From contig NZ_CP113361.1 of NCBI RefSeq assembly GCF_026684035.1, positions 1,674,001 to 1,738,000 on the forward strand: a DNA stretch of 64,000 nucleotides, given 5' to 3'. Numbering within the stretch: the first letter of the stretch is position 1; every line of letters begins with the position of its first letter. Below are positions 1-64,000 of this stretch, piece after piece. This DNA is from Methanogenium organophilum. Lineage in GTDB: Archaea; Halobacteriota; Methanomicrobia; Methanomicrobiales; Methanomicrobiaceae. The position numbers and the translations under genes are program-made. Under the pieces are notes generated by a model. That model was not told the DNA's origin. It saw only the letters and a list, made by a program, of their open reading frames with translations, and made no database searches.

Positions 1-73
1 CGCACATGAGCAGCAGCACCAGACCTGATACCCCTCTTTTTCCTGTTCTGGTTTTGCTCCGCAAGGAGAACCC

Positions 74-79
74 TTATAA
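74..79 (+). promoter_or_regulatory. TATA box of the AIM24-family gene
   Basis: TTATAA lies about 25 bp ahead of the ATG at 103, the usual archaeal TATA-to-start distance. There is no Shine-Dalgarno motif just before the ATG, so the transcript is probably leaderless or nearly so. Confidence 0.5.
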
Positions 80-102
80 CCGATTTTTACGCATATCAAC
101 AT

Positions 103-819
103 ATGAAATACAATCTGACCGGGGATAACCTGCAGTTTGTCACGATGGAGATTCAGCCGGGAGAGATGGTCTGGGCTGAAGCGGGCGCTCTTGTGTACAT
201 GAGCGGTAATATCAACATGGAGGCAAAACTCCAGGGCGGTCTCCTGAAGGGTCTGAAACGCACCCTTGCAGGCGAATCCTTTATGGTAACGCATTTCTCC
301 AGTGCAGGCGGTCCGGGACTGGTCTCGTTCGGCGGTAACTGTCCGGGAAAGATTGCGGCCATTGATATTACCGGAAAGGAGTTTATTGCCCAGAAGGATG
401 CGTTCCTCTGTGCAGAAGAGAGCGTTAAATGGGAGATGGCGTTCCAGAAACGTCTGGGTTCTACGTTTTTTGGCGGGGAAGGATTAATTCTTCAGCACCT
501 CTCCGGTGAAGGCATGGTCTTTTTGCATGCGGCAGGAGACCTCGTGGAAATCGACCTGGAAGCCGACCAGACCTACAAGGTGTCAACCGCCCATGTGGTT
601 GGCTGGGAACCAACGGTCACCTACGACATCGAGGCGGCAGGCGGCATCAAGACCGCGATGTTCGGCGGGGAAGGGCTCTTCATGACGACACTGACCGGGC
701 CCGGCAAGATCATCATCCAGTCCATGACCCTGCCACAGCTTGCAGATGCGGTGAAGCCCTTCCTTCCGACGCAGTCCTCTGGTGGGAACAGCAGCGGCGG
801 ATTTGAACTGAAGTTCTGA
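103..819 (+). CDS. AIM24 / TIGR00266 family protein
   Basis: The 238-residue product matches the TIGR00266/AIM24 family, single-domain beta-rich proteins widespread in bacteria and archaea with no settled biochemical role. The recognisable features are the start MKYNLTGDNLQFV, the repeated glycine-rich segments (GGLLKGLKR, FFGGEGL, MFGGEGLFMT) and a glycine/serine-rich tail ending in FELKF. No signal peptide or membrane segment is visible, so it should be cytosolic. The ATG at 103 follows a TATA box at leaderless spacing. A small membrane protein gene begins 7 bp after the stop and is probably co-transcribed. Confidence 0.9.
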   Translation: MKYNLTGDNLQFVTMEIQPGEMVWAEAGALVYMSGNINMEAKLQGGLLKGLKRTLAGESFMVTHFSSAGGPGLVSFGGNCPGKIAAIDITGKEFIAQKDAFLCAEESVKWEMAFQKRLGSTFFGGEGLILQHLSGEGMVFLHAAGDLVEIDLEADQTYKVSTAHVVGWEPTVTYDIEAAGGIKTAMFGGEGLFMTTLTGPGKIIIQSMTLPQLADAVKPFLPTQSSGGNSSGGFELKF

Positions 820-826
820 TGTGTGT

Positions 827-1114
827 ATGGCAGAAACAACCACGGAACCAAACAGCCGCAGCAGGCGGGCGGGGGGGATTATCCTCCTTGCCTGCATTGT
901 GATTGGTATCATCCTCTTTGCGCTTGCAAACCTCGGTATCATCGCAGCAGGACTTTTCATCCTGCTCCTCGTGGCGCTCGTCGTTCTGGCCGTGATAGGC
1001 ATCGGCATCGCGGTCTTTGCGATTCCGGTCTATATCATGAAGGACACGAAGGTCGAGCCCGGCACCTATGAGCTCGACGACGTCGCGGCAGTGAACGATA
1101 CCAAAGACCACTAA
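827..1114 (+). CDS. small membrane protein with two predicted helices
   Basis: This 95-residue protein has a charged N-terminus of about 17 residues, then two hydrophobic stretches rich in Ile, Leu, Val and Ala that should form a helical hairpin, and an acidic tail (ELDDVAAVNDTKDH). I do not recognise a named family. A GTG at 821 is in frame two codons upstream, but the ATG at 827 is the more conventional start. It lies directly downstream of the AIM24-family gene and is followed by a T6 run, so the two probably form a short operon. The topology suggests a membrane partner or a small stress protein, which is only an inference. Confidence 0.7.
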   Translation: MAETTTEPNSRSRRAGGIILLACIVIGIILFALANLGIIAAGLFILLLVALVVLAVIGIGIAVFAIPVYIMKDTKVEPGTYELDDVAAVNDTKDH

Positions 1115-1117
1115 CCC

Positions 1118-1123
1118 TTTTTT
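1118..1123 (+). terminator. T-run terminator after the two-gene operon
   Basis: Six T residues begin 4 bases after the stop codon of the small membrane protein gene. A T-run on the coding strand is the usual archaeal termination signal. Confidence 0.4.
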
Positions 1124-1166
1124 CATTCACCGATGAGCACAAGGCTGAATAGCGCCAATACTGTTC

Positions 1167-1955
1167 ATGCAGGAACCCTGCCCGGTTGTACTGGTTCATG
1201 GGTGGAAGAGCCACCCCGATGTCTGGAAATCCCTCGTCCGGAGACTGGAGGAAGAGTCTCTTGAATGCTGGAATTTCAGCCATGCGGAGTTTCGCAATGC
1301 CGGGGCCGAAGAGATCGGCCGGTCTCTGCGGGATTTTATCCTCCGGATGCAGAAGGAGCGGGAATACAGCGGGCCGGTAGACATGGTCTGTCATTCTATG
1401 GGAGCGCCGGTTGCCCGGTACCTGCTTGAGGTGATGGACGGCGAGGCCCGCCGCATCCGGGTGCGGACCCTTGTAGGCATCGGCCCGCCGAATAACGGTT
1501 CTGCTATGGCTGAACTCTTCAACGACCCCGTTCACGGCCCTCCGGTTCTCCAGAAACTGGCGGGGTCTTTTGTGCCGCGGACCTACAACCCGGCGGAGGA
1601 TCGGCTGGTTCAGGAGTTCCGGCGGACGGGACCGTACGTAAAAAAACTGCAGAATGCGGGCCTGCGCAGTGATGTCCGGTACCGGGTTATCGTCGGCGGG
1701 AACCGTACGGAAACACCGGACTTCTTCCCCCTCTTCGACGGCAGGACGTGGGAGTATGCCGCAGGCGTATGGTCTCTGACCACCCTCGGAGACGGCATTG
1801 TCTCCCACAGCGACTCGTGCATGGCGGGTGCCGAGGTGACCGTTCTCCCGAAAGACCCGGCGGCGCTTGCGGCAGAACCAGCGGAGTACTGTCATCTCTG
1901 CCTGCCGGGGAACCCGGAGGTCATCGAGGAAGTGATCCGGTTTTTAAGGGAGTAG
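1167..1955 (+). CDS. alpha/beta hydrolase, lipase/esterase-like
   Basis: The 262-residue product has the hallmarks of an alpha/beta hydrolase of the triacylglycerol-lipase/PGAP1-like type. The N-terminal VVLVHGWKS carries the HG oxyanion motif, and VCHSMGAPVARY is the nucleophile elbow with the catalytic serine near residue 77. The segment LVGIGPPNNGS follows, as in lipases. Asp in LGDGIVS and His in YCHLCLPG near the C-terminus are plausible acid and base residues. No signal peptide is visible, so an intracellular esterase or lipase is likely; the substrate cannot be told. It is followed by a T-rich stretch. Confidence 0.85.
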   Translation: MQEPCPVVLVHGWKSHPDVWKSLVRRLEEESLECWNFSHAEFRNAGAEEIGRSLRDFILRMQKEREYSGPVDMVCHSMGAPVARYLLEVMDGEARRIRVRTLVGIGPPNNGSAMAELFNDPVHGPPVLQKLAGSFVPRTYNPAEDRLVQEFRRTGPYVKKLQNAGLRSDVRYRVIVGGNRTETPDFFPLFDGRTWEYAAGVWSLTTLGDGIVSHSDSCMAGAEVTVLPKDPAALAAEPAEYCHLCLPGNPEVIEEVIRFLRE

Positions 1956-1974
1956 GCGATTGTACGGGTTTTGA

Positions 1975-1981
1975 TTTTTTT
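1975..1981 (+). terminator. T7 run after the hydrolase gene
   Basis: Seven T residues lie about 20 bases past the hydrolase stop codon, with another T4 stretch just before them. Confidence 0.4.
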
Positions 1982-2079
1982 AACCTCCCTACAACAGGAG
2001 CATGGGAAGGCTTGCCCCTCTCCCTTGCCGTTTGAGGAATATCCTATCGTTTCTCACTTGAATTGAAAACCCTTGGTAA

Positions 2080-2193
2080 TTCATCGAAAAACCTATCCTG
2101 CGCAGCTGTTACACAAGAGAGGAGTTTGAAGAACAACTCGGGAAGAAGAATCCATTTGTCCTCTCGGTCTGTGAAGAGGGGATATCGGTCTGA
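2080..2193 (+). pseudogene. possible C-terminal relic of a nucleotidyltransferase-domain protein
   Basis: The interval from 1956 to 2457 has no convincing intact gene. One frame reads YTREEFEEQLGKKNPFVLSV and then CEEGISV before a TGA at 2191. This resembles the C-terminal end of MNT-type nucleotidyltransferase proteins, which often end in a stretch like EEFEE..KNPFvl..leeGi. There is an in-frame stop a few codons upstream of the relic and no start codon, so it would be a decayed fragment. The identification rests on a short motif and is tentative. Confidence 0.3.
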
Positions 2194-2404
2194 AATCAGA
2201 AATGGCCCCGTGTTCGGGTTATTTCATTCTGAAGTAGTGAATGGGCGGATTTTCACCGGTTAAAATTGGCTGTCATTGTAGGATGAAGGGCAAGGGAGGG
2301 GTTGCCCCCCTGCCTGCCGGACCCACCCCCGCAGGGAGACAGGTCGCAGGGGGAGGGACGAGCCTCCCCCTGCTCCTGTAGTATTGCTGAATGTGGTAGT
2401 ATTT

Positions 2405-2420
2405 CCCGAACATGTTCGGG
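2405..2420. repeat. 16-bp perfect palindrome between hydrolase and methyltransferase genes
   Basis: CCCGAACATGTTCGGG is a perfect palindrome about 40 bp beyond the 3' end of the minus-strand methyltransferase. On the plus strand it is followed by GAGCG and T5. It may be a terminator hairpin or a protein-binding site. The surrounding interval (1956-2457) otherwise holds GC-rich dyads and the relic described above. Confidence 0.45.
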
Positions 2421-2457
2421 GAGCGTTTTTCAAAAAGTTAGAAATAAGTGGGGGAGA

Positions 2458-3318
2458 TTATTTCTCCACCGGAAACTCCGTCACGTCCCACCAGATCTTC
2501 ATGCGGTGGGAGTGGCCGGGGACGATCACGGTATCGCCGTCGTGCTGAAGAGAACGCATGATGTATTCCCGGAGGATTTCTTCCTGTTCTTCTGTTTCCA
2601 CGAAGTAACGGGGCTTGAAGTATTCGACCGCTTCGTCCTCGGTGTTGAACCGGTGGATATGCTCATAGACGAAGTGCTCGACATGCGGGTAGATGTCCAT
2701 TGCGTAGAGGATGTTGAAGATGATGTCGGACTTCGGCGAGGAGACATATTCGGAACTTCCATGGAGGGCGGGCCAGAGGTCCCGTGCCATCGTCTCCCAG
2801 GAAGCCTCGCCCGCGAACCAGTAGATATAGACATACCGGGATGATGCTTCGATCATCTTCTCGATTGCCTCCTGCATGTCAGGGACGTCGAGGGAGAAGG
2901 ACGCAAAGACGACGTCGTATGGGGCGGAGAGGTCGGTTGCAACATTCACGTCCTCCCAACGTTTCTGGACACAGTCGACGTTCTTTACATCCTCTTCTGC
3001 GAGCATCTCTTCCAGGACGGTGAACATCCCTGCGGAGGGCTCGACCGCCGTTACATGTGCGACCTGTCGGGCGACGGGGATGGCGATGGCGCCGGGACCC
3101 GCACCCACGTCGAGCACCCGTGATTCGGGCGTGAGGGCGAGGCCTGCGATCGTCCGGTTGACCCGTTCGCCGTTCTTCTCGTATGACATCCGGTAAAATT
3201 TGCGGGCGGCGTCCTGTTCGTCCCATATTGAGGCGGTGTCGGTCCGACGGTTGACGTCATGGTTCTTCTGCCACTGCTCTCTCCAGCATGTGGCCCAGTC
3301 GATAGTCTCTGGTGTCAT
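2458..3318 (-). CDS. class I SAM-dependent methyltransferase
   Basis: The 286-residue product carries the SAM-binding motif I (RVLDVGAGPGAIAIPVA, about residues 68-84), an acidic motif II at the end of the next strand (VTAVEPSAGM) and the post-motif segment YDVVFASFSLDV. This is the Rossmann-fold methyltransferase pattern. The N-terminus is helical and charged, and the C-terminal third is rich in aromatics and acidic residues; it probably provides substrate specificity. I cannot name the substrate. The gene stands alone, with the plus-strand ATP-grasp gene divergent about 260 bp away. Confidence 0.85.
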   Translation of the reverse strand: MTPETIDWATCWREQWQKNHDVNRRTDTASIWDEQDAARKFYRMSYEKNGERVNRTIAGLALTPESRVLDVGAGPGAIAIPVARQVAHVTAVEPSAGMFTVLEEMLAEEDVKNVDCVQKRWEDVNVATDLSAPYDVVFASFSLDVPDMQEAIEKMIEASSRYVYIYWFAGEASWETMARDLWPALHGSSEYVSSPKSDIIFNILYAMDIYPHVEHFVYEHIHRFNTEDEAVEYFKPRYFVETEEQEEILREYIMRSLQHDGDTVIVPGHSHRMKIWWDVTEFPVEK

Positions 3319-3576
3319 CAGTTGTCTCCGGTGGATGATTGATCGGGATTCGCAGTGGCAGGTGCTCTCGCCGGACTCTGTCCGGCAAATGTCCTACGGA
3401 TGTGCGAATTCTTATGAAGATGTGTGATGCGTTCTGTAATAAATGCCACCAGTTCGCAGCCCGTTTCTGCTCCCTTCCGGTTTCTTTGACTCCCCTTTTT
3501 TCTCTTTACAGTCCGCAAACACTACCATTTTGCTGGTATGGAGGCAATATATATCACATATACGGAGCACTGACCT

Positions 3577-4746
3577 GTGATTATACTCGAAGAACCCTAT
3601 GTCTCCCCCTATCTCCGGGAGACGATCATCGCCACCGGCCTGCCGGTCCTCAGGACGCCCATAGCAGAAGCGCAGGACTTCCCCCCGGAGACCGTTATGC
3701 TGGACGATGCGGCGATGGTCGCCCGGATGACGAAGACTCCTGACCAGAAACTCTACAGCACCTCCGAACACGCAATTCAGTGGATCGCAGAAAACCTCCA
3801 GGATACCGGGCTGCCGGAGACGATCGCGCTCTTCAAGGACAAGGCCGCCTTCCGGCGCCTCATCCGCCCCCTCTACCCGGACTTCTTCTTCCGGGAGGTC
3901 GCGGCAGACGACCTGAAGATCCTCGATGTCAGCCGTATACCGAAGCCCTTCATTATCAAGCCGTCCGTCGGCTTTTTCAGTGCGGGCGTGCATATGGTCG
4001 CTTCAGACGCCGAATGGAAAACGGTGCTTGCCACCGTGCAGGACGAAATGAACGAACTATCCTCCCTCTTCCCGCCGCAGGTATGCCGGGCTGCGACATG
4101 GATAATCGAGGAGTATGTCTCCGGCACCGAAATCGCCGTGGATGCATTCTATACCGCCGCCGGAGAGCCGGTCGTCCTCGACATCCTTTCCCATCTCTTC
4201 GCATCCGACGCCGATGTGGACGACAAGGTCTACCTGACCTCAAAGGCAATCGTCCGTGAATATCTCGCCCCGGTGACCGAACTCCTGCACAACATTCAGG
4301 AACAGGCAGGCATCCGGAACTTCCCCCTGCATATCGAACTGCGGGTCACAGATGACGGCACCGCCGTTCCCATCGAGCTCAACCCGATGCGGTTTGCCGG
4401 ATGGTGCACGACCGACATCGCCGCATACGCCCATGGCATCAATGTCTACCGGGCATATTTCGAAGAGGATGTGCCGGACTGGGACGCTCTCTCGTGCGCA
4501 GACGACGGGGATATTTATGCCCTTCTGATTGCCAAACCTCCCGCGGATATTCCTCCCGAAACAATTCGCGGTTTCGACTATGACGGGTTTTTCGCCTCGT
4601 TCTCGCATCCCCTGGAGATGCGCCCGATTGACTTCACCCGCTACCCGGTCTTCGGGTTCTGTTACGTGCGGCTCGCGGGGGGCGACCTCACGGAGGTTGA
4701 GCGGTTCATGAAAGACGACCTCCGCCGGTTCATACACCTTCAGTGA
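3577..4746 (+). CDS. ATP-grasp domain protein
   Basis: The 389-residue product looks like an ATP-grasp ligase. The segment PFIIKPSVGFFSAGVHMV provides the phosphate-binding lysine and glycine-containing loop, TWIIEEYVSGTEIAVDAFY matches the central adenine-binding and hinge strands, and IELNPMRF near residue 270 matches the C-terminal metal-binding E-x-N motif. The reaction should be ATP-dependent carboxylate-amine or carboxylate-thiol ligation, but the substrates are unknown. The start is a GTG preceded by GGAG about 9 bases upstream. The 3' end overlaps the convergent minus-strand permease gene by 17 bp. Confidence 0.8.
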   Translation: MIILEEPYVSPYLRETIIATGLPVLRTPIAEAQDFPPETVMLDDAAMVARMTKTPDQKLYSTSEHAIQWIAENLQDTGLPETIALFKDKAAFRRLIRPLYPDFFFREVAADDLKILDVSRIPKPFIIKPSVGFFSAGVHMVASDAEWKTVLATVQDEMNELSSLFPPQVCRAATWIIEEYVSGTEIAVDAFYTAAGEPVVLDILSHLFASDADVDDKVYLTSKAIVREYLAPVTELLHNIQEQAGIRNFPLHIELRVTDDGTAVPIELNPMRFAGWCTTDIAAYAHGINVYRAYFEEDVPDWDALSCADDGDIYALLIAKPPADIPPETIRGFDYDGFFASFSHPLEMRPIDFTRYPVFGFCYVRLAGGDLTEVERFMKDDLRRFIHLQ

Positions 4747-5338
4747 GGAGGTTTGGTTCGGGGGCGGCAGGCGGTCCCTGCGGTGCCTCCGGACCGTCTA
4801 CGGCCTCGATGAGGAGGCCCATTATAACCGAGAAGAGGATCAGGTAGGCGGTGAGCACCGTCGTATAGAGGCCGCCGAAGTAGTAGATCATCACCGGGAT
4901 GAACGGAAGCTTGACCGAGCGGGCATAGAGGAAAACTCCTGCAAGTGCGGTACGCATTCCTTTCTCCCGGAAGTCCGCGAGCATCGAAAACCAGACATAG
5001 ATGGGGCCTGTCGCAATGATCCCTGCAGCGATGGCGAGCAGCCATCCCTTGACGCCGGATTCCGTCCCCAGGTGCCGGGCAATCGCCTGGGGCCGGATGA
5101 AGAGGTCGATGAGAAACATCAGGATGAAGACGAGGACAAGGACAGGGATAATCTGCCGGAGGAGGCCGCCGAAGGCCTGCAGTGACCGGACAGCGGCATC
5201 CGCATCGAACACGGCGACGACGGCATAGATGAGGAGGACCGCACCGAGAAAAAGAAGGGGGAACCGCGAGTTATTCTGTTGTTTCCCGGCGCCGTTCTTC
5301 TGGCTCTTTGGGTTCTTATTTCGCTCCTCCGGCGGCAT
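4730..5338 (-). CDS. YraQ/UPF0718-type permease, second half
   Basis: This 202-residue membrane protein has a charged N-terminal 25 residues followed by about five hydrophobic helices, ending in a proline-rich tail. Helices such as IIPVLVLVFILMFLIDLF and the segment GTESGVKGWLLAIAAGII resemble the permease (UPF0718/DUF318, YraQ) family. In bacteria this is usually one protein of about 300-350 residues. Here it is the downstream partner of the 5338-5766 gene, and the ATG shares its A with the stop codon of that gene, so translation is coupled. The two chains probably assemble into one transporter; the substrate is unknown. Confidence 0.75.
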   Translation of the reverse strand: MPPEERNKNPKSQKNGAGKQQNNSRFPLLFLGAVLLIYAVVAVFDADAAVRSLQAFGGLLRQIIPVLVLVFILMFLIDLFIRPQAIARHLGTESGVKGWLLAIAAGIIATGPIYVWFSMLADFREKGMRTALAGVFLYARSVKLPFIPVMIYYFGGLYTTVLTAYLILFSVIMGLLIEAVDGPEAPQGPPAAPEPNLLTEGV

Positions 5339-5766
5339 CAGATGCCACCCCCGAGAACGGTGAGCGTTGCATCGGTGAGAACCGCGATGATGATTGCACA
5401 GACGAACCCGAAGACGTTGCGGGCGATTGCGAACCGGCGTCCGAGCACTTCCATCTCCACCGGGAGCTGGATTATGCCGATGGTCACCCAGGTGACGATG
5501 AATGCGGTGACCGCGGTGAGGCTGATGCCGGTAGAGAGGAGTTCACCGGCGATCACATAACTCGTGACCGGGTTGCCTGCGGCAATACTCCCGACGAGTG
5601 CTCCTGCAACAGGGTCTGCCACCGGATTCCCGGAGAATACCACAGCATACGCCTCCGGCGGGATAATCGTCAGAAGAAGGCTTACCAGGAGCAAAATGCC
5701 CGCGATTTGGGGCAACACCTGCAGCATCGACCGGTAGGTTTTCCCTGCGCTGGCCCGGATGTCCAT
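5338..5766 (-). CDS. YraQ/UPF0718-type permease, first half
   Basis: The 142-residue product has four hydrophobic segments. It contains GNPVTSYVIAGEL, similar to the conserved SCGVVP/GNP-type re-entrant segment of the YraQ permease family, and LTAVTAFIVTWVTIGIIQLP. It is the promoter-proximal half of a split two-gene permease; its stop codon overlaps the start of the second half (TGATG arrangement). The gap to the upstream ferritin-like gene is about 130 bp. The role of the family is unclear; metal or arsenical export has been suggested for relatives. Confidence 0.75.
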   Translation of the reverse strand: MDIRASAGKTYRSMLQVLPQIAGILLLVSLLLTIIPPEAYAVVFSGNPVADPVAGALVGSIAAGNPVTSYVIAGELLSTGISLTAVTAFIVTWVTIGIIQLPVEMEVLGRRFAIARNVFGFVCAIIIAVLTDATLTVLGGGI

Positions 5767-5897
5767 GAAGATACATACACGAAAAAGAGGTTAAGTGTTG
5801 GGTTTCCTGCACCTGTTCAGGTGTGTCGCGTGCGGGAACGCCCGGAAGGAGGCTGCCCGTTGCGGTCCTCCGGACGAAGCGCTTCTCCGGCAGGTGC

Positions 5898-6353
5898 CTA
5901 CCAGACTTCGGGAAATGCCATATTGGTGTAGAGGTCTTCGAGCTGTGCCTTGTGACCCGACTCCATGTTGGCAAGGTTGGTGAAGATCTTCTTCTGGTCG
6001 TCGTCCGTACTCAGCTCGGCCAGTGCCCGGTACATGTCGCGTGCGTCTTCTTCCTTTTTTATCGCAAGTGCGATGGCATCGGTCGGTTTCAGATCGATGG
6101 AGAGGTTTTCCGTATCCAGGGTCTCCGAGATCTTGTAGTCCCGTGCCTCGTCGAAGTGGAATGACTTGACGGGCCGGGTCAGGAACTCCTCCAGCGTCTC
6201 GCGATGGGTCTGCTCCTCATCGGCGAGTTCGGAGAAGATCTTTTTAATTGTCTTATCCGTCGTGCACTGCTCTATCCCCCGGTAGAAGACGTAGGATTCA
6301 ACCTCGTTTGCAATGGCTCCTGAGAGAATGCTTCGATATTCTTCTTTTTTCAT
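5898..6353 (-). CDS. ferritin-like / rubrerythrin-family di-iron protein
   Basis: The 151-residue protein is all-helical and carries paired carboxylate and histidine motifs of the ferritin-like fold: an E in the first helix (ANEVESYVFYRG), DEEQTHRETLEEF, KKEEDARDMYRAL and MESGHKAQLEDLY. These fit a four-helix di-iron site. There is no C-terminal rubredoxin domain with paired CxxC motifs, so it is the ferritin-like part only. Such proteins in methanogens are thought to act in peroxide or iron handling. It is probably monocistronic, upstream of the split permease on the same strand. Confidence 0.85.
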   Translation of the reverse strand: MKKEEYRSILSGAIANEVESYVFYRGIEQCTTDKTIKKIFSELADEEQTHRETLEEFLTRPVKSFHFDEARDYKISETLDTENLSIDLKPTDAIALAIKKEEDARDMYRALAELSTDDDQKKIFTNLANMESGHKAQLEDLYTNMAFPEVW

Positions 6354-6464
6354 GACGCGTATCCCCCCTTGAGGGTGGAGGGTAATGTGTGGTCGTGATA
6401 TTTATCGTACTGCCGGGCGCGGGGTCGAATCCTTTATTATCTCTCCTCTGCCATAGGGCACTCT

Positions 6465-6695
6465 ATGGATCCGATTATCCGTGCCGCGAAGAGCTTCAAC
6501 GGAATTCAGGTGACCTACCTCTCGGGAGGCGACACCAAAGAAGAACTCTTCAGTTACGAGAACCTGATTGATATGAAAATTAACGTTGCTGACCTTGTTG
6601 ATCATCCGGACCGCTATGCTGTGAACCCGGACGGACCGGTTGTTGTCAGGACCGATTTCTGCAAACCCGAGCTGCATGAAGAGTGCACGCATTAA
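6465..6695 (+). CDS. small hypothetical protein, 76 aa
   Basis: I do not recognise this small acidic protein. It has no membrane segment. It is plausible as a real gene because its composition and third-base GC fit the neighbours and it fills the space between the divergent ferritin-like gene and corA. The C-terminus has Cys and His residues (DFCKPELHEECTH) that could bind a metal. The start codon is the ATG at 6465; no clear ribosome-binding site precedes it. Confidence 0.55.
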   Translation: MDPIIRAAKSFNGIQVTYLSGGDTKEELFSYENLIDMKINVADLVDHPDRYAVNPDGPVVVRTDFCKPELHEECTH

Positions 6696-6824
6696 TTGCG
6701 CCACTTTTTTCTTTGAAGGCTTGCAGTGACGATCCGGTACGCTGGCGGTTCATTCCGACTGCACAATCCGAACCGCACAAAGTATATCCGATACGCGGAC
6801 GAAGCATTTTCGTGGTGCGCCCGA

Positions 6825-7775
6825 ATGATTGAGATATTTCTATCCCGTTCAAATGATGCAGGGGATTCAGGCCCGCCTCCCGAAATCTCCTCCTTTGCGA
6901 ATAACTGCTGGGTGAACCTGACCGCCCCCGACGATGCCCTCCTCCGCCGGGTCGCAGCCGGGCTTGCGGTGCCGGAGGAGTTTCTCCGTGCCGCCCTCGA
7001 CGAAGAGGAGCAACCCCGGATTGAGTCGGAGGACGGGGTATCGCTTGTCATCATCGACATTCCGGAGGTCACCTCCGGGGAGAAGCCCTACCTTTACAGC
7101 ACCTTTCCTTTGGGGATCATCATTACGGAGGGGGCCATCATCACCGTCGCGTTGCGCAGGAACCGGATCATCGATCCCTTCCTGTCAGGCGAGGTGAAGT
7201 CGTTTTCAACCCACAAACGGACCCGGTTTCTCTTTTTGATCCTCTTTGCCACCGCACGGCTCTATCTCCGGGACCTGCGGCTCATCGATAAAAAAAGCGA
7301 GGAGTACGAGCAGATGCTTCACCGTTCGATGAAAAATGAAGCACTCCTTGCCCTGATGAATCTGGAGAAGAGTCTCGTCTTCTTCTCAACCTCCCTCAAG
7401 GCAAATGAAGCTGTCCTCGAGAAGATCATGAAGTTTGGACCCATACGATTCTATGAGGAGGACCGGGAATTGCTGGACGATGTAATCATTGAAAACCGGC
7501 AGGCGATTGAGATGGCGGGTATCTATTCCAATATTCTCTCCGGTATGATGAATGCATTCGCATCAGTAATTAATAACAATATGAACCGGGTGATGAAGAT
7601 TCTCGCATCAATCACGATTATCTTCTCTGTTCCAACGATTATATCGAGTTTTTATGGCATGAATGTCAGACTGCCGATGCAGAACAACCCTTCTGCATAT
7701 CTCATCATCATTCTTCTCTCCGCTGCAGTCTGCTTTGCACTGGGATATATTCTAAAATCAAAGGAATTCTTATAA
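6825..7775 (+). CDS. corA: CorA-family divalent cation transporter
   Basis: The C-terminus has the two-helix membrane module of CorA with the signature YGMN (in IISSFYGMNVRLPMQ) between helix 1 and helix 2, and a short basic tail. The long N-terminal part is the cytoplasmic alpha/beta and helical stalk domain. The family forms pentameric Mg2+ or Co2+ channels. The frame stays open upstream to a GTG at 6726, but the ATG at 6825 gives a 316-residue protein of usual CorA length. It also leaves a TATA-like sequence (AAAGTATATCC, near 6780) at a sensible distance, so I prefer it. Confidence 0.9.
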   Translation: MIEIFLSRSNDAGDSGPPPEISSFANNCWVNLTAPDDALLRRVAAGLAVPEEFLRAALDEEEQPRIESEDGVSLVIIDIPEVTSGEKPYLYSTFPLGIIITEGAIITVALRRNRIIDPFLSGEVKSFSTHKRTRFLFLILFATARLYLRDLRLIDKKSEEYEQMLHRSMKNEALLALMNLEKSLVFFSTSLKANEAVLEKIMKFGPIRFYEEDRELLDDVIIENRQAIEMAGIYSNILSGMMNAFASVINNNMNRVMKILASITIIFSVPTIISSFYGMNVRLPMQNNPSAYLIIILLSAAVCFALGYILKSKEFL

Positions 7776-7976
7776 ATTCACCATCTTCTCCTGTTTTTGG
7801 ATTGTAGTATCATCCTGATCAGGCACCTTTGCACGGCAAAGACGTATAAAGTTGTACTGTGAGAGATTTTTTGGGAACACCACGGAGGGGGTATCTCATG
7901 TATCTCATTGGTGTTCCTGTCAGGGGGGGAGAAATTGAGCAGGTCACATGGACATTGTTTTGATGTGAGTTTGAAA

Positions 7977-8327
7977 ATGGCGTCAACGAAGGGGGTGTCT
8001 CATCTCATGGATGCTGCGGGGCGTCAGATGAATGCATGTGGTGTCTGTAACACTACTACTGATTCAGTCCGGCAGCTTCTGGGAGAGGTGGTGCGTGACA
8101 TCCTTATGAACGGCTATCCGGACCAGCAGGGGTATCTTGCACTATGGTGCGGGAATAAAAACGGCACAATATCTGTCAGGGTCACCGATCATGGAATGCC
8201 ACGCAATATCTTTGAAGAACCGGAGAATCCGGTGGCAGGGCGAATCCGTGCAGAGATGGATGAATCTTCCTACGTATCTGTTGCCGGCGAAAATATTCTG
8301 CAGATGAAGCGAGCGGATACACGCTGA
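7977..8327 (+). CDS. small single-domain protein, possibly HATPase-like
   Basis: The 116-residue product (the frame is open further up to 7908) resembles a stand-alone GHKL/anti-sigma-factor type ATPase. The helix VRQLLGEVVRDILMNG occupies the place of the N-box and ISVRVTDHGMPRN resembles the D-x-G-x-P G1 box. It is shorter than usual and the classical N-box residues are weak, so it may be a degenerate or minimal HATPase. I infer a regulatory role at most. An inverted repeat (TGACTG/CAGTCA) spans its stop codon at 8325-8340. Confidence 0.5.
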   Translation: MASTKGVSHLMDAAGRQMNACGVCNTTTDSVRQLLGEVVRDILMNGYPDQQGYLALWCGNKNGTISVRVTDHGMPRNIFEEPENPVAGRIRAEMDESSYVSVAGENILQMKRADTR

Positions 8328-8628
8328 CTGTGTTCAGTCATCGGTGTATTATATCAACACAATTTTTGTTCTGAGTATCGGTTTAGAGGATAGTGTATGC
8401 CGAATGCATCTATCATTCGAATAGACCAGTTGAACATGGAGGGTGGTTGCTACAGAATCCGGGATTTTGGCACGAACTCACGTCCAATGTCTGCAATGGG
8501 TAAACAAGCCTGATACGGATTTTTTAACAGGGTTATCCACCGTGGGGGTCCCTGATAAAAGGGAATAGCAGCGACTTTCACGGAAAGATGAAAAGAAGGA
8601 TTGGGGTTACCATTCTGAAAATAGTGGT
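8328..8628. other. intergenic region with no confident gene
   Basis: About 300 bp lie between the HATPase-like gene and a convergent gene. A 38-codon open frame (8398-8514, starting MPNASIIRIDQ) exists on the plus strand but has no clear ribosome-binding site or homology that I can see. The stem-loop at 8325-8340 may end transcription from upstream. Confidence 0.4.
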
Positions 8629-9135
8629 TTATGTCTTCTTAATGGTCATTTGGCAGGAGGAGTCGCCCATGCACATGTGCCGCTCTGAACTGATATGGTA
8701 TTTGGGGTTCAGGCTCTCTATAGACGCCTTGCCATATGCATTGCAGAGTTCGCAGGTGTGGCGGGCTTCCGCCCCGAATCGTTCAGTGTTTGTTGCCATC
8801 GGGCACTGCTCAGTGATGATGGTCACCGAATCACCTTTTTCCTGTGTGATCCGGCACTGTAGCTGCGGACCCAGGATTGTCCTTGAGATTTCATTGAACG
8901 TTTTTGCAACTTCCGTAGCGGAACTGACCGGATATCCGATACTTTTTGCAATGTCTCCCTGCCGTTTTCCGAATTCCCGCCAGATCTCTGTTTCCGCCTT
9001 GTTTATCTCCTCTTGTCGCTCCGGTGCAATCTTCCTGAATGCCTGACTATAGACAAAAGGCATCATGTCAGAGCAACGGGTTGCAATATCCCAGCGTTTT
9101 TCGGCCGGGATCTCTCTTTGTAATTGTTGTACCAT
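8629..9135 (-). CDS. cysteine-rich sensor-like protein, MetOD1/V4R-like
   Basis: The 168-residue product has a helical N-terminal half and a C-terminal half with ordered cysteines: QLQCRIT, TEQCPMA, HTCELCNAY, and RHMCMGDSSCQM. The last block resembles the C-terminal output domain described for methanogen signalling proteins (MetOD1) and V4R-like small-molecule-binding domains, where clustered cysteines may bind a metal or cluster. The exact family is an inference. The start is set by a strong Shine-Dalgarno sequence (GGAGGTGGAG) a few bases before the ATG at 9135, although the frame is open further upstream. No neighbouring kinase is present. Confidence 0.6.
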   Translation of the reverse strand: MVQQLQREIPAEKRWDIATRCSDMMPFVYSQAFRKIAPERQEEINKAETEIWREFGKRQGDIAKSIGYPVSSATEVAKTFNEISRTILGPQLQCRITQEKGDSVTIITEQCPMATNTERFGAEARHTCELCNAYGKASIESLNPKYHISSERHMCMGDSSCQMTIKKT

Positions 9136-9612
9136 ATCTTCTCCACCTCCCCGGGTGCAGCACAGCAGGTGGTATATTCTCTGCCGGACGGTTTTCAATC
9201 CGGAGGTTCTGTCCACGAATTAAGGTCTATCCTGACCCTGCTCCTGCCCGTATCTGATTGCCCCGAAGATCAACCATTCACCGGATTATCCTCCATTAAA
9301 GGTTGTGGTCTCCATTTGTCTGGTGCTGGAAAATAACCGTTTTATGGAGATTTAATCCGGTAAATGTGCTGATTTTTATGAAATGAGGTATGTGATCCGT
9401 TCTAATTCCGGAGGGACAGCGTTCACCTTTAATATGGGGGGCAGGATGGTTCGTAGAGATTAAATAGCGATTGATTCCCGTATCTCGGCTGAAATGGGGT
9501 TGTAATTCAAAACCAGTCTTTCTGCTTCTGATATCATTGTCATCATATTTTCTGCGACCTCTTTCGTTGGGGTTATTGTTGTCCGGTTGGAGGAAAATGC
9601 GCAATATGGTTT
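9136..9612. other. non-coding interval
   Basis: Roughly 480 bp between the cysteine-rich sensor gene and the TrkA-type gene show no supported coding region; open frames present have unlikely composition. It presumably contains the promoter of the sensor gene (close to 9135) and the 3' end signals of the TrkA-type gene. Confidence 0.5.
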
Positions 9613-10284
9613 CTATGGCATATCTGTTTCTTCCTCATCACCTTTGAACCCCCTATAGATTTTATCGATGAATTCGACACGGGTGGTGATCAGGATCTCA
9701 TCTCCTTCCTCAATGGTGGGATTGTCGGTATACAGAAGAAAATCACTGTTTCTGTAGATCCCGATATAAATGCTCTTTTTGGGAAGTCTCACCTCTGTAA
9801 GGGGGGTACCAGCGAATTTCTTTCCTGCAATGACGCTGATGAACCGGACATCTCCTCGCATCATGGTCGACAATTCGATGGTATCAATGCCGCGAAGGGT
9901 GTGGAAAATACTGTTTGATGTTGTCTGGGGGGAGTTGACAACATGATGAAATCCAAGCCGTTTTGCGACGGTCATAAACTGGATGTCATCGGTGGTGATG
10001 ATGATCTCCGGGACATTGAACTGTTTGGCAATCAGCCCGATGATGATGTTGTCCTGGTCATGACTGGTGCATGCGACGATGGCATCGGCATTCTCAATCT
10101 CTGCTTTTTCCAGAATGTCGGGACGGGTACCTTCCGCATTGATTATGGTGCAGTCAAGGGTTTCTGACAGCTCTTTTGCCCGGTTTGGATTACGTTCGAT
10201 GAGAATGACCTCTGACCCTGTCTGGATTAGTGTCCGTGCAAGGTTGATACCCAGTGCACTTCCTTCCACAATGATGACCCGCAT
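9613..10284 (-). CDS. trkA: TrkA-family potassium uptake regulator (RCK)
   Basis: The 223-residue protein starts with an NAD-binding Rossmann strand (MRVIIVEGSALGINLARTL, with GSALG in the place of GxGxxG) ending in an acidic residue (VILIERNP), followed by the TrkA-N domain and a TrkA-C/RCK_C domain (FAGTPLTEVRLPKKSIYIGI ... EEGDEILITT). It would bind a nucleotide and gate a TrkH or TrkG type channel from the cytosolic side. A TrkH gene lies about 15 kb away at 25930-27396. GAGGAG about 6 bases upstream of the ATG at 10284 decides the start against an open upstream extension. Confidence 0.88.
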   Translation of the reverse strand: MRVIIVEGSALGINLARTLIQTGSEVILIERNPNRAKELSETLDCTIINAEGTRPDILEKAEIENADAIVACTSHDQDNIIIGLIAKQFNVPEIIITTDDIQFMTVAKRLGFHHVVNSPQTTSNSIFHTLRGIDTIELSTMMRGDVRFISVIAGKKFAGTPLTEVRLPKKSIYIGIYRNSDFLLYTDNPTIEEGDEILITTRVEFIDKIYRGFKGDEEETDMP

Positions 10285-10373
10285 AATGGCTCCTCGGTTC
10301 CCTTTCTTTTCACGAATGGGTATATACATGCCGCCTGCGTCTGGTGTCACCGATAAGCAGGGAGGGTTACTCG

Positions 10374-10724
10374 TTACGTGATCTCGAACTCGATCGCCTC
10401 TTTTTCGAGGAAGTAGCCCAAGACGGTTCGGATGACGACGACCACCGCGAGCATGATCAGCTCCTCCTGTGACGGATTGAGGACTGTTGCGAGGATGTCT
10501 GCTGCGATGAGAAACTCCAGGCCGAAGACGATCCTGCTCGTGAGGTGCATCCGTATCTGGTTATAGGGGGTCCGGATTCGCTTCGTTTCGAGAAGGGCCA
10601 CCTGCACGGCCGCCCGGATGCCGCCGTAGATGATGAGCGCCGCCCCCACCATCTCGAAGAAGAAGGTGAGTACCTGGAGCACGGTAAAGAAGGTGGCGTA
10701 GAGATCGACGGACGCGAGGTTCAT
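10374..10724 (-). CDS. DUF1622 membrane protein
   Basis: The 116-residue protein has three hydrophobic helices and matches the DUF1622 family, including the stretch GAALIIYGGIRA and the central HLTSRIVFGLEFLIAADIL. The function of the family is unknown. It is the last gene of a minus-strand series that starts with the SLC13 permease at 15074, 46 bp downstream of a YeeE half-transporter, and may be co-transcribed with it. Confidence 0.85.
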   Translation of the reverse strand: MNLASVDLYATFFTVLQVLTFFFEMVGAALIIYGGIRAAVQVALLETKRIRTPYNQIRMHLTSRIVFGLEFLIAADILATVLNPSQEELIMLAVVVVIRTVLGYFLEKEAIEFEIT

Positions 10725-10770
10725 GGGCAGATGATGGGATGCAGCATATATATACTTCGTCGTCGCCGTC

Positions 10771-11328
10771 CTACAGGCCGAAATACTCCATTCCCGCGAG
10801 GAGACAGATGATCAGGACGGTCACCGGGATGATGACATACCACGGGTTGACCCGGAGGGCGTCCGGGATGGTCATTGACCGAAAGACCCCCTTCGAGAGG
10901 ACCGTTTCATCCAGTGCGGGGTATGCCGCCGCAAAGATCCCGGCACCGACGAGAATGCCCGTGACCCCGCCCGCAAGGGCGTCGAGGGCACCCCGGCCCA
11001 CGGCCCCTGCGACAGTGCCGGGACAGTAGCCGAGGACGGCAAATCCCATCCCGAAGATGATACCGCCTACCACGGTCGAGCCGACGGAGCCGGGTTTGGG
11101 ATGGAGTTCTACCATCCCGCGGGACTTCATCGCATAGACGCCCACCATCCCGACGACGACCGCAGTGAGCATCACCTTCACCACGGTGAAGTCGGTCAGG
11201 AGGAGCTGACCGAGGATGACGTCATACTCGGTGACGCCGCCCGCGTATAAGCAGACGCCGAACCCGAGGCCGAGGACAAACCCGAGAATCCGCTGGCGCC
11301 CTTTGTCTTCGTGCAGGTCTTTAAACAT
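10771..11328 (-). CDS. YeeE/YedE-family (DUF6691-like) sulfur transporter subunit
   Basis: The 185-residue membrane protein carries the YeeE/YedE features: GFVLGLGFGVCLYAGGV near the start and GMGFAVLGYCPGTVAGAVG in the middle, with the GYCPG motif whose cysteine is equivalent to those shown to pass thiosulfate in the bacterial YeeE. The N-terminus is cytosolic and charged. It is one half of a two-protein transporter; the other half starts 12 bp upstream in the same operon. Thiosulfate or a related sulfur species is the probable substrate. Confidence 0.85.
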   Translation of the reverse strand: MFKDLHEDKGRQRILGFVLGLGFGVCLYAGGVTEYDVILGQLLLTDFTVVKVMLTAVVVGMVGVYAMKSRGMVELHPKPGSVGSTVVGGIIFGMGFAVLGYCPGTVAGAVGRGALDALAGGVTGILVGAGIFAAAYPALDETVLSKGVFRSMTIPDALRVNPWYVIIPVTVLIICLLAGMEYFGL

Positions 11329-11340
11329 CCGTTTCCCTCC

Positions 11341-11841
11341 TCACCAGAGCACCCCGTATAGTAGGAATGCACTCACAATCCCTGAGAGGAAGAAGACAAT
11401 TACTGCGATCCAGCTCGATATCGCAAGCTGCAGGGTACCGCTGATACCGTGGCCGCTCGTGCAGCCGCCCGCCCAGCGGGACCCGAGGCCCATCAGGATG
11501 CCGCCAGCAAAAGCGACGGCAAGCCGGAGGCCGGAGTCGTAGCCGAAGGTCTCGCCGAAGAGCGTCGGCACCCATACGAGTGCAAACCCTCCGGTCGCGA
11601 CCGCCGCGACGAACGCTCCCACGAAGATGCCTGCGACGAGCATCCATTCCCAGTCCACTTCCGGGGCGAACTTCTGGTAATAGGGCTTTTCTTCGGTCTT
11701 TTTGCCCCGGAAGAGGCGTTCAATCATGCCGCTTGTACGGGCATACGCGGTCGAGCAGCCGAGCGGCCGGTTCGAGAGGAGAAACGCTGCCCAGGAGAGG
11801 CAGCCGATGCCCGCTCCCGCAAGATACGGTGTCCAGTCCAT
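11341..11841 (-). CDS. YeeE/YedE-family sulfur transporter subunit
   Basis: The 166-residue protein is the second half of a split YeeE/YedE transporter. Motifs are NRPLGCSTAYARTSG near the N-terminus and GSRWAGGCTSGHGISG in the middle; the cysteines in GCST and GGCTSGHG are the family's sulfur-relaying positions. About four to five hydrophobic helices are visible. It sits between the persulfide dioxygenase-rhodanese gene (31 bp upstream) and the other half (12 bp downstream). This supports a sulfur-import or sulfur-trafficking role. Confidence 0.87.
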   Translation of the reverse strand: MDWTPYLAGAGIGCLSWAAFLLSNRPLGCSTAYARTSGMIERLFRGKKTEEKPYYQKFAPEVDWEWMLVAGIFVGAFVAAVATGGFALVWVPTLFGETFGYDSGLRLAVAFAGGILMGLGSRWAGGCTSGHGISGTLQLAISSWIAVIVFFLSGIVSAFLLYGVLW

Positions 11842-11872
11842 CTGTATTTCCTCCTCAGTACCGCTCCCCCTC

Positions 11873-13261
11873 TCACGCCGGGAAAAATCCGGCGGCGATG
11901 TACCCCCGCATTCCTCCGGCGGCGTTGGAGACGTCGGTGAATCCCTGCTGTTTCAGGAGACTGGAGGCGAGACTGGACCGGATGCCCGAACCACACATCA
12001 CAATCGTCGGGCGGGCGGGGTCAAGCTCGGCGGCCCGCGTCCGCAGATCCATCGTGAGAATGTTCACCGCTTCCGGGATGTGCTGTATGTTATACTCGTC
12101 TGCAGCCCGGACGTCGACGAGCACGGTCCCTTCTTCCTGCAGTTTTGCATGCACCTTCTCCGGCGAGAGCTGTGGGACGGTGTCCGTTTCATACCCGGCG
12201 CTCACCCAGGCGTGGGTACCGCCTTCGAGATAACCGATGGCACGGTCGAGGCCGACGCGGCGAAGGTACGTCACGGCTTCACGTGCCTCACGTGCCTCGA
12301 CGGGAATCTCGGTGACGAGCAGGATGTCTTTCTCCGGGGGGAGCACCCAGCCCGCATTGGTCGGGAAGTTTCCGGATATGTCGATGTGGTAGCTGCCGGG
12401 GATGTGCTGCCCCCCGAAGGCCGTATAGCTCCGGATATCCACCACGATCGTGTCGTCGCGCTGCATCTCGGCATGGAACTGTGCCGGGGTCAGCACTTTC
12501 AGGACGGGGAGGGTCCGCACAAGTGCGGGCCCCTGCCGGTTGATGTCGCTGCACCGGGCGAAGTGGTCGGGTGCGGGCGGCATGCCGACTGTGAGCGACT
12601 GGATGAAGGCGTCGGTCCCGGCGATGTTGAGCGCCGGGTTGTAGCGGTTCTCGTAGCCGATGGTCGAAAACCGCATCGCCCCCATCGCCTTTCCGCAGAG
12701 GGAACCCTGCCCGTGCGCCGGGAATACGAGGCATTCGGGAGGAAGGGTCATCACCTTGGTGTGCAGGTTCGTGTAGAGTTTCTCCGCAAGCTCTTCGGCA
12801 CGCCCCGGAAAGAGGTCCGGGCGCCCGACATCCCCCACAAAGAGCGTGTCGCCGGTGAATGCGGCGACGGGTGTCTCCCCCCGTGCGGTGTCGGCAACGC
12901 AGTAGACGAGGCAGTCGGGGGTGTGGCCGGGCGTCTCGAGAACCGAGAACGCCAGGTGATCGATGGCGAAGGTGTCGCCCCCGGAGAGCGGCACGTGGTC
13001 GAAGGCGCAGTTGCCCGCGGCCGGTGCGTAGATGGGGGCCCCGGTCACGTCGGCAAGATCCATATGGCCCGAGACGAAGTCCGCGTGCAGGTGCGTCTCG
13101 AGGATATGCGTGATCTTCAGCCCCTCTGTCTCGGCCGCCCCGAGATACCAGTCGATGTCGCGGCTCGGGTCCACGATGGCGCAGTGGTGCTCCCCGCCGA
13201 TGAGATACGAACTGTGAGCGATCTTCTCGATAAAGAACTGTTTCAAGAGCATGGCAATCAT
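11873..13261 (-). CDS. CstB-like persulfide dioxygenase-rhodanese fusion
   Basis: The 462-residue protein has three parts. Residues 1-250 form a metallo-beta-lactamase domain of the ETHE1/CstB type: THLHADFVSGH (His57, His59), PGHTPDC (His113), FTGDTLF (Asp138) and FPAHGQGS (His183). Residues about 255-355 are a rhodanese-like domain with no cysteine at its active loop. Residues about 365-462 form a complete rhodanese with VMCGSGIRSS (Cys423). This order matches CstB, which oxidises persulfides and makes thiosulfate. It lies between an SLC13 permease (19 bp away) and the YeeE pair. ATGs at 13261 and 13252 are both possible starts. Confidence 0.88.
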   Translation of the reverse strand: MIAMLLKQFFIEKIAHSSYLIGGEHHCAIVDPSRDIDWYLGAAETEGLKITHILETHLHADFVSGHMDLADVTGAPIYAPAAGNCAFDHVPLSGGDTFAIDHLAFSVLETPGHTPDCLVYCVADTARGETPVAAFTGDTLFVGDVGRPDLFPGRAEELAEKLYTNLHTKVMTLPPECLVFPAHGQGSLCGKAMGAMRFSTIGYENRYNPALNIAGTDAFIQSLTVGMPPAPDHFARCSDINRQGPALVRTLPVLKVLTPAQFHAEMQRDDTIVVDIRSYTAFGGQHIPGSYHIDISGNFPTNAGWVLPPEKDILLVTEIPVEAREAREAVTYLRRVGLDRAIGYLEGGTHAWVSAGYETDTVPQLSPEKVHAKLQEEGTVLVDVRAADEYNIQHIPEAVNILTMDLRTRAAELDPARPTIVMCGSGIRSSLASSLLKQQGFTDVSNAAGGMRGYIAAGFFPA

Positions 13262-13280
13262 TCCGGTGTCGATGCTGCCT

Positions 13281-15074
13281 CTATGGGACGAAGAATATAT
13301 AAATCAATCCTGCGGCAAGGACGAGGAAGAGCACGGTCATGCCCCCGCCTGCCCGGAGGTAATCGGCGTTCGTGTAGCCTCCCGGCGTCATCAGGAAGGC
13401 GTTGACCTGGTGCGTCGGCAACACGAACGAGTTTGAGGCGCAGATGGCGACGAGGAGGGCGAGGCCGCGGGGATCGAGGCCGGTGTCGATGCCGATGATG
13501 ATGACGAGCGGCACGAGGAGGACGGTTGCCGCCACATTCGACATAAAGAGGCTGAAGAATGTGGCGAGAACGGCGATGCCTATAAGGATAAGGAAGGGGT
13601 GGGCCGCGGCAAGGAGGCCCATCATTGCATCGGCGATGAATGCGGCGGTCCCCGTCTGGTCCATCGCAAGACCGAGGGGGATGAGTCCTGCGAGAAGAAA
13701 GACGGTCCGCCAGTCGATGGCCCGGTAGGCCTCGCTGATGGTGATGACACCCCCGAGGATCATCCCGAGGGCGCCCGTCAGGAGGCCGAGGCCGATGGAC
13801 ATCCCGGTGAAGGTGAGGCCGATGCCGCCTGCAAGACAGAGAAGGGCCACCGGCGCCTTTGCGGTCTCAACCCCGGTCTCCTCGGGAACCGAGCTCAGAA
13901 CGAACTCCGGCCCTTCACCTATTCGTGCGATCCGCTCCCAGGGGCCGAAGACAACGAAGGTGTCGCCCGGCTGCATGGGGATGTCGGCCGTGTCGCGGCG
14001 GTGCTCACCCTCTTTGGTCAGGGAGAGGATCACCTCGAGGCCGTGTTCTTTCCGGAATGAAACCTCGCGGATGGTCTTGCCGATGTACGGGGAACGGGGT
14101 CGGACGATGATCTCGGCGAGGCCACCGTGCTCCTCGTCTATCTCTTCGGTGTGGCGCTCGGGGTCACCGACGGGGACAAGCATGTAGTCTTCAACAAACT
14201 GTTCGGTATCCTCCTCGATCCCGAGAAGGGAGAGAACCTGCCCTTCGGCGAAGACGGAGTAGCGCCAGGGTGCGTAGAGGATATCCCGCCCGGTCTTCAC
14301 GGCAACGAGGTGGAGGCCGTACCGGCGTTTGAGGGCGACATCCTCCCGTGTCATGCCGACGATGGGGCTCTCCTTCGGTACGATGAAGTGGTGCATTTTT
14401 CGCGGGAGCTGCCATGTCTCGATGATCTCCTGCTGGCCCGCCGTTTTTCTCCCGTCCCGGTCTTCTGTCGGGAGAATATATCGGCCAAAGAGGAGGAAGT
14501 AGAGGATGCCCGCCCCGAGAAGGGCGAGACCGACGGGGGTGACGGCAAAGATGCCGAACGGTGACTGCCCCGCCTGCACGAGGAGGTCGTTTAAGAGGAT
14601 GAGCGGGGACGACCCGACCATGGTGATGGTCCCCCCGAGGATGGCCATGAACCCCATCGGCATGACGAGCCGGGTGCGGGGGATGCCGGTCTTTTTGGAG
14701 ATGCGCAGGATGGCGGGGAGAAAGAGCGCCGCAGATCCGATGTTCTGCATGAACCCCGATATCACGGCCGTTACGGCGGAGATGATGACCATCAGTTTCT
14801 GCTCGCCAGCCCCCGCGACCCGCACGATTCGTCGTGCGAGCCGGATCATGAGCCCGGTCCGGTCAACGCCATACCCGAGGATCATCACGGCCATAATGGA
14901 GACGACGGCGTTGCTCGCAAACCCAGAGAAGGTCTGGGCGGGACTGACGAGCCCGAGCCACCCGAGGGTAAGCATGATGATGATGGCGATGACGTCGACG
15001 CGAATCCTGTCCGTCACGAAGAGGACGATGGTTGCGGCGAGGACGATGAGGACAAGGATGATCTCGGGCGTCAC
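13281..15074 (-). CDS. SLC13/DASS-type permease with two RCK_C domains
   Basis: The 597-residue protein has an N-terminal block of about six helices, a central soluble region with two TrkA-C/RCK_C domains (about residues 210-295 and 305-390, e.g. PIVGMTREDVALKRRYGLHLVAV and YIGKTIREVSFRKEHGLEV), and a C-terminal block of helices. This is the architecture of SLC13-family sulfate or anion permeases of the YfbS/SLT type. The conserved SGFMQNIGSAALFLP and MSNVAATVLLVP segments fit the Na+ and substrate motifs. As first gene of the sulfur operon it probably imports sulfate or thiosulfate. This is inferred from context. Confidence 0.85.
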   Translation of the reverse strand: MTPEIILVLIVLAATIVLFVTDRIRVDVIAIIIMLTLGWLGLVSPAQTFSGFASNAVVSIMAVMILGYGVDRTGLMIRLARRIVRVAGAGEQKLMVIISAVTAVISGFMQNIGSAALFLPAILRISKKTGIPRTRLVMPMGFMAILGGTITMVGSSPLILLNDLLVQAGQSPFGIFAVTPVGLALLGAGILYFLLFGRYILPTEDRDGRKTAGQQEIIETWQLPRKMHHFIVPKESPIVGMTREDVALKRRYGLHLVAVKTGRDILYAPWRYSVFAEGQVLSLLGIEEDTEQFVEDYMLVPVGDPERHTEEIDEEHGGLAEIIVRPRSPYIGKTIREVSFRKEHGLEVILSLTKEGEHRRDTADIPMQPGDTFVVFGPWERIARIGEGPEFVLSSVPEETGVETAKAPVALLCLAGGIGLTFTGMSIGLGLLTGALGMILGGVITISEAYRAIDWRTVFLLAGLIPLGLAMDQTGTAAFIADAMMGLLAAAHPFLILIGIAVLATFFSLFMSNVAATVLLVPLVIIIGIDTGLDPRGLALLVAICASNSFVLPTHQVNAFLMTPGGYTNADYLRAGGGMTVLFLVLAAGLIYIFFVP

Positions 15075-15272
15075 GGGTGTGGCCTCTGAGGGGTTTTGGT
15101 ATGGGTGAGATGAGGGTGGGGAGGGATATAATGGTTGGGTGGGGTTTTTGGAGGATATGGTGGTTGAAGAGAGGAAGAAGAACAGGTGGAAATGGTCGGT
15201 TTTAGGTTGAACATTGCCTTATTATGGTCAGAAAATGGAATGGGGAGTGAATTGGTGTGTTATATGAATAAA

Positions 15273-16275
15273 AGAGAATTTCTATCAACTTCCCTTATCC
15301 ACAAGTACTTTATTGCACCCGATCAATCACTGATTCATGAGCACTTTTACTAATTTTGCAATAAAATCTGAATATGAGCGTATTGCTGAATTAGGGGATT
15401 AGTTAGGTGAAGTTGAGAAACTGATCGACTGGGAACAATTTCGTCCAATTGTGGGAGAATTCTATTCAAATAAAACTGACAAAGGAGGTCGTCCCAATCT
15501 TGACGAAATCCTCATGATCAAAATGCTTGTTCTGCAGCAATGGCGCGGTCTCTCTGATCCCGAACTTGAGCGCCAGGCGAATGTTCGCATATCATTTAGA
15601 AAGTTCCTTGGATTTCCTGATATAATCCCGGACCGATCCACAATCTGGCTCTTCCGTGAAAGACTCTTTACAGCAGGAAAAGATACTGCGATCTGGACTG
15701 AGCTTCAGCGTCAGCTGGATGAAAAAGGCCTCACGATCAAGGAAGGCATGATTCAGGATGTGACATCCATCCATTCCGATCCCGGTCATTCTACTTCTGA
15801 TACTCTCCGAGGAGATGAGGCAAAGACAAGAAGAAGCAAAGACGGCATGGACAAAGAAGGGAGGGACATCGCACTTTGGATACAAACTCCATGCCTTTGT
15901 TGACAGGGACTGTGATCTGATTCGAAGAATTTCGACAACAACTTTTTCTGATCATGACAGCCAAGTCGAACTGTCTGAGAAAGGAGAAGTTGTTTATCGC
16001 GACAGAGGATAGCAAGGGGCGAGATGCAAGGGATTTAACGCAACGATGAAACGTGGGGCAGAAATCACCCGATTGGCATCAATGATATGCTTCGTAACGA
16101 AAGAATCACCCGAAAAAGATCCAAAGGAGAAAGACCGGTTGCTGCTATCAAAACGGTATTTAAAGCAGGAGCAGTGAAAGTCACCAAACTGGCCAGAGTA
16201 AGAGTCAAGAATACGTTCTCTGCATTTTGCTATAATCTCTATCAGTTGAGGACCATTGAAAAACAAAGAGCATAG
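15273..16275 (+). mobile_element. decayed IS5-type insertion sequence
   Basis: The element includes a conserved left-end segment (15273-15328) followed by a degenerate transposase gene. The same left-end segment occurs again without a transposase at 21866-21921, matching at about 51 of 56 positions, which is why I assign it to the element rather than to the host. I could not identify the right terminal repeat with confidence; it should lie within about 100 bp after 16275. Confidence 0.7.
15337..16275 (+). pseudogene. IS5-family DDE transposase, inactivated
   Basis: The reading frame begins at an ATG (15337, MSTFTNFAIKSEYERI) but meets an in-frame TAG at 15400. The conserved N-terminal domain continues from 15403 (GEVEKLIDWEQFRPIVGEFY) through the first catalytic region (EGMIQDVTSIHSDPGH). 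A frameshift near 15840 moves the frame before KKGGTSHFGYKLH, a second TAG follows DRG at 16010, and another frameshift near 16060 precedes HPIGINDMLRNERITRK and the terminal FSAFCYNLYQL segment. Two stops and two frameshifts mean that no functional transposase can be made. Confidence 0.85.
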
Positions 16276-16401
16276 AGCGATAACTATCTGATAAAGATGA
16301 AATCCAGCTGGGTGAAACGGATTAAATGAAGTAAGATTCTGTAGCTATTGGTGGGATTTTAAAAAATGGGATAATAGTAATCCTCTGTAAATAATTCATA
16401 A

Positions 16402-16646
16402 CCTAAGTTTGCCACTTCACTCAATTTCCTCAAATTGTGGCGAAATAGAATTTGACAGTTCTAGGTATTCATAAAAATATTCCAAAAATCTCCTCATTTT
16501 GAGCTCAAATTTCATGCGGCACTGACATTCAGACAATAAAACTTGCATTTTTCTCACAAATTTGACTCTACTGTCAAATTCAATAGCGATTATTTTGGAG
16601 ATTTTTGGGCATGAAGTTCCTCTAGAGGTCAAATGGCAAACTTAGG
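16402..16646. mobile_element. 245-bp MITE-like element
   Basis: The element begins CCTAAGTTTGCCA and ends TGGCAAACTTAGG, a perfect 13-bp terminal inverted repeat. It is flanked on both sides by the direct repeat TCATAA (16396-16401 and 16647-16652), a 6-bp target-site duplication. Inside there are further inverted pairs: GAATTTGACAG with CTGTCAAATTC, and CCAAAAATCTCC with GGAGATTTTTGG. It encodes no transposase; the short open frame within it is a by-product of the inverted sequence. These features define a non-autonomous miniature transposable element. Confidence 0.8.
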
Positions 16647-16746
16647 TCATAACTCGAAACTGCATTTAAAGTGGATTTTCAACAGTGGAAAAAGAAGCGA
16701 GAGGGCTTGGTCTCGATTTATTAAAAGAATTCATTCAGAAAAATGA

Positions 16747-17997
16747 TCATTTTTTCTTTAGGGTAATTAGACACAACCCTAAAATGACTGCAAGTACCGG
16801 AATTCCAGAAAAAAGATCTGCAGCCTGTGTTGTGTTCTCTTGATCAATGGTTTCAGCCGCATCTCTTTCAATTGTCCGCTGTGTTTCTGTTAGAGTTACG
16901 GAAGTATTTGGCAGATCCAGCTTTATCATTTTCAGGACATCCCGTCCATCAACTATGTCAGTCCAGATAACGGTATCTCCAGAGATGTCAGCTGCACCTC
17001 CATACTCTTCATCTGTAACGGAGATCAAAATCTCACTTCCTTCTTTGAGATTGTAGAGCCATACCGAATACTTGCCGCTTCTCTTATCGGTCCAGACAAT
17101 ATTGTCTCCGTCGATCTTCGGACTGCTCCTGATTCTCACACCGGGTGAGGCAATAACAGTTGTTTCGTTTGTGGAAATATCTGTCATAAGAAGCTGCTGG
17201 GGAGCACTGTCTTTTAAAAATGACCCAAAATCCTCATCGAACCTGTAGACAATTTTGTCGCCGGAGATATCGGGAGAAGAATATAACCCCTTCCTTTCAT
17301 CGCCGAGTTGTTGGATTTCACCGGTTTCAAGGTTCATTAAATATACCATGGCTGTCATCTGTCCATATCTGTTATCGCGAAAAACAAGATATTTTCCAGA
17401 AATAGCAACTGTTGACTGAAAGCCCGGCAATTCATGTTTGGTAAGACTTCCGTCTTCCAGGTTATATACAAATATCTCTCCGTGGTCATAGTCGGAAGTC
17501 TCTGCGACTGAATTCCTTCCTGTAATAATGATCTTGTTTTGACCTATTGTCAGTCCATCGATCGAATTGAATTTCTCCGCGATTCTTTCAGGGGATTTTC
17601 TCTCATCCAGATTATATGCATATATATCAAACTGCCCTTCAAACCAATTTCTTTCCTCAGATTTTGTCTTCCAAACGGCAATATTTCCGTAAATATCCTG
17701 GTGGCTGAAATCAGGAGGATTGTCAACGGATAGTTCTTCGAGTCCTGATCCGCTGGTTTTGTACAGGAATAATTTAGACCATCCCGGTATATCATCCGTC
17801 TCCGGATATACTTCACAGATTAAAACGTTCCCTGAATCGATCGCGGCATAGATGTAAGTGCCCTCTTCTGCCGTAAAGATCGTCGTCTCTTCGCTGAAGA
17901 TCCCGACAGCAGAAGCAGCCGGGGCAAGGATGCAGAGGAATAATACTAGTATCAGGAATTGCGGGGGCTTTTTTTTGAAGACAGATGGATAATTCAT
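16747..17997 (-). CDS. secreted beta-propeller surface protein, copy A
   Basis: The 416-residue product has a signal peptide (basic FKKK, then a hydrophobic run ending APAASA), a series of about seven beta-propeller blades of TolB/WD-like type with recurring D.sgd.ivw / i.a.NLe.G patterns (for example SPKIDGDNIVWTDKRSGKY and DISGDTVIWTDIVDGRDV), a Thr/Glu-rich linker and a C-terminal hydrophobic helix ending LKKK. It should be anchored on the outer face of the membrane. The start at 17997 is chosen because it gives a proper signal peptide. It is divergent from a small exported protein and has a close paralogue at 18878-20148. Confidence 0.78.
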   Translation of the reverse strand: MNYPSVFKKKPPQFLILVLFLCILAPAASAVGIFSEETTIFTAEEGTYIYAAIDSGNVLICEVYPETDDIPGWSKLFLYKTSGSGLEELSVDNPPDFSHQDIYGNIAVWKTKSEERNWFEGQFDIYAYNLDERKSPERIAEKFNSIDGLTIGQNKIIITGRNSVAETSDYDHGEIFVYNLEDGSLTKHELPGFQSTVAISGKYLVFRDNRYGQMTAMVYLMNLETGEIQQLGDERKGLYSSPDISGDKIVYRFDEDFGSFLKDSAPQQLLMTDISTNETTVIASPGVRIRSSPKIDGDNIVWTDKRSGKYSVWLYNLKEGSEILISVTDEEYGGAADISGDTVIWTDIVDGRDVLKMIKLDLPNTSVTLTETQRTIERDAAETIDQENTTQAADLFSGIPVLAVILGLCLITLKKK

Positions 17998-18044
17998 CGG
18001 ATAACAGCTATCTGCCTGCATAGATATATTATGTACCTGACTTT

Positions 18045-18107
18045 CGTCCAACAATCTGTCAAAGCTTATTTTTTATCCCATAATTGTTGGACGGTAATCA
18101 GAGAAAT
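18045..18107. promoter_or_regulatory. palindromic operator of module A
   Basis: The divergent intergenic region contains CGTCCAACAAT (18045-18055) and its exact inverted partner ATTGTTGGACG (18083-18093), 27 bp apart. The right arm continues into GTAATCAGAGAAAT, which is repeated almost exactly in the same position of the second module (20233-20257). A TATA-like TTGTATTTATT follows at about 18107. The conservation and symmetry indicate a regulator-binding site shared by both modules. Confidence 0.65.
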
Positions 18108-18165
18108 TGTATTTATTCTGATGAACAAATCCCATAAATTGTGTCAGATTATAATACGGCACAGG

Positions 18166-18750
18166 ATGAAAACAATGAAAGGATACAAAAAATATGCACT
18201 GATCGGAATTTTTCTGATCTTTGCATTTGTGGTCTGCTCGCCGGCGAGCGCACTCGAAGCAAAAGCGACCGACGAGCAGCTGAAAATAATGAACGAACTT
18301 GAAGGAAAGGATATCACCATCGGGGAGTATCTCCAGAAGGTGTGGCCGCAGTTCTATGACGAACTGAAAGACGAACAGAAGAAAAAAGTTGATAACTGGA
18401 AAAAGAGCTGGCCGGAATCTCCGGGATCTGTGGATAAAGATTCAAAAGCCTCAATGACAACAAATGCTGATATAAGCAGTGGAGAAAACAGGATAATTTA
18501 TAGTGGTGATTCGACTGTTCATGACGGAGTACCGTACTATCATTATATTGAAGTAAAACTGAAAAACAGTGCAGATCAAATTGTAAGTTCAACAGCTTTT
18601 AGCGAATTTGATGGAGATGGATATGTCAATGCAGAAAACACGAAATTCTGGCTCCCGTCAGGCTACTACACCTCAAATGCATGGAGTTACTCATTAGATC
18701 CTGATACCGAAGATTCAGATGCCGCAGGCCCCATGTATTATTCAGCCTGA
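18166..18750 (+). CDS. small exported protein, copy A
   Basis: The 194-residue product has a signal peptide (KKYALIGIFLIFAFVVCSPASA) and a conserved mature N-terminus: ATDEQLKIMNELEGKD, then ITIGEYLQKVWPQFYDEL and a lysine-rich helix ending in WP. The C-terminal part is variable and Ser/Thr/Tyr-rich. The same N-terminal block is present in the paralogue at 20354-20911 while the C-terminal parts differ, so the first is the shared functional domain. I do not recognise a named family. The start could be 18166 or the ATG three codons later. It is divergent from beta-propeller gene A and under the shared palindrome. Confidence 0.72.
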   Translation: MKTMKGYKKYALIGIFLIFAFVVCSPASALEAKATDEQLKIMNELEGKDITIGEYLQKVWPQFYDELKDEQKKKVDNWKKSWPESPGSVDKDSKASMTTNADISSGENRIIYSGDSTVHDGVPYYHYIEVKLKNSADQIVSSTAFSEFDGDGYVNAENTKFWLPSGYYTSNAWSYSLDPDTEDSDAAGPMYYSA

Positions 18751-18877
18751 TCAAAACAAAGTTACATACTTTTTTATGTGGATTTCAAAGTGATGCTATA
18801 CGATCCGGCTTCTTAAATACCGGATGCTTAATTACCAAATTGATTCTGAAAAGTGGGTTTTAAGAGACTGCCTTTTC

Positions 18878-20148
18878 TCAGTTTTCAATAACAATGTTTC
18901 TTCGGGAAATAAAACACAAACCAAAAATCACTCCTGCGAATGAAAAACCCCAAAATAGTCCTGCGGTTTGTGTTGAATTTTCCCCGTTATCAGTTTCAGC
19001 AACCCCTTTTTCAATTGTCTGCTGTATTTCGGTTAGAGTTGCAGAAGTTTTTGGCAAATCTAGCTTTATCAATTTTAGGACATTTCGTCCGTTTACCAAA
19101 TCTTTCCAGATAACAGAATCTCCGGATATTTCGACCGAACCCCCGGAGGTACCATTTGTATCTGAAATCAGAATCTCGTATTCTTCATTGATATTATAAA
19201 GCCTCACCGAGTAGTAAACCCTGTTTCTCTTATCGGCCCACACTATGTTGTTCCCGTCAATCTTCGGGCTTGCAACTTGTGCATCAGGTGATGCAATAAT
19301 AGTCATTTCGTTTGTGAATATATCAGTCATTAAGACCTTTTGAGGTGGATTATCTTTCAAAAATGATCCAAAATTTTCATCGAACTTATAGACTATTTTT
19401 TCACCGGATATATCGGGATTAGAATAAACTCCTTTATTTTCATCACCGATTTGTCGGGTTTTGCCTGTATCGAAGTTCATTAGATGAACTGTGTTTTTTA
19501 ACTGACCATATCTGGTATCCTGAAATATAAGGTTTTTACCGGAGACCGCCACCCATGACTGACAACCTGGCAATTCATACTTAGTAAGGCTTCCTTCTAC
19601 CAGATTATATACAAATATCTCCCCGTGATCATAGTCTCGAGTTTCTGTAGCTGAATTCCTTCCTGTAATAATGATCTTATCATTACATTTTGCAATGCCA
19701 TTGACAGAATAGAATTTCTCCGCGATTCTTTCAGGAGATTTTCTCTCATCCAAATTATACGCATATACATCAAACTGCCCTTCAACCCAGTCCCTTTCGG
19801 ATTTTGCCACCCATACTACAATGTTTTCATTGATGTCAAGATGATGATATAAAGAAAGAGACGGAGATGGATGAATTAACAATTCTTCAGGAGTTCCTTC
19901 GCTGATATTATACAGGTATAACCTTGACCAGCTGGAGGCATCATCCTTATCAGGATCAGGATATACTTCACATATTAAAATGTTCCCTGAATCTATCGCA
20001 GAAGAGATGTATGCTCCCTCTTCAGCCGTAAAGATCGTTTTCTTTTCGCCGGAGATCCCGACAGCAGAAGCAGCCGGGCCAAGTATACAGAGAGATAACA
20101 GCAATATAAAAACATTGAAATTATCTTATTGCCAGGAGAAGGATTCAT
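18878..20148 (-). pseudogene. secreted beta-propeller surface protein, copy B, frameshifted start
   Basis: This is a paralogue of the gene at 16747-17997 with the same propeller blades, linker and C-terminal helix (from about residue 20 onward nearly collinear). The matching start codon (cat at 20146-20148, MNPSPGNK) is in a different frame from the rest; the frame changes near 20125-20130. In the propeller frame a stop lies just upstream of DNFNVFILLLSLCILGPAASA. Without the shift the signal peptide would be normal. Initiation at the TTG (20104) would leave a very short signal sequence. I therefore treat it as probably inactive, though a sequencing error or a recent mutation is possible. Confidence 0.6.
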
Positions 20149-20193
20149 CGGATTTAACTGTCGCCATTAACGAATATATATTAAATCTCATTT

Positions 20194-20257
20194 CTGTCCA
20201 ACTAACAATCAGAATCCGGTATTCACCTGAGAATTGTTGGACAGTTCTCAGAGAAAT
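20194..20257. promoter_or_regulatory. palindromic operator of module B
   Basis: CTGTCCAAC (20194-20202) pairs with GTTGGACAG (20236-20244). The right part, ATTGTTGGACAGTTCTCAG then AGAAAT, matches 22 of 25 positions of the element upstream of copy A. A TATA-like ACTATATG follows. The same placement relative to the divergent genes argues for common control. Confidence 0.65.
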
Positions 20258-20353
20258 ACTATATGTCCTCACTTTCTAAAGTAGATTAAAACTATCTCTG
20301 ATTCAATGCCAGGAGATTTTCATAAAATTAATTATCGTTGAGGCAGGGGGCAC

Positions 20354-20911
20354 ATGAATATAAATGAAAAAGAAAAGAATACAGCCATTTTCAGATTTAT
20401 AGCAGCATTACTGCTTTTTCTTTTAATTATAATTCCCATTACACCGGCACAGGCCGTGTCAGCAGAAGCGACCGAGGAGCAGCTGAAGGTAATGAACGAA
20501 CTTGAGGGATCTGATATCACTATTGGAGAATACCTGAAGAAGGCATGGCCCCAGTTCTATGATGAACTTACGGACGAACAAAAAGAGAGGGTAAGCCGCT
20601 GGAAGAAAGGGTGGCCTAAAGATCCCGTACATATAGAAGAAAACCAAATCAACTGGCACAGCCAGAATATTACATCGTACACGACCGCACTCAATATCAA
20701 CCTCAAATGGAAGAACCCGTTGTCTAATCTAAGCCTGAATGTCTATTCACCTGAAGGCAGATCTTTTGGGCCTTTTTATGACAATTTTGACGGACATACA
20801 AACGGGCAGATCTATTTTTTCATCAGGAAGGAAGGTGGACTTCAGATGGGTGAATGGTGGTATGCAGTAGAAGGAGAGGAGATCAATGAAACACAGAAAT
20901 ATTTTTTCTGA
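20354..20911 (+). CDS. small exported protein, copy B
   Basis: The 185-residue product has a lysine/glutamate N-terminus, a hydrophobic signal segment (FIAALLLFLLIIIPITPAQAVS) and the conserved block seen in copy A (ATEEQLKVMNELEGSD, ITIGEYLKKAWPQFYDEL, then a basic helix ending GWP). The remainder, different from copy A, has beta-strand character (NITSYTTALNINLKW, GQIYFFIRKEGG). The ATG is preceded by GGGGG. The next gene, the membrane-anchored regulator, overlaps it by 26 bp, so expression is linked. The function is unknown. Confidence 0.72.
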   Translation: MNINEKEKNTAIFRFIAALLLFLLIIIPITPAQAVSAEATEEQLKVMNELEGSDITIGEYLKKAWPQFYDELTDEQKERVSRWKKGWPKDPVHIEENQINWHSQNITSYTTALNINLKWKNPLSNLSLNVYSPEGRSFGPFYDNFDGHTNGQIYFFIRKEGGLQMGEWWYAVEGEEINETQKYFF

Positions 20912-21629
20912 ACTAAATGATCCAAAGAACCTCTTATTCAGCCTAATCGTCATAATTATATTGGCGAAGGCGGTTTCAGCGACCCCTTTTCCCAGTGAAG
21001 ACGACGAATATATTATAACCGGATCGACTGTTCCGGGGGATTATATAGACTCTTCAGGAACTGACGGACCCGAAAGCTTTGATGACGTGCCTTTGTGGAT
21101 TAAGGCATCCGTTCTTGCAGGCGCGGCCGCCTCATCCTTATGCCTTCTAAAATACATCCCGCTTATATCGGGGAAAATAAAGGAGAAAAATTCCAACGGA
21201 AACAGGAGAAAAATCCTTGAGATTATACGTGAATATCCGGGAAGTACAGCAACCGAAATTAATACTCTTACATGGATTAATACCGGAACTATCAGGTATC
21301 ATCTCTCTATCCTTGAGAAAAACCGTGATGTGGTCTCTGTGAAAACCGGCCACACGTACTGTTATTTTTTAAATGGGTCTCGGTACACTCACGAGCAGAT
21401 GGTTATTACGGCTCTCTCAAAAAACGAGACCACAAAACGGATAATTCACGTGATAAACGAAAGACCAGGTATCTCGAATAAATCTGTATCGGGTATTATC
21501 GGCATTGACAAGAGTTCAGTACACTGGCACATAAAAAGACTTGCCGAAGCGGAGGTTATAATGATCAAAAGTGAGGGACGGACATCTCAGTTTTTCATGA
21601 GGGAAGGATTTGAGAAATATTCCGTATAA
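20886..21629 (+). CDS. membrane-anchored winged-helix regulator with two HTH domains
   Basis: The 247-residue protein begins with a hydrophobic segment (NLLFSLIVIIILAKAVSA), an extracytoplasmic stretch rich in acidic residues, a second hydrophobic helix (IKASVLAGAAASSLCLLKYI) and then two cytosolic winged-helix domains: RRKILEIIREYPGSTATEI with TGTIRYHLSILE, and TKRIIHVINERPGISNKSV with KSSVHWHIKRLAEA. This is a known methanogen type in which an external signal could be passed directly to DNA. It overlaps the 3' end of the exported protein B gene. It is a good candidate for binding the shared palindromes at 18045 and 20194. Confidence 0.85.
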   Translation: MKHRNIFSELNDPKNLLFSLIVIIILAKAVSATPFPSEDDEYIITGSTVPGDYIDSSGTDGPESFDDVPLWIKASVLAGAAASSLCLLKYIPLISGKIKEKNSNGNRRKILEIIREYPGSTATEINTLTWINTGTIRYHLSILEKNRDVVSVKTGHTYCYFLNGSRYTHEQMVITALSKNETTKRIIHVINERPGISNKSVSGIIGIDKSSVHWHIKRLAEAEVIMIKSEGRTSQFFMREGFEKYSV

Positions 21630-21865
21630 ACGAAGAGAATGTATTTTTGTGTGATTGAGATAAACAAATGGATAATAAAATTTCAAGATTCAGTTCAACA
21701 ATTTAAAATATTCTAATCAAGAAAATAGCTTACAGAACCAGCTGAATATATAGGCAATCCTTATCTGAGCGAACTTACACATTCAACTATAATCAGGTCT
21801 CATAATCGGAATCAATATCCTTAAAAATGGTAAACAATTCAATTAGAAATAATTCCATAAATTAT

Positions 21866-21921
21866 AGAGAATTTCTATTAACCTCCCTTTTCCGCAAGTA
21901 CTTTATTGCACCCGATCGATC
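21866..21921 (+). mobile_element. solo left end of the IS5-type element
   Basis: The 56-bp segment repeats the left end of the decayed insertion sequence at 15273-15328 with about five differences, including an identical core CAAGTACTTTATTGCACCC. No transposase follows. It marks either an old excision or a deletion. Confidence 0.65.
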
Positions 21922-22057
21922 GCTATTTCATCCTACTATCCGCAGAAAGAATAGTCCACAATACAATTGACCTACCAAAGAATCGATGTAAGTTTTTAGT
22001 AAATCGGCCTTGTAGAAATCCTATAAGAAAATAGCGGATAAAAGATCGATCGTATGG

Positions 22058-22170
22058 GAGCTCCAGTTTTATTCATCACAAACAAATAAAGGAGCTCTCA
22101 AACAAATGTCTGAGAACCAGTACTTCTCGTCGAATAGGGGCGCAGGAGCAATCTTGCAGCCCTATTCGAC
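22058..22170. repeat. two adjacent hairpin-forming inverted repeats
   Basis: The first is GAGCTCC (22058-22064) with GGAGCTC (22091-22097), extended by TTTTATT and AATAAA inside. The second is GTCGAATAGGG (22129-22139) with CCCTATTCGAC (22160-22170), an 11-bp perfect stem with a 20-nt loop. A 38-codon open frame (22106-22222, starting MSENQYF) runs across the second hairpin, but its coding status is doubtful. Apart from these and the IS end, the 660-bp stretch 21630-22290 has no supported gene. Confidence 0.55.
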
Positions 22171-22290
22171 ATTTAGCAAAGACCACAACCGGTATTCCAT
22201 GTGGTCATTTCTGTGCTCATAATCCGTTACCAAAGGCGGAATGCCACTGACATGAATCCATCGCCAGCTACCACCTCCCTCACACCCCCC

Positions 22291-23607
22291 TCACACCTCC
22301 TCCGCCAGCCCGAGCAGAAACACCGTTATGGGAACAATCCGTATCTCCACCCCGTCTTCAACGGTGGTTTTGATGGTGCTCTCAGTGATGATTGATCCCC
22401 TGGTGAGACCGAATGTTTTGCAGGCCATGACCAGACCGGAGGTCTCCCGTTGCAGATTCTGTTCGTTCAGGTCATAGCAGACCTGGTATGCCCCGGTGAT
22501 GGCATTCCCCTCCTGCACAATAAAATCACACTCGGAACCGCCCTCATTCAGGAAAAAGGTCGTTTTGCCTCTGCGCATCAGTTCGTTGAAGACGACATTT
22601 TCATAGAGCCTCCCGATGTTTTGGGAAAATGAGAATGAGACGGCATTCACAAACCCGGTGTCGATGGCGTAATATTTGGTATCCGAGATGAGCTGCTTTT
22701 TGAGAGAATAGCTGAAGTTTCTCAGTTCAAAGACCATATAAACCTGCCTGAGGTAATCGATGTAATCCTCAACAGTCTGGTAGTTGTACTTCAGCGCTCT
22801 CGTGATACTGTTGATGCTGTTTTGTTTTGTATCATTCGTGAGAAGATAGCGGGCCAGTTTTTTGAGCTTTTCAAAGTTTCTGAGCCTGAACCGTGAGAGT
22901 ATATCCTTCAGGAGTATCGTATTATAGTACGACACCAATTCCTCTTTTTTCAGGTCTTCATCTATCGATGCAACACGGGGAAATCCTCCGTATCGTAGAT
23001 ATTCTGCAAATAAGCGGTGTATCTCAATCTTTTTCGCGGAATAATCCATGATATTTTTGCATTCCACATTCTGAAATGCCAAAAATTCACTGAATGTGAG
23101 AGGGTACACAGCCAGCTGGAGATATCTGCCGGAAATCGAAGTAGCAATCTCACCCGATAACAGCCGTGATGACGAACCCGTTACATAGACCTTCGCTTTC
23201 TGCAACTCATACGCAGTCCGAACCCATTTTTCCCAGCCATTGACATTTTGCACCTCATCAAGGAAGATAAATACATCACCATCGGGATTGATGGTCTCGC
23301 GGTACGTCTCGAAGATCATATCGAGGGTCCGGGTATCGATGGTATCTCCGAACCGCGGGTCCTCAAAATTTATGTACAGGAGCGCTTCTTTTCCCACATG
23401 TTGTGCGAGGTCCTGCATCTCAAGCTTTAAGAGCGTTGATTTTCCACTCCTCCTGATGCCGGTAAGGACGATGATCTCGCCGGATTTCCTGAAACGACGA
23501 ATTGTATTGAGATATTCAGTCCTCGGGACATATGCTTCAAAGTCCCGTTTCCAGTAGTTCCAGTCGTTGAGGATCTCAGTTATCCCGAGCTTCGTGAGCT
23601 CCTGCAT
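22291..23607 (-). CDS. archaeal AAA+ ATPase with DUF4143 domain
   Basis: The 438-residue product has a Walker A motif (TGIRRSGKST, about residue 50), a Walker B motif (VFIFLDEVQN) and sensor (VYVTGSSSRLL) in an AAA_14-type domain, followed by a DUF4143 domain with a C-terminal nuclease-like segment (FNELMRRG ... GGSECDFIVQEG). Such proteins are common in archaea and many bacteria and have no assigned role; a link with mobile DNA or defence is often suspected. The start is the ATG at 23607, with a TTG at 23628 in frame upstream. A TATA-like TTTATTC about 28 bp upstream suggests a leaderless transcript. Confidence 0.85.
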   Translation of the reverse strand: MQELTKLGITEILNDWNYWKRDFEAYVPRTEYLNTIRRFRKSGEIIVLTGIRRSGKSTLLKLEMQDLAQHVGKEALLYINFEDPRFGDTIDTRTLDMIFETYRETINPDGDVFIFLDEVQNVNGWEKWVRTAYELQKAKVYVTGSSSRLLSGEIATSISGRYLQLAVYPLTFSEFLAFQNVECKNIMDYSAKKIEIHRLFAEYLRYGGFPRVASIDEDLKKEELVSYYNTILLKDILSRFRLRNFEKLKKLARYLLTNDTKQNSINSITRALKYNYQTVEDYIDYLRQVYMVFELRNFSYSLKKQLISDTKYYAIDTGFVNAVSFSFSQNIGRLYENVVFNELMRRGKTTFFLNEGGSECDFIVQEGNAITGAYQVCYDLNEQNLQRETSGLVMACKTFGLTRGSIITESTIKTTVEDGVEIRIVPITVFLLGLAEEV

Positions 23608-23640
23608 GATACTCAATTCGGTGAACAAATAGAATAAACT

Positions 23641-23726
23641 TATGGTATACTGTAAGTTTAATTAGGAATTTGTTACAGTATACTGTAAGTTTCATGGAGA
23701 ATTTGTCCTGGTATACCTGAAGTTTG
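23641..23726. promoter_or_regulatory. three phased GTATAC palindromes upstream of the ATPase
   Basis: GTATAC occurs at 23645, 23678 and 23711, exactly 33 bp apart each time, inside longer dyads. The first is AAACTTA...TAAGTTT, the second TTACAGTATACTGTAA, and the third has CTGGTATACCTG. Conserved AAGTTT follows each core. Regular spacing of about three helix turns suggests cooperative binding of a repressor or activator on one DNA face. Confidence 0.6.
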
Positions 23727-23871
23727 AGGGGGGTGGGGAGTTCTATCGGTAGAGCGGGCGGGGGTTGAAAGTGGTGAGGATAAATTCCCGGAATTTAAAC
23801 ACGATAATAGAATCTGGATTAGAAATAAATAGTATCTAAGGGTATGACTATTTGTATCTCAGGTAGCCATT

Positions 23872-24195
23872 ATGAGTTCCACACCATCACCCAAAAAGAA
23901 GTACTCTGGGCGAGATGATTACCAAAAAACGGATAAATCTACCTCTGTTGGTGTTCAGGATGCCGGTGTCAAATACATACCGGTTGGGGAACACACAGAA
24001 ATATTCAAATTGGCTTGCATGGCGATTAAGGATTCAGAAAAATCTCAGATTATGGGACGACTTTCCCCGGAGAGTAGAAAAATTTTCGCCAAAACAAAGT
24101 GGAGCGAGAGCGGTTTTATTCCCTCATTTACCGAAACGGACAAAATTTTAAGGAAAGTATCCCGTCGGACATACGGTAAAACGCACGGTCGATAA
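23872..24195 (+). CDS. possible antitoxin-like partner, 107 aa
   Basis: I do not recognise this basic, soluble protein. It starts MSSTPSPKKKYSG and has a helical centre (EIFKLACMAIKDSEKSQIMG). It ends only 5 bp before a broken zeta-toxin-like gene, the usual layout of a two-gene toxin-antitoxin operon with the antitoxin first, which is my reason for the suggestion. A TATA-like sequence is present about 30-40 bp upstream. Confidence 0.55.
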   Translation: MSSTPSPKKKYSGRDDYQKTDKSTSVGVQDAGVKYIPVGEHTEIFKLACMAIKDSEKSQIMGRLSPESRKIFAKTKWSESGFIPSFTETDKILRKVSRRTYGKTHGR

Positions 24196-24200
24196 TTCCG

Positions 24201-24850
24201 ATGAAAGATTTCTATCTTTTTGCCGGGCCAAACGGATCCGGTAAATCCACAATAATGGCCCCGTTTCTCTTAGATGACTCTATTATTATTTAAGTCCGGA
24301 TTATTGCGAACGTGAAGATCCTATTATAAAATATCTGCCAGATGGGATTGAAAAGTCAATCCGGGCACGGGAACCGACCGAAAGACAACTGAAAGAATTG
24401 ATATTAGCAGGAGAAAACGTTGCATGGGAGACGGTGTTCTCTCATGAAAGCCGTCTGGATATGATGAAATTCGCGAAGGAAGAAGGGTACAGGATTCATC
24501 TGGCATATATTACAACAAAAGATCCCGATATCAATGTTGCCCACGTCAAATCCCGACATAGAGATGGGGGACATGATGTACCGGAAGAGAAAATCCGGGA
24601 TAGGTATGAACGTTCAGTCTCTTTTTTGCCGGAAATGATTCTGATGGCCGATGAAGTTTCAATATATGACAATTCCTCAGAATATACCGATCCAAAACTT
24701 GTGTTCCAAAAAACTATGCGAAATGAAGAAAACGCCGAATCTGAAATGATCGTCTGGCTGGTTGACGATGAGGGTGTGGTGGAGTGGGTTGGGAAGTATG
24801 TGGCTTATCCCCTCCATGAAATGGGCATGCATGTTCAATGTTATATATGA
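24201..24850 (+). pseudogene. zeta-toxin-like kinase gene, frameshifted
   Basis: The first frame reads MKDFYLFAGPNGSGKST, a Walker A motif typical of zeta-toxin/AAA_33 kinases, and stops at a TAA at 24291. The continuation is in another frame: LSPDYCEREDPII, then NVAWETVFSHESR, GYRIHLAYITTKDPDINVAHV and the sensor-like helices PEEKIRDRYERSVSFLPE. These match the rest of the zeta-like fold (HE/SR substrate region, R-rich loop). The frameshift is at an (ATT)3 tract around 24283-24293. Total length fits a normal 210-220-residue toxin. The gene is probably dead unless frameshifting occurs. Confidence 0.75.
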
Positions 24851-25156
24851 GTTCAGGAATTACTCAGAGAATTCTGTATTGAATTGGATTTTGAGGGATT
24901 CACCCCCCCATACCACTGCACTGCTCACACCACTACTGCCCCCCACAATCCCACCCACCTCGCGAGTGTGGATGCGGGCCTCAAAGCGGGCGTCGGTCTT
25001 CTTCTATCTCCGCGAGCGTCCGGCAGATCCACGTGACGTCGCGGTGCGGGAATTGGGGATTTTTGCCGTTATTTTTTGGATGGTCTGGTAGGGGTGGGAA
25101 AGCCCTCTAATCCCGGATGAAGAACACTCACAGAAAAAATTGAGATGATTAGGTTA
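24851..25156. other. non-coding interval
   Basis: This 306-bp stretch contains C-rich and then GC-rich sequence with no supported gene. A frame on the plus strand (RASKRASVFFYLRERP) is short and lacks a start; I see no homology. It separates the zeta-like relic from the convergent FAS1 gene. Confidence 0.4.
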
Positions 25157-25699
25157 TCATGCTTCCGGTGGAATCATTACCGCGTCAATGACATGAATGA
25201 CACCGTTGCTGCATTCGACATCGGTGATGATGACATTTGCACTATCCACCATCACTCCGTCCGAGGTGTCAATGGTCAATACACTGCCCTGCAGGGTATC
25301 GATGGTGTCCATCGTTATGACATCCGCAGCCATGTATTTCCCGTCTGCCACATGATAGAGCAGGATGTCTGTGAGTTGTCCTTCCGGATCTTCCAGCAGT
25401 GTATCAACCGTCCCCTCAGGTAGCGCTGCAAAAGCATCGTCTGTGGGAGCAAACACGGTGTATGGTCCCTCCCCTGAGAGCGTATCCGTAAGCCCTGCAG
25501 CATCGACTGCTGTAAGAAGGGTCGTAAAAGACCCTGCATCCTCTGCAGTCTCTACTATCGTTTTCATTGCCGGTGTTGGCGTAGTGGCAGGAGTTGGAGT
25601 TGGAGTTGGAGTTGCTGCCGGAGGCTCGGAAGTGGTACATCCGGCGACCAGCACTGCCGCGACCACTAGCATGAGACCCAGCATTTTTTGTAATTTCAT
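25157..25699 (-). CDS. FAS1 (fasciclin) domain lipoprotein
   Basis: The 180-residue product has a lipoprotein signal peptide with lipobox VAGC (Cys21), a Thr/Pro-rich linker and one FAS1 domain. The FAS1 H1 and H2 motifs are visible: [16 protein letters not shown] and [11 protein letters not shown] with the terminal [16 protein letters not shown]1 domains mediate adhesion or surface assembly. The protein is predicted to be lipid-anchored outside the cell. G-rich sequence precedes the start. It is not in an obvious operon. Confidence 0.9.
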
Positions 25700-25929
25700 T
25701 CAATACACCCCCCATCGTGTGATGGGATAGGCGTTAATGGGTCTTCATTGATTTAATTGTTATCCGAAATTGCGAATGAGTGGCAAATAATCCTCCGTTG
25801 CATTGGCCCCCAAAATTAAACCATAAATAATCCCTTGCGTTTTCTCTGGAATTCGTTGTAATACCTGTCCGCGCTATCCTTGTTGGTGAGGTGTTCTTCC
25901 TCTGCCCCTGGTATTTTACTGTCTGTCTG

Positions 25930-27396
25930 CTACTTTTTTACCCACGTCCTCGGAAACGCCAGGATAAGTAGCGGTACGATCTCAATTCTTCCCAGAAGCA
26001 TATCAATGATCAATACGCCCTTCAGAATGTCTGGCATCGCAGCACTGGTGATGCCGCAGGAAAGGCCGACCGTCCCGAGGGCACTGGATACCTCAAAGAG
26101 TGCATTGTCAAGGGAGAATCCATAGAGCATAAAAAGGAAACTGGAGCAAACCAGTACAAGGGAATAGAGAAAGACAAAGGTGAGGATATTGTAGACCATC
26201 TCGGTTTCAATCACATCTTTTCCCAGTTTGAGCGGGGTGAGTGCCTCACGGGGAAGGAAGTAGCGGATAAAGACCAGATGAACCACTTTTAAGAGGATAA
26301 CCAGTCTGAGAATTTTGATGCCTCCTGCAGTTGATCCCACTGATCCACCCACCCACATAAGAACAGTGAGGACCGCCTTTGTTCCGTCAGGAAGGGTGCC
26401 GATATCAACGGTGGAAAATCCTGCTGTGCTCAGTGCGGAGATGACCTGAAATGAGGCGACGGATAATCCTTCGGCAGGATTCATGGTTTCCGTCAGCGTG
26501 AAAAATACGAGGAGAATTCCAATTGCGGCGAAGAGCAGAAAATACCGGAATTGAATGTCTGACAAAAGGGCATTTTTATCCTTGATTATCCGGGGATAAA
26601 GGCTGAAATTAAAAGCACCCATCAGGCAGCTGATGGTGATCAGAAACGGGATGGTGAGTCCGGCAAATCCGGCTGCAGAATCCGCCCTTGTGGAGAATCC
26701 CCCGGTGGAAACGGCCGAGAGGGCGTGGCAGACAGCATCGAAGGCGGGCATCCCGCCCGCAACAAGGATGAGAAACGACACGACCGTGAGAAGGCAGTAG
26801 ATCTGCACCAGCAGCTTCGCCGTTGCGGTGACACCGGGGCGCAGCGGTGTCTCCGGGCTGTTGATGGCATACAGGCGGTGGGCGCTCGTGCCCGGCGGGA
26901 TGAATACCATGAGGATAATGATGATGATCCCGATGCCGCCTACCCATTGGAGCCATGACCGTGCAAAGAGAAACGCAGGCCCCACCGTGGCGGGAGCAAC
27001 GGAGAGCCCGGTCGTTGTCACACCGGATACCGCTTCAAAATACGCATCCAGAAAGGGCATGCCGGCCGAGAAGGTGAAGGGAATGGCACTCAGCAGTGCG
27101 GCAAACGGGAATATGACTGCTGCAATGATGAGTGCCTCTTTCCACTCCAGTTCTCCTTCCGGCAGCAGGCGGTGAAAGAGAGATCCCAGGAGAATAATGA
27201 CGGACCCGATTAGTATGTAAGTGCCTGCAATTGTATATTCACTGAAATAGAGGGCAACAATTAGAGGCACGAGGAGCATTGCCCCCGCTCCAATCACCAG
27301 GATGGAGAGATATTTCAGGACGACAAGTGGCTTCACCGGGGAGACCAGTTCATACATATGGGTAATTCTTTCTATGGGAGGGATGGTTTTTAACAT
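25930..27396 (-). CDS. trkH: TrkH-family potassium transporter
   Basis: The 488-residue membrane protein contains the four pore-loop motifs of the TrkH/Ktr superfamily: SGVTTTGLS, SAVSTGGFS, SALSTAGFS and SALGTVGLS, each with the central glycine of the K+ filter. The usual two-helix-pore repeats are present. It would transport K+ with a TrkA-type RCK partner; one such gene is at 9613-10284. GGTGAT about 10 bases upstream supports the start at 27396. An alternative ATG at 27357 is possible. Confidence 0.92.
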   Translation of the reverse strand: MLKTIPPIERITHMYELVSPVKPLVVLKYLSILVIGAGAMLLVPLIVALYFSEYTIAGTYILIGSVIILLGSLFHRLLPEGELEWKEALIIAAVIFPFAALLSAIPFTFSAGMPFLDAYFEAVSGVTTTGLSVAPATVGPAFLFARSWLQWVGGIGIIIIILMVFIPPGTSAHRLYAINSPETPLRPGVTATAKLLVQIYCLLTVVSFLILVAGGMPAFDAVCHALSAVSTGGFSTRADSAAGFAGLTIPFLITISCLMGAFNFSLYPRIIKDKNALLSDIQFRYFLLFAAIGILLVFFTLTETMNPAEGLSVASFQVISALSTAGFSTVDIGTLPDGTKAVLTVLMWVGGSVGSTAGGIKILRLVILLKVVHLVFIRYFLPREALTPLKLGKDVIETEMVYNILTFVFLYSLVLVCSSFLFMLYGFSLDNALFEVSSALGTVGLSCGITSAAMPDILKGVLIIDMLLGRIEIVPLLILAFPRTWVKK

Positions 27397-27415
27397 TCAC
27401 CTGAATAATCACCAC

Positions 27416-28349
27416 GTGTGTTGTCTATCTCAGCGTGATGGTCACGACCGGGTTTTTGTATTATAAACGAACGACAACCGTGAGCGACTATATTCTCGGC
27501 GGACGCGGTCTGAACCGCTATGTGGCCGCGCTCAGTGGCGAGGCCTCGGATATGAGCGGATGGCAATCCCCTGACAATCATTGCGATTGCTTCGATGCTC
27601 GCCTGGGGACTCGGGTATTTTGGCCAGCCCCATATTTTGGTGAGGTTCATGGCAATCGAGAAAGCAGAGCAGGTGAGTGAGGCACGGAAGGTAGCAATGG
27701 TCTGGGTTATCATCTCCCTGTGTGCTGCTGTTGCCATCGGTATCATCGGTCGGGTATTTTTGAGCCAGCCTTTGGTGGGTGCTGATTCTGAGACGGTTTT
27801 CATGCTGATGACCGGTGAAGTATTGTTCCCGTTCCTTGCAGGCATTGTCTTCTGTGGAATTCTTGCGGCAATCATGAGTACCGCTTCATCCCAGCTTCTT
27901 GTGAGTGCGTCCGCTGTTTCACAGGACTTCTAGACCTCCTTTTTCAAGCAGGAGGCAAGTGACCGTGAACTGATTTGGATCAGCCGGATCTCTGTTCTTG
28001 TAGTGGCCATCCTTGCGGTTCTTCTGGGACTGGACCCGGAAAGTTTTGTCTTTACATTGTCTCCTATGCATGGGCCGGGTTTGGGGCAACGTTTGGCCCG
28101 CTCCTCTTAATGGCTCTCTTCTGGAAGAGAACGACACGGCAGGGGGCGCTTGCGGGCATTGTTGTCGGTGGCCTGACCGTTCTCATCTGGAAACAGGTGG
28201 GGCTCTTTGGCATCTACGAGATCATTCCGGGGTTCATTCTTTCCCTCATTGCAATCTACGTGGTCAGTAAGATGACACCGCCACCGGCTGAGTCAATCAC
28301 GAAGGTGTTTAATGAGACAGAACGGATCATGAACGAAACCCGTAATTAA
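27416..28349 (+). pseudogene. sodium/solute symporter (PutP-type), truncated and frameshifted
   Basis: The N-terminal helix and loop of the SSS family are present (VYLSVMVTTGFLYYKR, SDYILGGRGLNRYVAALSG, then ASDMSGW) without a proper start. A frame change follows and the sequence jumps to IAIASMLAWGLGYFGQPHIL, so about 150-200 residues of the usual protein are missing. The region FVRFMAI to SQDF is in the second frame, ends at a TAG (27931-27933), continues through FKQEASDRELIWISRISVLV, and after another shift gives VSYAWAGFGATFGPLL to the C-terminus. The gene has suffered a deletion, a stop and two frameshifts. It starts next to trkH in the opposite direction. Confidence 0.85.
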
Positions 28350-28353
28350 ATAA

Positions 28354-28360
28354 TTTTTTT
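28354..28360 (+). terminator. T7 run after the symporter relic
   Basis: Seven T residues lie a few bases after the TAA of the symporter relic, a leftover archaeal-type terminator. Confidence 0.4.
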
Positions 28361-28567
28361 GAGAATCACAGAACCAAAGTTCCTGATATGTGGGATTGCA
28401 GAGAATGCATTCCCTTCCCAGGACGCAGATAACAGACTGCAATGACTGTTTCTCCCATGGCACTGCAATGGGCACCCGTATCGAAATACTCAGGATGCGT
28501 ATGGGATTTCAGCAGTTACCAAAAAAATAGGTTTTATTGATATTATTTCCGGATCACAGGATGGATT

Positions 28568-29392
28568 TTAGATCCATTTGATGCTCAGCGGGTTTCTTTT
28601 AGGTGCGGCACCGGTGCTCCGCTGTTTCGGGTAGCCGAAGGTGAGGGCATATGAGGGCATGTAGCCCTCCGGAATTTCCAGCTCTTCCCGCATCGGGGGG
28701 TACTCCTCCATTGCAATCTTTAAAAATCCATTCCAGCAGGACGCAATTCCATACCCTTTTGCGACCAGTTCAAAGTAGGACAGTGCAATGATGGGGTCTG
28801 CCTTTGTCCAGGTACTCCCTTTCGGTATCATAGCGATAAGGAGGTGGGGTGCGTTATGGCAGACGGCATCCTCTCCCAGCCCTGCCCGCCGGATGATACC
28901 GTTATACTGGAGGGAGTAGGGATGGTTTGGCCTCTTCTCCACCTCAGTCTTCATCCACTCGACGGTGTGGGCTGCAATCTTTTGCACCTTCTCCGGGTCA
29001 TGGACAACAATCCATTTCACCCGCTGGCTGTTTGCAGCGGTCGGGCTGTAGCGGATGACGTCCAGCATCTGCTCAATAAGTGCACGTTTGAGCGGTTTTT
29101 TCCGGTAATGACGGATAGACCTGCGTGTCTGAACGAATTTTGCAAGCTGATCCGGTTTAATGTCCGGAGCCCGTTGATTCATGGATAACGGATATTCACC
29201 TTCAAAATTTGTTTCCAGAGCATTAAACAGGCAGAATACCTCGCAGTGTCCGCATCTGACACACTTGTCTTCGAGGTCTTTTGCAATCATCGGCAGTTTA
29301 TTCTCTTTCATCGAGATGATTGACACCGGGCATACTTTGACGCACACTCCGCATTTTGTGCAGTCCTCCTGGCTGACAGTGATGTTACTCAT
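28568..29392 (-). CDS. nitroreductase with N-terminal 2[4Fe-4S] ferredoxin domain
   Basis: The 274-residue product has an N-terminal ferredoxin module with two cluster motifs (CTKCGVCVKVCP and CVRCGHCEVFC) followed by a nitroreductase-like FMN domain starting near residue 85 (TRRSIRHYRKKPLKR, SPTAANSQRVKW, GYGIASCWNGFL). This fused type is common in anaerobes, where ferredoxin electrons reduce a flavin-bound substrate. The substrate is unknown. The gene appears monocistronic. Confidence 0.92.
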   Translation of the reverse strand: MSNITVSQEDCTKCGVCVKVCPVSIISMKENKLPMIAKDLEDKCVRCGHCEVFCLFNALETNFEGEYPLSMNQRAPDIKPDQLAKFVQTRRSIRHYRKKPLKRALIEQMLDVIRYSPTAANSQRVKWIVVHDPEKVQKIAAHTVEWMKTEVEKRPNHPYSLQYNGIIRRAGLGEDAVCHNAPHLLIAMIPKGSTWTKADPIIALSYFELVAKGYGIASCWNGFLKIAMEEYPPMREELEIPEGYMPSYALTFGYPKQRSTGAAPKRNPLSIKWI

Positions 29393-29558
29393 GCGTTACT
29401 AAGTAGACAGGACAGGATTTAATCCTTTACTCCGCAATTAATTTAATCCGGTTAATTGGGGGTGATGTGCGGTTATTTATTGGAATGGGGTCTATATGTG
29501 GCATATTCTCCCGGTATTCAGGATATCGTCGAAATATGTCGGGAGGCAGGCCGGTGGA

Positions 29559-31499
29559 TCAGGTATTTCCTGATTGCAGGTCAGGAACAGATTCTGTGTC
29601 ACGTCTCCACTTCCCTTCGGGTATCAATATCTCGAACGAGGATCCTTCCCCGAACACTCCGTTTTCCCGTATCGTGATCTCTGTGATGGCAAGGATCTCC
29701 GAAACCAGGAAGAGTCCAAGTCCGGTATTGGAACCGGTATAGCGATCAAATATTTTCTGTTTCTTATTGGTGGGAACGCCAATACCGTCATCCGCGACGG
29801 TAATAATACCGGTGGCGCCATCGTTTCGGAAGGAAATCCGGATATGAGTGGCTGTTTCCCCATGGCGGATGGCATTGTCATAGAGGTTCTGGAAGACCTT
29901 CTCAAGCATAAGGTCGGCGTATACAAATACTCCATTCACATCAATATCTGTCCTGATATTACACGACAGCGACTGCCTGCCTGCCTGATCGGCAACTATC
30001 CGGAGATCCTGCCATGCAGGCTTAATATGTCCCAGATCCTGATAGTCGCGGGTAAACTGTATCTGTTCCTCGATCTTATTGGTGACGTCAATAATTGCAT
30101 CGACATAGCTGGACGGCTGCTCTTCAGTGATGTCCTCTTTCAGGAATTCCTCCAGCAACAGAAGAGCAGTCAGCTGATTGAGGATGTCATGACGGGTGAT
30201 GGAAGAGAGCAGATTGAGCTTGTTGTTTGCCGCTAATATGGCATTCTCGGCATTTTTTATCTCTGTGATGTCCCTCCCCACCGACTGATATTCCATTACG
30301 CTGCCGTTCTTATCAAAGATGGCCCGGTCACTCCACTGCTGCCACCGGATGGTGCCATCCGGCATCACAATCCTGTTTTCGATGGTTTCAACGGGATGGG
30401 CCGGAGTAAGCGTCTGCAGCATTTTCGTGATACGCATGAGATCTTCTTTCGGAATGTCCGGCCTGAATTTAGCTCTCATGAGTTTCTGGCGTGTCTTTCC
30501 GAAATAACGGCAGTAGGCATCATTTATAAACACGTGTGTGCCGTCCGGCAAAAACCTGCAGACAAATTCCGTCTGGTCTTCCACGACAGTCCGGTAGAGG
30601 GTTTCACTGGTCCGGATTTCATCCTCCATCTGTTTGCGCTGTGTGATGTCAGTTGCGTGTATCGTTACACTCTTAACCGTGCCGTCTGTGTCAAACACCG
30701 GATCAATGGAGTAATCCCAGATGCCGTCCCATGAAACTTCATTTTTGAATGGTTTGCCCGTCAAAAATACCTGTTTGAGCCATGCACTTCGCTGTTTTCT
30801 GATTGCATCAGGGAAGAGATCCCATACCTTTGTTCCGATAATGTCTACCCGTTTCTTTCCGAAGCGGGCAGGGTAGCCGTCATTTGCATCCAGCACGATG
30901 CCATTCCTGTCTAGAAGAACAATGGTTGAGATAGATGAGTCGAGAAGCGAGCGTGCACGCTGTTCACTCTCCTGCAGCTGGTTTCTGCTTTTTTCAAGCT
31001 CATCAAGATTGCGGCGCAGTTCATCGGTTTTTTTGGTGAGTTCCCGGTTTTTTTCCTCTATCTCAGCGTTTTTTTCCCGGATTTCATCTTTTACCTTTCT
31101 GTTCTCAATTGCCTTCTGGATGGAATTGGATAGTTCAGCAAACTGCGCCTTAGGATGACCCCCCTTCTGGAGATAATAATCCGCTCCGGCATTGAATGCA
31201 TCAATGACGACTTCTTCACGGCCCTTTCCGGTGAAGATGATAAATGGTGTGTTGTTTCCGCCGGAACGCAGGGCTGAAAGAAATTCAATGCCATTCATAT
31301 CAGGCATTTCAAAGTCAGAGACGATAGCATCGTACCGGATTGCCCCGATTTTCCGGAATCCTTCATCTGCAGAACCGGCAGTATCTATGCTAAGGCCACC
31401 TTCTTGCTGAAAATAGCGTTGCGTGGCATATAAGAGTGCATTTTCGTCATCTACATATAAAATGCGGTGATTTGGGGATTTTGTATCGATATTTTCCAT
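29559..31499 (-). CDS. response regulator-PAS-PAS-histidine kinase hybrid
   Basis: The 646-residue soluble protein has a receiver domain (YVDDENALL, phosphoacceptor Asp62 in VSDFEMPDMNG, IIFTGKG, QKGG), a coiled-coil linker (about residues 135-180), two PAS/PAC domains (about 180-290 and 300-415), and a histidine kinase core with the H-box SSITRHDILNQLT (His about 436), N-box DNAIRHGE, and G1/G2 boxes (VADDGIGVP, NTGLGLFL). This is the common methanogen design, where a receiver is placed in front of PAS sensors. No transmembrane segment is visible. No partner regulator is adjacent. Confidence 0.92.
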   Translation of the reverse strand: MENIDTKSPNHRILYVDDENALLYATQRYFQQEGGLSIDTAGSADEGFRKIGAIRYDAIVSDFEMPDMNGIEFLSALRSGGNNTPFIIFTGKGREEVVIDAFNAGADYYLQKGGHPKAQFAELSNSIQKAIENRKVKDEIREKNAEIEEKNRELTKKTDELRRNLDELEKSRNQLQESEQRARSLLDSSISTIVLLDRNGIVLDANDGYPARFGKKRVDIIGTKVWDLFPDAIRKQRSAWLKQVFLTGKPFKNEVSWDGIWDYSIDPVFDTDGTVKSVTIHATDITQRKQMEDEIRTSETLYRTVVEDQTEFVCRFLPDGTHVFINDAYCRYFGKTRQKLMRAKFRPDIPKEDLMRITKMLQTLTPAHPVETIENRIVMPDGTIRWQQWSDRAIFDKNGSVMEYQSVGRDITEIKNAENAILAANNKLNLLSSITRHDILNQLTALLLLEEFLKEDITEEQPSSYVDAIIDVTNKIEEQIQFTRDYQDLGHIKPAWQDLRIVADQAGRQSLSCNIRTDIDVNGVFVYADLMLEKVFQNLYDNAIRHGETATHIRISFRNDGATGIITVADDGIGVPTNKKQKIFDRYTGSNTGLGLFLVSEILAITEITIRENGVFGEGSSFEILIPEGKWRRDTESVPDLQSGNT

Positions 31500-31813
31500 A
31501 TTCCGGTGATTATGAATAATCTCATTCCCTTTGTGATAAAGCTTTGGGATATTTTATTCTAATATTTATGTTTTATCTCTTGTTTCTGCAATTTCATATT
31601 TAATGGTTGTTCAAATATTGGTATGGGCTTTAAATTAAGGGTCTATTATTCATTCCTGGTGGACAGGAAGTCCGGGGGATGAACCGGGCGAACTGTTGAT
31701 TTGGCAGTCTCCCTTCCGTCAAAGAGCTCCAAATATTCAACGGGGACCGTTTCCTGATTCCTCCGGTATTTGTTACCGATACGCTGATATGGCAGACTGA
31801 CCCATGGTGTGGG
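31500..31813. other. divergent intergenic region
   Basis: The 314-bp region between the hybrid kinase and the antiporter gene is AT-rich on the kinase side and contains several TATA-like sequences but no coding potential. It presumably holds both promoters. Confidence 0.4.
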
Positions 31814-33007
31814 ATGAGTGTCGGAATTGTGCCACCTGTCGAACTTCAGATGACGCTCCTGCTTTTCTTTGCGCTTGGCGGGTATCTGCTCGCCTCAAGG
31901 ATCAACCAGTCGGCGGTCGTCGGCGAGATATTGCTCGGTCTCGTTGTCGGCCCCTCGGTTCTCGGCCTGATCACCTATACCGAATTCGTGCAGGCCATCG
32001 CCGGCCTCGGTGCGGTCATCCTCATGTTTGTCATCGGATTTGAGTTCAAACTCTCGGACCTGACGAATATCAGGTACGGTATCATGGGGCTCATCGGCAT
32101 CATCGTCCCGTGGATCGGCGGGTACCTGACTGCGGTAGCCTTCGGATTTGGCACGGGGAGTGCACTTTTTATCGGAACGGCGCTCACTGCGACGTCCATT
32201 GCTATTACGGCCAACGTCCTGAAAGAGATGTGCATTCTGGATACGGAGTTTGCGAAGGCCATCATCGGCACCGCAGTTATTGACGACATTCTCAGTCTGC
32301 TTGCCCTCTCGGTTACGGCCGACGTCGCGGCAGGCAGCGTTTCTCTCGTGGATATCGCCCTTGTCATCGGAAAACAGATCGGCTTCCTGGTGCTTCTCGC
32401 CCTCGCGGGTATCTATGTGGTTTCACGGCTCATCGAGCGGATGGACGGGAGCACGATCGCAAAACGCTATCCCGAGTTTGTCTTCATTTTTGCGGTGATG
32501 GTAGCCTTTCTCTTTGCGGCGCTCTCAGAGTATGTTGGGGTTTCTGCGATCATCGGTGCCTTTATCGCGGGGGTATCCATTAACGGGCTGAATCTCACGC
32601 ACAGCCATGACATCGCGGAGGGTGCTGAATATCTCTATATCATCTTTGCATCCGTCTTCTTTGTCTCGCTCGGGGTACTGGTTGATTTGACCGTACTGAC
32701 GATGCCGGTGCTGCTCTTCATCGGCGCTATCACGGTCGTGGCCATTCTCACGAAGGTGATCGGCTGTGGGATTCCTGCCCGGCTCCTCGGCTATTCAACG
32801 CGGGACTCGCTTGCTATCGGATTCGGGATGTCCCCGCGGGGCGAGGTCGCGATGATCGTCGCCCTCCTCGGCCTGAATCTCTCTTTGATCGGGCAGGACA
32901 TCTATGCGTCAATTGTGGTGATGAGCATCCTGACGACGGTTGCAACACCTATTGCCTTTCGCAACTGGCTCTTCAGGGACGAGGTCGCTGCGTGCCGGCC
33001 GGAGTAA
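31814..33007 (+). CDS. CPA2-type cation/proton antiporter
   Basis: The 397-residue protein has about twelve hydrophobic helices and the monovalent cation:proton antiporter-2 signatures: VVGEILLGLVVGPSVLG in helix 2, ALTATSIAITANVLKEM and the paired acidic residues in GTAVIDDILSL, the transport site of CPA antiporters. There is no C-terminal RCK domain, unlike KefB/KefC. It is likely to exchange Na+ or K+ for H+. The gene stands alone with a convergent neighbour. Confidence 0.9.
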   Translation: MSVGIVPPVELQMTLLLFFALGGYLLASRINQSAVVGEILLGLVVGPSVLGLITYTEFVQAIAGLGAVILMFVIGFEFKLSDLTNIRYGIMGLIGIIVPWIGGYLTAVAFGFGTGSALFIGTALTATSIAITANVLKEMCILDTEFAKAIIGTAVIDDILSLLALSVTADVAAGSVSLVDIALVIGKQIGFLVLLALAGIYVVSRLIERMDGSTIAKRYPEFVFIFAVMVAFLFAALSEYVGVSAIIGAFIAGVSINGLNLTHSHDIAEGAEYLYIIFASVFFVSLGVLVDLTVLTMPVLLFIGAITVVAILTKVIGCGIPARLLGYSTRDSLAIGFGMSPRGEVAMIVALLGLNLSLIGQDIYASIVVMSILTTVATPIAFRNWLFRDEVAACRPE

Positions 33008-33301
33008 CGTTCACTCCTGCTTTTTGTGTACGAGTGCGGAAGATTGGATGTCATCACTGCCGGACGATTTCTGTTATGTGTGGATGTTTCAGGGGATTGG
33101 AATTGGATGGATCAGAAGTTTGTCTAATTATGATTGGAATGCGGAATTATCGGAGGCCGGACGGGAGGAACATTCACTGAAAGGCACTATCGAGCCATGA
33201 GAGTGTGACCTGACGACATTCATCGTCGATAAAGATGGTGTGGGGGTAAATAGTAATCTCTTCTCTGTCTGGAAACCTGATCCCGCTTGAAATGTGGATT
33301 C

Positions 33302-34576
33302 TCAGGCCTGTCCTGTCATCCCTTCCCTCTGCATTTTGTCAATCGTAAGGACGGCCGACGCCAGTACGATGATTAATACACCGTTTACAACAAGAATCCC
33401 GGCAATGACCATGCCCGGAATGATTCCCGGCAGAAACATCGATGCTCCAAAACCAATCGAGACGAAATTCAGGATCGTCTGGGTAATGTACAGATTTTTC
33501 AGCACGGGAGGCAGGGGGGCCTGCTTTGCCGCCGTCTTTTCATGGCTGAGAAGCGTCGGCCCGAAACGCTTCAGGAGCAGAATCACACCGCCTGCTATGT
33601 TCAAAAATCCGATGAGCCCGGTCAGAACTCCGGTAAAAATTCCCGGAACCACACATGAGATGATGCCCAATCCGGCAAAAACTACTCCGATTCCCATAAG
33701 CAGCCATGAACGCCTGTATCCTCCGGCAGGCGTCTCTCCTAGCGCCAGCATCTGGACTGCCATTACCACCATCAAAAGACCCAGCTGGCCGTCGGGAGAG
33801 AAGGGGATCATTCCCAGGTTTACCGGGATGAGGAGAATTCCAAGGAGGATGAGCAGGAATCCGACAGGAATTATTATTGCTACCTGAAGGGGGATTGCCG
33901 CCTCGGAAAAAACCGGTGACCGTTTCTTCGATGATTCGGGCAGGTATTTTTCCTCTTCCTGTGGATAGGTAGTATTTGTTACATGGATGCAGTAGGCAAG
34001 ATAGAAGATGCACACGCCGTAGACAAGAAGAATTACTGCTGTGAGTGTATCTCCGGTGATTCCGGGAAGAAGTGTGACGAGCCCAAGCACTGCCGATATG
34101 ATGTATACGAGTGCGCATGCAAGAGTCAGGTGCCGGAGGATTCCTGAAACACTCAGCCATTGCTTTGCTTTCTCTTCAGCAAGACAGAGCTGAATGAAAA
34201 GTGCAATTCCTCCGGCAAATAAGATTGACCCTACCAGAATCCTTACGAAATCCGAAAGGCAACCGGGAATGAAGCATGCCGTCATTCCGACTGCGGTGGT
34301 GCAGACTCCTATGATGATCACGATCCATGACCGGCGGAGGTCACCGAACGGAGTTCTTCCCAGTACAATGATCTGCAGGGAGACAATGACCAGAAAGAGA
34401 CCGTATGTGCTGTCCGGCGTGTATGGCAGTTCGCCGGTATGGATTTTAAACAAAAGAGTTCCAAAAATCAGCATAAAAATACCGAAGATGGAGAGAATTA
34501 TGACCTCAAAAGAGAGATCTCCGAAATAATCCCTGTCTATTCCTGTAGTATTCCCGGTATCATTGTTCTGTCCCAC
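33302..34576 (-). CDS. membrane protein with internal duplication
   Basis: I do not recognise a named family. The 424-residue product has about ten hydrophobic helices in two similar halves. One half has LGRTPFGDLRRSWIVIIIG followed by CFIPG, the other LGETPAGGYRRSWLLMGIG followed by CVVPG; flanking helices also match. This indicates an ancient tandem duplication. The N-terminal Asn/Asp-rich segment and a Lys-rich loop between the halves are likely cytosolic. GGAGG ahead of the GTG at 34576 supports the start. The function cannot be inferred. Confidence 0.72.
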   Translation of the reverse strand: MGQNNDTGNTTGIDRDYFGDLSFEVIILSIFGIFMLIFGTLLFKIHTGELPYTPDSTYGLFLVIVSLQIIVLGRTPFGDLRRSWIVIIIGVCTTAVGMTACFIPGCLSDFVRILVGSILFAGGIALFIQLCLAEEKAKQWLSVSGILRHLTLACALVYIISAVLGLVTLLPGITGDTLTAVILLVYGVCIFYLAYCIHVTNTTYPQEEEKYLPESSKKRSPVFSEAAIPLQVAIIIPVGFLLILLGILLIPVNLGMIPFSPDGQLGLLMVVMAVQMLALGETPAGGYRRSWLLMGIGVVFAGLGIISCVVPGIFTGVLTGLIGFLNIAGGVILLLKRFGPTLLSHEKTAAKQAPLPPVLKNLYITQTILNFVSIGFGASMFLPGIIPGMVIAGILVVNGVLIIVLASAVLTIDKMQREGMTGQA

Positions 34577-34801
34577 CCCTGTTGCCTCCTGTGCACCCGG
34601 CCGGTTATCCGAATCCTGCCCTTTGATGCATAATTTATCTGTAATTTTACTGATGAGTTATAATTTGTGATTTTATCCGGACGATTTTTAGTATTCGGGC
34701 ATATGTTGGCGAATTTGTCCGGATATGACCGTTTATTCAACAGAAGATCATTCCGCAAACCAGGGGATTGGTTTTTGTATTTATAAAAAAACAGTGACAT
34801 T

Positions 34802-35596
34802 ATGTTTCAAGTGCAAGATGATTTCACATACTTAATGCCGGTTCATTTCGGGGGCGGCAGGTTCGATCCTGACAAAGTTGTCAGCCAGAAAACGACAACA
34901 CTTGCAATGAGTTTTGAGACTGACAGAAAACTTCTGGAACAGTATATTCCCGCAGAATTTGAGTTGCTCTCTCCCGAAGTGCAGGTAATATTCAGTAAAT
35001 TCACGGAGATTGACTGGATGCAGGGAGGGCAGTACAATCTTGTCAATATCGCATCACCTGTTCGTTTCAGCGGCAGGAAGGACGAACTCGAAGGGTCATA
35101 CACGCTGGTTGTCTGGGAGAACAAGACTGCACCGATTCTCGGCGGGCGTGAACAGACAGGGATTCCCAAGATCTATGCCGATATTGAGGACCTGCACATC
35201 CTAAAGCCGCATTATATGACTAATGTCAGCTATGAAGGGAGCACATTTCTTAATCTGGATTTTGAAGCCGAAGAGGAGATAACCGGCGCCGGACTGGATG
35301 CAATACGTTCAGGGTTTTCATCGGTGAATACTATCGGATGGAGATATATCCCGAAGGTCGGGGCGCCGGGTGCCGAACTAAGCCAGTTCGTTCTCTATCC
35401 GCAGGGGATGAAGGTCGAGCGTGCGGTGGCCGGAACGGGAAGCCTGAAATGGACGACTCTGACTCCCATGCAGAATCCCGTCCAGTATTATATTGTCAAC
35501 AGTCTTGCGGCACTGCCGGTTAAAAAGATTTCACAGTCGGTGTTGTTTGAGGGTGAGACCTTTCTTCATGCCATGGGAGCACGGGTCATTGAATAA
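34802..35596 (+). CDS. acetoacetate decarboxylase (ADC) family protein
   Basis: The 264-residue product matches the ADC-like family. It has the conserved [21 protein letters not shown] segment in two parts and GIPKIYADI, which carries the lysine expected to form the Schiff base with the substrate. The length is close to the usual 245-270. Family members decarboxylate beta-keto acids or catalyse aldol-type reactions on larger substrates. It is followed 33 bp later by an SDR gene, which suggests a two-step pathway on a keto compound. Methanogens have no acetone fermentation, so the true substrate is likely different. Confidence 0.85.
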
Positions 35597-35629
35597 ATAC
35601 GATGAATAAATCGAAAAGGAGGAAAAATC

Positions 35630-36466
35630 ATGGTAGATTCAGATTATTACACGGGCAGGATTTGCATCGTTACCGGTGCGAATTCAGGTATCGGATATGC
35701 GATTTCGAATGAGCTTTTGAAGAGGGGGGCGGTTGTTTACCTGGCCGGGAGAAGTCCGGATAAAATTGCAAAGGCTGCAGAGGAGTTTTCTTCGTATGGC
35801 GATTCTGTGCGAAAGCTCATTATGGACGTTACGAAGCAGGAAGATGTTCAGCAAGGAATGGAGCATGTTGGGGCTGAGGCGGGAAGGATCGATCTTCTGT
35901 TTAATAACGCCGGGGTCGGGGGGACGATTCCGTTCGAACAGGCAACGATCGATGACTGGAAGAACATTATCGATACGAACATATGGAGTGTCATATACGG
36001 GGTTTCCGCTGCCGTTCCCCTGATGCTGAAGCAGGGCGAAGGTCATATCGTCAACACATCCTCCATTGCCGGAATCGTTCCGCCTCCTTTCCAGGCGTTG
36101 TATTCCCTCACAAAATATGGTGTTACGGGCATGACCGAATGCCTGAAGTACGAGTATGCAGACAAAGGTCTCAGGTTCTCAACCATCTGTCCGGCAAACA
36201 TTGCAACGCCCATCTTCAACAAAGGCATCGACGGCAAGGCCTACGGGGAACTCAGGATACCGGATGATGCATATCCTGCCGATAAGGCGGCATCGCTGAT
36301 CCTGGACCGTGTTTCGGAGAACAAGGGAATTATTGTCGTTCCTGAAGAGCCCTACACCGGTATGTGGCAGGGGTATGTTCTTGGAGAACCCCTTGTTGAA
36401 GATGAACTCTATGCGATGGCCCGACAGAGAAGAGATGCCTTTGAGAGGGGCGGATCATACTTTTAA
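35630..36466 (+). CDS. short-chain dehydrogenase/reductase
   Basis: The 278-residue protein has the classical SDR features: cofactor motif TGANSGIG (about residues 15-22), LLFNNAGVGG, catalytic Ser in NTSSIAG and YSLTK with the Tyr-Lys pair, and CPANIATP after the active site. The basic residue in AGRSPDK suggests NADP(H). The start follows a strong AAAGGAGG sequence. It lies directly downstream of the ADC-family gene and is probably co-transcribed, so it may reduce or oxidise the keto product. Confidence 0.9.
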   Translation: MVDSDYYTGRICIVTGANSGIGYAISNELLKRGAVVYLAGRSPDKIAKAAEEFSSYGDSVRKLIMDVTKQEDVQQGMEHVGAEAGRIDLLFNNAGVGGTIPFEQATIDDWKNIIDTNIWSVIYGVSAAVPLMLKQGEGHIVNTSSIAGIVPPPFQALYSLTKYGVTGMTECLKYEYADKGLRFSTICPANIATPIFNKGIDGKAYGELRIPDDAYPADKAASLILDRVSENKGIIVVPEEPYTGMWQGYVLGEPLVEDELYAMARQRRDAFERGGSYF

Positions 36467-36644
36467 CCTGAAAATCACATTTTTTGCAGGCCCTGATGCC
36501 AAACAGCCGGTTTTGTTGACGTTCGTGCATCCTCACAGAAGACAGAATCAGATAATGTTCTGATATATCTGATTATCCGGGTATCTGCATCGGATGTGCC
36601 ATATTTCTACGATACGATTCCGGAATCAGAGTTTTGATATGGGT

Positions 36645-38102
36645 TTATCCTTTACTTAGACTCTCATATATCTCTGCAAACTGTTCGATTGCGGTCTGTA
36701 GATTTTCTGCAATTTCGCCTGCGATGATATCCGGTTCGGGGAGGTTTTCGGTGTCTTCAAGGCTCTCGTCTTTAATCCAGAATATATCAAGGCTGACTTT
36801 GTCGCGTTTTATCAGGTCCTCGTATTTATATGGCTTAAAACGCTCCTTTTCTTTTCTTTCGTACCGGTTTTTGGGGTTATAGCATTCAATGAAATCCTTC
36901 AGGTCATCGAGCGAGAGAGGACTTTCCTTGAGGGTGAAGTGTTTGTTCGTCCTGAGGTCATAGATCCAGAGGGTGTCGGTCCAGGGCTCTTCTCTCCCCG
37001 GCTTTCTCTCAAAAAAGATGACGTTTGCCTTCACACCCTGTGCGTAAAAGATGCCGGTGGGAAGCCGCAGAAGGGTGTGCACATCGCATTCCGAGAGAAG
37101 TTTTCGTCTGATTGTCTCGCCTGCCCCTCCTTCAAACAAAACGTTGTCGGGCACAACGACGGCTGCCTTCCCGTTTATCTTTAACATGCTCCGTACATGC
37201 TGAAGGAAGTTGAGCTGTTTATTTGATGTGGTCGCCCAGAAATCATCCCGTTCGTAGGTCTGTTTATCCTTTTCCACCTTTCCGTCGCCGTTTATGACGG
37301 TGTAACTGCTTTTCTTGCCGAAGGGAGGATTGGTCAGCACGAGGTCATAGTGCTTTTTTGGTTCTGACAAGAGGGAGTCTGCGACATCGACCGGACTTTT
37401 GTCGCTTCCGATGCCGTGCAGATAGAGGTTCATGGCACAGAGGCGGGCGGCACTGTCGACAATTTCAGTTCCGTGGAATGTCTCTTCTTTTAAAAATACG
37501 GACTGTTCCCGGTCGAGCTGGTAGGTTTTGACGAGGTAATCGCGTTCTGCAAGGAAGAACCCGCCCGTTCCGCATGCGGGGTCTGCGATGGTCTGACAGG
37601 GTTGTGGCACGGTCACTTCAACCATCGCCTGAATCAGCGCCCGTGGCGTGAAGTACTGGCCCGCACCGCTCTTGGTATCCTCGGCGTTCTTCTGGAGGAG
37701 TCCTTCGTAGATCTCGCCTTTGACATCCATGTCGAGGCCGACCCAGGTCTCTTTTCCTATCAGTTCGACGAGTCTTCTGAGCTTTGCCGGGTCCTGTATC
37801 TTGTTCTGCGATTTTCTGAATATAACACCGAGGAGTCCTGAAGCCTTGCCGAGGGTTTCGAGGGTGTGGCGATAATGGATTTCAAGTGCATCTCCCTCTT
37901 TGGATGCGAGTGCTTCCCAGCTGTATTCATCCGGTATGGTTGAGGGTTTGTTAAACGGCGGCTTCCTGTGTTCGTCTGCCATCTTCAGGAAGAGAAGGTA
38001 GGTGAGCTGTTCGACGTAATCCCCATAGCTTACGCCGTCGTCTCTGAGTACGTTGCAGTAGTTCCATAGTTTTTGTACAAGTGCCGCAGATTCGGATGCC
38101 AT
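36645..38102 (-). CDS. hsdM: type I restriction-modification methyltransferase subunit
   Basis: The 485-residue protein has an N-terminal HsdM helical domain (about residues 1-130) and an N6-adenine methyltransferase domain with motif I (ADPACGTGGFFLAE) and motif IV (LTNPPFGKK), preceded by the conserved SGAGQYFTPR. It is the M subunit of a type I system and forms the M2S1 methylase with HsdS. It is separated from hsdS (39860) by three genes on the opposite strand, so it must have its own promoter, probably near 38120-38225. Confidence 0.94.
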   Translation of the reverse strand: MASESAALVQKLWNYCNVLRDDGVSYGDYVEQLTYLLFLKMADEHRKPPFNKPSTIPDEYSWEALASKEGDALEIHYRHTLETLGKASGLLGVIFRKSQNKIQDPAKLRRLVELIGKETWVGLDMDVKGEIYEGLLQKNAEDTKSGAGQYFTPRALIQAMVEVTVPQPCQTIADPACGTGGFFLAERDYLVKTYQLDREQSVFLKEETFHGTEIVDSAARLCAMNLYLHGIGSDKSPVDVADSLLSEPKKHYDLVLTNPPFGKKSSYTVINGDGKVEKDKQTYERDDFWATTSNKQLNFLQHVRSMLKINGKAAVVVPDNVLFEGGAGETIRRKLLSECDVHTLLRLPTGIFYAQGVKANVIFFERKPGREEPWTDTLWIYDLRTNKHFTLKESPLSLDDLKDFIECYNPKNRYERKEKERFKPYKYEDLIKRDKVSLDIFWIKDESLEDTENLPEPDIIAGEIAENLQTAIEQFAEIYESLSKG

Positions 38103-38226
38103 AGTTGCCTGACTATTTCTGTATTTTGTGAGTGCTTTAGGGTGTTGGAATGGGATGCAACCGATGGTGCATCATTTTGCTTTCTATGCAGGAATCCGGA
38201 GGGCAGGATAGATTCTTATATCTATT

Positions 38227-38271
38227 GTTCGTATATACGAACGAATGTTCTCTATGGCGAACATATGTTCG
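38227..38271. promoter_or_regulatory. two perfect palindromes at the nucleotidyltransferase promoter
   Basis: GTTCGTATATACGAAC (38227-38242) is a 16-bp perfect palindrome and CGAACATATGTTCG (38258-38271) a 14-bp one; a related imperfect dyad (GAACGAATGTTC) lies between them. They cover the start region of the winged-helix nucleotidyltransferase gene and face the hsdM start. A TATA-like TTATATC is just upstream (about 38215-38221). This is a typical autorepressor operator layout. Confidence 0.6.
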
Positions 38272-38805
38272 GAAAAATCGTTCATCATCATCCGGCATCT
38301 GGGAAGACACTATAACGATTCCTCCTATGTCAGAGAGATTGCAAAAGTGCTGAATCTTTCTCTTGGCCCGGTCAGCGAGACCCTAAAGGGACTTGAACAA
38401 TCAGGTCTTCTTATCAGAAAAGTCCGGGGCAGAATTGTTACCTACCGGGCAAACATGGAGAGTCCTCTTCTGCGAGAGATGAAGATTATCATCACTCTTC
38501 TGGAGTGTCGCGAACTATTGCAGGAGCTCGAAAAATCAGCTGTTCGGGTGATTCTCTTCGGCAGCTGTGCACGGGGGGATGACACCGCTGAAAGCGATAT
38601 TGATCTCGTTATCGAGACGGATAAGAAGGAAGCGGCATCACAGGTTGTCAACTCGTTTGAATATATCGGAGGGAGAAAACTTTCTGCAATTATCCTCTCT
38701 CCGGATGAATTCAGGGAGCTGAGAAGAGGCGACCGGCCATTTTATGAGAGAGTGATGCAGGGGAAGATTCTTTTCAGGAGAGATGGAGATGAGATCGCGG
38801 TTTGA
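38245..38805 (+). CDS. winged-helix plus minimal nucleotidyltransferase fusion
   Basis: The 186-residue product has an N-terminal winged helix (YVREIAKVLNLSLGPVSETL, then a wing VRGRIVTYRAN) and a C-terminal minimal nucleotidyltransferase (MNT) domain with the active-site motif LFGSCARGDDTAESDIDLVI (G-S plus two Asp). This matches archaeal MNT proteins often paired with HEPN in toxin-antitoxin systems, but here the MNT is joined to a DNA-binding domain and no HEPN gene follows. It probably binds the palindromes at its own promoter. The ATG at 38245 or 38254 may be the start; a leaderless transcript is likely. Confidence 0.82.
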   Translation: MFSMANICSEKSFIIIRHLGRHYNDSSYVREIAKVLNLSLGPVSETLKGLEQSGLLIRKVRGRIVTYRANMESPLLREMKIIITLLECRELLQELEKSAVRVILFGSCARGDDTAESDIDLVIETDKKEAASQVVNSFEYIGGRKLSAIILSPDEFRELRRGDRPFYERVMQGKILFRRDGDEIAV

Positions 38806-39329
38806 ACGATGAAAGCAACCGGCTGAATACCAGAGACATGGGTACTGCCTCTCTCCTGTTTTCGTCCGCTTCTCGCTTTTCTCTGGTTTTCTCATGTTCT
38901 CCCGTTCCTCCTTTCCTTTCCCTTTCCGGTCACTCCTGCCCCCTTCTGCCCAACTCCTGGAACACCCTTTTTTGCCCCTGTTTTTTGGTAAATCGGGGGT
39001 CAAAATGGGCGTATTTTCTGTTCTGGTTTATTCCAAAAAATTGCAGGACTTATTGCCTTTTATTTGTGAAAAAACCGACAGATCAGGAACTATAGAGGGC
39101 TCTCTAATTGACGGCTATTCCAGGAGGACGTGCAGGCCCTCTCACAAGAGTTCGTCTCTCTCCGGGCGTCTGTGTGGATACATCTTTTTCCGGGGTGCAA
39201 GGCTTCCTGATTCCGTATTTGATGATTATTTAGCCATATCATGCCTTTTCCTTAGAAAAATCACTGATATCAGCATCGGGATGGAAACAATCATCAGGTA
39301 TATGTATGTATATGTGCATATGTCTCAGT
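38806..39329. other. gene-free interval with a long pyrimidine-rich tract
   Basis: No supported gene lies in these 524 bp. From about 38850 to 38990 the plus strand is strongly pyrimidine-rich. A frame near 39120-39180 (QEDVQALSQEFVSLRASVW) looks protein-like, but it is short and has no start, so it may be a relic. The right end holds the TATA-rich promoter of the antitoxin gene. Confidence 0.4.
39298..39314 (+). promoter_or_regulatory. TATA-rich promoter of the antitoxin/RelE operon
   Basis: GGTATATGTATGTATATG lies 15-32 bp before the ATG at 39330. The repeated TATA/ATGT units could serve as promoter and as binding site for the antitoxin. Confidence 0.4.
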
Positions 39330-39566
39330 ATGTCTTTGATTACATCAATCAGGATAAGCACAGATATGAGGGATAAACTCTCGGAGCTAAAGGTGCATCC
39401 GAAGGAGTCGTATGAAGATGTAATAAAGCGCCTAGTTGAAGATTGCGTCGATGATGAACCATTAAGCGATGCAACGATACAGGCAATAGAAGAATCACTG
39501 GCTGATATCAAAGCAGGAAGAGTATATTCCTTAGAAGACGTTGCAGAAGAACTGGGTCTTAACTGA
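39330..39566 (+). CDS. small antitoxin with ribbon-helix-like N-terminus
   Basis: The 78-residue protein has an N-terminal strand-helix of the type ITSIRISTDMRDKLSEL followed by HPKESYEDVIKRLVED, as in archaeal VapB/RelB-like antitoxins, and an acidic C-terminal part that should bind the toxin (DATIQAIEESLADI, SLEDVAEELGLN). The stop codon is 1 bp before the start of the RelE-like gene. It sits on the strand opposite to the restriction genes. Confidence 0.82.
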   Translation: MSLITSIRISTDMRDKLSELKVHPKESYEDVIKRLVEDCVDDEPLSDATIQAIEESLADIKAGRVYSLEDVAEELGLN

Positions 39567-39567
39567 T

Positions 39568-39840
39568 ATGGGCTATACTGTTCTTTTGACGAGGCGTGCG
39601 AAAAAGAGTCTTTGCGAGCTTCCGAAAAATATTGCCAGAGAGATTTATCTTGAATTAAAGACTCTTTCGTCTGAAGACAATCCTAAAAAATATGTCAAAA
39701 AATTAAAAGGCAACAAGAATCCTCCATTTTATTCTCTCCGCGTTGGCAGTTATCGGGTGATTCTCAATATTGAGGATAATGTGATGGTGATTCATGTGAT
39801 TGAGGTCGGTCACCGGAAGAATATCTACCGGAATTATTAA
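39568..39840 (+). CDS. RelE/ParE-superfamily toxin
   Basis: The 90-residue product has the RelE pattern: YTVLLTRRAKKSLCELPK, a helical core, then the beta strands PFYSLRVGSYRVILNIED and MVIHVIEVGHRKNIY with the terminal Arg and Tyr that act in mRNA cleavage in RelE-type toxins. It follows the antitoxin immediately. The 3' end converges with hsdS, only 19 bp away. Confidence 0.88.
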   Translation: MGYTVLLTRRAKKSLCELPKNIAREIYLELKTLSSEDNPKKYVKKLKGNKNPPFYSLRVGSYRVILNIEDNVMVIHVIEVGHRKNIYRNY

Positions 39841-39859
39841 TTCGCAGATTTTTGAAAAT

Positions 39860-41419
39860 TCATTTCGTTTTTGCTTTTTTCTTTGTTTTCTGCTTCTTTA
39901 GATCCCTTTTCCAGGACTTCTCTTCCGCTGCCCGCTGCTCTTTTTCGGCCTTTATCCTCTCCAGAAGAACGGATGCCGGTTCATCATCAGGATTCTGGGG
40001 TACAAGCCTCCCCTCAAATGCCTTTTTGAGAATACTCTGCCGGAGTCGCTCTGCCTTCACAAGCGAGTCATCCACCGCCTTTTCCATCTCGTCGATGACT
40101 GAGAACCTCCGCTCTATTTCGCAGACGATCTCGTGTTGTTCGGGGAGTGGGGGGATGGGGAATGATAAACTGTTCAGTTTTTTAAGATTGATATTATACT
40201 GACCTGCCGTAGTTGCAGCCATCTTTTCAATTTTATTTCTAATGTAATTACTATTCCAAATTAATCCTAACCAATGCCAGATTATTTCTCTCTCAATTAA
40301 TCGATATCTGATCAAATATGATGCAAAATAATGAGGTGAATCAAAATTTGACATCACAATAGCAGATCTACCTATAAGATCCTTGCTTCCATTTGTGCGT
40401 ATGATCAGTAAATCGCCTTTCTCTAATTTTTTAGATTCATCCAAATCTTCAGATGCAGGTGCATATTTTAATTTATCAAGGGAAATCTTATTGTTTGATA
40501 TATTTGGTATCCTTAAAATTGGATGGCCTTCCCAACTGCTATCACATTTTATGGAAGTACCATAACCTGAATCCCAAGCTAAATTGGCCAAATCTATCCA
40601 TGTCCAGCTTTCTGGAAGAGAATAATCCGGTAAATTATTTGTGTGTACATTTGTTTTCTGATACTGTGTTTCAATTCTCTCCACCAAAGCATCAGCACTC
40701 TCAACATCCGGATGCTCCGCCCGCCACTCCTCGGTCAGATCGCCGCACATCGCCGCCTTCAGGACTGACTGCCGGTATTTGGGTATCAGTGCCTTTGCCT
40801 TCTTCAGGGCCGATACGCCTGCATCAAGCCGGGTGAATTCCTCTTCGATCTTTTCCACGATGCGGTGTTGTTCGGGGAGAGGGGGGAGAAAAAAAGGTAA
40901 TTCTTTTAGCTGTTTGGTGGTTACACCTGAAATTGTAGTTCCACGATTATGGTATTTAAATAATTGAACTTTTTGTGCCAAATAATACAAACCATATTTT
41001 GGATAGATCAAATTTTGATTGCATATCAGTGCATGACAGTCCTGACTGAAGCACAATTCATTTTCTGTTAATGCAATTTTTCCTAAACCAACCCTTGTGA
41101 CTACGATAATGCTGTTTTTTGGCACTAAATTTGTCGCAGAGTTTTGAATTCCCAGTATTGAAACTGTCTTTCTGGGAACAATTACATGGGATTCATCAAT
41201 ATCTGCGCTTGTTATCCAAGGAATGTCCCCGTCCCAATATTCATCGTTTTTTGTTGAAGGGGTACCTCCTCCTTTAATCGAATAGATATTATTGACCTGT
41301 GTAATAATCCATCCATCAGGAAGCTCACACAATCCGGACTGTGATTCTTCAGTATTCTCTAAAATGGTATTCATAGTTGTGATGTGTCCGTCCTCTACTA
41401 TTGTGTCACATAAAATCAT
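39860..41419 (-). CDS. hsdS: type I restriction-modification specificity subunit
   Basis: The 519-residue protein has two target-recognition domains (about residues 30-170 and 265-435), each followed by a conserved region beginning with PLPEQHRIVEKIEEEF or PLPEQHEIVCEIERRF and a long helix. The tail is strongly basic (KKQKTKKKAKTK). The TRD-coding parts are clearly more AT-rich than the conserved parts, as expected for exchanged specificity modules. The first codons overlap the unknown upstream gene by 14 bp. A second possible start lies at 41374. Confidence 0.93.
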   Translation of the reverse strand: MILCDTIVEDGHITTMNTILENTEESQSGLCELPDGWIITQVNNIYSIKGGGTPSTKNDEYWDGDIPWITSADIDESHVIVPRKTVSILGIQNSATNLVPKNSIIVVTRVGLGKIALTENELCFSQDCHALICNQNLIYPKYGLYYLAQKVQLFKYHNRGTTISGVTTKQLKELPFFLPPLPEQHRIVEKIEEEFTRLDAGVSALKKAKALIPKYRQSVLKAAMCGDLTEEWRAEHPDVESADALVERIETQYQKTNVHTNNLPDYSLPESWTWIDLANLAWDSGYGTSIKCDSSWEGHPILRIPNISNNKISLDKLKYAPASEDLDESKKLEKGDLLIIRTNGSKDLIGRSAIVMSNFDSPHYFASYLIRYRLIEREIIWHWLGLIWNSNYIRNKIEKMAATTAGQYNINLKKLNSLSFPIPPLPEQHEIVCEIERRFSVIDEMEKAVDDSLVKAERLRQSILKKAFEGRLVPQNPDDEPASVLLERIKAEKEQRAAEEKSWKRDLKKQKTKKKAKTK

Positions 41420-42632
41420 TAAGGGTGACTTTTGGCGTCTCTCTTCGCGGTGAAACTTTCTCGAAATTCTTGAGGATTTTATCGGTTATGGATCTCTTTT
41501 CGCCGAGATACTTGATCAGGGAATTGTCATACTGCATAGCATATTTCTGCCGTTCAAATTCCATATTCAGTTCAAATGAATTGGCAAAGGTGGAATAAAA
41601 CTTTGGCCTTCTGTTTAAGTCTGTAACGTTGATTCCGTACCTGTTTAGCACATCTCTTGAATCCGGATAATCAGCATATCTGACATACTCATAGTTATGA
41701 TAGTCAAATAATCTACCCTTGTGCTGAATGGTGACTTCTCTTGGAGGTGGAGTATAGCCGGTATTCCCCCCTATCCACGGTGATTGGGTATCTCTGTTTA
41801 CCCCGACAATATCAAAACCCAGAGGGGTTGCCAGCACATCTGATGCCGCAGATGCTGAATCAGATCTGTGGGGATTTCTCTCTCGCTTAATGTTTGACCC
41901 GTACAGAATGACCTTGTCATCGAGACCCTGACGATCAACCACGCGGTGAAATTTTCGTAGTTGGGCAGTGACAGAGACTGATGCTCTACCCTCAAGATCA
42001 AACCAGAAATTCCGGTACCCGGCGTCAAGCATTTCTGTTACCAGTTTTTCAGTAGGTTTCGTACCGTACCGTGTTGAAACAGGGACAAATATTGGTTTTG
42101 AATTGCGGAATTTAAGGGAATCATATCCACAGTGAACATAATTCAGGTAATCCTCTGTCTTTATTGCTACCTCTGATTTACTGGTATCTGGATTATATTC
42201 CTTGACTTTGATATTCGGAACAAACAAAATGTCGCTTCTTCCGTGATATATGTCGAGGAAATTGCCCAAATTGTCCTCATAATCAGGAATGCGGCATGGA
42301 TTGAATGAAAGTGTCAGGGTGTTGAGAATTAATTTATTGGAAAGAACGGGAATTCTCTTGTAAGAATCATAACTCTCCGAAAGAAATGGAGCGTCCGGGC
42401 GGTCAATTTCTTTTTCAAAGGTATCCAACTTTACATTCCGGCTTTTTTCTATGACACGATTTTTGTCAAGCCATCTTCTTTCAAGTGAAGCAATATCCCG
42501 TAATGAGCCTAAATCATTAAAATCAAGTGTTTTGAAGGGAGTTTCCAAAGTATTGTGATTGAACCTGACATCTTTGGTGGTAAACTGTGTTGAATCATCC
42601 GCTTCAAAATTGCGAATCTCAATACTACTCAT
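41406..42632 (-). CDS. unrecognised 408-residue protein in the restriction operon
   Basis: I do not recognise this protein. It has no membrane segment or signal peptide. The N-terminal 140 residues are charged with many Asp, Arg and Asn; the centre has strand-helix alternation (PIFVPVSTRYGTKPTEKLV, then YRNFWFDLEGRASVSV and KVILYGSNIKRER), which could be a TIM-barrel-like fold; the C-terminus has an aromatic-rich region and a basic end. The ATG at 42632 is preceded by GGAAGGAG and overlaps the end of the PIN-like gene; the 3' end overlaps hsdS. It is clearly co-translated with its neighbours and specific to this island. Confidence 0.72.
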   Translation of the reverse strand: MSSIEIRNFEADDSTQFTTKDVRFNHNTLETPFKTLDFNDLGSLRDIASLERRWLDKNRVIEKSRNVKLDTFEKEIDRPDAPFLSESYDSYKRIPVLSNKLILNTLTLSFNPCRIPDYEDNLGNFLDIYHGRSDILFVPNIKVKEYNPDTSKSEVAIKTEDYLNYVHCGYDSLKFRNSKPIFVPVSTRYGTKPTEKLVTEMLDAGYRNFWFDLEGRASVSVTAQLRKFHRVVDRQGLDDKVILYGSNIKRERNPHRSDSASAASDVLATPLGFDIVGVNRDTQSPWIGGNTGYTPPPREVTIQHKGRLFDYHNYEYVRYADYPDSRDVLNRYGINVTDLNRRPKFYSTFANSFELNMEFERQKYAMQYDNSLIKYLGEKRSITDKILKNFEKVSPRRETPKVTLNDFM

Positions 42633-43188
42633 ATCTCCTTCCTTCAATCTCCTGTATCGCAGAATTCAGAATTTTTTGGCTGATTCTGAATTTGCTCTCC
42701 CCAATGCAGTTGAGTATGTTAATAGTAAATTCAGATGTTAGATAATTTTTTGCCTCCAAATGAGCCATGAACCCAATGGTTCCGATTAAATGCTCTGACA
42801 AATATGGCAGATAAAGTAGGACCTTTTTTCTGGCAGTCTCGTCATCCAGAATGAACATAAAATCATCCGTCTGTGTTGTCTTATGCACATAGGAAAGGGT
42901 AATGACCTCAAATTCTCCTTGATCAACTACCATTCTGAGCGGTTCGAAAGGGAGTCCCCCGGATGCGAAATCATCAATGGAAACGACGGAAATTGAATCC
43001 GAAAAATCATATTTTCTGTTCAGTAAATCTGCTTCATACTGCACATGTTCGGGGATTTCAACGAAATATTTCGTTGCAACAAGAGACAATACACTAATAC
43101 GCTCCGTCTCCTCCATCAGACCTTCAAGGTCATCAAAGAAGCAGATGAAAAAAGATGAATCAGGGATCAGTTTTGTTCTAATCCTCAA
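42625..43188 (-). CDS. PIN-like domain protein
   Basis: The 187-residue product has a pattern like the PIN/DUF3368 nucleases: an acidic residue after the first strand (PDSSFFICFFDDL), a GEFEVITLSYVHK helix with Glu, and DDFMFILDDETARKKV, the strand with the paired aspartates. An additional C-terminal helical region follows, with GTIGFMAHLEAKNYL as in PIN proteins. Catalytic residues appear present. The start is a TTG (43188) with GGGAG at proper distance, inside the end of the upstream gene. As part of the cassette it may be a nuclease effector. Confidence 0.62.
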   Translation of the reverse strand: MRIRTKLIPDSSFFICFFDDLEGLMEETERISVLSLVATKYFVEIPEHVQYEADLLNRKYDFSDSISVVSIDDFASGGLPFEPLRMVVDQGEFEVITLSYVHKTTQTDDFMFILDDETARKKVLLYLPYLSEHLIGTIGFMAHLEAKNYLTSEFTINILNCIGESKFRISQKILNSAIQEIEGRRYE

Positions 43189-43717
43189 TCAGCTCCCGGT
43201 AGCGCTTTTCCGTGATGACTCCTTTTTTGAGGAGCCGTCCTGCAAGATACTCCTTCTTTTCAAGGAGACTGTCAATTTTATCTGATTTTTCCGTGTAATC
43301 GTAGGTCTTGTACACCAGAAACATCAGTTCGTCACTCGTAAGAGAATCGTAGAGTGACCGGACAATATTCATACTGATGATGATCTTTTCCCGGTTTTCC
43401 GTCGAGAACTCATTTAATAATGACTCTTCTGCGATATTTTTTCCCTCTGCGGTCAGATAGATGCCCTTCGTGTCACTCACGAAATAATCATCATGATTTT
43501 CAATACTGTCTGCTGCACTTTGGGAGTATGGGCCGTAATAATGGGGGATGAATTCAAACAACGCGAAAAATTTTGGAAATGATTTTGCGAAGAGGAACAG
43601 TTCCTTCTGGAAATTTATTTTATTTTTTATCGGTCTGTCTGCTCCGCTCAGAAGGATTGCAATGAACTTACTGCGTATTGCTTCCTCCTCCTCGAAGGAA
43701 AGACCTGATTCCGGCAT
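43178..43717 (-). CDS. YwgA/Panacea-like helical protein
   Basis: The 179-residue soluble protein resembles the YwgA and SocA/Panacea (DUF4065) group: a basic helix KNKINFQKELFLFAK followed by FIPHYYGPYSQSAADSIE, where K-x-x-K-x-x-F and YGPYS are characteristic. Its C-terminal half is helical and charged, and ends ITEKRYRELIED. In related systems Panacea domains neutralise toxins, so it could be the antitoxin or regulator of the PIN-like product encoded next to it. It begins 57 bp after the end of hsdR and overlaps the next gene by 11 bp. The family assignment is an inference. Confidence 0.58.
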   Translation of the reverse strand: MPESGLSFEEEEAIRSKFIAILLSGADRPIKNKINFQKELFLFAKSFPKFFALFEFIPHYYGPYSQSAADSIENHDDYFVSDTKGIYLTAEGKNIAEESLLNEFSTENREKIIISMNIVRSLYDSLTSDELMFLVYKTYDYTEKSDKIDSLLEKKEYLAGRLLKKGVITEKRYRELIED

Positions 43718-43774
43718 AATTTACCAACTGTTTGTATGATTTTACTTATTATAATTAGCCGGGCGGACTGAAAG

Positions 43775-46525
43775 TTATACCCCCAAAACCACATTCAACT
43801 CCGCCATAATCCCATTCAGCCCGTCACCGAACGCCTGATACGCAGAAAACAGACCACCCTTCTGCATCAGCCGCTGGTTGTACTCAAAGTCATCCGGGCC
43901 GATGGAGACGCTTGCACCGATGTGGTCTTTCATGATCGTGAGCCATTCCATCTGCTCTGGTGAGAAGGTGATGCCGTCCTCCGCCTGTTCGGCTATCCAT
44001 CGCTCAAACCGGTGCTCCACGGTCTCTTTGTATGGCTCCAGGTAATCGTCGCATCCGAGCGTGAACCGGACGAGTGAGATGATGTCTGTCAGCATCCGGT
44101 GCGGTGATGCACCCCGGACGCGGTTTCTCTCCACCTGCTCGTATGCCTGCCATACCCTGTCCGGCGTAAACCCGTACGGGGGCCTGGAAAGAATGTCCGA
44201 GAGCTCCCGGATCTGTTCATACGTCAGGTGTCGCTCCCGTGTCGGGCGGCTGTAGATGATCTGGAGCGCTGTTATCGAGTCCCTGTTCTCCTCGATAAAC
44301 TGCTTAAAGTTTGCAACCGTAAGAATGGCCCGCTCCTTTGCGTCCGTTGAAAAACCGGCTTCAATCACCCGGTCCTCGCTCACCTTGTCTAAGACCTGCT
44401 CTGACTTGGTCTTCAGATCAATCAGAAGCGTTCTGAAGGTGGGGCTGTCAAACGGTCGGCATGCATCGGAGACAAGGGATTCTTTTGCCTTCTGTATCTG
44501 GGATGCATCCGGTGTTTCTGTCGCAAACATCTCCTCTGCATGCTCTTTTGCCTCATCGGGATCAACGGATGCGTACAGGGACTGGATAATCGCACCAAAC
44601 GGTGCTCCTGCGGTAGTACTGATCTCTTCGCGCTCCCGGTCACCGATATGCCGGTCAAGCCTCGCAAGGCGGGTTGCAAGCGTTGTTATCGTCGCATTAT
44701 CATGGTTTCCGACCGCAACCGACTCAAGGAGCTTCTTCAGTGAAACCGTTGGCTTCTTGTCGATGACCACCTGCGGATTCTTCGACGACTCACAGACACC
44801 CACCGCATCGATCACAATAAACCGGTCCTTCGCCGGTGCGTCCGTTGTCACCTGGTGCAGGTCGGTGATGTCAACCGTCCGGGTGCCCCGGCCAAGCATC
44901 TGTTCAAAATAGACCTGCGATTTCACATCCCGCATAAATATCAGGCACTCAAGCGGTTTGATGTCAACCCCGGTCGATACCATGTCCACCGTCACTGCAA
45001 TCCGGGGGTTATAGGAAGAGCGGAACTCCCGGATCATATCCTCCGGTTTTCTGCCGGTCCGGTAGGTGATCTTCTTGCAGAAATCGTTCCCCCGTCCGAA
45101 CTCCTCCCTGACAATCTCGACAATATCTTCAGCGTGTGAATCGCTCTTGGCAAAGATCAGCGTCTTTGGAACCTCGCTTCTTCCGGGAAAAAGCGATGTA
45201 AAGAGATGCTCCTTAAACGTCCGCATGACCGTTCGAATCTGATCATAGGAGACGACATCCCGGTCAAGCTGTTTCTGGGTATATGTGAACTCTTCATCCA
45301 GAAGCTCCCATCTTCTGTCCCGTGATAGCTTCTCTCTCTTCTCAACCCAGAAGTCGGCATCAACGGTGCTTCCGCCCTGGGTGATCTCGGTAACAATCCG
45401 GAATACATCAAACCCGACATTAACGCCGTCTGCAACCGCTCTTTCAGAACCATACTCCATCACCAGATTTTTGTTGAAAAACCCGAGCGTCTGCTTCGAG
45501 GGAGTCGCCGTAAGACCGATTAAATGCGCATCAAAATATTCCAGTACCTGACTCCAGAGATTGTAGATTGAACGGTGGCACTCGTCGGTCACAATGAAAT
45601 CAAAGGTCTCGATGGGAATGTCAGGGTTGTAGACGACATCCTTTGGTTTGGCATCCTCCATCCCCTGCTCGAACGATGAAATCTCATCAGATTCCGGATC
45701 ATACTCTTCATCGCCCTTTAAAATTGAATACAATCGCTGAATCGTACTGATGCAGACCTTTCCCACCGGATCTATTTTCTGACCCGAAAGATGCTGGACA
45801 TTATACAGTTCGGTGAATTTGCGTCCGTCATCGGGTGTGACATACATCTGGAACTCCTTGTATGTCTGCACCCCGAGACTCGTCCTGTCCACCAGAAACA
45901 GGATCCGCTTTGCGTTGCAGTGCTTAATCAGCCGGTAAATAAACGATACGGCAGTGAAGGTCTTCCCTGAACCGGTTGCCATCTGGATAAGAGAACGGGG
46001 GTGATCCTCTGCAAACGAACGTTCAAGATTGGTGACCGCTTCAATCTGGCAGTCGCGAAGACCGGTTGTGACCAGAGGGGGGTACTCAGTCATCCGTGTG
46101 CGAAGCGTCTTCTCCTGCTTCATTTGTTCAGAAAAGGTCTCTGGTCTGAGAAACGAAAAGACCCTTCGTGAACGCGGCTCCGGGTCACGTAAATCCCTGA
46201 AAAGTGTCTCTTTACCGGTACTCTCGTATCCAAAGGGGAGAAATCCCAGTTCATTCGGGATATTTGTAAGTTTCCCGGTGAGATACCCGTCTGACTGTTC
46301 ACAGACACCACTCAGGGTCGTTCCCTCTTTTTTCGCCTCGATTACTCCGACAGCCTTTCTGTCGACAAAAAGAAGGTAATCTGCATAGCCTTCCGTAAGC
46401 GGGTATTCCCGGACTGCAACGCCCGCTCCGGCACCGAGGTTCAGCTCATCCCTGTCCTGGATTGTCCACCCCGCAGCAAGGAGCATCTCATCAATGGTTT
46501 TTCTCGCTTTTCCCTCTGGTGTCAC
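43775..46525 (-). CDS. hsdR: type I restriction endonuclease/translocase subunit
   Basis: The 916-residue protein has an N-terminal PD-(D/E)xK nuclease (GYADYLLFVDRKAVGVIEAKKEG, about residues 47-69), a superfamily 2 helicase core with Walker A (MATGSGKTF), motif II DECHRS, motif III LTATPSK, and motif VI region (QMLGRGTRT), then a C-terminal EcoEI_R-type helical domain that contacts the methylase. This is the subunit that cuts unmodified DNA after ATP-driven translocation. It is the first gene of the minus-strand operon. All nuclease and helicase motifs look intact. Confidence 0.95.
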   Translation of the reverse strand: MTPEGKARKTIDEMLLAAGWTIQDRDELNLGAGAGVAVREYPLTEGYADYLLFVDRKAVGVIEAKKEGTTLSGVCEQSDGYLTGKLTNIPNELGFLPFGYESTGKETLFRDLRDPEPRSRRVFSFLRPETFSEQMKQEKTLRTRMTEYPPLVTTGLRDCQIEAVTNLERSFAEDHPRSLIQMATGSGKTFTAVSFIYRLIKHCNAKRILFLVDRTSLGVQTYKEFQMYVTPDDGRKFTELYNVQHLSGQKIDPVGKVCISTIQRLYSILKGDEEYDPESDEISSFEQGMEDAKPKDVVYNPDIPIETFDFIVTDECHRSIYNLWSQVLEYFDAHLIGLTATPSKQTLGFFNKNLVMEYGSERAVADGVNVGFDVFRIVTEITQGGSTVDADFWVEKREKLSRDRRWELLDEEFTYTQKQLDRDVVSYDQIRTVMRTFKEHLFTSLFPGRSEVPKTLIFAKSDSHAEDIVEIVREEFGRGNDFCKKITYRTGRKPEDMIREFRSSYNPRIAVTVDMVSTGVDIKPLECLIFMRDVKSQVYFEQMLGRGTRTVDITDLHQVTTDAPAKDRFIVIDAVGVCESSKNPQVVIDKKPTVSLKKLLESVAVGNHDNATITTLATRLARLDRHIGDREREEISTTAGAPFGAIIQSLYASVDPDEAKEHAEEMFATETPDASQIQKAKESLVSDACRPFDSPTFRTLLIDLKTKSEQVLDKVSEDRVIEAGFSTDAKERAILTVANFKQFIEENRDSITALQIIYSRPTRERHLTYEQIRELSDILSRPPYGFTPDRVWQAYEQVERNRVRGASPHRMLTDIISLVRFTLGCDDYLEPYKETVEHRFERWIAEQAEDGITFSPEQMEWLTIMKDHIGASVSIGPDDFEYNQRLMQKGGLFSAYQAFGDGLNGIMAELNVVLGV

Positions 46526-46699
46526 AATTGCATTCGCTCTTAAATCTCATTTTATTTTTAAAAGCTTAACAATATTCCCCAAAAATAGCAATAAAATCAG
46601 GCTGATTCTTCAGAATGGGAATTATAATAAACACAATGCAGGCTCAGCCTAAGAAAATCAGATATTCCGAAAACCGGGGAAAAAAGGAGAATATCCCCA

Positions 46700-48406
46700 T
46701 CACCCCACCACTGCAATCCTTCCGTCCGTCCCCGGCGAAACAGGGGAATTCTTCTCAATATCACCCGCAACGAGATCCATCAGGTTAACCTCGGTATTAA
46801 ATTTCCTCGCATCCGGAATTGCTCCCAGATTTGTATATCCGTCCCCTCCGCCGGCCATATAATCATTCACTGCGACTGTATAGGTCTTCTTCATCTCTAT
46901 CGGCACCACGCTGCCGGACTCCGTCACAACTGAGAGGTTCTCGATCCTCTCTCCCTCAGATTTCACCGTGTCTGTGTCATAGTCAATGCAGAAGGTCTCC
47001 GCCCCGGTATTGATGGTAAACCGTACGCCTGACACCTGCAAAAATCCTCCCGAAGGCGCCCGTTCATCTCCGGGGCATCCGTCGCCGGTGACGATAAGTG
47101 CGGATGCGGACCGCTCAAGCGTCTCTTTTATCTCACTCCCGGTCATCTGCACCGTTACGATCAGATTTTCGTACGGGAACATCTCATTCAGGGTAAGATA
47201 CGATATCTCCCCGGCCGGAATAATACAGTCGCCCCGTATCGACCCTGAATTGAGGAGGGCAATGTCAACACCGGGGACGTTTCCACGGACGGCATCCATG
47301 ATGAAGTCTCCGGCATTCGTCTCCCCTGTTCGCAGTGTCTGTTTCTGAACGTCAAGGGGGACCGTCGTATATCCGATGCCTTTGGACAGGCTTTCGGTAT
47401 ATCTATCGTAATACGGTGTCACAAACGAGGTGATGGACGCATCATCCGGCAGTGACTCCGTGATCTCGTATCGCTGAAGTGTTGTTCCGGTAACGACGCC
47501 GTTTTCAAGGGTGATATCAACGGTATCAATCTCCTCGCCATATTTTCCGGCATGGACGATGAGAGTCTTGCTGCCGTCACCGGAGGATACCGTCTCGTTC
47601 CAGACGAGATGGTCGTGGCCCCCGATGATCAGGTCAATGCCCGGAACGGATTGGGCAAGGAGGGTATCCTCATCCCTGTCCTGGTGGGTGAGGGCGATGA
47701 TAATATCCGCTCCCTCATCTTTTAAGGATTTCACCGCTGCATTTCCGATTTCAACCGTGTTTTCATGCAGTATGACATCATCATCAAGGATGACGATTTT
47801 TTCAAGCTGGGGGGTAATAATGCCGAATATTCCCACCTGTACCCCATCGGCGTCAAGGATGGTGTAATCCTTCACCGTATCGTTGAACGTGGCGTCCGTG
47901 AAATCAAGATTGGCACAGATGATTGGGTAGGACGCATTCGTGGCCCATTCCTCAAAAAGTCCGGTTGAAAAGTCGAATGCATGGTTGCCAGGCACAGCTG
48001 CATCAAATCCTGCCATTGAATAGGCAGTCACCTCGGGGATTCCGGAGTACATATGGTAGAAGCTCCCCTCGCCGAGATCGCCTGCAAAGAGATACAGGGT
48101 GGTATCGTTTTCCTCACCCAGCCGGTCTGCCAGCGCACTGATTCTTCCGATGCGTGTGCCGGTATCGGTGTCATTCATTGCACCGATATGGCTGTGAATA
48201 TCGGGTGTTGTTAGTATTCTGATCGTCCCCGAAAAGGGTGAATCGGGTGAATTGTTCTTTTGCCCCGCATCCGTGCCGTCCCCTGTACTCATTCCTCCCA
48301 AACCTCCGCCAATACCGGTAGAAAGAATGGCTAAGAGGATGATTGCAATCATAACCGCGACGAGGATGATGACCTGAATTAACCGTATGACCGATGATCT
48401 CTGCAT
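46700..48406 (-). CDS. membrane-anchored 5'-nucleotidase/2',3'-cyclic phosphodiesterase
   Basis: The 568-residue protein begins with a single hydrophobic anchor (VIILVAVMIAIILLAILSTG) and a Gly/Asp-rich spacer, then a metallophosphoesterase domain (TTPDIHSH, FAGDLGEG, PGNHAFDF, LTHQDRDE, IGGHDH) and a 5'-nucleotidase C-terminal domain (ETNAGDFIMDAVRG, ALLNSGSIRGD, NDYMAGGGDGY). This is the UshA/CpdB architecture, acting outside the cell to release phosphate and nucleosides. The ATG at 48406 is preferred because GGTGAG precedes it; the frame is open 34 codons further. Confidence 0.9.
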   Translation of the reverse strand: MQRSSVIRLIQVIILVAVMIAIILLAILSTGIGGGLGGMSTGDGTDAGQKNNSPDSPFSGTIRILTTPDIHSHIGAMNDTDTGTRIGRISALADRLGEENDTTLYLFAGDLGEGSFYHMYSGIPEVTAYSMAGFDAAVPGNHAFDFSTGLFEEWATNASYPIICANLDFTDATFNDTVKDYTILDADGVQVGIFGIITPQLEKIVILDDDVILHENTVEIGNAAVKSLKDEGADIIIALTHQDRDEDTLLAQSVPGIDLIIGGHDHLVWNETVSSGDGSKTLIVHAGKYGEEIDTVDITLENGVVTGTTLQRYEITESLPDDASITSFVTPYYDRYTESLSKGIGYTTVPLDVQKQTLRTGETNAGDFIMDAVRGNVPGVDIALLNSGSIRGDCIIPAGEISYLTLNEMFPYENLIVTVQMTGSEIKETLERSASALIVTGDGCPGDERAPSGGFLQVSGVRFTINTGAETFCIDYDTDTVKSEGERIENLSVVTESGSVVPIEMKKTYTVAVNDYMAGGGDGYTNLGAIPDARKFNTEVNLMDLVAGDIEKNSPVSPGTDGRIAVVG

Positions 48407-48784
48407 TGTTATCTCACCAAAACGGTACAGTTTCTGCTGTTCGGCCCGGTAATACCCGAGTCCCGGCAACCTGATGCCGGATGACACGGTGATCCGGGTC
48501 AAAACCATGCTGTACGTATTATATGAGTATTTGGAGTGAAGGGTTAAAATAATCAGTCAAATATGTGCTGCTGTTTTGGGTAAGCATTTTTTGCTCAGGT
48601 GTGCTTTTCCCCGGCCTGTTTATTCAGTATAGCCATGATGGTTGCCAATTATCGGGAAAATCGTGTATGTCCCGGCCAAATCTGAAAATCAGAATTCCGG
48701 GCAGGCGGTGTCACTCCCTGCGTCAATGAAAGTCTCTCTCCGTTATGACGACGGGTATTATATACAGGAATAGTATCTTACACC
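48407..48784. other. divergent intergenic region
   Basis: The 378-bp gap between the nucleotidase and the aminotransferase gene shows no supported gene. TATA-like sequences (ATTATATGAG near 48520 and GTATTATATAC near 48755) fit promoters for the two divergent genes. Confidence 0.45.
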
Positions 48785-50113
48785 ATGGATCCTCTCATAC
48801 GAATCAGGCCGCCAGGCCCGCAGGCACAGGCCATTCTCCGCCGGGATGCAGGGGTCATCTCGCAGTCGATGGTGCGGGAATATCCGCTGGTGGTCGACCG
48901 GGCGGAGGGCATGAATCTCTGGGATGTGGATGGGAACCGCTACCTGGACTTCTCTGCAGGTATTGCGGTGATGAATATCGGGTGGAACCACCCTGACGTC
49001 GTGCAGGCGGTCACCGAACAGGTGCAGAAGCTCTCCCACGGGGCATTTCTGGATTACTGCTCGGAAACACCTGTCCGGTTTGCAGAAAAACTGGTCTCCA
49101 TGCTCCCGGATAACCTGAACCGTGTCTATCTCTCAAATTCCGGGGCCGAAACTATCGAGGCAGCCCTGAAGCTGGCCCGCCACCATACCAAACGGAAATA
49201 CTTTATCGCGTTTTACGGGGGATTTCACGGGAGAACCTTCGGTGCGCTGAGTCTGACTGCATCACGGGTCATCCAGCGCAAATATTTTGGCCCGTTTCTG
49301 CCGGTCATCCACGTACCGTATCCGAATCCCTACCGTCCGTTCGGGTTTAAAACAGAGGCCTGTGATGTGGATGTCATCCAGTACATCGAAGAGGAGGTAT
49401 TCCCGATGGAGGTGTCGCCCGAGGAAGTGGCGGCGATTATCGTTGAACCCATTCAGGGGGAAGGGGGATATGTGGTTCCGCCCCTGACATTTTTAAAACG
49501 CCTGCGTGAGGTATGTGACAAACACGGTATTCTCCTCATCGTCGATGAGGTGCAGTCGGGATGCTTCCGGACCGGCACCTTCCTTGCTTCAGAACAGTTT
49601 GGGATTAATCCTGACATTGTCTGCCTCTCAAAAGCCCTTGGTGGCGGGTTCCCGCTGGGTGTGACGGTGGCTTCAGAGGATGTGATGACCTGGCCACCCG
49701 GATCGCATGCAAGCACCTTTGGCGGGAATAATGCCGCCTGTGCGGCAGCCCTTGCCACCCTCACCGTCATGGACCAGCCCGGATTTGGCGAGCATGTTAT
49801 GGAGATGGGGGAATACCTGACCGGGAAGCTGCGTGCCCTGCAGAAACGGCATCCGGTAATTGGCGATGTGCGGGGAATCGGACTGATGATCGGTGCAGAA
49901 CTGGTCCGTGACCAGGTGACAAAAGAGCCCGCGAAACAGGAGCGCAGTTATGTACTGACAGAGTCTTTTAAACGGGGACTCACGATGCTGCCCGCAGGTG
50001 AATCCGTGATCCGGTTCTGTCCGCCGCTTGTGATTGAAAAACGCCATATCGATACCGGTATGAATATTCTGGACCATTCGCTGGAGTTGCTGCAGCCGGT
50101 GATCGCCATCTGA
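48785..50113 (+). CDS. class III PLP-dependent aminotransferase
   Basis: The 442-residue protein has the class III aminotransferase features: YLDFSAGIAVMNIGWNHP, SNSGAETIEAALKLAR, FYGGFHGRT, VEPIQGEGGY, VDEVQSG with the PLP-contacting Asp, and LSKALGGGFP with the catalytic lysine, then STFGGNNAACAAALATL. It is closest in style to 4-aminobutyrate/ornithine aminotransferases, and archaeal relatives of this group include broad-range amino acid racemases. The precise substrate cannot be told. It is probably transcribed alone. Confidence 0.92.
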   Translation: MDPLIRIRPPGPQAQAILRRDAGVISQSMVREYPLVVDRAEGMNLWDVDGNRYLDFSAGIAVMNIGWNHPDVVQAVTEQVQKLSHGAFLDYCSETPVRFAEKLVSMLPDNLNRVYLSNSGAETIEAALKLARHHTKRKYFIAFYGGFHGRTFGALSLTASRVIQRKYFGPFLPVIHVPYPNPYRPFGFKTEACDVDVIQYIEEEVFPMEVSPEEVAAIIVEPIQGEGGYVVPPLTFLKRLREVCDKHGILLIVDEVQSGCFRTGTFLASEQFGINPDIVCLSKALGGGFPLGVTVASEDVMTWPPGSHASTFGGNNAACAAALATLTVMDQPGFGEHVMEMGEYLTGKLRALQKRHPVIGDVRGIGLMIGAELVRDQVTKEPAKQERSYVLTESFKRGLTMLPAGESVIRFCPPLVIEKRHIDTGMNILDHSLELLQPVIAI

Positions 50114-50264
50114 CCGGAGGTGTCCGGCATTCCGACGGGATGCGGCCGGCAGGACGGGTGGGCTGGTACCGGGGTCCTGCCGCCTGCCCTTGCAGCCCCT
50201 TGCAGCCGGAGGGCTCCCCATGGCGGATCGGTTTTTTCCGTTACTCCTGCTGTTTCACTCTTTT

Positions 50265-51017
50265 TCAGATGGATGCCTTCCGGAAGAGCAGGGCACCTAT
50301 GACGATCATCGCGAGCGTGCAGACACCGAGAACCGCGGCACTCACGAGGGGGTGAATGGGGGAGGTGCCCATGAGACCGTAGCGAATTCCCTCCACGCCG
50401 TAGGTGAGGGGGTCAACGAGTGTCAGCGGCACCACCCATTCCGGCAGGCTCTCGATGGGGAAGAGAGCGCCGGAGAGACCGAATATCGGGAAGACGACAA
50501 AGTTCATGATGAGCTGGAACCCGTGCATATCCTCCATTTTTGAGGCGATGGCAATGCCGAACGCCGCAAAGCAGATGCCGATGAGCGCCATGAAGAAGAA
50601 CGCGATGGCAAACCCGGCGACTCCCGGGATGCTGAGACCTATGAAGAGGGATATCACGAGGATGATTGCGCCCTGAATGACCGCGGTCGTCGCCCCGCCG
50701 ACCGTCTGACCGAGCATGATCTCAAGCCGGGAGACCGGGGCGACGAGGGTCTCCTTGAGAAACCCGAACTGCTTGTCCCAGATGATCTGGATGCCGGAGA
50801 AGACCGACGTGAAGAGTACGCTCATCGCCACGATGCCGGGCACGATGAACTGGATATAGTCCTCCCCGGCGCCGCCCGGAATCCGTACGACCGCATTGAG
50901 TCCGAACCCGAGAGCGAGGAGGAAGAAGACGGGCATCCCGAGGCTCCCTACAATCCGGCTCTTCGAGCGGATATAACGCTTGATGCTGCGCAGCCAGAGG
51001 GTGTAGACGATATCCAT
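50265..51017 (-). CDS. ABC-2 type transporter permease (DrrB-like)
   Basis: The 250-residue product has six hydrophobic helices and the ABC-2/DrrB consensus segments: VPGIVAMSVLFTSVFSG, ETLVAPVSRLEIMLGQT, FPIFGLSGALFPIESLP and LVDPLTYGVEGIRY. It is the membrane part of an exporter with the ATPase encoded just upstream; start and stop codons share a base at 51017. Family members export drugs, lipids or polysaccharides. Confidence 0.93.
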   Translation of the reverse strand: MDIVYTLWLRSIKRYIRSKSRIVGSLGMPVFFLLALGFGLNAVVRIPGGAGEDYIQFIVPGIVAMSVLFTSVFSGIQIIWDKQFGFLKETLVAPVSRLEIMLGQTVGGATTAVIQGAIILVISLFIGLSIPGVAGFAIAFFFMALIGICFAAFGIAIASKMEDMHGFQLIMNFVVFPIFGLSGALFPIESLPEWVVPLTLVDPLTYGVEGIRYGLMGTSPIHPLVSAAVLGVCTLAMIVIGALLFRKASI

Positions 51018-52000
51018 CAGTGGCGCCTCCCCATCATCTTCATCCGGAGAATGTTCGGGCCCGTCGCCTCTTCTTCGCGGATTGTCTTGCCGGTGAAGCG
51101 GAGGAAGACGTCCTCGAGGGTGGGTTTGCGGACGGATACCGCGGTGATCGTATAACCGTTCTCACCGAACTGCTGGATGAGCTCGGTGATGTGGGTGTCT
51201 GCCTCCTTGAGGCGAAGTGTCACCTGACCGTCATGGTGGTCTGCCCCTGCAATCCATGGGGCCGTGACCTCTCTGGCGATGCGGGACGCATCCGGCGAGG
51301 TGACGGTGACGACATCGTCCCCCACCCGGCTTTTGAGGGCATCGGGCGTGTCCAGGGCAATGATCTTACCGTGGTCGATGATCGCGATGCGGTCGCAGAG
51401 GCGGTCGGCCTCGTCCATGTAGTGGGTGGTGAGGATGATGGTGATCCCCCTGGTTTCGTTCAGGTTATGGATGTAGTCCCAGAGATGGTTGCGGGTCTGG
51501 GGGTCGAGACCGAGGGTGGGTTCGTCAAGGAAGAGGACCGCCGGTTCGTGCAGGAGGCCCCGTGCGATCTCGAGACGCCGTCGCATGCCGCCGGAGAAAG
51601 TCTTCACGAGACTGTCTTTGCGCTCCTCGAGCTCGACGAGGCACAGGAGGTCGGTGATCCGTTTCTCCCGAATGTCCTTCGGAATGCGGTAGAGGCGGCC
51701 GTGGAAGTCCATATTCTCCCATGCGGTCAGCTCCTCGTCGAGGCTCTGGTCCTGAAAGACGATGCCAATGGCCCGGCGCACGCCGTCCTGGTCGGCCGTC
51801 ACATCCGTGCCGTTGATGAGCGCCCTGCCTGTCGTCGGTTCAAGGAGGGTGGAGAGCATCGATATGGTCGTCGTCTTGCCGGCGCCGTTCGGGCCCAGAA
51901 GGCCGAAGATCTCCCCGCGTTCGATGGTAAAGGAGATGCCGTCGACCGCCGTGAAGTCGTCGAAGCGTTTGGTGAGGTTTTCCACGTGAATCGCGGTCAT
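51017..52000 (-). CDS. ABC exporter ATP-binding protein (DrrA-like)
   Basis: The 327-residue protein has Walker A (GLLGPNGAGKTTT), Q-loop (VFQDQSLDEELT), signature (FSGGMRRRLEIARGL), Walker B (VLFLDEPTLGLD) and H-loop (LTTHYMDEADRL). A C-terminal domain of about 100 residues (DUF4162-like) follows, as in DrrA. Its start overlaps the stop of the PadR gene (ATGA), and its stop overlaps the permease start, so all three form a translationally coupled operon. Confidence 0.95.
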   Translation of the reverse strand: MTAIHVENLTKRFDDFTAVDGISFTIERGEIFGLLGPNGAGKTTTISMLSTLLEPTTGRALINGTDVTADQDGVRRAIGIVFQDQSLDEELTAWENMDFHGRLYRIPKDIREKRITDLLCLVELEERKDSLVKTFSGGMRRRLEIARGLLHEPAVLFLDEPTLGLDPQTRNHLWDYIHNLNETRGITIILTTHYMDEADRLCDRIAIIDHGKIIALDTPDALKSRVGDDVVTVTSPDASRIAREVTAPWIAGADHHDGQVTLRLKEADTHITELIQQFGENGYTITAVSVRKPTLEDVFLRFTGKTIREEEATGPNILRMKMMGRRH

Positions 52001-52515
52001 ATCTCACCCTCTCCCTCATCTTCTTCGGTTTCTTCTTCCAGTCCCCGGAGAGCACTGAGACAGGTGTCGAGAATCTCTGATGCCGCCTTGTGTTTATCCT
52101 CCGGGAGGTCACGTACACTCTCCCGTATCTCCCACATCTTCTCTGCGAGGGATGCGAATTCTTTCCCGAAGATATCGGAATGGATGGTTCTCAGGAGCCG
52201 GAAGTTTTCATGCGACTGGTGCCGGTATTTTTTGAGCTCTGCAAGGGTTTTCTCTCCGTCCGGTGTCAGGGCGTAGATGGTCTTTGCCCGTGCGCCGGTC
52301 TCATGGGGGGTAATCAGCCCTTCATCTGCGAGGTGGCGGAGCATTGGGTAGAGTGTCCCTTTGCTGGGCACCCACTCTCCTTTGGTCACGTCATCGATCT
52401 CCCTGAGGATGTCATACCCGGTTTTCGGTTCCCGATGCAGGGAATGCATGACATACAGGGTGATAAGCGACCGTGTGTGGCCGTCTTGTGTGGGAAATTT
52501 CAGAACGCCTTTCAT
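51997..52515 (-). CDS. PadR-family transcriptional regulator
   Basis: The 172-residue product has the PadR winged helix (LITLYVMHSLHREPKTGYDI, GTLYPMLRHLADEGLI, KTIYALTPDGEKTL) and a C-terminal helical dimerisation domain with an acidic end. PadR proteins commonly repress adjacent exporter genes and respond to the exported compound. The ATG at 52515 gives the best fit, with GTGATC upstream. It is the first gene of the exporter operon. Confidence 0.92.
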   Translation of the reverse strand: MKGVLKFPTQDGHTRSLITLYVMHSLHREPKTGYDILREIDDVTKGEWVPSKGTLYPMLRHLADEGLITPHETGARAKTIYALTPDGEKTLAELKKYRHQSHENFRLLRTIHSDIFGKEFASLAEKMWEIRESVRDLPEDKHKAASEILDTCLSALRGLEEETEEDEGEGEI

Positions 52516-52561
52516 GGTGTGATCACGGTGTCTCCTGATTTTCATTCATGTTTGTTCATTT

Positions 52562-52574
52562 CCGAACGGTTCGG
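52562..52574. promoter_or_regulatory. palindrome upstream of the PadR operon
   Basis: CCGAACGGTTCGG is a perfect 13-bp dyad about 47 bp upstream of the PadR start, in the expected promoter region. TGAACAAACATGAATGAA next to it also has ATGT/ACAT-like halves. Either could be the PadR operator. Confidence 0.4.
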
Positions 52575-52819
52575 TAACGTACTATTGGTTGATTGACACA
52601 TAAGGATGTGGGTATCGACAGTTTTTCCAAAAGACCGGCACCTGATCGGTTGCAATGACGAAAAACGGGCGAAATCGCAGAACATGTGATAGAGAAGAGA
52701 ATTGCTGAAAAATGCATCGGAATAATTTGCCGGTATGGTTCGATACCAGAATGCAGCGCGATTTCAATCACAATGCCCCTGAAAAATCTGATTGTCAGGG
52801 GTTTTATCCCCCCCTTTTT

Positions 52820-53620
52820 TCAGTCGAATCGTGGACCGTTCAGAATTAATTTGCACCAGGCAGAGACAATCTTCTGGCGTGCCTCTTTCAGGTCAGTGGG
52901 TTTGGTAAATCGCTGAAAGGTAATTGTTCTCGGTTGCGGATATTTCAGGAGTCCCTCCTCACTTCCGGTGATGTGGTAGTGATAAAATCCGGTGATATAG
53001 ATGCAGGTATACGGCAAAATTCCTTTCAGCCGCCGTGCAGAGGTCTGGACTGCTGTACGGCGATCGTAGGTGCACCGGACGCCTGCTTCAGCGAGTCGCA
53101 GCGAGAGGTCATAATCCTCGAGGATGGATATGTTCCGGTGGCCGCCGGCCCGCATATACGCATCCTTTTTCACGGCAAAATTTGACCCAATCAGCCAGTA
53201 AAACCCGAAATGATGAAGCAGGAGATAATTCTTCCGCCATCCCTGTATGACGCACGAACGGATGGTTTGGTCATAAAACCGGACGGGTCCTGTGCAGACA
53301 TCATACCCGTCGGTGGTGAGTTCTTCCTGAATTGTCTCCAGCCAGGTGTTCGGATGGCGGGTGTCGGCGTCGGTGAAGACAAGGATGTCACCCGCTGCTG
53401 CCATAGCCCCTTCTCCGCGGGCCCCGCCGATACCGGCCCGATTCTGGAACATGACCCTGTCTGCGAGACCTGCGGCAAGATCACAGGTGTGATCCGTGGA
53501 ACCGCCGTCGACAACAATGATCTCGTAGGAGTCCCGCGGGATTGTCTGGTCTGTTAGCGACTGGAGACAGGCAAGGATGGTATCTTCTTCATTGAGTGCG
53601 GGAATGATTACTGATATCAT
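52820..53620 (-). CDS. family 2 glycosyltransferase
   Basis: The 266-residue protein has the GT-A features: ISVIIPALNEEDTI, EIIVVDGGSTDHT, DILVFTDADTRHP (DxD) and ILEDYDLSLRLAEAG (ED general base region). There is no clear membrane anchor. The ATG at 53620 follows GGTGA and lies 5 bp after the UbiA-like gene stop, so the two are coupled. Sugar transfer to a lipid or glycan carrier is likely; the pairing with a prenyltransferase points to a lipid-linked product, an inference. Confidence 0.9.
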   Translation of the reverse strand: MISVIIPALNEEDTILACLQSLTDQTIPRDSYEIIVVDGGSTDHTCDLAAGLADRVMFQNRAGIGGARGEGAMAAAGDILVFTDADTRHPNTWLETIQEELTTDGYDVCTGPVRFYDQTIRSCVIQGWRKNYLLLHHFGFYWLIGSNFAVKKDAYMRAGGHRNISILEDYDLSLRLAEAGVRCTYDRRTAVQTSARRLKGILPYTCIYITGFYHYHITGSEEGLLKYPQPRTITFQRFTKPTDLKEARQKIVSAWCKLILNGPRFD

Positions 53621-53625
53621 AGGGT

Positions 53626-54465
53626 TCACCGGGTGCGGAATATGCGATTGTTCATGAACAGGCAGTACCCTCGTTCTGCCTCTGGTAGCAGAATCTGCCG
53701 GCAACTGTAGAGAGGATAGGCGATAAGGAACATCAATATCACGGCGTTCGCCACAATGTCGACCGTAAACCACCATGCCATCAGTTCCAGTGTGATGATG
53801 GAGAGCATCGCAGAGACACCCAATATTAACGCTCCGTTTTTCAAACCGATACCAACAACGGTCGTATACGTGGTGCCAAGGTCTTCGTGATAATCCATGA
53901 TTTCATGTGCAATCAGTGCTTCACAGCAGATGAAGGTGCAGACCAGCGCCGCAGCTGCAGGAAGAGATACCAGTTCCGGAATCCCGCCACCGGCAAGGGC
54001 ATATCCGGTAAGAAACGGCAATCCCCCAAACATCACACCGTGACAGATAATATCTGCTGCAAACCGGTCCTTGAGCCGTGCCGGTGTTGCTGAATAGAGC
54101 GTCAGTGCGATCAGACAGAGGAGGGTGAAGACAAATCCTATGCCGGATATTGCGAGTGATAGAAGGAGTGGTATTCCTGCGAGCACTCCACACATCGCGA
54201 TGGTCTCCTTCTTTGAGACAACCCGGTCAGCAAGGGGGTTTTTCCCCGTTTCTGCCTTACCTGAATGTTTACTGTCAATCTCTGCGTCATACAGATTGTT
54301 GATGACAAATCCATATGCGGTGATGCAGAAGAATAGCGCAAAGACGGTAATTAATTCTGATGTGATCCCTGCGGCGAGGCATGCCCCTGCGAGTGGAAAG
54401 AGCGGATAAAATTTAACCCAGTCCCCTGTGCGGAGCATTTTTCGGTATCCCTGTATTTTGTCCAT
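53626..54465 (-). CDS. UbiA-family prenyltransferase
   Basis: The 279-residue protein has eight or nine hydrophobic helices and the two Asp-rich motifs of the UbiA superfamily: FVINNLYDAEIDSK (NxxxD type) and HEIMDYHEDLGT (DxxxD type), with LALTLYSATPARLKDR between. It would transfer a polyprenyl group from an allylic diphosphate to an acceptor in the membrane. The start at 54465 has AGGAA upstream. It is followed by a GT2 gene. Confidence 0.88.
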   Translation of the reverse strand: MDKIQGYRKMLRTGDWVKFYPLFPLAGACLAAGITSELITVFALFFCITAYGFVINNLYDAEIDSKHSGKAETGKNPLADRVVSKKETIAMCGVLAGIPLLLSLAISGIGFVFTLLCLIALTLYSATPARLKDRFAADIICHGVMFGGLPFLTGYALAGGGIPELVSLPAAAALVCTFICCEALIAHEIMDYHEDLGTTYTTVVGIGLKNGALILGVSAMLSIITLELMAWWFTVDIVANAVILMFLIAYPLYSCRQILLPEAERGYCLFMNNRIFRTR

Positions 54466-54627
54466 TGTATACTGTTCCTGTTTTTTTGTGTCCGAAAGAT
54501 TACTGTATGGTAAATCGCCTGATATTCTCTGGATTATCTTCAAATGATGGCATATTCCGGCGGATGCCTGAAATAACAGCCCTCGAGGTATGTGATGCCA
54601 TTTTCCCAAACTCTGGTTCTTCCTGTT

Positions 54628-55212
54628 TCACTGTTTCTGCTCCAGTCCGCACCACATAGACGCAACCGACTGTTCGATGGTCTCTTCAACATCGCTCTGT
54701 AATTTTCCGATGGTATGAAGATGGATCAGCATGAAGTTCGGGTACCAGAAATTTGCGAGAAACACCTCTCTGTTAACTCCTTTCAGTATCCCCCGTGATA
54801 CTGCTTTCCGGTACAGATCATCAAGGGCAGAGAACCGGATGACAACCTCTTCTTTTGCTTTTTCCGTGATATTCGGTGAGGAAGAGAACTGTTCAAAGAA
54901 CAGGGTTTTTTTCGGATTTTCAAACATCCAGTGGAGCACCTGCCGTTTAACATTTTTTATCTGATCTTCCACCGGGATTTCCGGACGGATGGCCTCATCC
55001 ACTGCATCAGCGAGTGCCCGGTGAATAGAGCTGTAAAGGGAATCTATCAAATCCTCTTTTGTTCGAAAGTAGCGGAAGAGTGTTCCTGCTGACACACCGG
55101 CACGCTCCGATATCTGCTGTGTCGGTGTCGCATGAAATCCCTGGGTTGAAAAGAGATCAACTGCAGCCTCCATCAGCGCCCTGCGTTTTTCTTCAGATAA
55201 ATGTCTGCTCAC
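54628..55212 (-). CDS. TetR/AcrR-family regulator
   Basis: The 194-residue protein has a TetR N-terminal HTH (ALMEAAVDLFSTQGFHATPT, ISERAGVSAGTLFRYFRTKEDL) and a helical ligand-binding domain. The GTG at 55212 follows GGGAGG at ideal spacing, so I choose it over the open upstream frame. An inverted repeat at 55277-55298 lies in its promoter region. The gene is divergent from the iron-type alcohol dehydrogenase (55617), which it may control. Confidence 0.9.
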   Translation of the reverse strand: MSRHLSEEKRRALMEAAVDLFSTQGFHATPTQQISERAGVSAGTLFRYFRTKEDLIDSLYSSIHRALADAVDEAIRPEIPVEDQIKNVKRQVLHWMFENPKKTLFFEQFSSSPNITEKAKEEVVIRFSALDDLYRKAVSRGILKGVNREVFLANFWYPNFMLIHLHTIGKLQSDVEETIEQSVASMWCGLEQKQ

Positions 55213-55276
55213 GTGATGCCTCCCGAATCTTCGGATCGTTTGCAAATCCGTAATAGTATTTTCATCTCCCTGTTTA

Positions 55277-55298
55277 AATGAGTAATCGCTCACTCATT
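55277..55298. promoter_or_regulatory. inverted repeat, probable TetR operator
   Basis: AATGAGT (55277-55283) and ACTCATT (55292-55298) form a perfect inverted repeat with an 8-bp spacer, a common TetR operator layout. It lies 65 bp upstream of the TetR start in the 400-bp divergent region before the dehydrogenase gene. The rest of that region (55213-55616) shows no gene. Confidence 0.5.
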
Positions 55299-55616
55299 AC
55301 AATTTGTCACTTTTTGGGATACATTTGTATAAATTTACGAATTAGACGGCGATTTTGTTTCGGAAATCCGATTTTTAAATGCTTTCCCTGGGCTGGTGTT
55401 GCCCCTGTTCTCCCCGTGCCGGTATCTACGGAGCATCTGTATTCTGTTTCTGTCCACGGAGGGAAGAGGGGGTGAACCTGAAGAGTCCTTTATTGTTGAT
55501 TCACTGGGAGGATATTGGGAGATCTGTTGGGATATGCGGGATAACCGATTTATACTATCCTGATTCTATGAATGAAACGGGCATATGCTGGATATGCCAG
55601 AAGGAGGAGTCAAAAA

Positions 55617-56765
55617 ATGGTCTACACGTTTTATAACCCAAAGGTCGCTCTGATGGGGGCAGGATGCGTTAGAGAGATTGGAAATCAGGCGACACAGCTT
55701 GGGGGAACGAAGGCACTTATTGTCTGCGGCGTTTCAAAACACGGGAAGGAACTGGCTGAAAATATTGCGGCACTTCTGAAGGGTTCCGATGTCGCATCCG
55801 CTGTCTTTGCGGGAGCAGAACCCAATCCCACAGATACCAGTGTGCAGGCAGGTGCAGAGATGTATGCACGTGAATCCTGTGATCTGATTGTTGCAGTTGG
55901 CGGCGGCAGTCCGATGGACTGTGCGAAAGGCATTGGGATTCTCGCCACAAACGGCGGTGAAATCCGCGATTATGAAGGCACTGGTCATACCCTGAAGCCT
56001 CTTCCGCCGCTTATTACGGTGAATACCACCGCTGGTACGGCAAGTGAGATGACAAGTTTCTCCATCATCACGGACACAAAACGACACATAAAAATGGCAC
56101 TGGTTGACTGGAGACTGACCCCTGATGTGGCCATCAATGATCCTGAACTGATGGTGAGTATGCCGTCGTCTCTTACCGCGGCGACCGGTATGGATGCCCT
56201 GACGCATGCGGTCGAGGCATTTGTCTCAACGATTGCAACACCCGTGACCGATGCGGCAGCACTGAAGTCCATTGAACTGGTTGCCACATACCTTCCCCGC
56301 GCAGTGAGTGAAGGAACCGATATGGAAGCACGTGAAATGATGGCGTATGCCGAGTACCTTGCAGGCATCGCCTTTAATAACGCAAGTCTCGGGTATGTGC
56401 ATGCGATGGCGCACCAGCTCGGCGGCTTCTACAATCTCCCGCATGGCGTCTGCAATGCGATTCTCCTGCCGCATGTCGGGTCATTCAACAAAGAGGCTGT
56501 ACCGCAACGGTTCGCCATCATTGGGCGGGCCATGGGGGTAGATGTTACTGGAATGAGCACCGAAGAAGCTGCTGAGGCGTCTATCGGTGCAATCAAAGAA
56601 CTCGCCGCTGCAATCGGTATCCCGTCAGGCCTTGCTGAAATTGGAGCGAAGGAAGAGGACCTTCCGGTTCTTGCAGAGAATGCCATGAAGGATGTCTGTG
56701 GCCTGACCAATCCAAGAGAGGCAGACCTGGACGAGATTATTGCCATCTACCGGAGTGCGATGTGA
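55617..56765 (+). CDS. iron-containing (group III) alcohol dehydrogenase
   Basis: The 382-residue protein has the group III ADH features: VAVGGGSPMDCAKGIG (nucleotide binding), TTAGTASEMTSFSII, GMDALTHAVEAFVS, and the metal ligands in HAMAHQLGGFYNLPHGVCNAILLPHV (three His positions plus an upstream Asp). It interconverts alcohols and aldehydes with NAD(P). The ATG at 55617 is preceded by AAGGAGGAG. The TetR gene is divergent upstream. Confidence 0.93.
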   Translation: MVYTFYNPKVALMGAGCVREIGNQATQLGGTKALIVCGVSKHGKELAENIAALLKGSDVASAVFAGAEPNPTDTSVQAGAEMYARESCDLIVAVGGGSPMDCAKGIGILATNGGEIRDYEGTGHTLKPLPPLITVNTTAGTASEMTSFSIITDTKRHIKMALVDWRLTPDVAINDPELMVSMPSSLTAATGMDALTHAVEAFVSTIATPVTDAAALKSIELVATYLPRAVSEGTDMEAREMMAYAEYLAGIAFNNASLGYVHAMAHQLGGFYNLPHGVCNAILLPHVGSFNKEAVPQRFAIIGRAMGVDVTGMSTEEAAEASIGAIKELAAAIGIPSGLAEIGAKEEDLPVLAENAMKDVCGLTNPREADLDEIIAIYRSAM

Positions 56766-56792
56766 GAAGGTAGTGCAGAGGCCTTTCCCCTC

Positions 56793-56798
56793 TTTTTT
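56793..56798 (+). terminator. T6 run after the alcohol dehydrogenase
   Basis: CCCCTCTTTTTTCG lies about 25 bp after the dehydrogenase stop codon. Confidence 0.4.
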
Positions 56799-56948
56799 CG
56801 CTGGTATTCAGGGTAGTTATTTGGACTGCACCGCGTAAATCGCAATCCTTTCAGAAACAGAATACTAATGGGAAACCGGACCGGACTGTGGGAGGTGCCG
56901 GTACGGTATCACTGTGGTTCCCGGTCTCTTTGCGAATTGAAAAAACGA

Positions 56949-58439
56949 TTATGAAAACCGTCTGATGCCCGGTCTCTTACCCGTACACTCAAAGTCAACA
57001 TAGCCCCTCTCGGGATCGGTGTGAATCAGGCGGACGATGACTTTGTGACCCACTTTCAGACACCCTTCTCCCCGCATAACTCTCCCTTCTACCGGTGGTT
57101 CGATAAGCCTGACATAGGTGCCTCTCTCGGAAGCACCGGTGACAAACCCTTCAAATTTCTCGCCGATTCTGTCCTCCAGGAGGACTGCCGCTGCCGCTTT
57201 GCGCATGAATCGTTCCACTTTCTTGGACCTTTTCTCCCGGTCAGAAAGCCAGGCGGACTCCTCCTCCAGGTCTTCATAGGTATATGGACAGTGGTCGCCT
57301 TCAATGGCTGATTTCACCAGACGCTGGATGATGAGATCCGCGTAGCGCCTGTTCGGTGCGGTTGAGTGGGTATAGTCGGTGACTGCAAGAGCAAAATGGC
57401 CGACCGGTTCCCGTTTCGGGTCGCGGGCAATATATTCTCCGGGCCCCATCAGTTTGACGATGGTGAGGGAGAGGTCGGGAAAGGTGTCGGGATCCCGCTC
57501 CCGTTCATAATCGAGGAACCGGGAGAGGGATTTTGCATCCGGTCGTGACGGGAGCTTCCAGCCGTATTCCGCTGCGGTGTCAACGATTTCATCCCAGTAT
57601 TTCGGGGTGACAACAACCCGCTCGATCATGGGCAATCCGGCATCTTCCAGGTATGCAACCGTCGTCCCGTTAGCGGCGACCATAAACTCCTCGATCACCT
57701 GCCTTGCTAAATCCTGACGCTGGACGACAAGATCTTTCACCCGTCCCTCTTCCATCACGGGCTCTGCCTCGATGGTCTGGAGGTCAAGGGCGCCATGCTT
57801 CATGCGGTAGCGTCTCAGCCGCTGTGCAGCCTCATGCTGCATCAGGATCTGTTCTTCGAGCGCCGGCACATCACTAACCGTCACCGGAATGTCGCGTGTT
57901 CCTTCCAGCCACTCTCCGACCTCCTCATAGATGAGCTTCGCCTTGTTTGCGACGGTGGCCCGGTACAGACTCCCATGGCGGGTATTCCCGTCCGGGAGAA
58001 CGGTGTACTCGATGACCACTGCTTCGCAGTCCTGCCCCGGCAGAAGAGAGGTAATTCCTTTGGAGAGATGGTCAGGGAGCATGGGGAATGTAACGATCCC
58101 CGTATAGACCGATGTGCCGTTATGGGCTGCATACCGGTCTGCCTGTGAGCGTTTTGGTACGTATGAATCGACATCAGCAATGGCGACTTTCACATGGATC
58201 TCACCTGCTGCCCCTTTTTCGCAGTATTCAATCTGGTCAAGGTCCATGGAGTCCCAGTTATCGATGGACGACCAGAGGAGAGACGTGAGGTCATGGGAAT
58301 CTATTTCCCCGTCATGGATTTTTGGTTTGATGACCTCTACTTCGCGGAGGACAGAACGGGGAAATTCAGGATAAAATCCGAATCTTTCCATCGTGTCCCA
58401 TGCGATGGCAGTGAGGTCAATTTCCTGTCGTCTGTTCAT
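56949..58439 (-). CDS. RNase II/R (RNB) family protein
   Basis: The 496-residue protein consists mainly of an RNB catalytic domain. DSMDLDQIEYCEKG and HVKVAIADVDSYV match the Asp-rich active site, HSTAPNRRYADLIIQRLV is the classical RNB C-terminal signature. A short S1-like beta domain follows (FEGFVTGASERGTYVRLIEP). N-terminal cold-shock domains of bacterial RNase R are missing. 3'-to-5' exoribonuclease activity is likely. RNB proteins occur in only part of the archaea, mostly in haloarchaea and Methanomicrobia, which fits the proposed host. Confidence 0.9.
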   Translation of the reverse strand: MNRRQEIDLTAIAWDTMERFGFYPEFPRSVLREVEVIKPKIHDGEIDSHDLTSLLWSSIDNWDSMDLDQIEYCEKGAAGEIHVKVAIADVDSYVPKRSQADRYAAHNGTSVYTGIVTFPMLPDHLSKGITSLLPGQDCEAVVIEYTVLPDGNTRHGSLYRATVANKAKLIYEEVGEWLEGTRDIPVTVSDVPALEEQILMQHEAAQRLRRYRMKHGALDLQTIEAEPVMEEGRVKDLVVQRQDLARQVIEEFMVAANGTTVAYLEDAGLPMIERVVVTPKYWDEIVDTAAEYGWKLPSRPDAKSLSRFLDYERERDPDTFPDLSLTIVKLMGPGEYIARDPKREPVGHFALAVTDYTHSTAPNRRYADLIIQRLVKSAIEGDHCPYTYEDLEEESAWLSDREKRSKKVERFMRKAAAAVLLEDRIGEKFEGFVTGASERGTYVRLIEPPVEGRVMRGEGCLKVGHKVIVRLIHTDPERGYVDFECTGKRPGIRRFS

Positions 58440-58559
58440 GCTACTGAGATAGCATCTGTTTCAACACTTAAATACCTCTGGGAACGAATGGCGACAGCAT
58501 ATGTCATGTCGTGTTTTGTATGTTCACATCTGCATTCCGGGATGGTATGAAACGGATGA

Positions 58560-59117
58560 ATGACGTCTTATACCATGGGCCCAGAGTATTTTTCCGTGGA
58601 CACATGTATGGTTACAGATCAGGGCACGGACTCTGGGTCCGGCGGTGGTGACGGGTCAGATAGTATTCAGCGATTATTTGGCCGGCCGTTCTTCCTGAGT
58701 CTCACCATCGGGGTTCCGTTCTGTATCTTCAAATTGCTCTTTGGTGTCACTGCAGTCCGCATCGGGCTGGATGCCGCACAGACGCCACTCGTGATATTTG
58801 GCTGGGTAGTGGTCATCTGGGCAGGACTGGATCTCCTCATGAACGGTGCAAGAAGCGGGTTTGATCTCATGGAGAGACCGTCCCCCCTGGAATACTGTAC
58901 CATTGCACAGGTGGGACGTATTGCCCGGATGCCGATGGTATTTCTCGGGATTGATACCCTGCTGTCGTTTTCCATCATCTGTGGTATGCTATGGTCGGGA
59001 TGGATCACGACACTGACACAGACGGAGGCATATCTCTGGTATGCGGCAACAACCCTGAACCTGATCAGCCTCTCGGTGGTCTCCATCTATACGGAGTACC
59101 GGCGTCTGGGGCGGTAG
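58560..59117 (+). CDS. membrane protein of unknown function
   Basis: I do not recognise a named family. The 185-residue product has a soluble Asp/Gly/Ser-rich N-terminus of about 40 residues and four hydrophobic helices (for example FFLSLTIGVPFCIFKLLFG and TPLVIFGWVVVIWAGLDLLM), ending in a short basic tail. The true start could be the ATG at 58608 instead of 58560. It lies between the divergent RNB gene and the convergent mscS gene. Confidence 0.65.
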   Translation: MTSYTMGPEYFSVDTCMVTDQGTDSGSGGGDGSDSIQRLFGRPFFLSLTIGVPFCIFKLLFGVTAVRIGLDAAQTPLVIFGWVVVIWAGLDLLMNGARSGFDLMERPSPLEYCTIAQVGRIARMPMVFLGIDTLLSFSIICGMLWSGWITTLTQTEAYLWYAATTLNLISLSVVSIYTEYRRLGR

Positions 59118-59133
59118 GGCCCCGCCGGGCGGG

Positions 59134-59139
59134 AAAAAA
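59134..59139 (-). terminator. T6 terminator of the MscS gene
   Basis: Read on the minus strand, CTCTTTTTTCCC follows the MscS stop by about 17 bp, then a GC-rich dyad (GCCCGGCGGGGC). Confidence 0.4.
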
Positions 59140-59156
59140 GAGGGGTTGTTAGTGTC

Positions 59157-59987
59157 TCAGTTCCCGTTGAAATTGATGTCCATCTGCGGGTATGGGATCT
59201 CGATTCCGGCTTCAATGAGTTCGGCATATAACGTCCGTTTCAGCTCGGACTCGGCATGGTAGTAGGCATCGGTATCGACCCATGCCCGGAGCTGCAGCGT
59301 GATGGCATAGTCTGCCATCTCACGGAACCGGACGTATGGGGCGGGATCCGTATGAATGCCGGGCGTCTTTGCTGCGGCAGAGAGAGCCGCTTCGATGGCT
59401 TCACTGATCGGGGTGGCATATGCAACCTGGTACAATGTGACAATCATGCGTGTCGGCATTTTTGATACATTGGTGATGGGCTGGTTCCAGGCGCTCCCGT
59501 TCGGAACGATGATCCGGGTATTGTCAACCATTTTGAGTTCGGTTGACATCATATTCATGTCGGTCACGTAACCGTGGTTGCCGGCGATGGTGACCTCATC
59601 GTTGATATCATAGGCGCGGGAAGAGGCGATCCAGACACCGGATGCGAGGTTGTTGATGGTGTCCTTCATCCCGAACCCGAGGACAAAGGTGACGAGAGCA
59701 GACACACTGATGATCACCGCCTCGATGTCCTCGTCGAGGAAGGCGAGGGCGATGAGGACGACGACGAGATAGAGAAAAAACTTGATCGCGTTCGTGATGT
59801 GGATCATCATGAGCCTGGGTATCCGGACGTCCTTCTCGCCATACGACTCGATCTTTGCGGCGAGAATGCGGACGATGATATAGCCAAGAATTAGGGTGAT
59901 AATGGCAAAGGCGATGTTTTCAACCGGGTTTTCAATGACCCGGTAGACGTTGATGGGTGGGAGAGAGATATCTGATGTTGTTTGCAT
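59157..59987 (-). CDS. MscS-family mechanosensitive channel
   Basis: The 276-residue protein has three hydrophobic helices and the MscS core: the pore helix VLGFGMKDTINNLASGVWI, the beta domain starting DINDEVTIAGNHGYVTDMN with VPNGSAWNQPITN, and an alpha/beta cytosolic end. This is the small MscS form with no extra N-terminal domain. It would release solutes on osmotic downshock. Confidence 0.93.
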   Translation of the reverse strand: MQTTSDISLPPINVYRVIENPVENIAFAIITLILGYIIVRILAAKIESYGEKDVRIPRLMMIHITNAIKFFLYLVVVLIALAFLDEDIEAVIISVSALVTFVLGFGMKDTINNLASGVWIASSRAYDINDEVTIAGNHGYVTDMNMMSTELKMVDNTRIIVPNGSAWNQPITNVSKMPTRMIVTLYQVAYATPISEAIEAALSAAAKTPGIHTDPAPYVRFREMADYAITLQLRAWVDTDAYYHAESELKRTLYAELIEAGIEIPYPQMDINFNGN

Positions 59988-60190
59988 GGCAAAACCCCGG
60001 GGGAACAGGTCCTATGTAATGAAAAGTATTCTTTCGGATTGATTTATACACATTGATTTGTTTGGGTGGAGTGCTGAGAATGGGCCATCAGGGTGCTTAA
60101 CGCTCGCGCTATACCAGATATGCTGTGTTTCCCGACGGGTTTGTTCCTCTTTTGACGGATGCACCTGTCGTTTCTGTACGTCTGGAATTA

Positions 60191-60445
60191 TTATGGCCGT
60201 CTCTCGTTCTGGTAGATGGGACGGGCGTCTTCCACCCGTAGGGTCCGTCCTTCAAATTCCTTTCCTGCCATAGCTTCCCTTGCCCGTTCTGCCCCTTCGA
60301 GTGTCGCAAACGTGACAAACCCGAATCCCCTGCCACGGATCATTTTCACTTCCTTGAGTTCACCGAACCCGGAAAAAACGTCCGTGAGTTCATCTTCTGT
60401 CATGGAGTGCTTTAGATTTCCAATGTAGAGTTTGTGGCTTTCCAT
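60191..60445 (-). CDS. small RRM-type RNA-binding protein
   Basis: The 84-residue protein is a single RNA-recognition motif with RNP2 (LYIGNL) and RNP1 (GRGFGFVTF) followed by the usual helix and strand (GAERAREAMAGKEFEGRTL). It likely binds single-stranded RNA and may act as an RNA chaperone. The ATG at 60445 is preceded by GAGGAT and gives the compact RRM; the frame is open a few codons upstream. Such stand-alone RRM proteins are rare in archaea and mostly known in methanogens. Confidence 0.92.
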   Translation of the reverse strand: MESHKLYIGNLKHSMTEDELTDVFSGFGELKEVKMIRGRGFGFVTFATLEGAERAREAMAGKEFEGRTLRVEDARPIYQNERRP

Positions 60446-60727
60446 GGTTATCCTCTGAACAGGAGGTGTAATCAGCCCCATCCGGTAAGAATGTTTTGGT
60501 AATGCGGGTATGGCCTACTGGTGTATCTGCCGTCAGATACTCTTTTTTACGCCCATATTGTATTCGTTTATGTCTTGGCATGGGAAGAGCCGTGTGTGTC
60601 GCAAAACCGTAGATGATGGTGTGAGAAACGGGTATTCTGACTCGGAAGTGCGATTTCGGGTAAATTGGGGATTTGGTGGGAAATGTTGATATGCACTCTT
60701 CCCGATAGTTTTCAGGCTGTGTTATCC

Positions 60728-61543
60728 ATGGATGCCAATACTACTCTTTCCGGGCAAAGCTCTCTGCCCCCGCTTTTAGAGTTTCGGGATGTGACGGTCG
60801 TGAAGGACGAGAAGAAACTGCTCGACTCGCTTACGGTTACCATTTATGAAGGGGAGCATGTTGCGATTCTGGGACCGAACGGTGCCGGAAAATCGACGTT
60901 CATCAAAGCTGTCATGCGGGAGTATTATCCGCTGAGAGGGGAGGATGTCATATTCCGGGTTGGTGGAAAAGATGTCTGGCATGTAACAGATCTCAGATCC
61001 AACTTTGGGATTGTTTCCAATGAACTGCAGTACACCTTTACCCGTGAGATCACCGGACGCGATGTTGTTCTCTCCGGGTTTTTCTCCAGCATCGGTCTCT
61101 GGTGGAATGAGGCGACGCCTGAAATGGAGCAGAAAACAGATGAAGTTCTCAGATTCCTTGAGATTTCACATCTTGCTGACCGGCTGATCACCACGATGTC
61201 CTCCGGTGAGGCCCGACGGTTTCTGATTGGTCGGGCGCTGGTCCATGACCCAAAGGCGCTGATCCTCGATGAACCGACAACGAGCCTCGACCTCCATGCC
61301 CTGCACACCTTCCGTGCCACCCTGAGAAAGATTGCGCAGGCAGGCACCGGCATCATCATGGTGACGCACATGCTCTCTGATATCATCCCGGAGACGTCCC
61401 GCATCATCCTGATGAAGGACGGGAAGTTCTGTGGTGACGGCCCGAAGGCAAAGATGCTGACAGACGAGCATATTGGCGGGCATTTCGGAGTGCCTTTACA
61501 TATCCGGGAAGAAGACGGCTGGTATTACGTGACAGGATACTGA
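60728..61543 (+). CDS. ABC-type ATPase (ModF/YlmA-like)
   Basis: The 271-residue protein has Walker A (AILGPNGAGKST), the Q-loop region (IVSNELQYTF), signature MSSGEARRFLIGRAL, Walker B (ALILDEPTTSLD) and an H-loop (VTHMLSDI). No permease gene is nearby. The arrangement resembles ATPases of the ModF/YlmA type, which are often encoded without a permease. The start is the ATG at 60728; the frame is open to 60665. Confidence 0.85.
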   Translation: MDANTTLSGQSSLPPLLEFRDVTVVKDEKKLLDSLTVTIYEGEHVAILGPNGAGKSTFIKAVMREYYPLRGEDVIFRVGGKDVWHVTDLRSNFGIVSNELQYTFTREITGRDVVLSGFFSSIGLWWNEATPEMEQKTDEVLRFLEISHLADRLITTMSSGEARRFLIGRALVHDPKALILDEPTTSLDLHALHTFRATLRKIAQAGTGIIMVTHMLSDIIPETSRIILMKDGKFCGDGPKAKMLTDEHIGGHFGVPLHIREEDGWYYVTGY

Positions 61544-61626
61544 TGTGGTCTGGGACGGCAGGGACTATTGAGAGGGTGTGGTTCAGGGTGGCTGCGGGGG
61601 GATACGGGTTGACGGCGTAACCCGGA

Positions 61627-61875
61627 TTATTCCTGTTTTTCCCAGATGGGGATGCCTGCATAGGTTATTTTCAGGATGCGGTGATAGGGAATCGGGGTGG
61701 TCCCAGCGGTTGAAATCACTTCAAAATAGTCCCGGTCAAGATTGGTGATATATTCCCCTTCGGCAGTAGAACGGTCATTCGGTGCCCCCCGGTCGGTATA
61801 TTCAACGGTGGCTTTTTTCATGTCAAACTCCGGGTCATGCCAGAGGCGGAGGAGGAGGGCATGGGTGGTGCGCAT
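61627..61875 (-). CDS. UPF0248 / DUF504 family protein
   Basis: The 82-residue protein matches the DUF504/UPF0248 family, archaeal in distribution: MRTTHALLLRLWHDPEFD, VEYTDRGAPND and PYHRILKITYAGIPIW. The family is linked with RNA in fused forms, but its function is not established. The start is the ATG at 61875. It is convergent with the ABC ATPase. Confidence 0.85.
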   Translation of the reverse strand: MRTTHALLLRLWHDPEFDMKKATVEYTDRGAPNDRSTAEGEYITNLDRDYFEVISTAGTTPIPYHRILKITYAGIPIWEKQE

Positions 61876-61908
61876 GATGGGAGATAGGGGCGGTAATGGT
61901 ATTTCAGA

Positions 61909-62207
61909 GTTATCGCCGGGTTCGCGGGCGACCTCCTGGGAGGATACATCGCAACGCTCATTCCGGTTGACTATCTGACAACCCTCTTTGGGCTTGTGAT
62001 CCTTCTCAGTTCCATCCGGATGCTCACGGCAAAACCCCCAACGCCATTCCCGTCGATGACGTGCTGACATTCCTTCTCTGGGGCATTCCCCTCGGGATCG
62101 TCTCCGGTATCATCGGCATCGGCGGTGGTGTGATCCTGATTCCGGCGATGGTCTATATGGGGCTGAAGATGACGGGCGTCTTCACCTTTCTGGGTCTCCC
62201 TCTCTAA
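61909..62207 (+). pseudogene. TauE/SafE (TSUP) permease relic
   Basis: One frame reads VIAGFAGDLLGGYIATLIP, then VDYLTTLFGLVILLSSIRML, the end of the first half of a TSUP permease. A frameshift near 62040 leads to DDVLTFLLWGIPLGIVSG and IIGIGGGVILIPAMVYMG, the beginning of the second half, which stops at a TAA at 62205. Start, N-terminus and C-terminus are missing. TSUP proteins export or import sulfite and related anions. It is a dead fragment. Confidence 0.7.
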
Positions 62208-62286
62208 TACCCATCCTTTTTTGATAGGTGCGGATGGATTCGTAATTATCACCATCAATATATAAAATCAGGGCTGAATACCCTGC

Positions 62287-63555
62287 ATGAAGAAACAGGC
62301 ATTCCTTATCGGGGCTGCGGCCTGTATCATCCTTCTCTGCATCTTTTTTGCCGGGTGCACTGATACGGATGGCGGTCCTGACGATACCCCACCTGCCACG
62401 GAAGGTGCGGATACTGTTGTGGAGGCAAACACCCTCTTTGCAAATGACTTGTACCACACGCTCAGCAGCGATGAAGAGTATGCGAATCAGAACCTCTTCT
62501 TCTCACCCTACAGTATTTCAACCGCCCTTGCACTGACCTATGAAGGGGCGAAGGGGACGACCGCAGAGGAGATACGTTCGGTCTTTTATTTCCCTCTGGA
62601 TGACGCCGTCCGGCAGGAAGGCTATGCGTCCCTCATCGCCGGGCTGAACCGTCAGGACGCTGCGTACACCCTGAAAACGGCAAATGCACTCTGGGCAGAA
62701 GAGAGCTACCCCTTCCTCCCCGCATATATCGAAACAGCACAGCAGTACTACGCAGCGGAAGTCAGGAATATGGACTTTATCTCTGCCCCCGATGAGTCGC
62801 GGCTGACAATTAACCGGTGGGTGGAAGACAAGACCGAAGACCGGATAACAGACCTCATCCCCGAAGGGGGCATTACTCCCCTCACACGCCTGGTGATAAC
62901 AAATGCCGTCTATTTCAAGGGGACCTGGGTGCTGCAGTTTGATGAAAACAAGACTCATTCAGCAACGTTTCTTACCGATGGGGGAGAATCGGTCACGGTG
63001 GATATGATGCAGAGGACTGATGATGACGCCATCTACCCCTACACCGAGACAGACGATCTGCAGATTCTCAGGATGCCGTATGAACATGAAAGCGGGAAGG
63101 CCCTCTCCATGCTGGTTCTTCTCCCGAAAGATGGCGATATCACCACGGCAGAAACCGCTCTCGGCACCACAGAACTTGCAGATGCCATTGCATCGATGGA
63201 ACCAGGGCAGGTGGAGGTATTCTTCCCGAAGTTCACCATGGAGACGACATACTTCCTGCCTGACACTCTTGCAGGTATGGGGATGCCGACCGCATTCGGG
63301 GATGAAGCAGATTTCTCCGGCATGGACAACACCCGTTTCCTCTTCATCACTGATGTCATTCACAAGGCCTTTGTGGAGGTCAATGAAGAAGGAACCGAGG
63401 CCGCCGCCGCGACTGCGGTTATTGTCGGACGGGGGGTATCGGTAGAGCAACCGGTCCCGGTATTCCGGGCGGATCATCCGTTCATCTTCCTGATAGAAGA
63501 TGACGAAACCGGCAGTCTCCTCTTTATGGGCAAGGTGGCAGACCCGACCGCCTGA
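62287..63555 (+). CDS. serpin-family protease inhibitor, lipoprotein
   Basis: The 422-residue protein starts with a lipoprotein signal peptide (lipobox FFAGC) and an Asp/Pro/Thr-rich linker, then a full serpin fold: NLFFSPYSISTALALTYEGA, NAVYFKGTWVLQFD, HKAFVEVNEEGTEAAAATA (hinge) and FRADHPFIFLIEDDETGSLLFMG. The small alanine-rich hinge (P14-P9) is typical of inhibitory serpins. The reactive-centre loop is a few residues longer than in human antitrypsin, so the P1 residue cannot be set by counting (the RG pair is a candidate). It would be anchored outside the cell and trap secreted or foreign proteases. Confidence 0.93.
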   Translation: MKKQAFLIGAAACIILLCIFFAGCTDTDGGPDDTPPATEGADTVVEANTLFANDLYHTLSSDEEYANQNLFFSPYSISTALALTYEGAKGTTAEEIRSVFYFPLDDAVRQEGYASLIAGLNRQDAAYTLKTANALWAEESYPFLPAYIETAQQYYAAEVRNMDFISAPDESRLTINRWVEDKTEDRITDLIPEGGITPLTRLVITNAVYFKGTWVLQFDENKTHSATFLTDGGESVTVDMMQRTDDDAIYPYTETDDLQILRMPYEHESGKALSMLVLLPKDGDITTAETALGTTELADAIASMEPGQVEVFFPKFTMETTYFLPDTLAGMGMPTAFGDEADFSGMDNTRFLFITDVIHKAFVEVNEEGTEAAAATAVIVGRGVSVEQPVPVFRADHPFIFLIEDDETGSLLFMGKVADPTA

Positions 63556-63589
63556 TACCTTACCTGACGGCCCCCCTCTGTTTTCCCTC

Positions 63590-63594
63590 TTTTT
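63590..63594 (+). terminator. T5 run after the serpin gene
   Basis: CTCTTTTTCAGG lies about 35 bp after the serpin stop codon. Confidence 0.3.
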
Positions 63595-63694
63595 CAGGAC
63601 TCCCTTTTCCGGGTGAAAATCCTTAACCGAAATAAATCGGTAAAAGCAAAAAGGGAAAATCACACTGTTCATTGCGTCCGGAAACGTTTTTTAT

Positions 63695-64000
63695 TCAGGT
63701 AAGGCCGGAAAAGGTCGCACTCACCTGCTCTCTCTGTTTCTGAGACAGGTTCTTTGGAATATTCACGACGACCTTTACCAGCAGGTCACCCCGCCTGTCC
63801 GATCCCAAAAATGGCATCCCCTGCCCCCGGAGCCGGAAGGTGGTATGGCTCTGGGTGCCCGGCGGAATCGTGAGGCGAGCCGTTCCCGTGAGGGTCTGTA
63901 CGGTAATCTCCCCCCCCAGCAGTGCGGTGCGCAGGCCGATGGCGGTTGTACTCTGGAGATCTGCACCGTGCCGTTCAAATGAAGGGTGAGGTCTGATATG
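63695..64000 (-). CDS. DnaJ-like (Hsp40) protein, C-terminal part, cut by the window end
   Basis: The minus-strand frame that enters at 64000 encodes about 100 residues: a segment with ALLGGEITVQTLTGTARLTI, then PPGTQSHTTFRLRGQGMPFL, GDLLVKVVVNIPKNLSQKQ and a stop at 63695. This matches the C-terminal substrate-binding domain II of DnaJ/CbpA. The N-terminal J domain is beyond the window. It would work with DnaK in protein folding. Confidence 0.88.
   Translation of the reverse strand, partial: HIRPHPSFERHGADLQSTTAIGLRTALLGGEITVQTLTGTARLTIPPGTQSHTTFRLRGQGMPFLGSDRRGDLLVKVVVNIPKNLSQKQREQVSATFSGLT

Follow-up and report, generated by a model that had tools for sequence, protein, structure and literature searches.

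A predicted membrane-tethered winged-helix regulator and its exported PPC-like neighbour in a surface-protein gene island of Methanogenium organophilum

Genes of the island and their products

The stretch of DNA analysed here (the window; 64,000 nucleotides of contig NZ_CP113361.1 from Methanogenium organophilum, positions 1,674,001 to 1,738,000) belongs to a methanogen genome of 2.65 Mb with two McrA genes. Between positions 16747 and 21629 it carries an island of five genes, all of which were confirmed. In accordance with an earlier note on this DNA, they form two modules, each with a propeller gene on the minus strand and a gene for a small exported protein on the plus strand, and a regulator gene that overlaps the second module. 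The island has a G+C content of 41%, compared with 63% directly upstream. Insertion-sequence flanks and a tandem duplication are also seen at the locus.

Propeller A (16747–17997, minus strand) is a predicted exported β-propeller with a hydrophobic C-terminal anchor. Its reading frame is open to 18054, and since a putative TATA-like box lies at 18024–18033 (minus strand), the start is probably at 17997 rather than at 18054. Small protein A (18166–18750, plus strand) comprises a signal peptide, an N-terminal domain (N-domain) and an unrelated β-rich C-terminus; here the start was set at 18166 because of the predicted TATA-like box at 18108–18116 (plus strand). In the second module, propeller B (18878–20104, minus strand) offers TTG as its only start; its signal peptide is short, and its N-terminus may be damaged. 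Small protein B (20354–20911, plus strand) consists of a signal peptide, the N-domain (approximately residues 35–90) and a PPC-like β-sandwich (approximately residues 94–185). Propellers A and B share 63% identity across 404 residues, whereas the identity of the small proteins, 64% across 69 residues, is confined to the N-terminal domain of about 60–70 residues, as the earlier note had observed.

The propeller repeat TIGR04275 matches propellers A and B at 1.4e-21 and 3.1e-13, with scores of 76 and 49 bits that both lie below the curated cut-off of 85 bits. Of the structure models, that of propeller A alone was usable (mean pLDDT 62.8, moderate confidence), small protein B yielding a mean pLDDT of 43.5, too low for use. 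A Foldseek search with the propeller A model returned the propeller 2gop at E 3.3e-11, with TolB similar, and the model also resembles acylaminoacyl-peptidase propellers; the predicted β-propeller fold is hence backed by a match to solved propellers. Profile searches of solved structures with the PPC-like domain, the N-domain and the propeller gave no match, nor did profile searches of viral contigs or single-protein queries of public genome contigs with the window regulator and propeller. A relationship of the N-domain to CpxP/Spy proteins is not supported, as the faint match to PF07813 (LTXXQ; E 0.025, 15.7 bits) is not significant and falls under the cut-off of 24.3 bits.

The regulator gene (20886–21629, plus strand) overlaps that of small protein B by 26 nt. 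Hydropathy alone, with two hydrophobic segments, suggests a first transmembrane helix or signal at residues 16–34, a short external loop and a second transmembrane helix at residues 70–88; two winged helices follow at residues 103–165 and 180–237. In Pfam these match HTH_20/HTH_HVO_0163_N and HTH_24, each above cut-off; the scores for HTH_24 and HTH_HVO_0163_N are 58 bits against 21.9 and 38 bits against 31. Both the overlap and the domain plan agree with the description in the earlier note. With membrane segment and DNA-binding domain in one chain, the protein qualifies as a predicted membrane-tethered one-component regulator. PADLOC matched it only to the HTH parts of Csa3/CARF models. A loose pattern, 'GYxVxP' after the signal, occurs in 33 of 54 regulators and in 17 of 25 stand-alone PPC proteins; in small protein B no such motif was visible on inspection by eye, and we therefore kept it out of the mechanism proposed below.

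Related islands and the PPC–regulator pair

A profile of the N-domain found matches in 45 of 159 genomes. The regions around the stronger matches (L095–L105) follow one layout: one to four propellers, at least one N-domain protein, then a hybrid of N-domain and PPC-like domain, and the regulator directly after. M. organophilum itself has a further island of this layout at 925–931 kb (L028). The earlier note had proposed to look for the N-domain together with propellers and regulators in other methanogens, and in all these regions they do co-occur. Propeller relatives at E<1e-39 are all located within such islands, and nearly all N-domain loci examined include a regulator and most a propeller. 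A divergent group (L106–L110) combines N-domain proteins, hybrid and regulator, and no propeller was detected there, which implies that the other island parts do not require one. A second layout, in which a propeller–PPC fusion protein has a larger propeller and a divergent regulator as neighbours, occurs in five genomes (M. organophilum, G049, G111, G033 and G015). As the island's gene order is found again in many genomes, the association of the island genes is far beyond what chance would predict, and the earlier proposal that surface proteins and regulator form one functional unit gains in strength.

The C-terminal domain of small protein B recurs elsewhere in its own genome, mostly with a regulator paralogue as its neighbour. 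Searching the order with a profile built on it (A1) gave matches in 93 of 159 genomes, and at 27 of the 30 best-matching loci the regulator is encoded directly downstream on the same strand. At the remaining three, the PPC-like domain is C-terminal to a propeller in one protein (L061, L062 and L039, the last cut by a contig end and likened to the other two by eye). In a sample of the phylum, 78 of 295 genomes contain A1 matches, and at the loci outside the order the regulator adjoins the PPC-like domain in 23 of 23 cases, one with a truncated reading frame; like the 30 loci within the order, these are best-scoring matches and not a random draw. Some regulator paralogues are without a PPC neighbour (own genome, 116–118 kb and 2326 kb). 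The domain label rests on relatives: PF04151 (PPC) is matched by 9 of 22 diverse relatives, at best with 2.3e-8, whereas the window's own domain has no Pfam PPC match.

Judged by gene neighbourhood, two layouts tie propeller, PPC-like domain and regulator together, and the PPC–regulator pair also stands alone. The deepest conserved unit in these comparisons is an exported PPC-like protein followed by the membrane winged-helix regulator. Since such pairs mostly occur without propellers, the propeller is best described as a recurrent client and no obligate partner. The earlier note had made a propeller part of each module. Islands with propellers indeed recur, but the widest unit is the PPC-like domain with the regulator, usually without a propeller. 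The case which that note named as refuting its reading, separate encoding elsewhere away from propellers, does occur for this pair, whereas it was not seen for the N-domain. With an exported PPC protein as its near-constant neighbour, the membrane factor probably has this protein as its external partner.

Promoter elements and regulator clades

A class-1 element, TTGTTGGAC-N5-TCAGR, lies directly upstream of a TATA-like box in each of the four promoters predicted for the window island, one copy being degenerate. Between the divergent genes, the half-sites form two inverted pairs. In the first, TTGTTGGACGAAAGTCAGG (18036–18054, minus strand) precedes propeller A and TTGTTGGACGGTAATCAGA (18084–18102, plus strand) precedes small protein A. 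In the second, TAGTTGGACAGAAATGAGA (20186–20204, minus strand; two mismatches) lies upstream of propeller B and TTGTTGGACAGTTCTCAGA (20234–20252, plus strand) upstream of small protein B and the regulator, next to putative TATA-like boxes at 20173–20181 (minus strand) and 20259–20265 (plus strand), respectively. Exact matches to the core GTTGGAC-N5-TCAG number three in the entire genome, all at this island, and the fourth half-site of the window differs from it by one mismatch.

Four class-1 islands together contain 16 class-1 sites with at most one mismatch, compared with a mean of 0.07 after shuffling, and none was found in 173 kb around class-2 islands. Eight other whole genomes hold seven exact class-1 half-sites, of which six fall within class-1 islands and the seventh, in G153, lies away from all islands. 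Of 232 genomes of the order, three contain the exact inverted pair, always confined to such islands, and none contains its reversed control. Class-2 islands bear a different element, TGTAGAG-N3-T-N2-GGAATAA, at the same position, and its 11 exact matches in nine whole genomes are all within islands. Close variants of it precede genes of L106–L110, which were left out when the class-2 element was derived. The class-1 variant (L101, L102) has its own version of the element, and a third class (L111, L112, L114) has an element of its own. Since some of the counted loci had also served to derive the patterns, the independent tests are the cross-class and whole-genome searches and L106–L110.

The regulator tree splits into the same classes as the promoter elements, with support of 99/97 for class 1 and its variant, 100/100 for class 2 and its variant, and 100/100 for class 3. 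The distant second regulator of L103 took its class-2 label from the locus only and falls outside class 2 in the tree. In G000, G031 and G025, islands of two classes coexist, each with its own element type. Across the islands the type of element tracks the regulator tree, and the regulator probably controls its own island. The element is near-private to the islands and changes with the regulator, for which binding by the linked regulator is the best explanation; we consider such binding likely. Direct transmembrane control of transcription, as put forward in the earlier note, is thus better supported by the shared promoter elements.

A proposed signalling route and the alternatives

On the basis of these comparisons, we propose, with reasonable though not high confidence, that the island is a self-contained surface-protein regulon made up of regulator, promoter elements, PPC partner and surface complex. 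The regulator would reside in the membrane with its short loop outside and both winged helices inside, and would bind the inverted TTGTTGGAC-N5-TCAGR beside the TATA box of every island transcription unit. Judged by the position of the element, it would activate all units, its own operon included. The binding sites of known archaeal activators immediately precede BRE/TATA (PMC5512572), and as the element lies just upstream of the TATA box, where EarA and ArnR act, activation appears likelier than repression; that the regulator is an activator is moderately likely. The preceding gene encodes small protein B, whose C-terminal half, the exported PPC-like domain, would serve as the external input partner of the regulator; contact between the two outside the cell is likely given their gene pairing. 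Because the hybrid joins the N-domain to the PPC-like domain, the regulator could monitor the surface complex: sharing its N-domain with the exported client protein, the hybrid might sit in the propeller/N-domain complex and report its state, although this reading of the complex is speculative.

Several observations could be accommodated by other models. ArsR/MarR-type winged-helix proteins are often repressors. With an element that nearly abuts the TATA box, bound regulator could block TBP/TFB and silence the surface proteins until a signal arrives; yet every TATA-like box has the element upstream of it, where archaeal activators usually sit (PMC5512572), and we hold repression to be unlikely. 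The same closeness to the TATA box, where TFB also touches DNA, would suit a special BRE for an alternative TFB, or else a regulator encoded elsewhere might bind the elements while the linked one acts on other genes and simply travels with those for the surface proteins. At about 20 bp, however, the elements are longer than a BRE, they are almost limited to islands in whole genomes, and their type changes with the clade of the linked regulator even inside single genomes (G000, G031, G025), so that this explanation is improbable.

The island might also have a different purpose. A common N-domain with differing C-terminal halves, the tandem duplication, the low G+C content and the insertion-sequence flanks would befit a cassette for inter-microbial conflict or communication, in which the N-domain proteins are secreted effectors or signals, the propeller a partner or immunity protein, and the regulator their sensor; for archaeal variable secreted-protein loci, a role in conflict or quorum sensing has been proposed (PMC4158269). 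The C-terminal halves of the N-domain proteins nevertheless comprise a few conserved β-rich types rather than a diverse toxin set and have no toxin or peptidase match, and PADLOC assigned none of the exported island proteins to a known anti-phage defence system. A conflict system was considered and is not supported by these searches, and we judge the cassette more doubtful still. Least credible to us is a plain S-layer or adhesion cluster in which the regulator is an ordinary switch and the PPC protein does no sensing: cell-surface proteins of archaea are known to carry propellers with this type of repeat (PMC2447325), but the near-invariant PPC–regulator pairing across the phylum, mostly without propellers, argues that the PPC partner matters to the regulator.

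Taken beyond the island, the regulon model would point to a phylum-wide mode of signalling by an exported PPC-like sensor and a tethered tandem winged-helix factor, each genome having several diverged copies. Where the system is elaborated, the sensor shares the N-domain of the client and the regulator reads the surface complex through a private, coevolving element. To this wider proposal we give even chances. Apart from two-component systems and a few one-component regulators, little is known of how archaea signal from the outside to DNA; the present analysis offers a widespread pair of exported partner and tethered factor, along with a likely DNA element and target genes for three regulator classes. 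Signal, partner contact and DNA recognition thereby become open to direct tests, and several unnamed methanogen surface-protein families would gain a role.

Like the earlier note, we found no description of the system, our search covering open-licence literature. Among the families touched by its components, PF04151 PPC domains are likewise exported β-sandwiches, but the island domain stands alone or is joined to the N-domain or propeller, paired with a regulator, and not at a peptidase end. TIGR04275/RIVW-type repeat proteins of methanogen surfaces share the exported propeller and the repeat match, whereas the island propellers are tied to N-domain proteins and a regulator. The descriptions of the HTH_HVO_0163_N (PF24266) and HTH_24 families include neither pairing with an exported PPC protein nor elements at the own promoter. 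In contrast to CpxP/Spy systems, the island has no histidine kinase. EarA is not known to be membrane-tethered, and it controls the archaellum operon. In methanogens, its activator sites immediately precede the BRE/TATA of genes for surface structures (PMC5512572).

Closest in principle are two membrane-bound regulators. ArnR and ArnR1 of Sulfolobus are archaeal membrane-bound HTH regulators of surface structures, one-component activators whose target sites are inverted repeats located between -43 and -84, ahead of BRE/TATA (PMC6396743). In ArnR the HTH is N-terminal, a putative HAMP domain is present and the flaB promoter is the target, whereas the island regulator has two C-terminal winged helices and an external loop, and the gene before it encodes an exported partner; PF13463, which marks the ArnR family (arCOG05969, pfam13463), is absent from its Pfam matches. 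In ToxR/ToxS of Vibrio, the activity of a membrane-tethered transcription factor is supported by an external operon partner (PMC7496328). This system is bacterial, its DNA-binding domain is N-terminal and ToxS is not PPC-like; no sequence relation was found to the island regulator, which has C-terminal winged helices and no Pfam match to the N-terminal OmpR-type winged helix (Trans_reg_C) of the ToxR family. By analogy, here based on gene pairing, the PPC protein may work for the regulator as ToxS does for ToxR. The parts of the island are known folds (propeller, winged helices and PPC-like sandwich) in a combination that seems undescribed, whose working principle resembles those of ArnR and ToxR/ToxS while its regulator is a member of neither family.

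Mobile-element sequences and genes around the island

A frameshifted DUF772 transposase is encoded at window 15264-16275, and a second copy of its 75-bp upstream end is found beyond the opposite boundary of the island (window 21857-21931). The two copies are 85% identical, and insertion-sequence ends thus lie on both sides of the island. In addition, a MITE-like remnant of ~240 bp is present at window 16403-16645, with inverted CTAAGTTTGCCACTT at both ends. These ends recur in L095, a related full island elsewhere in the order, at the edge of an insertion that separates the propeller from the promoter element. The island is adjoined by an AAA_14/DUF4143 ATPase (window 22291-23628). The gene at window 25157-25699 codes for an exported protein that combines a fasciclin domain with a linker rich in threonine and proline.

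Possible decay in propeller B, and regulator loci elsewhere in the genome

Propeller B (window 18878-20125) has no in-frame ATG near its start. An ATG is present just upstream, but in another reading frame, which hints at a frameshift in the signal peptide.

Elsewhere in the genome, two nearly identical regulator copies are arranged in tandem (L026, 116055-117887) and lack a PPC neighbour. A nearby gene (112946-113530) encodes an exported protein whose sequence, as judged by eye, resembles that of class-2 N-domain proteins in their C-terminal half. At L027, the PPC-like gene adjoining a regulator (162282-163453) contains stops that break up the signal-peptide region; this locus appears to be a degenerating duplicate of the PPC-like/regulator pair at 173 kb, which is intact.

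The N-domain outside the Methanomicrobiales

In L172, a locus outside the order, an N-domain gene is divergent from a PPC-regulator pair (1788-3702). On the basis of this proximity, the N-domain link may predate the order.
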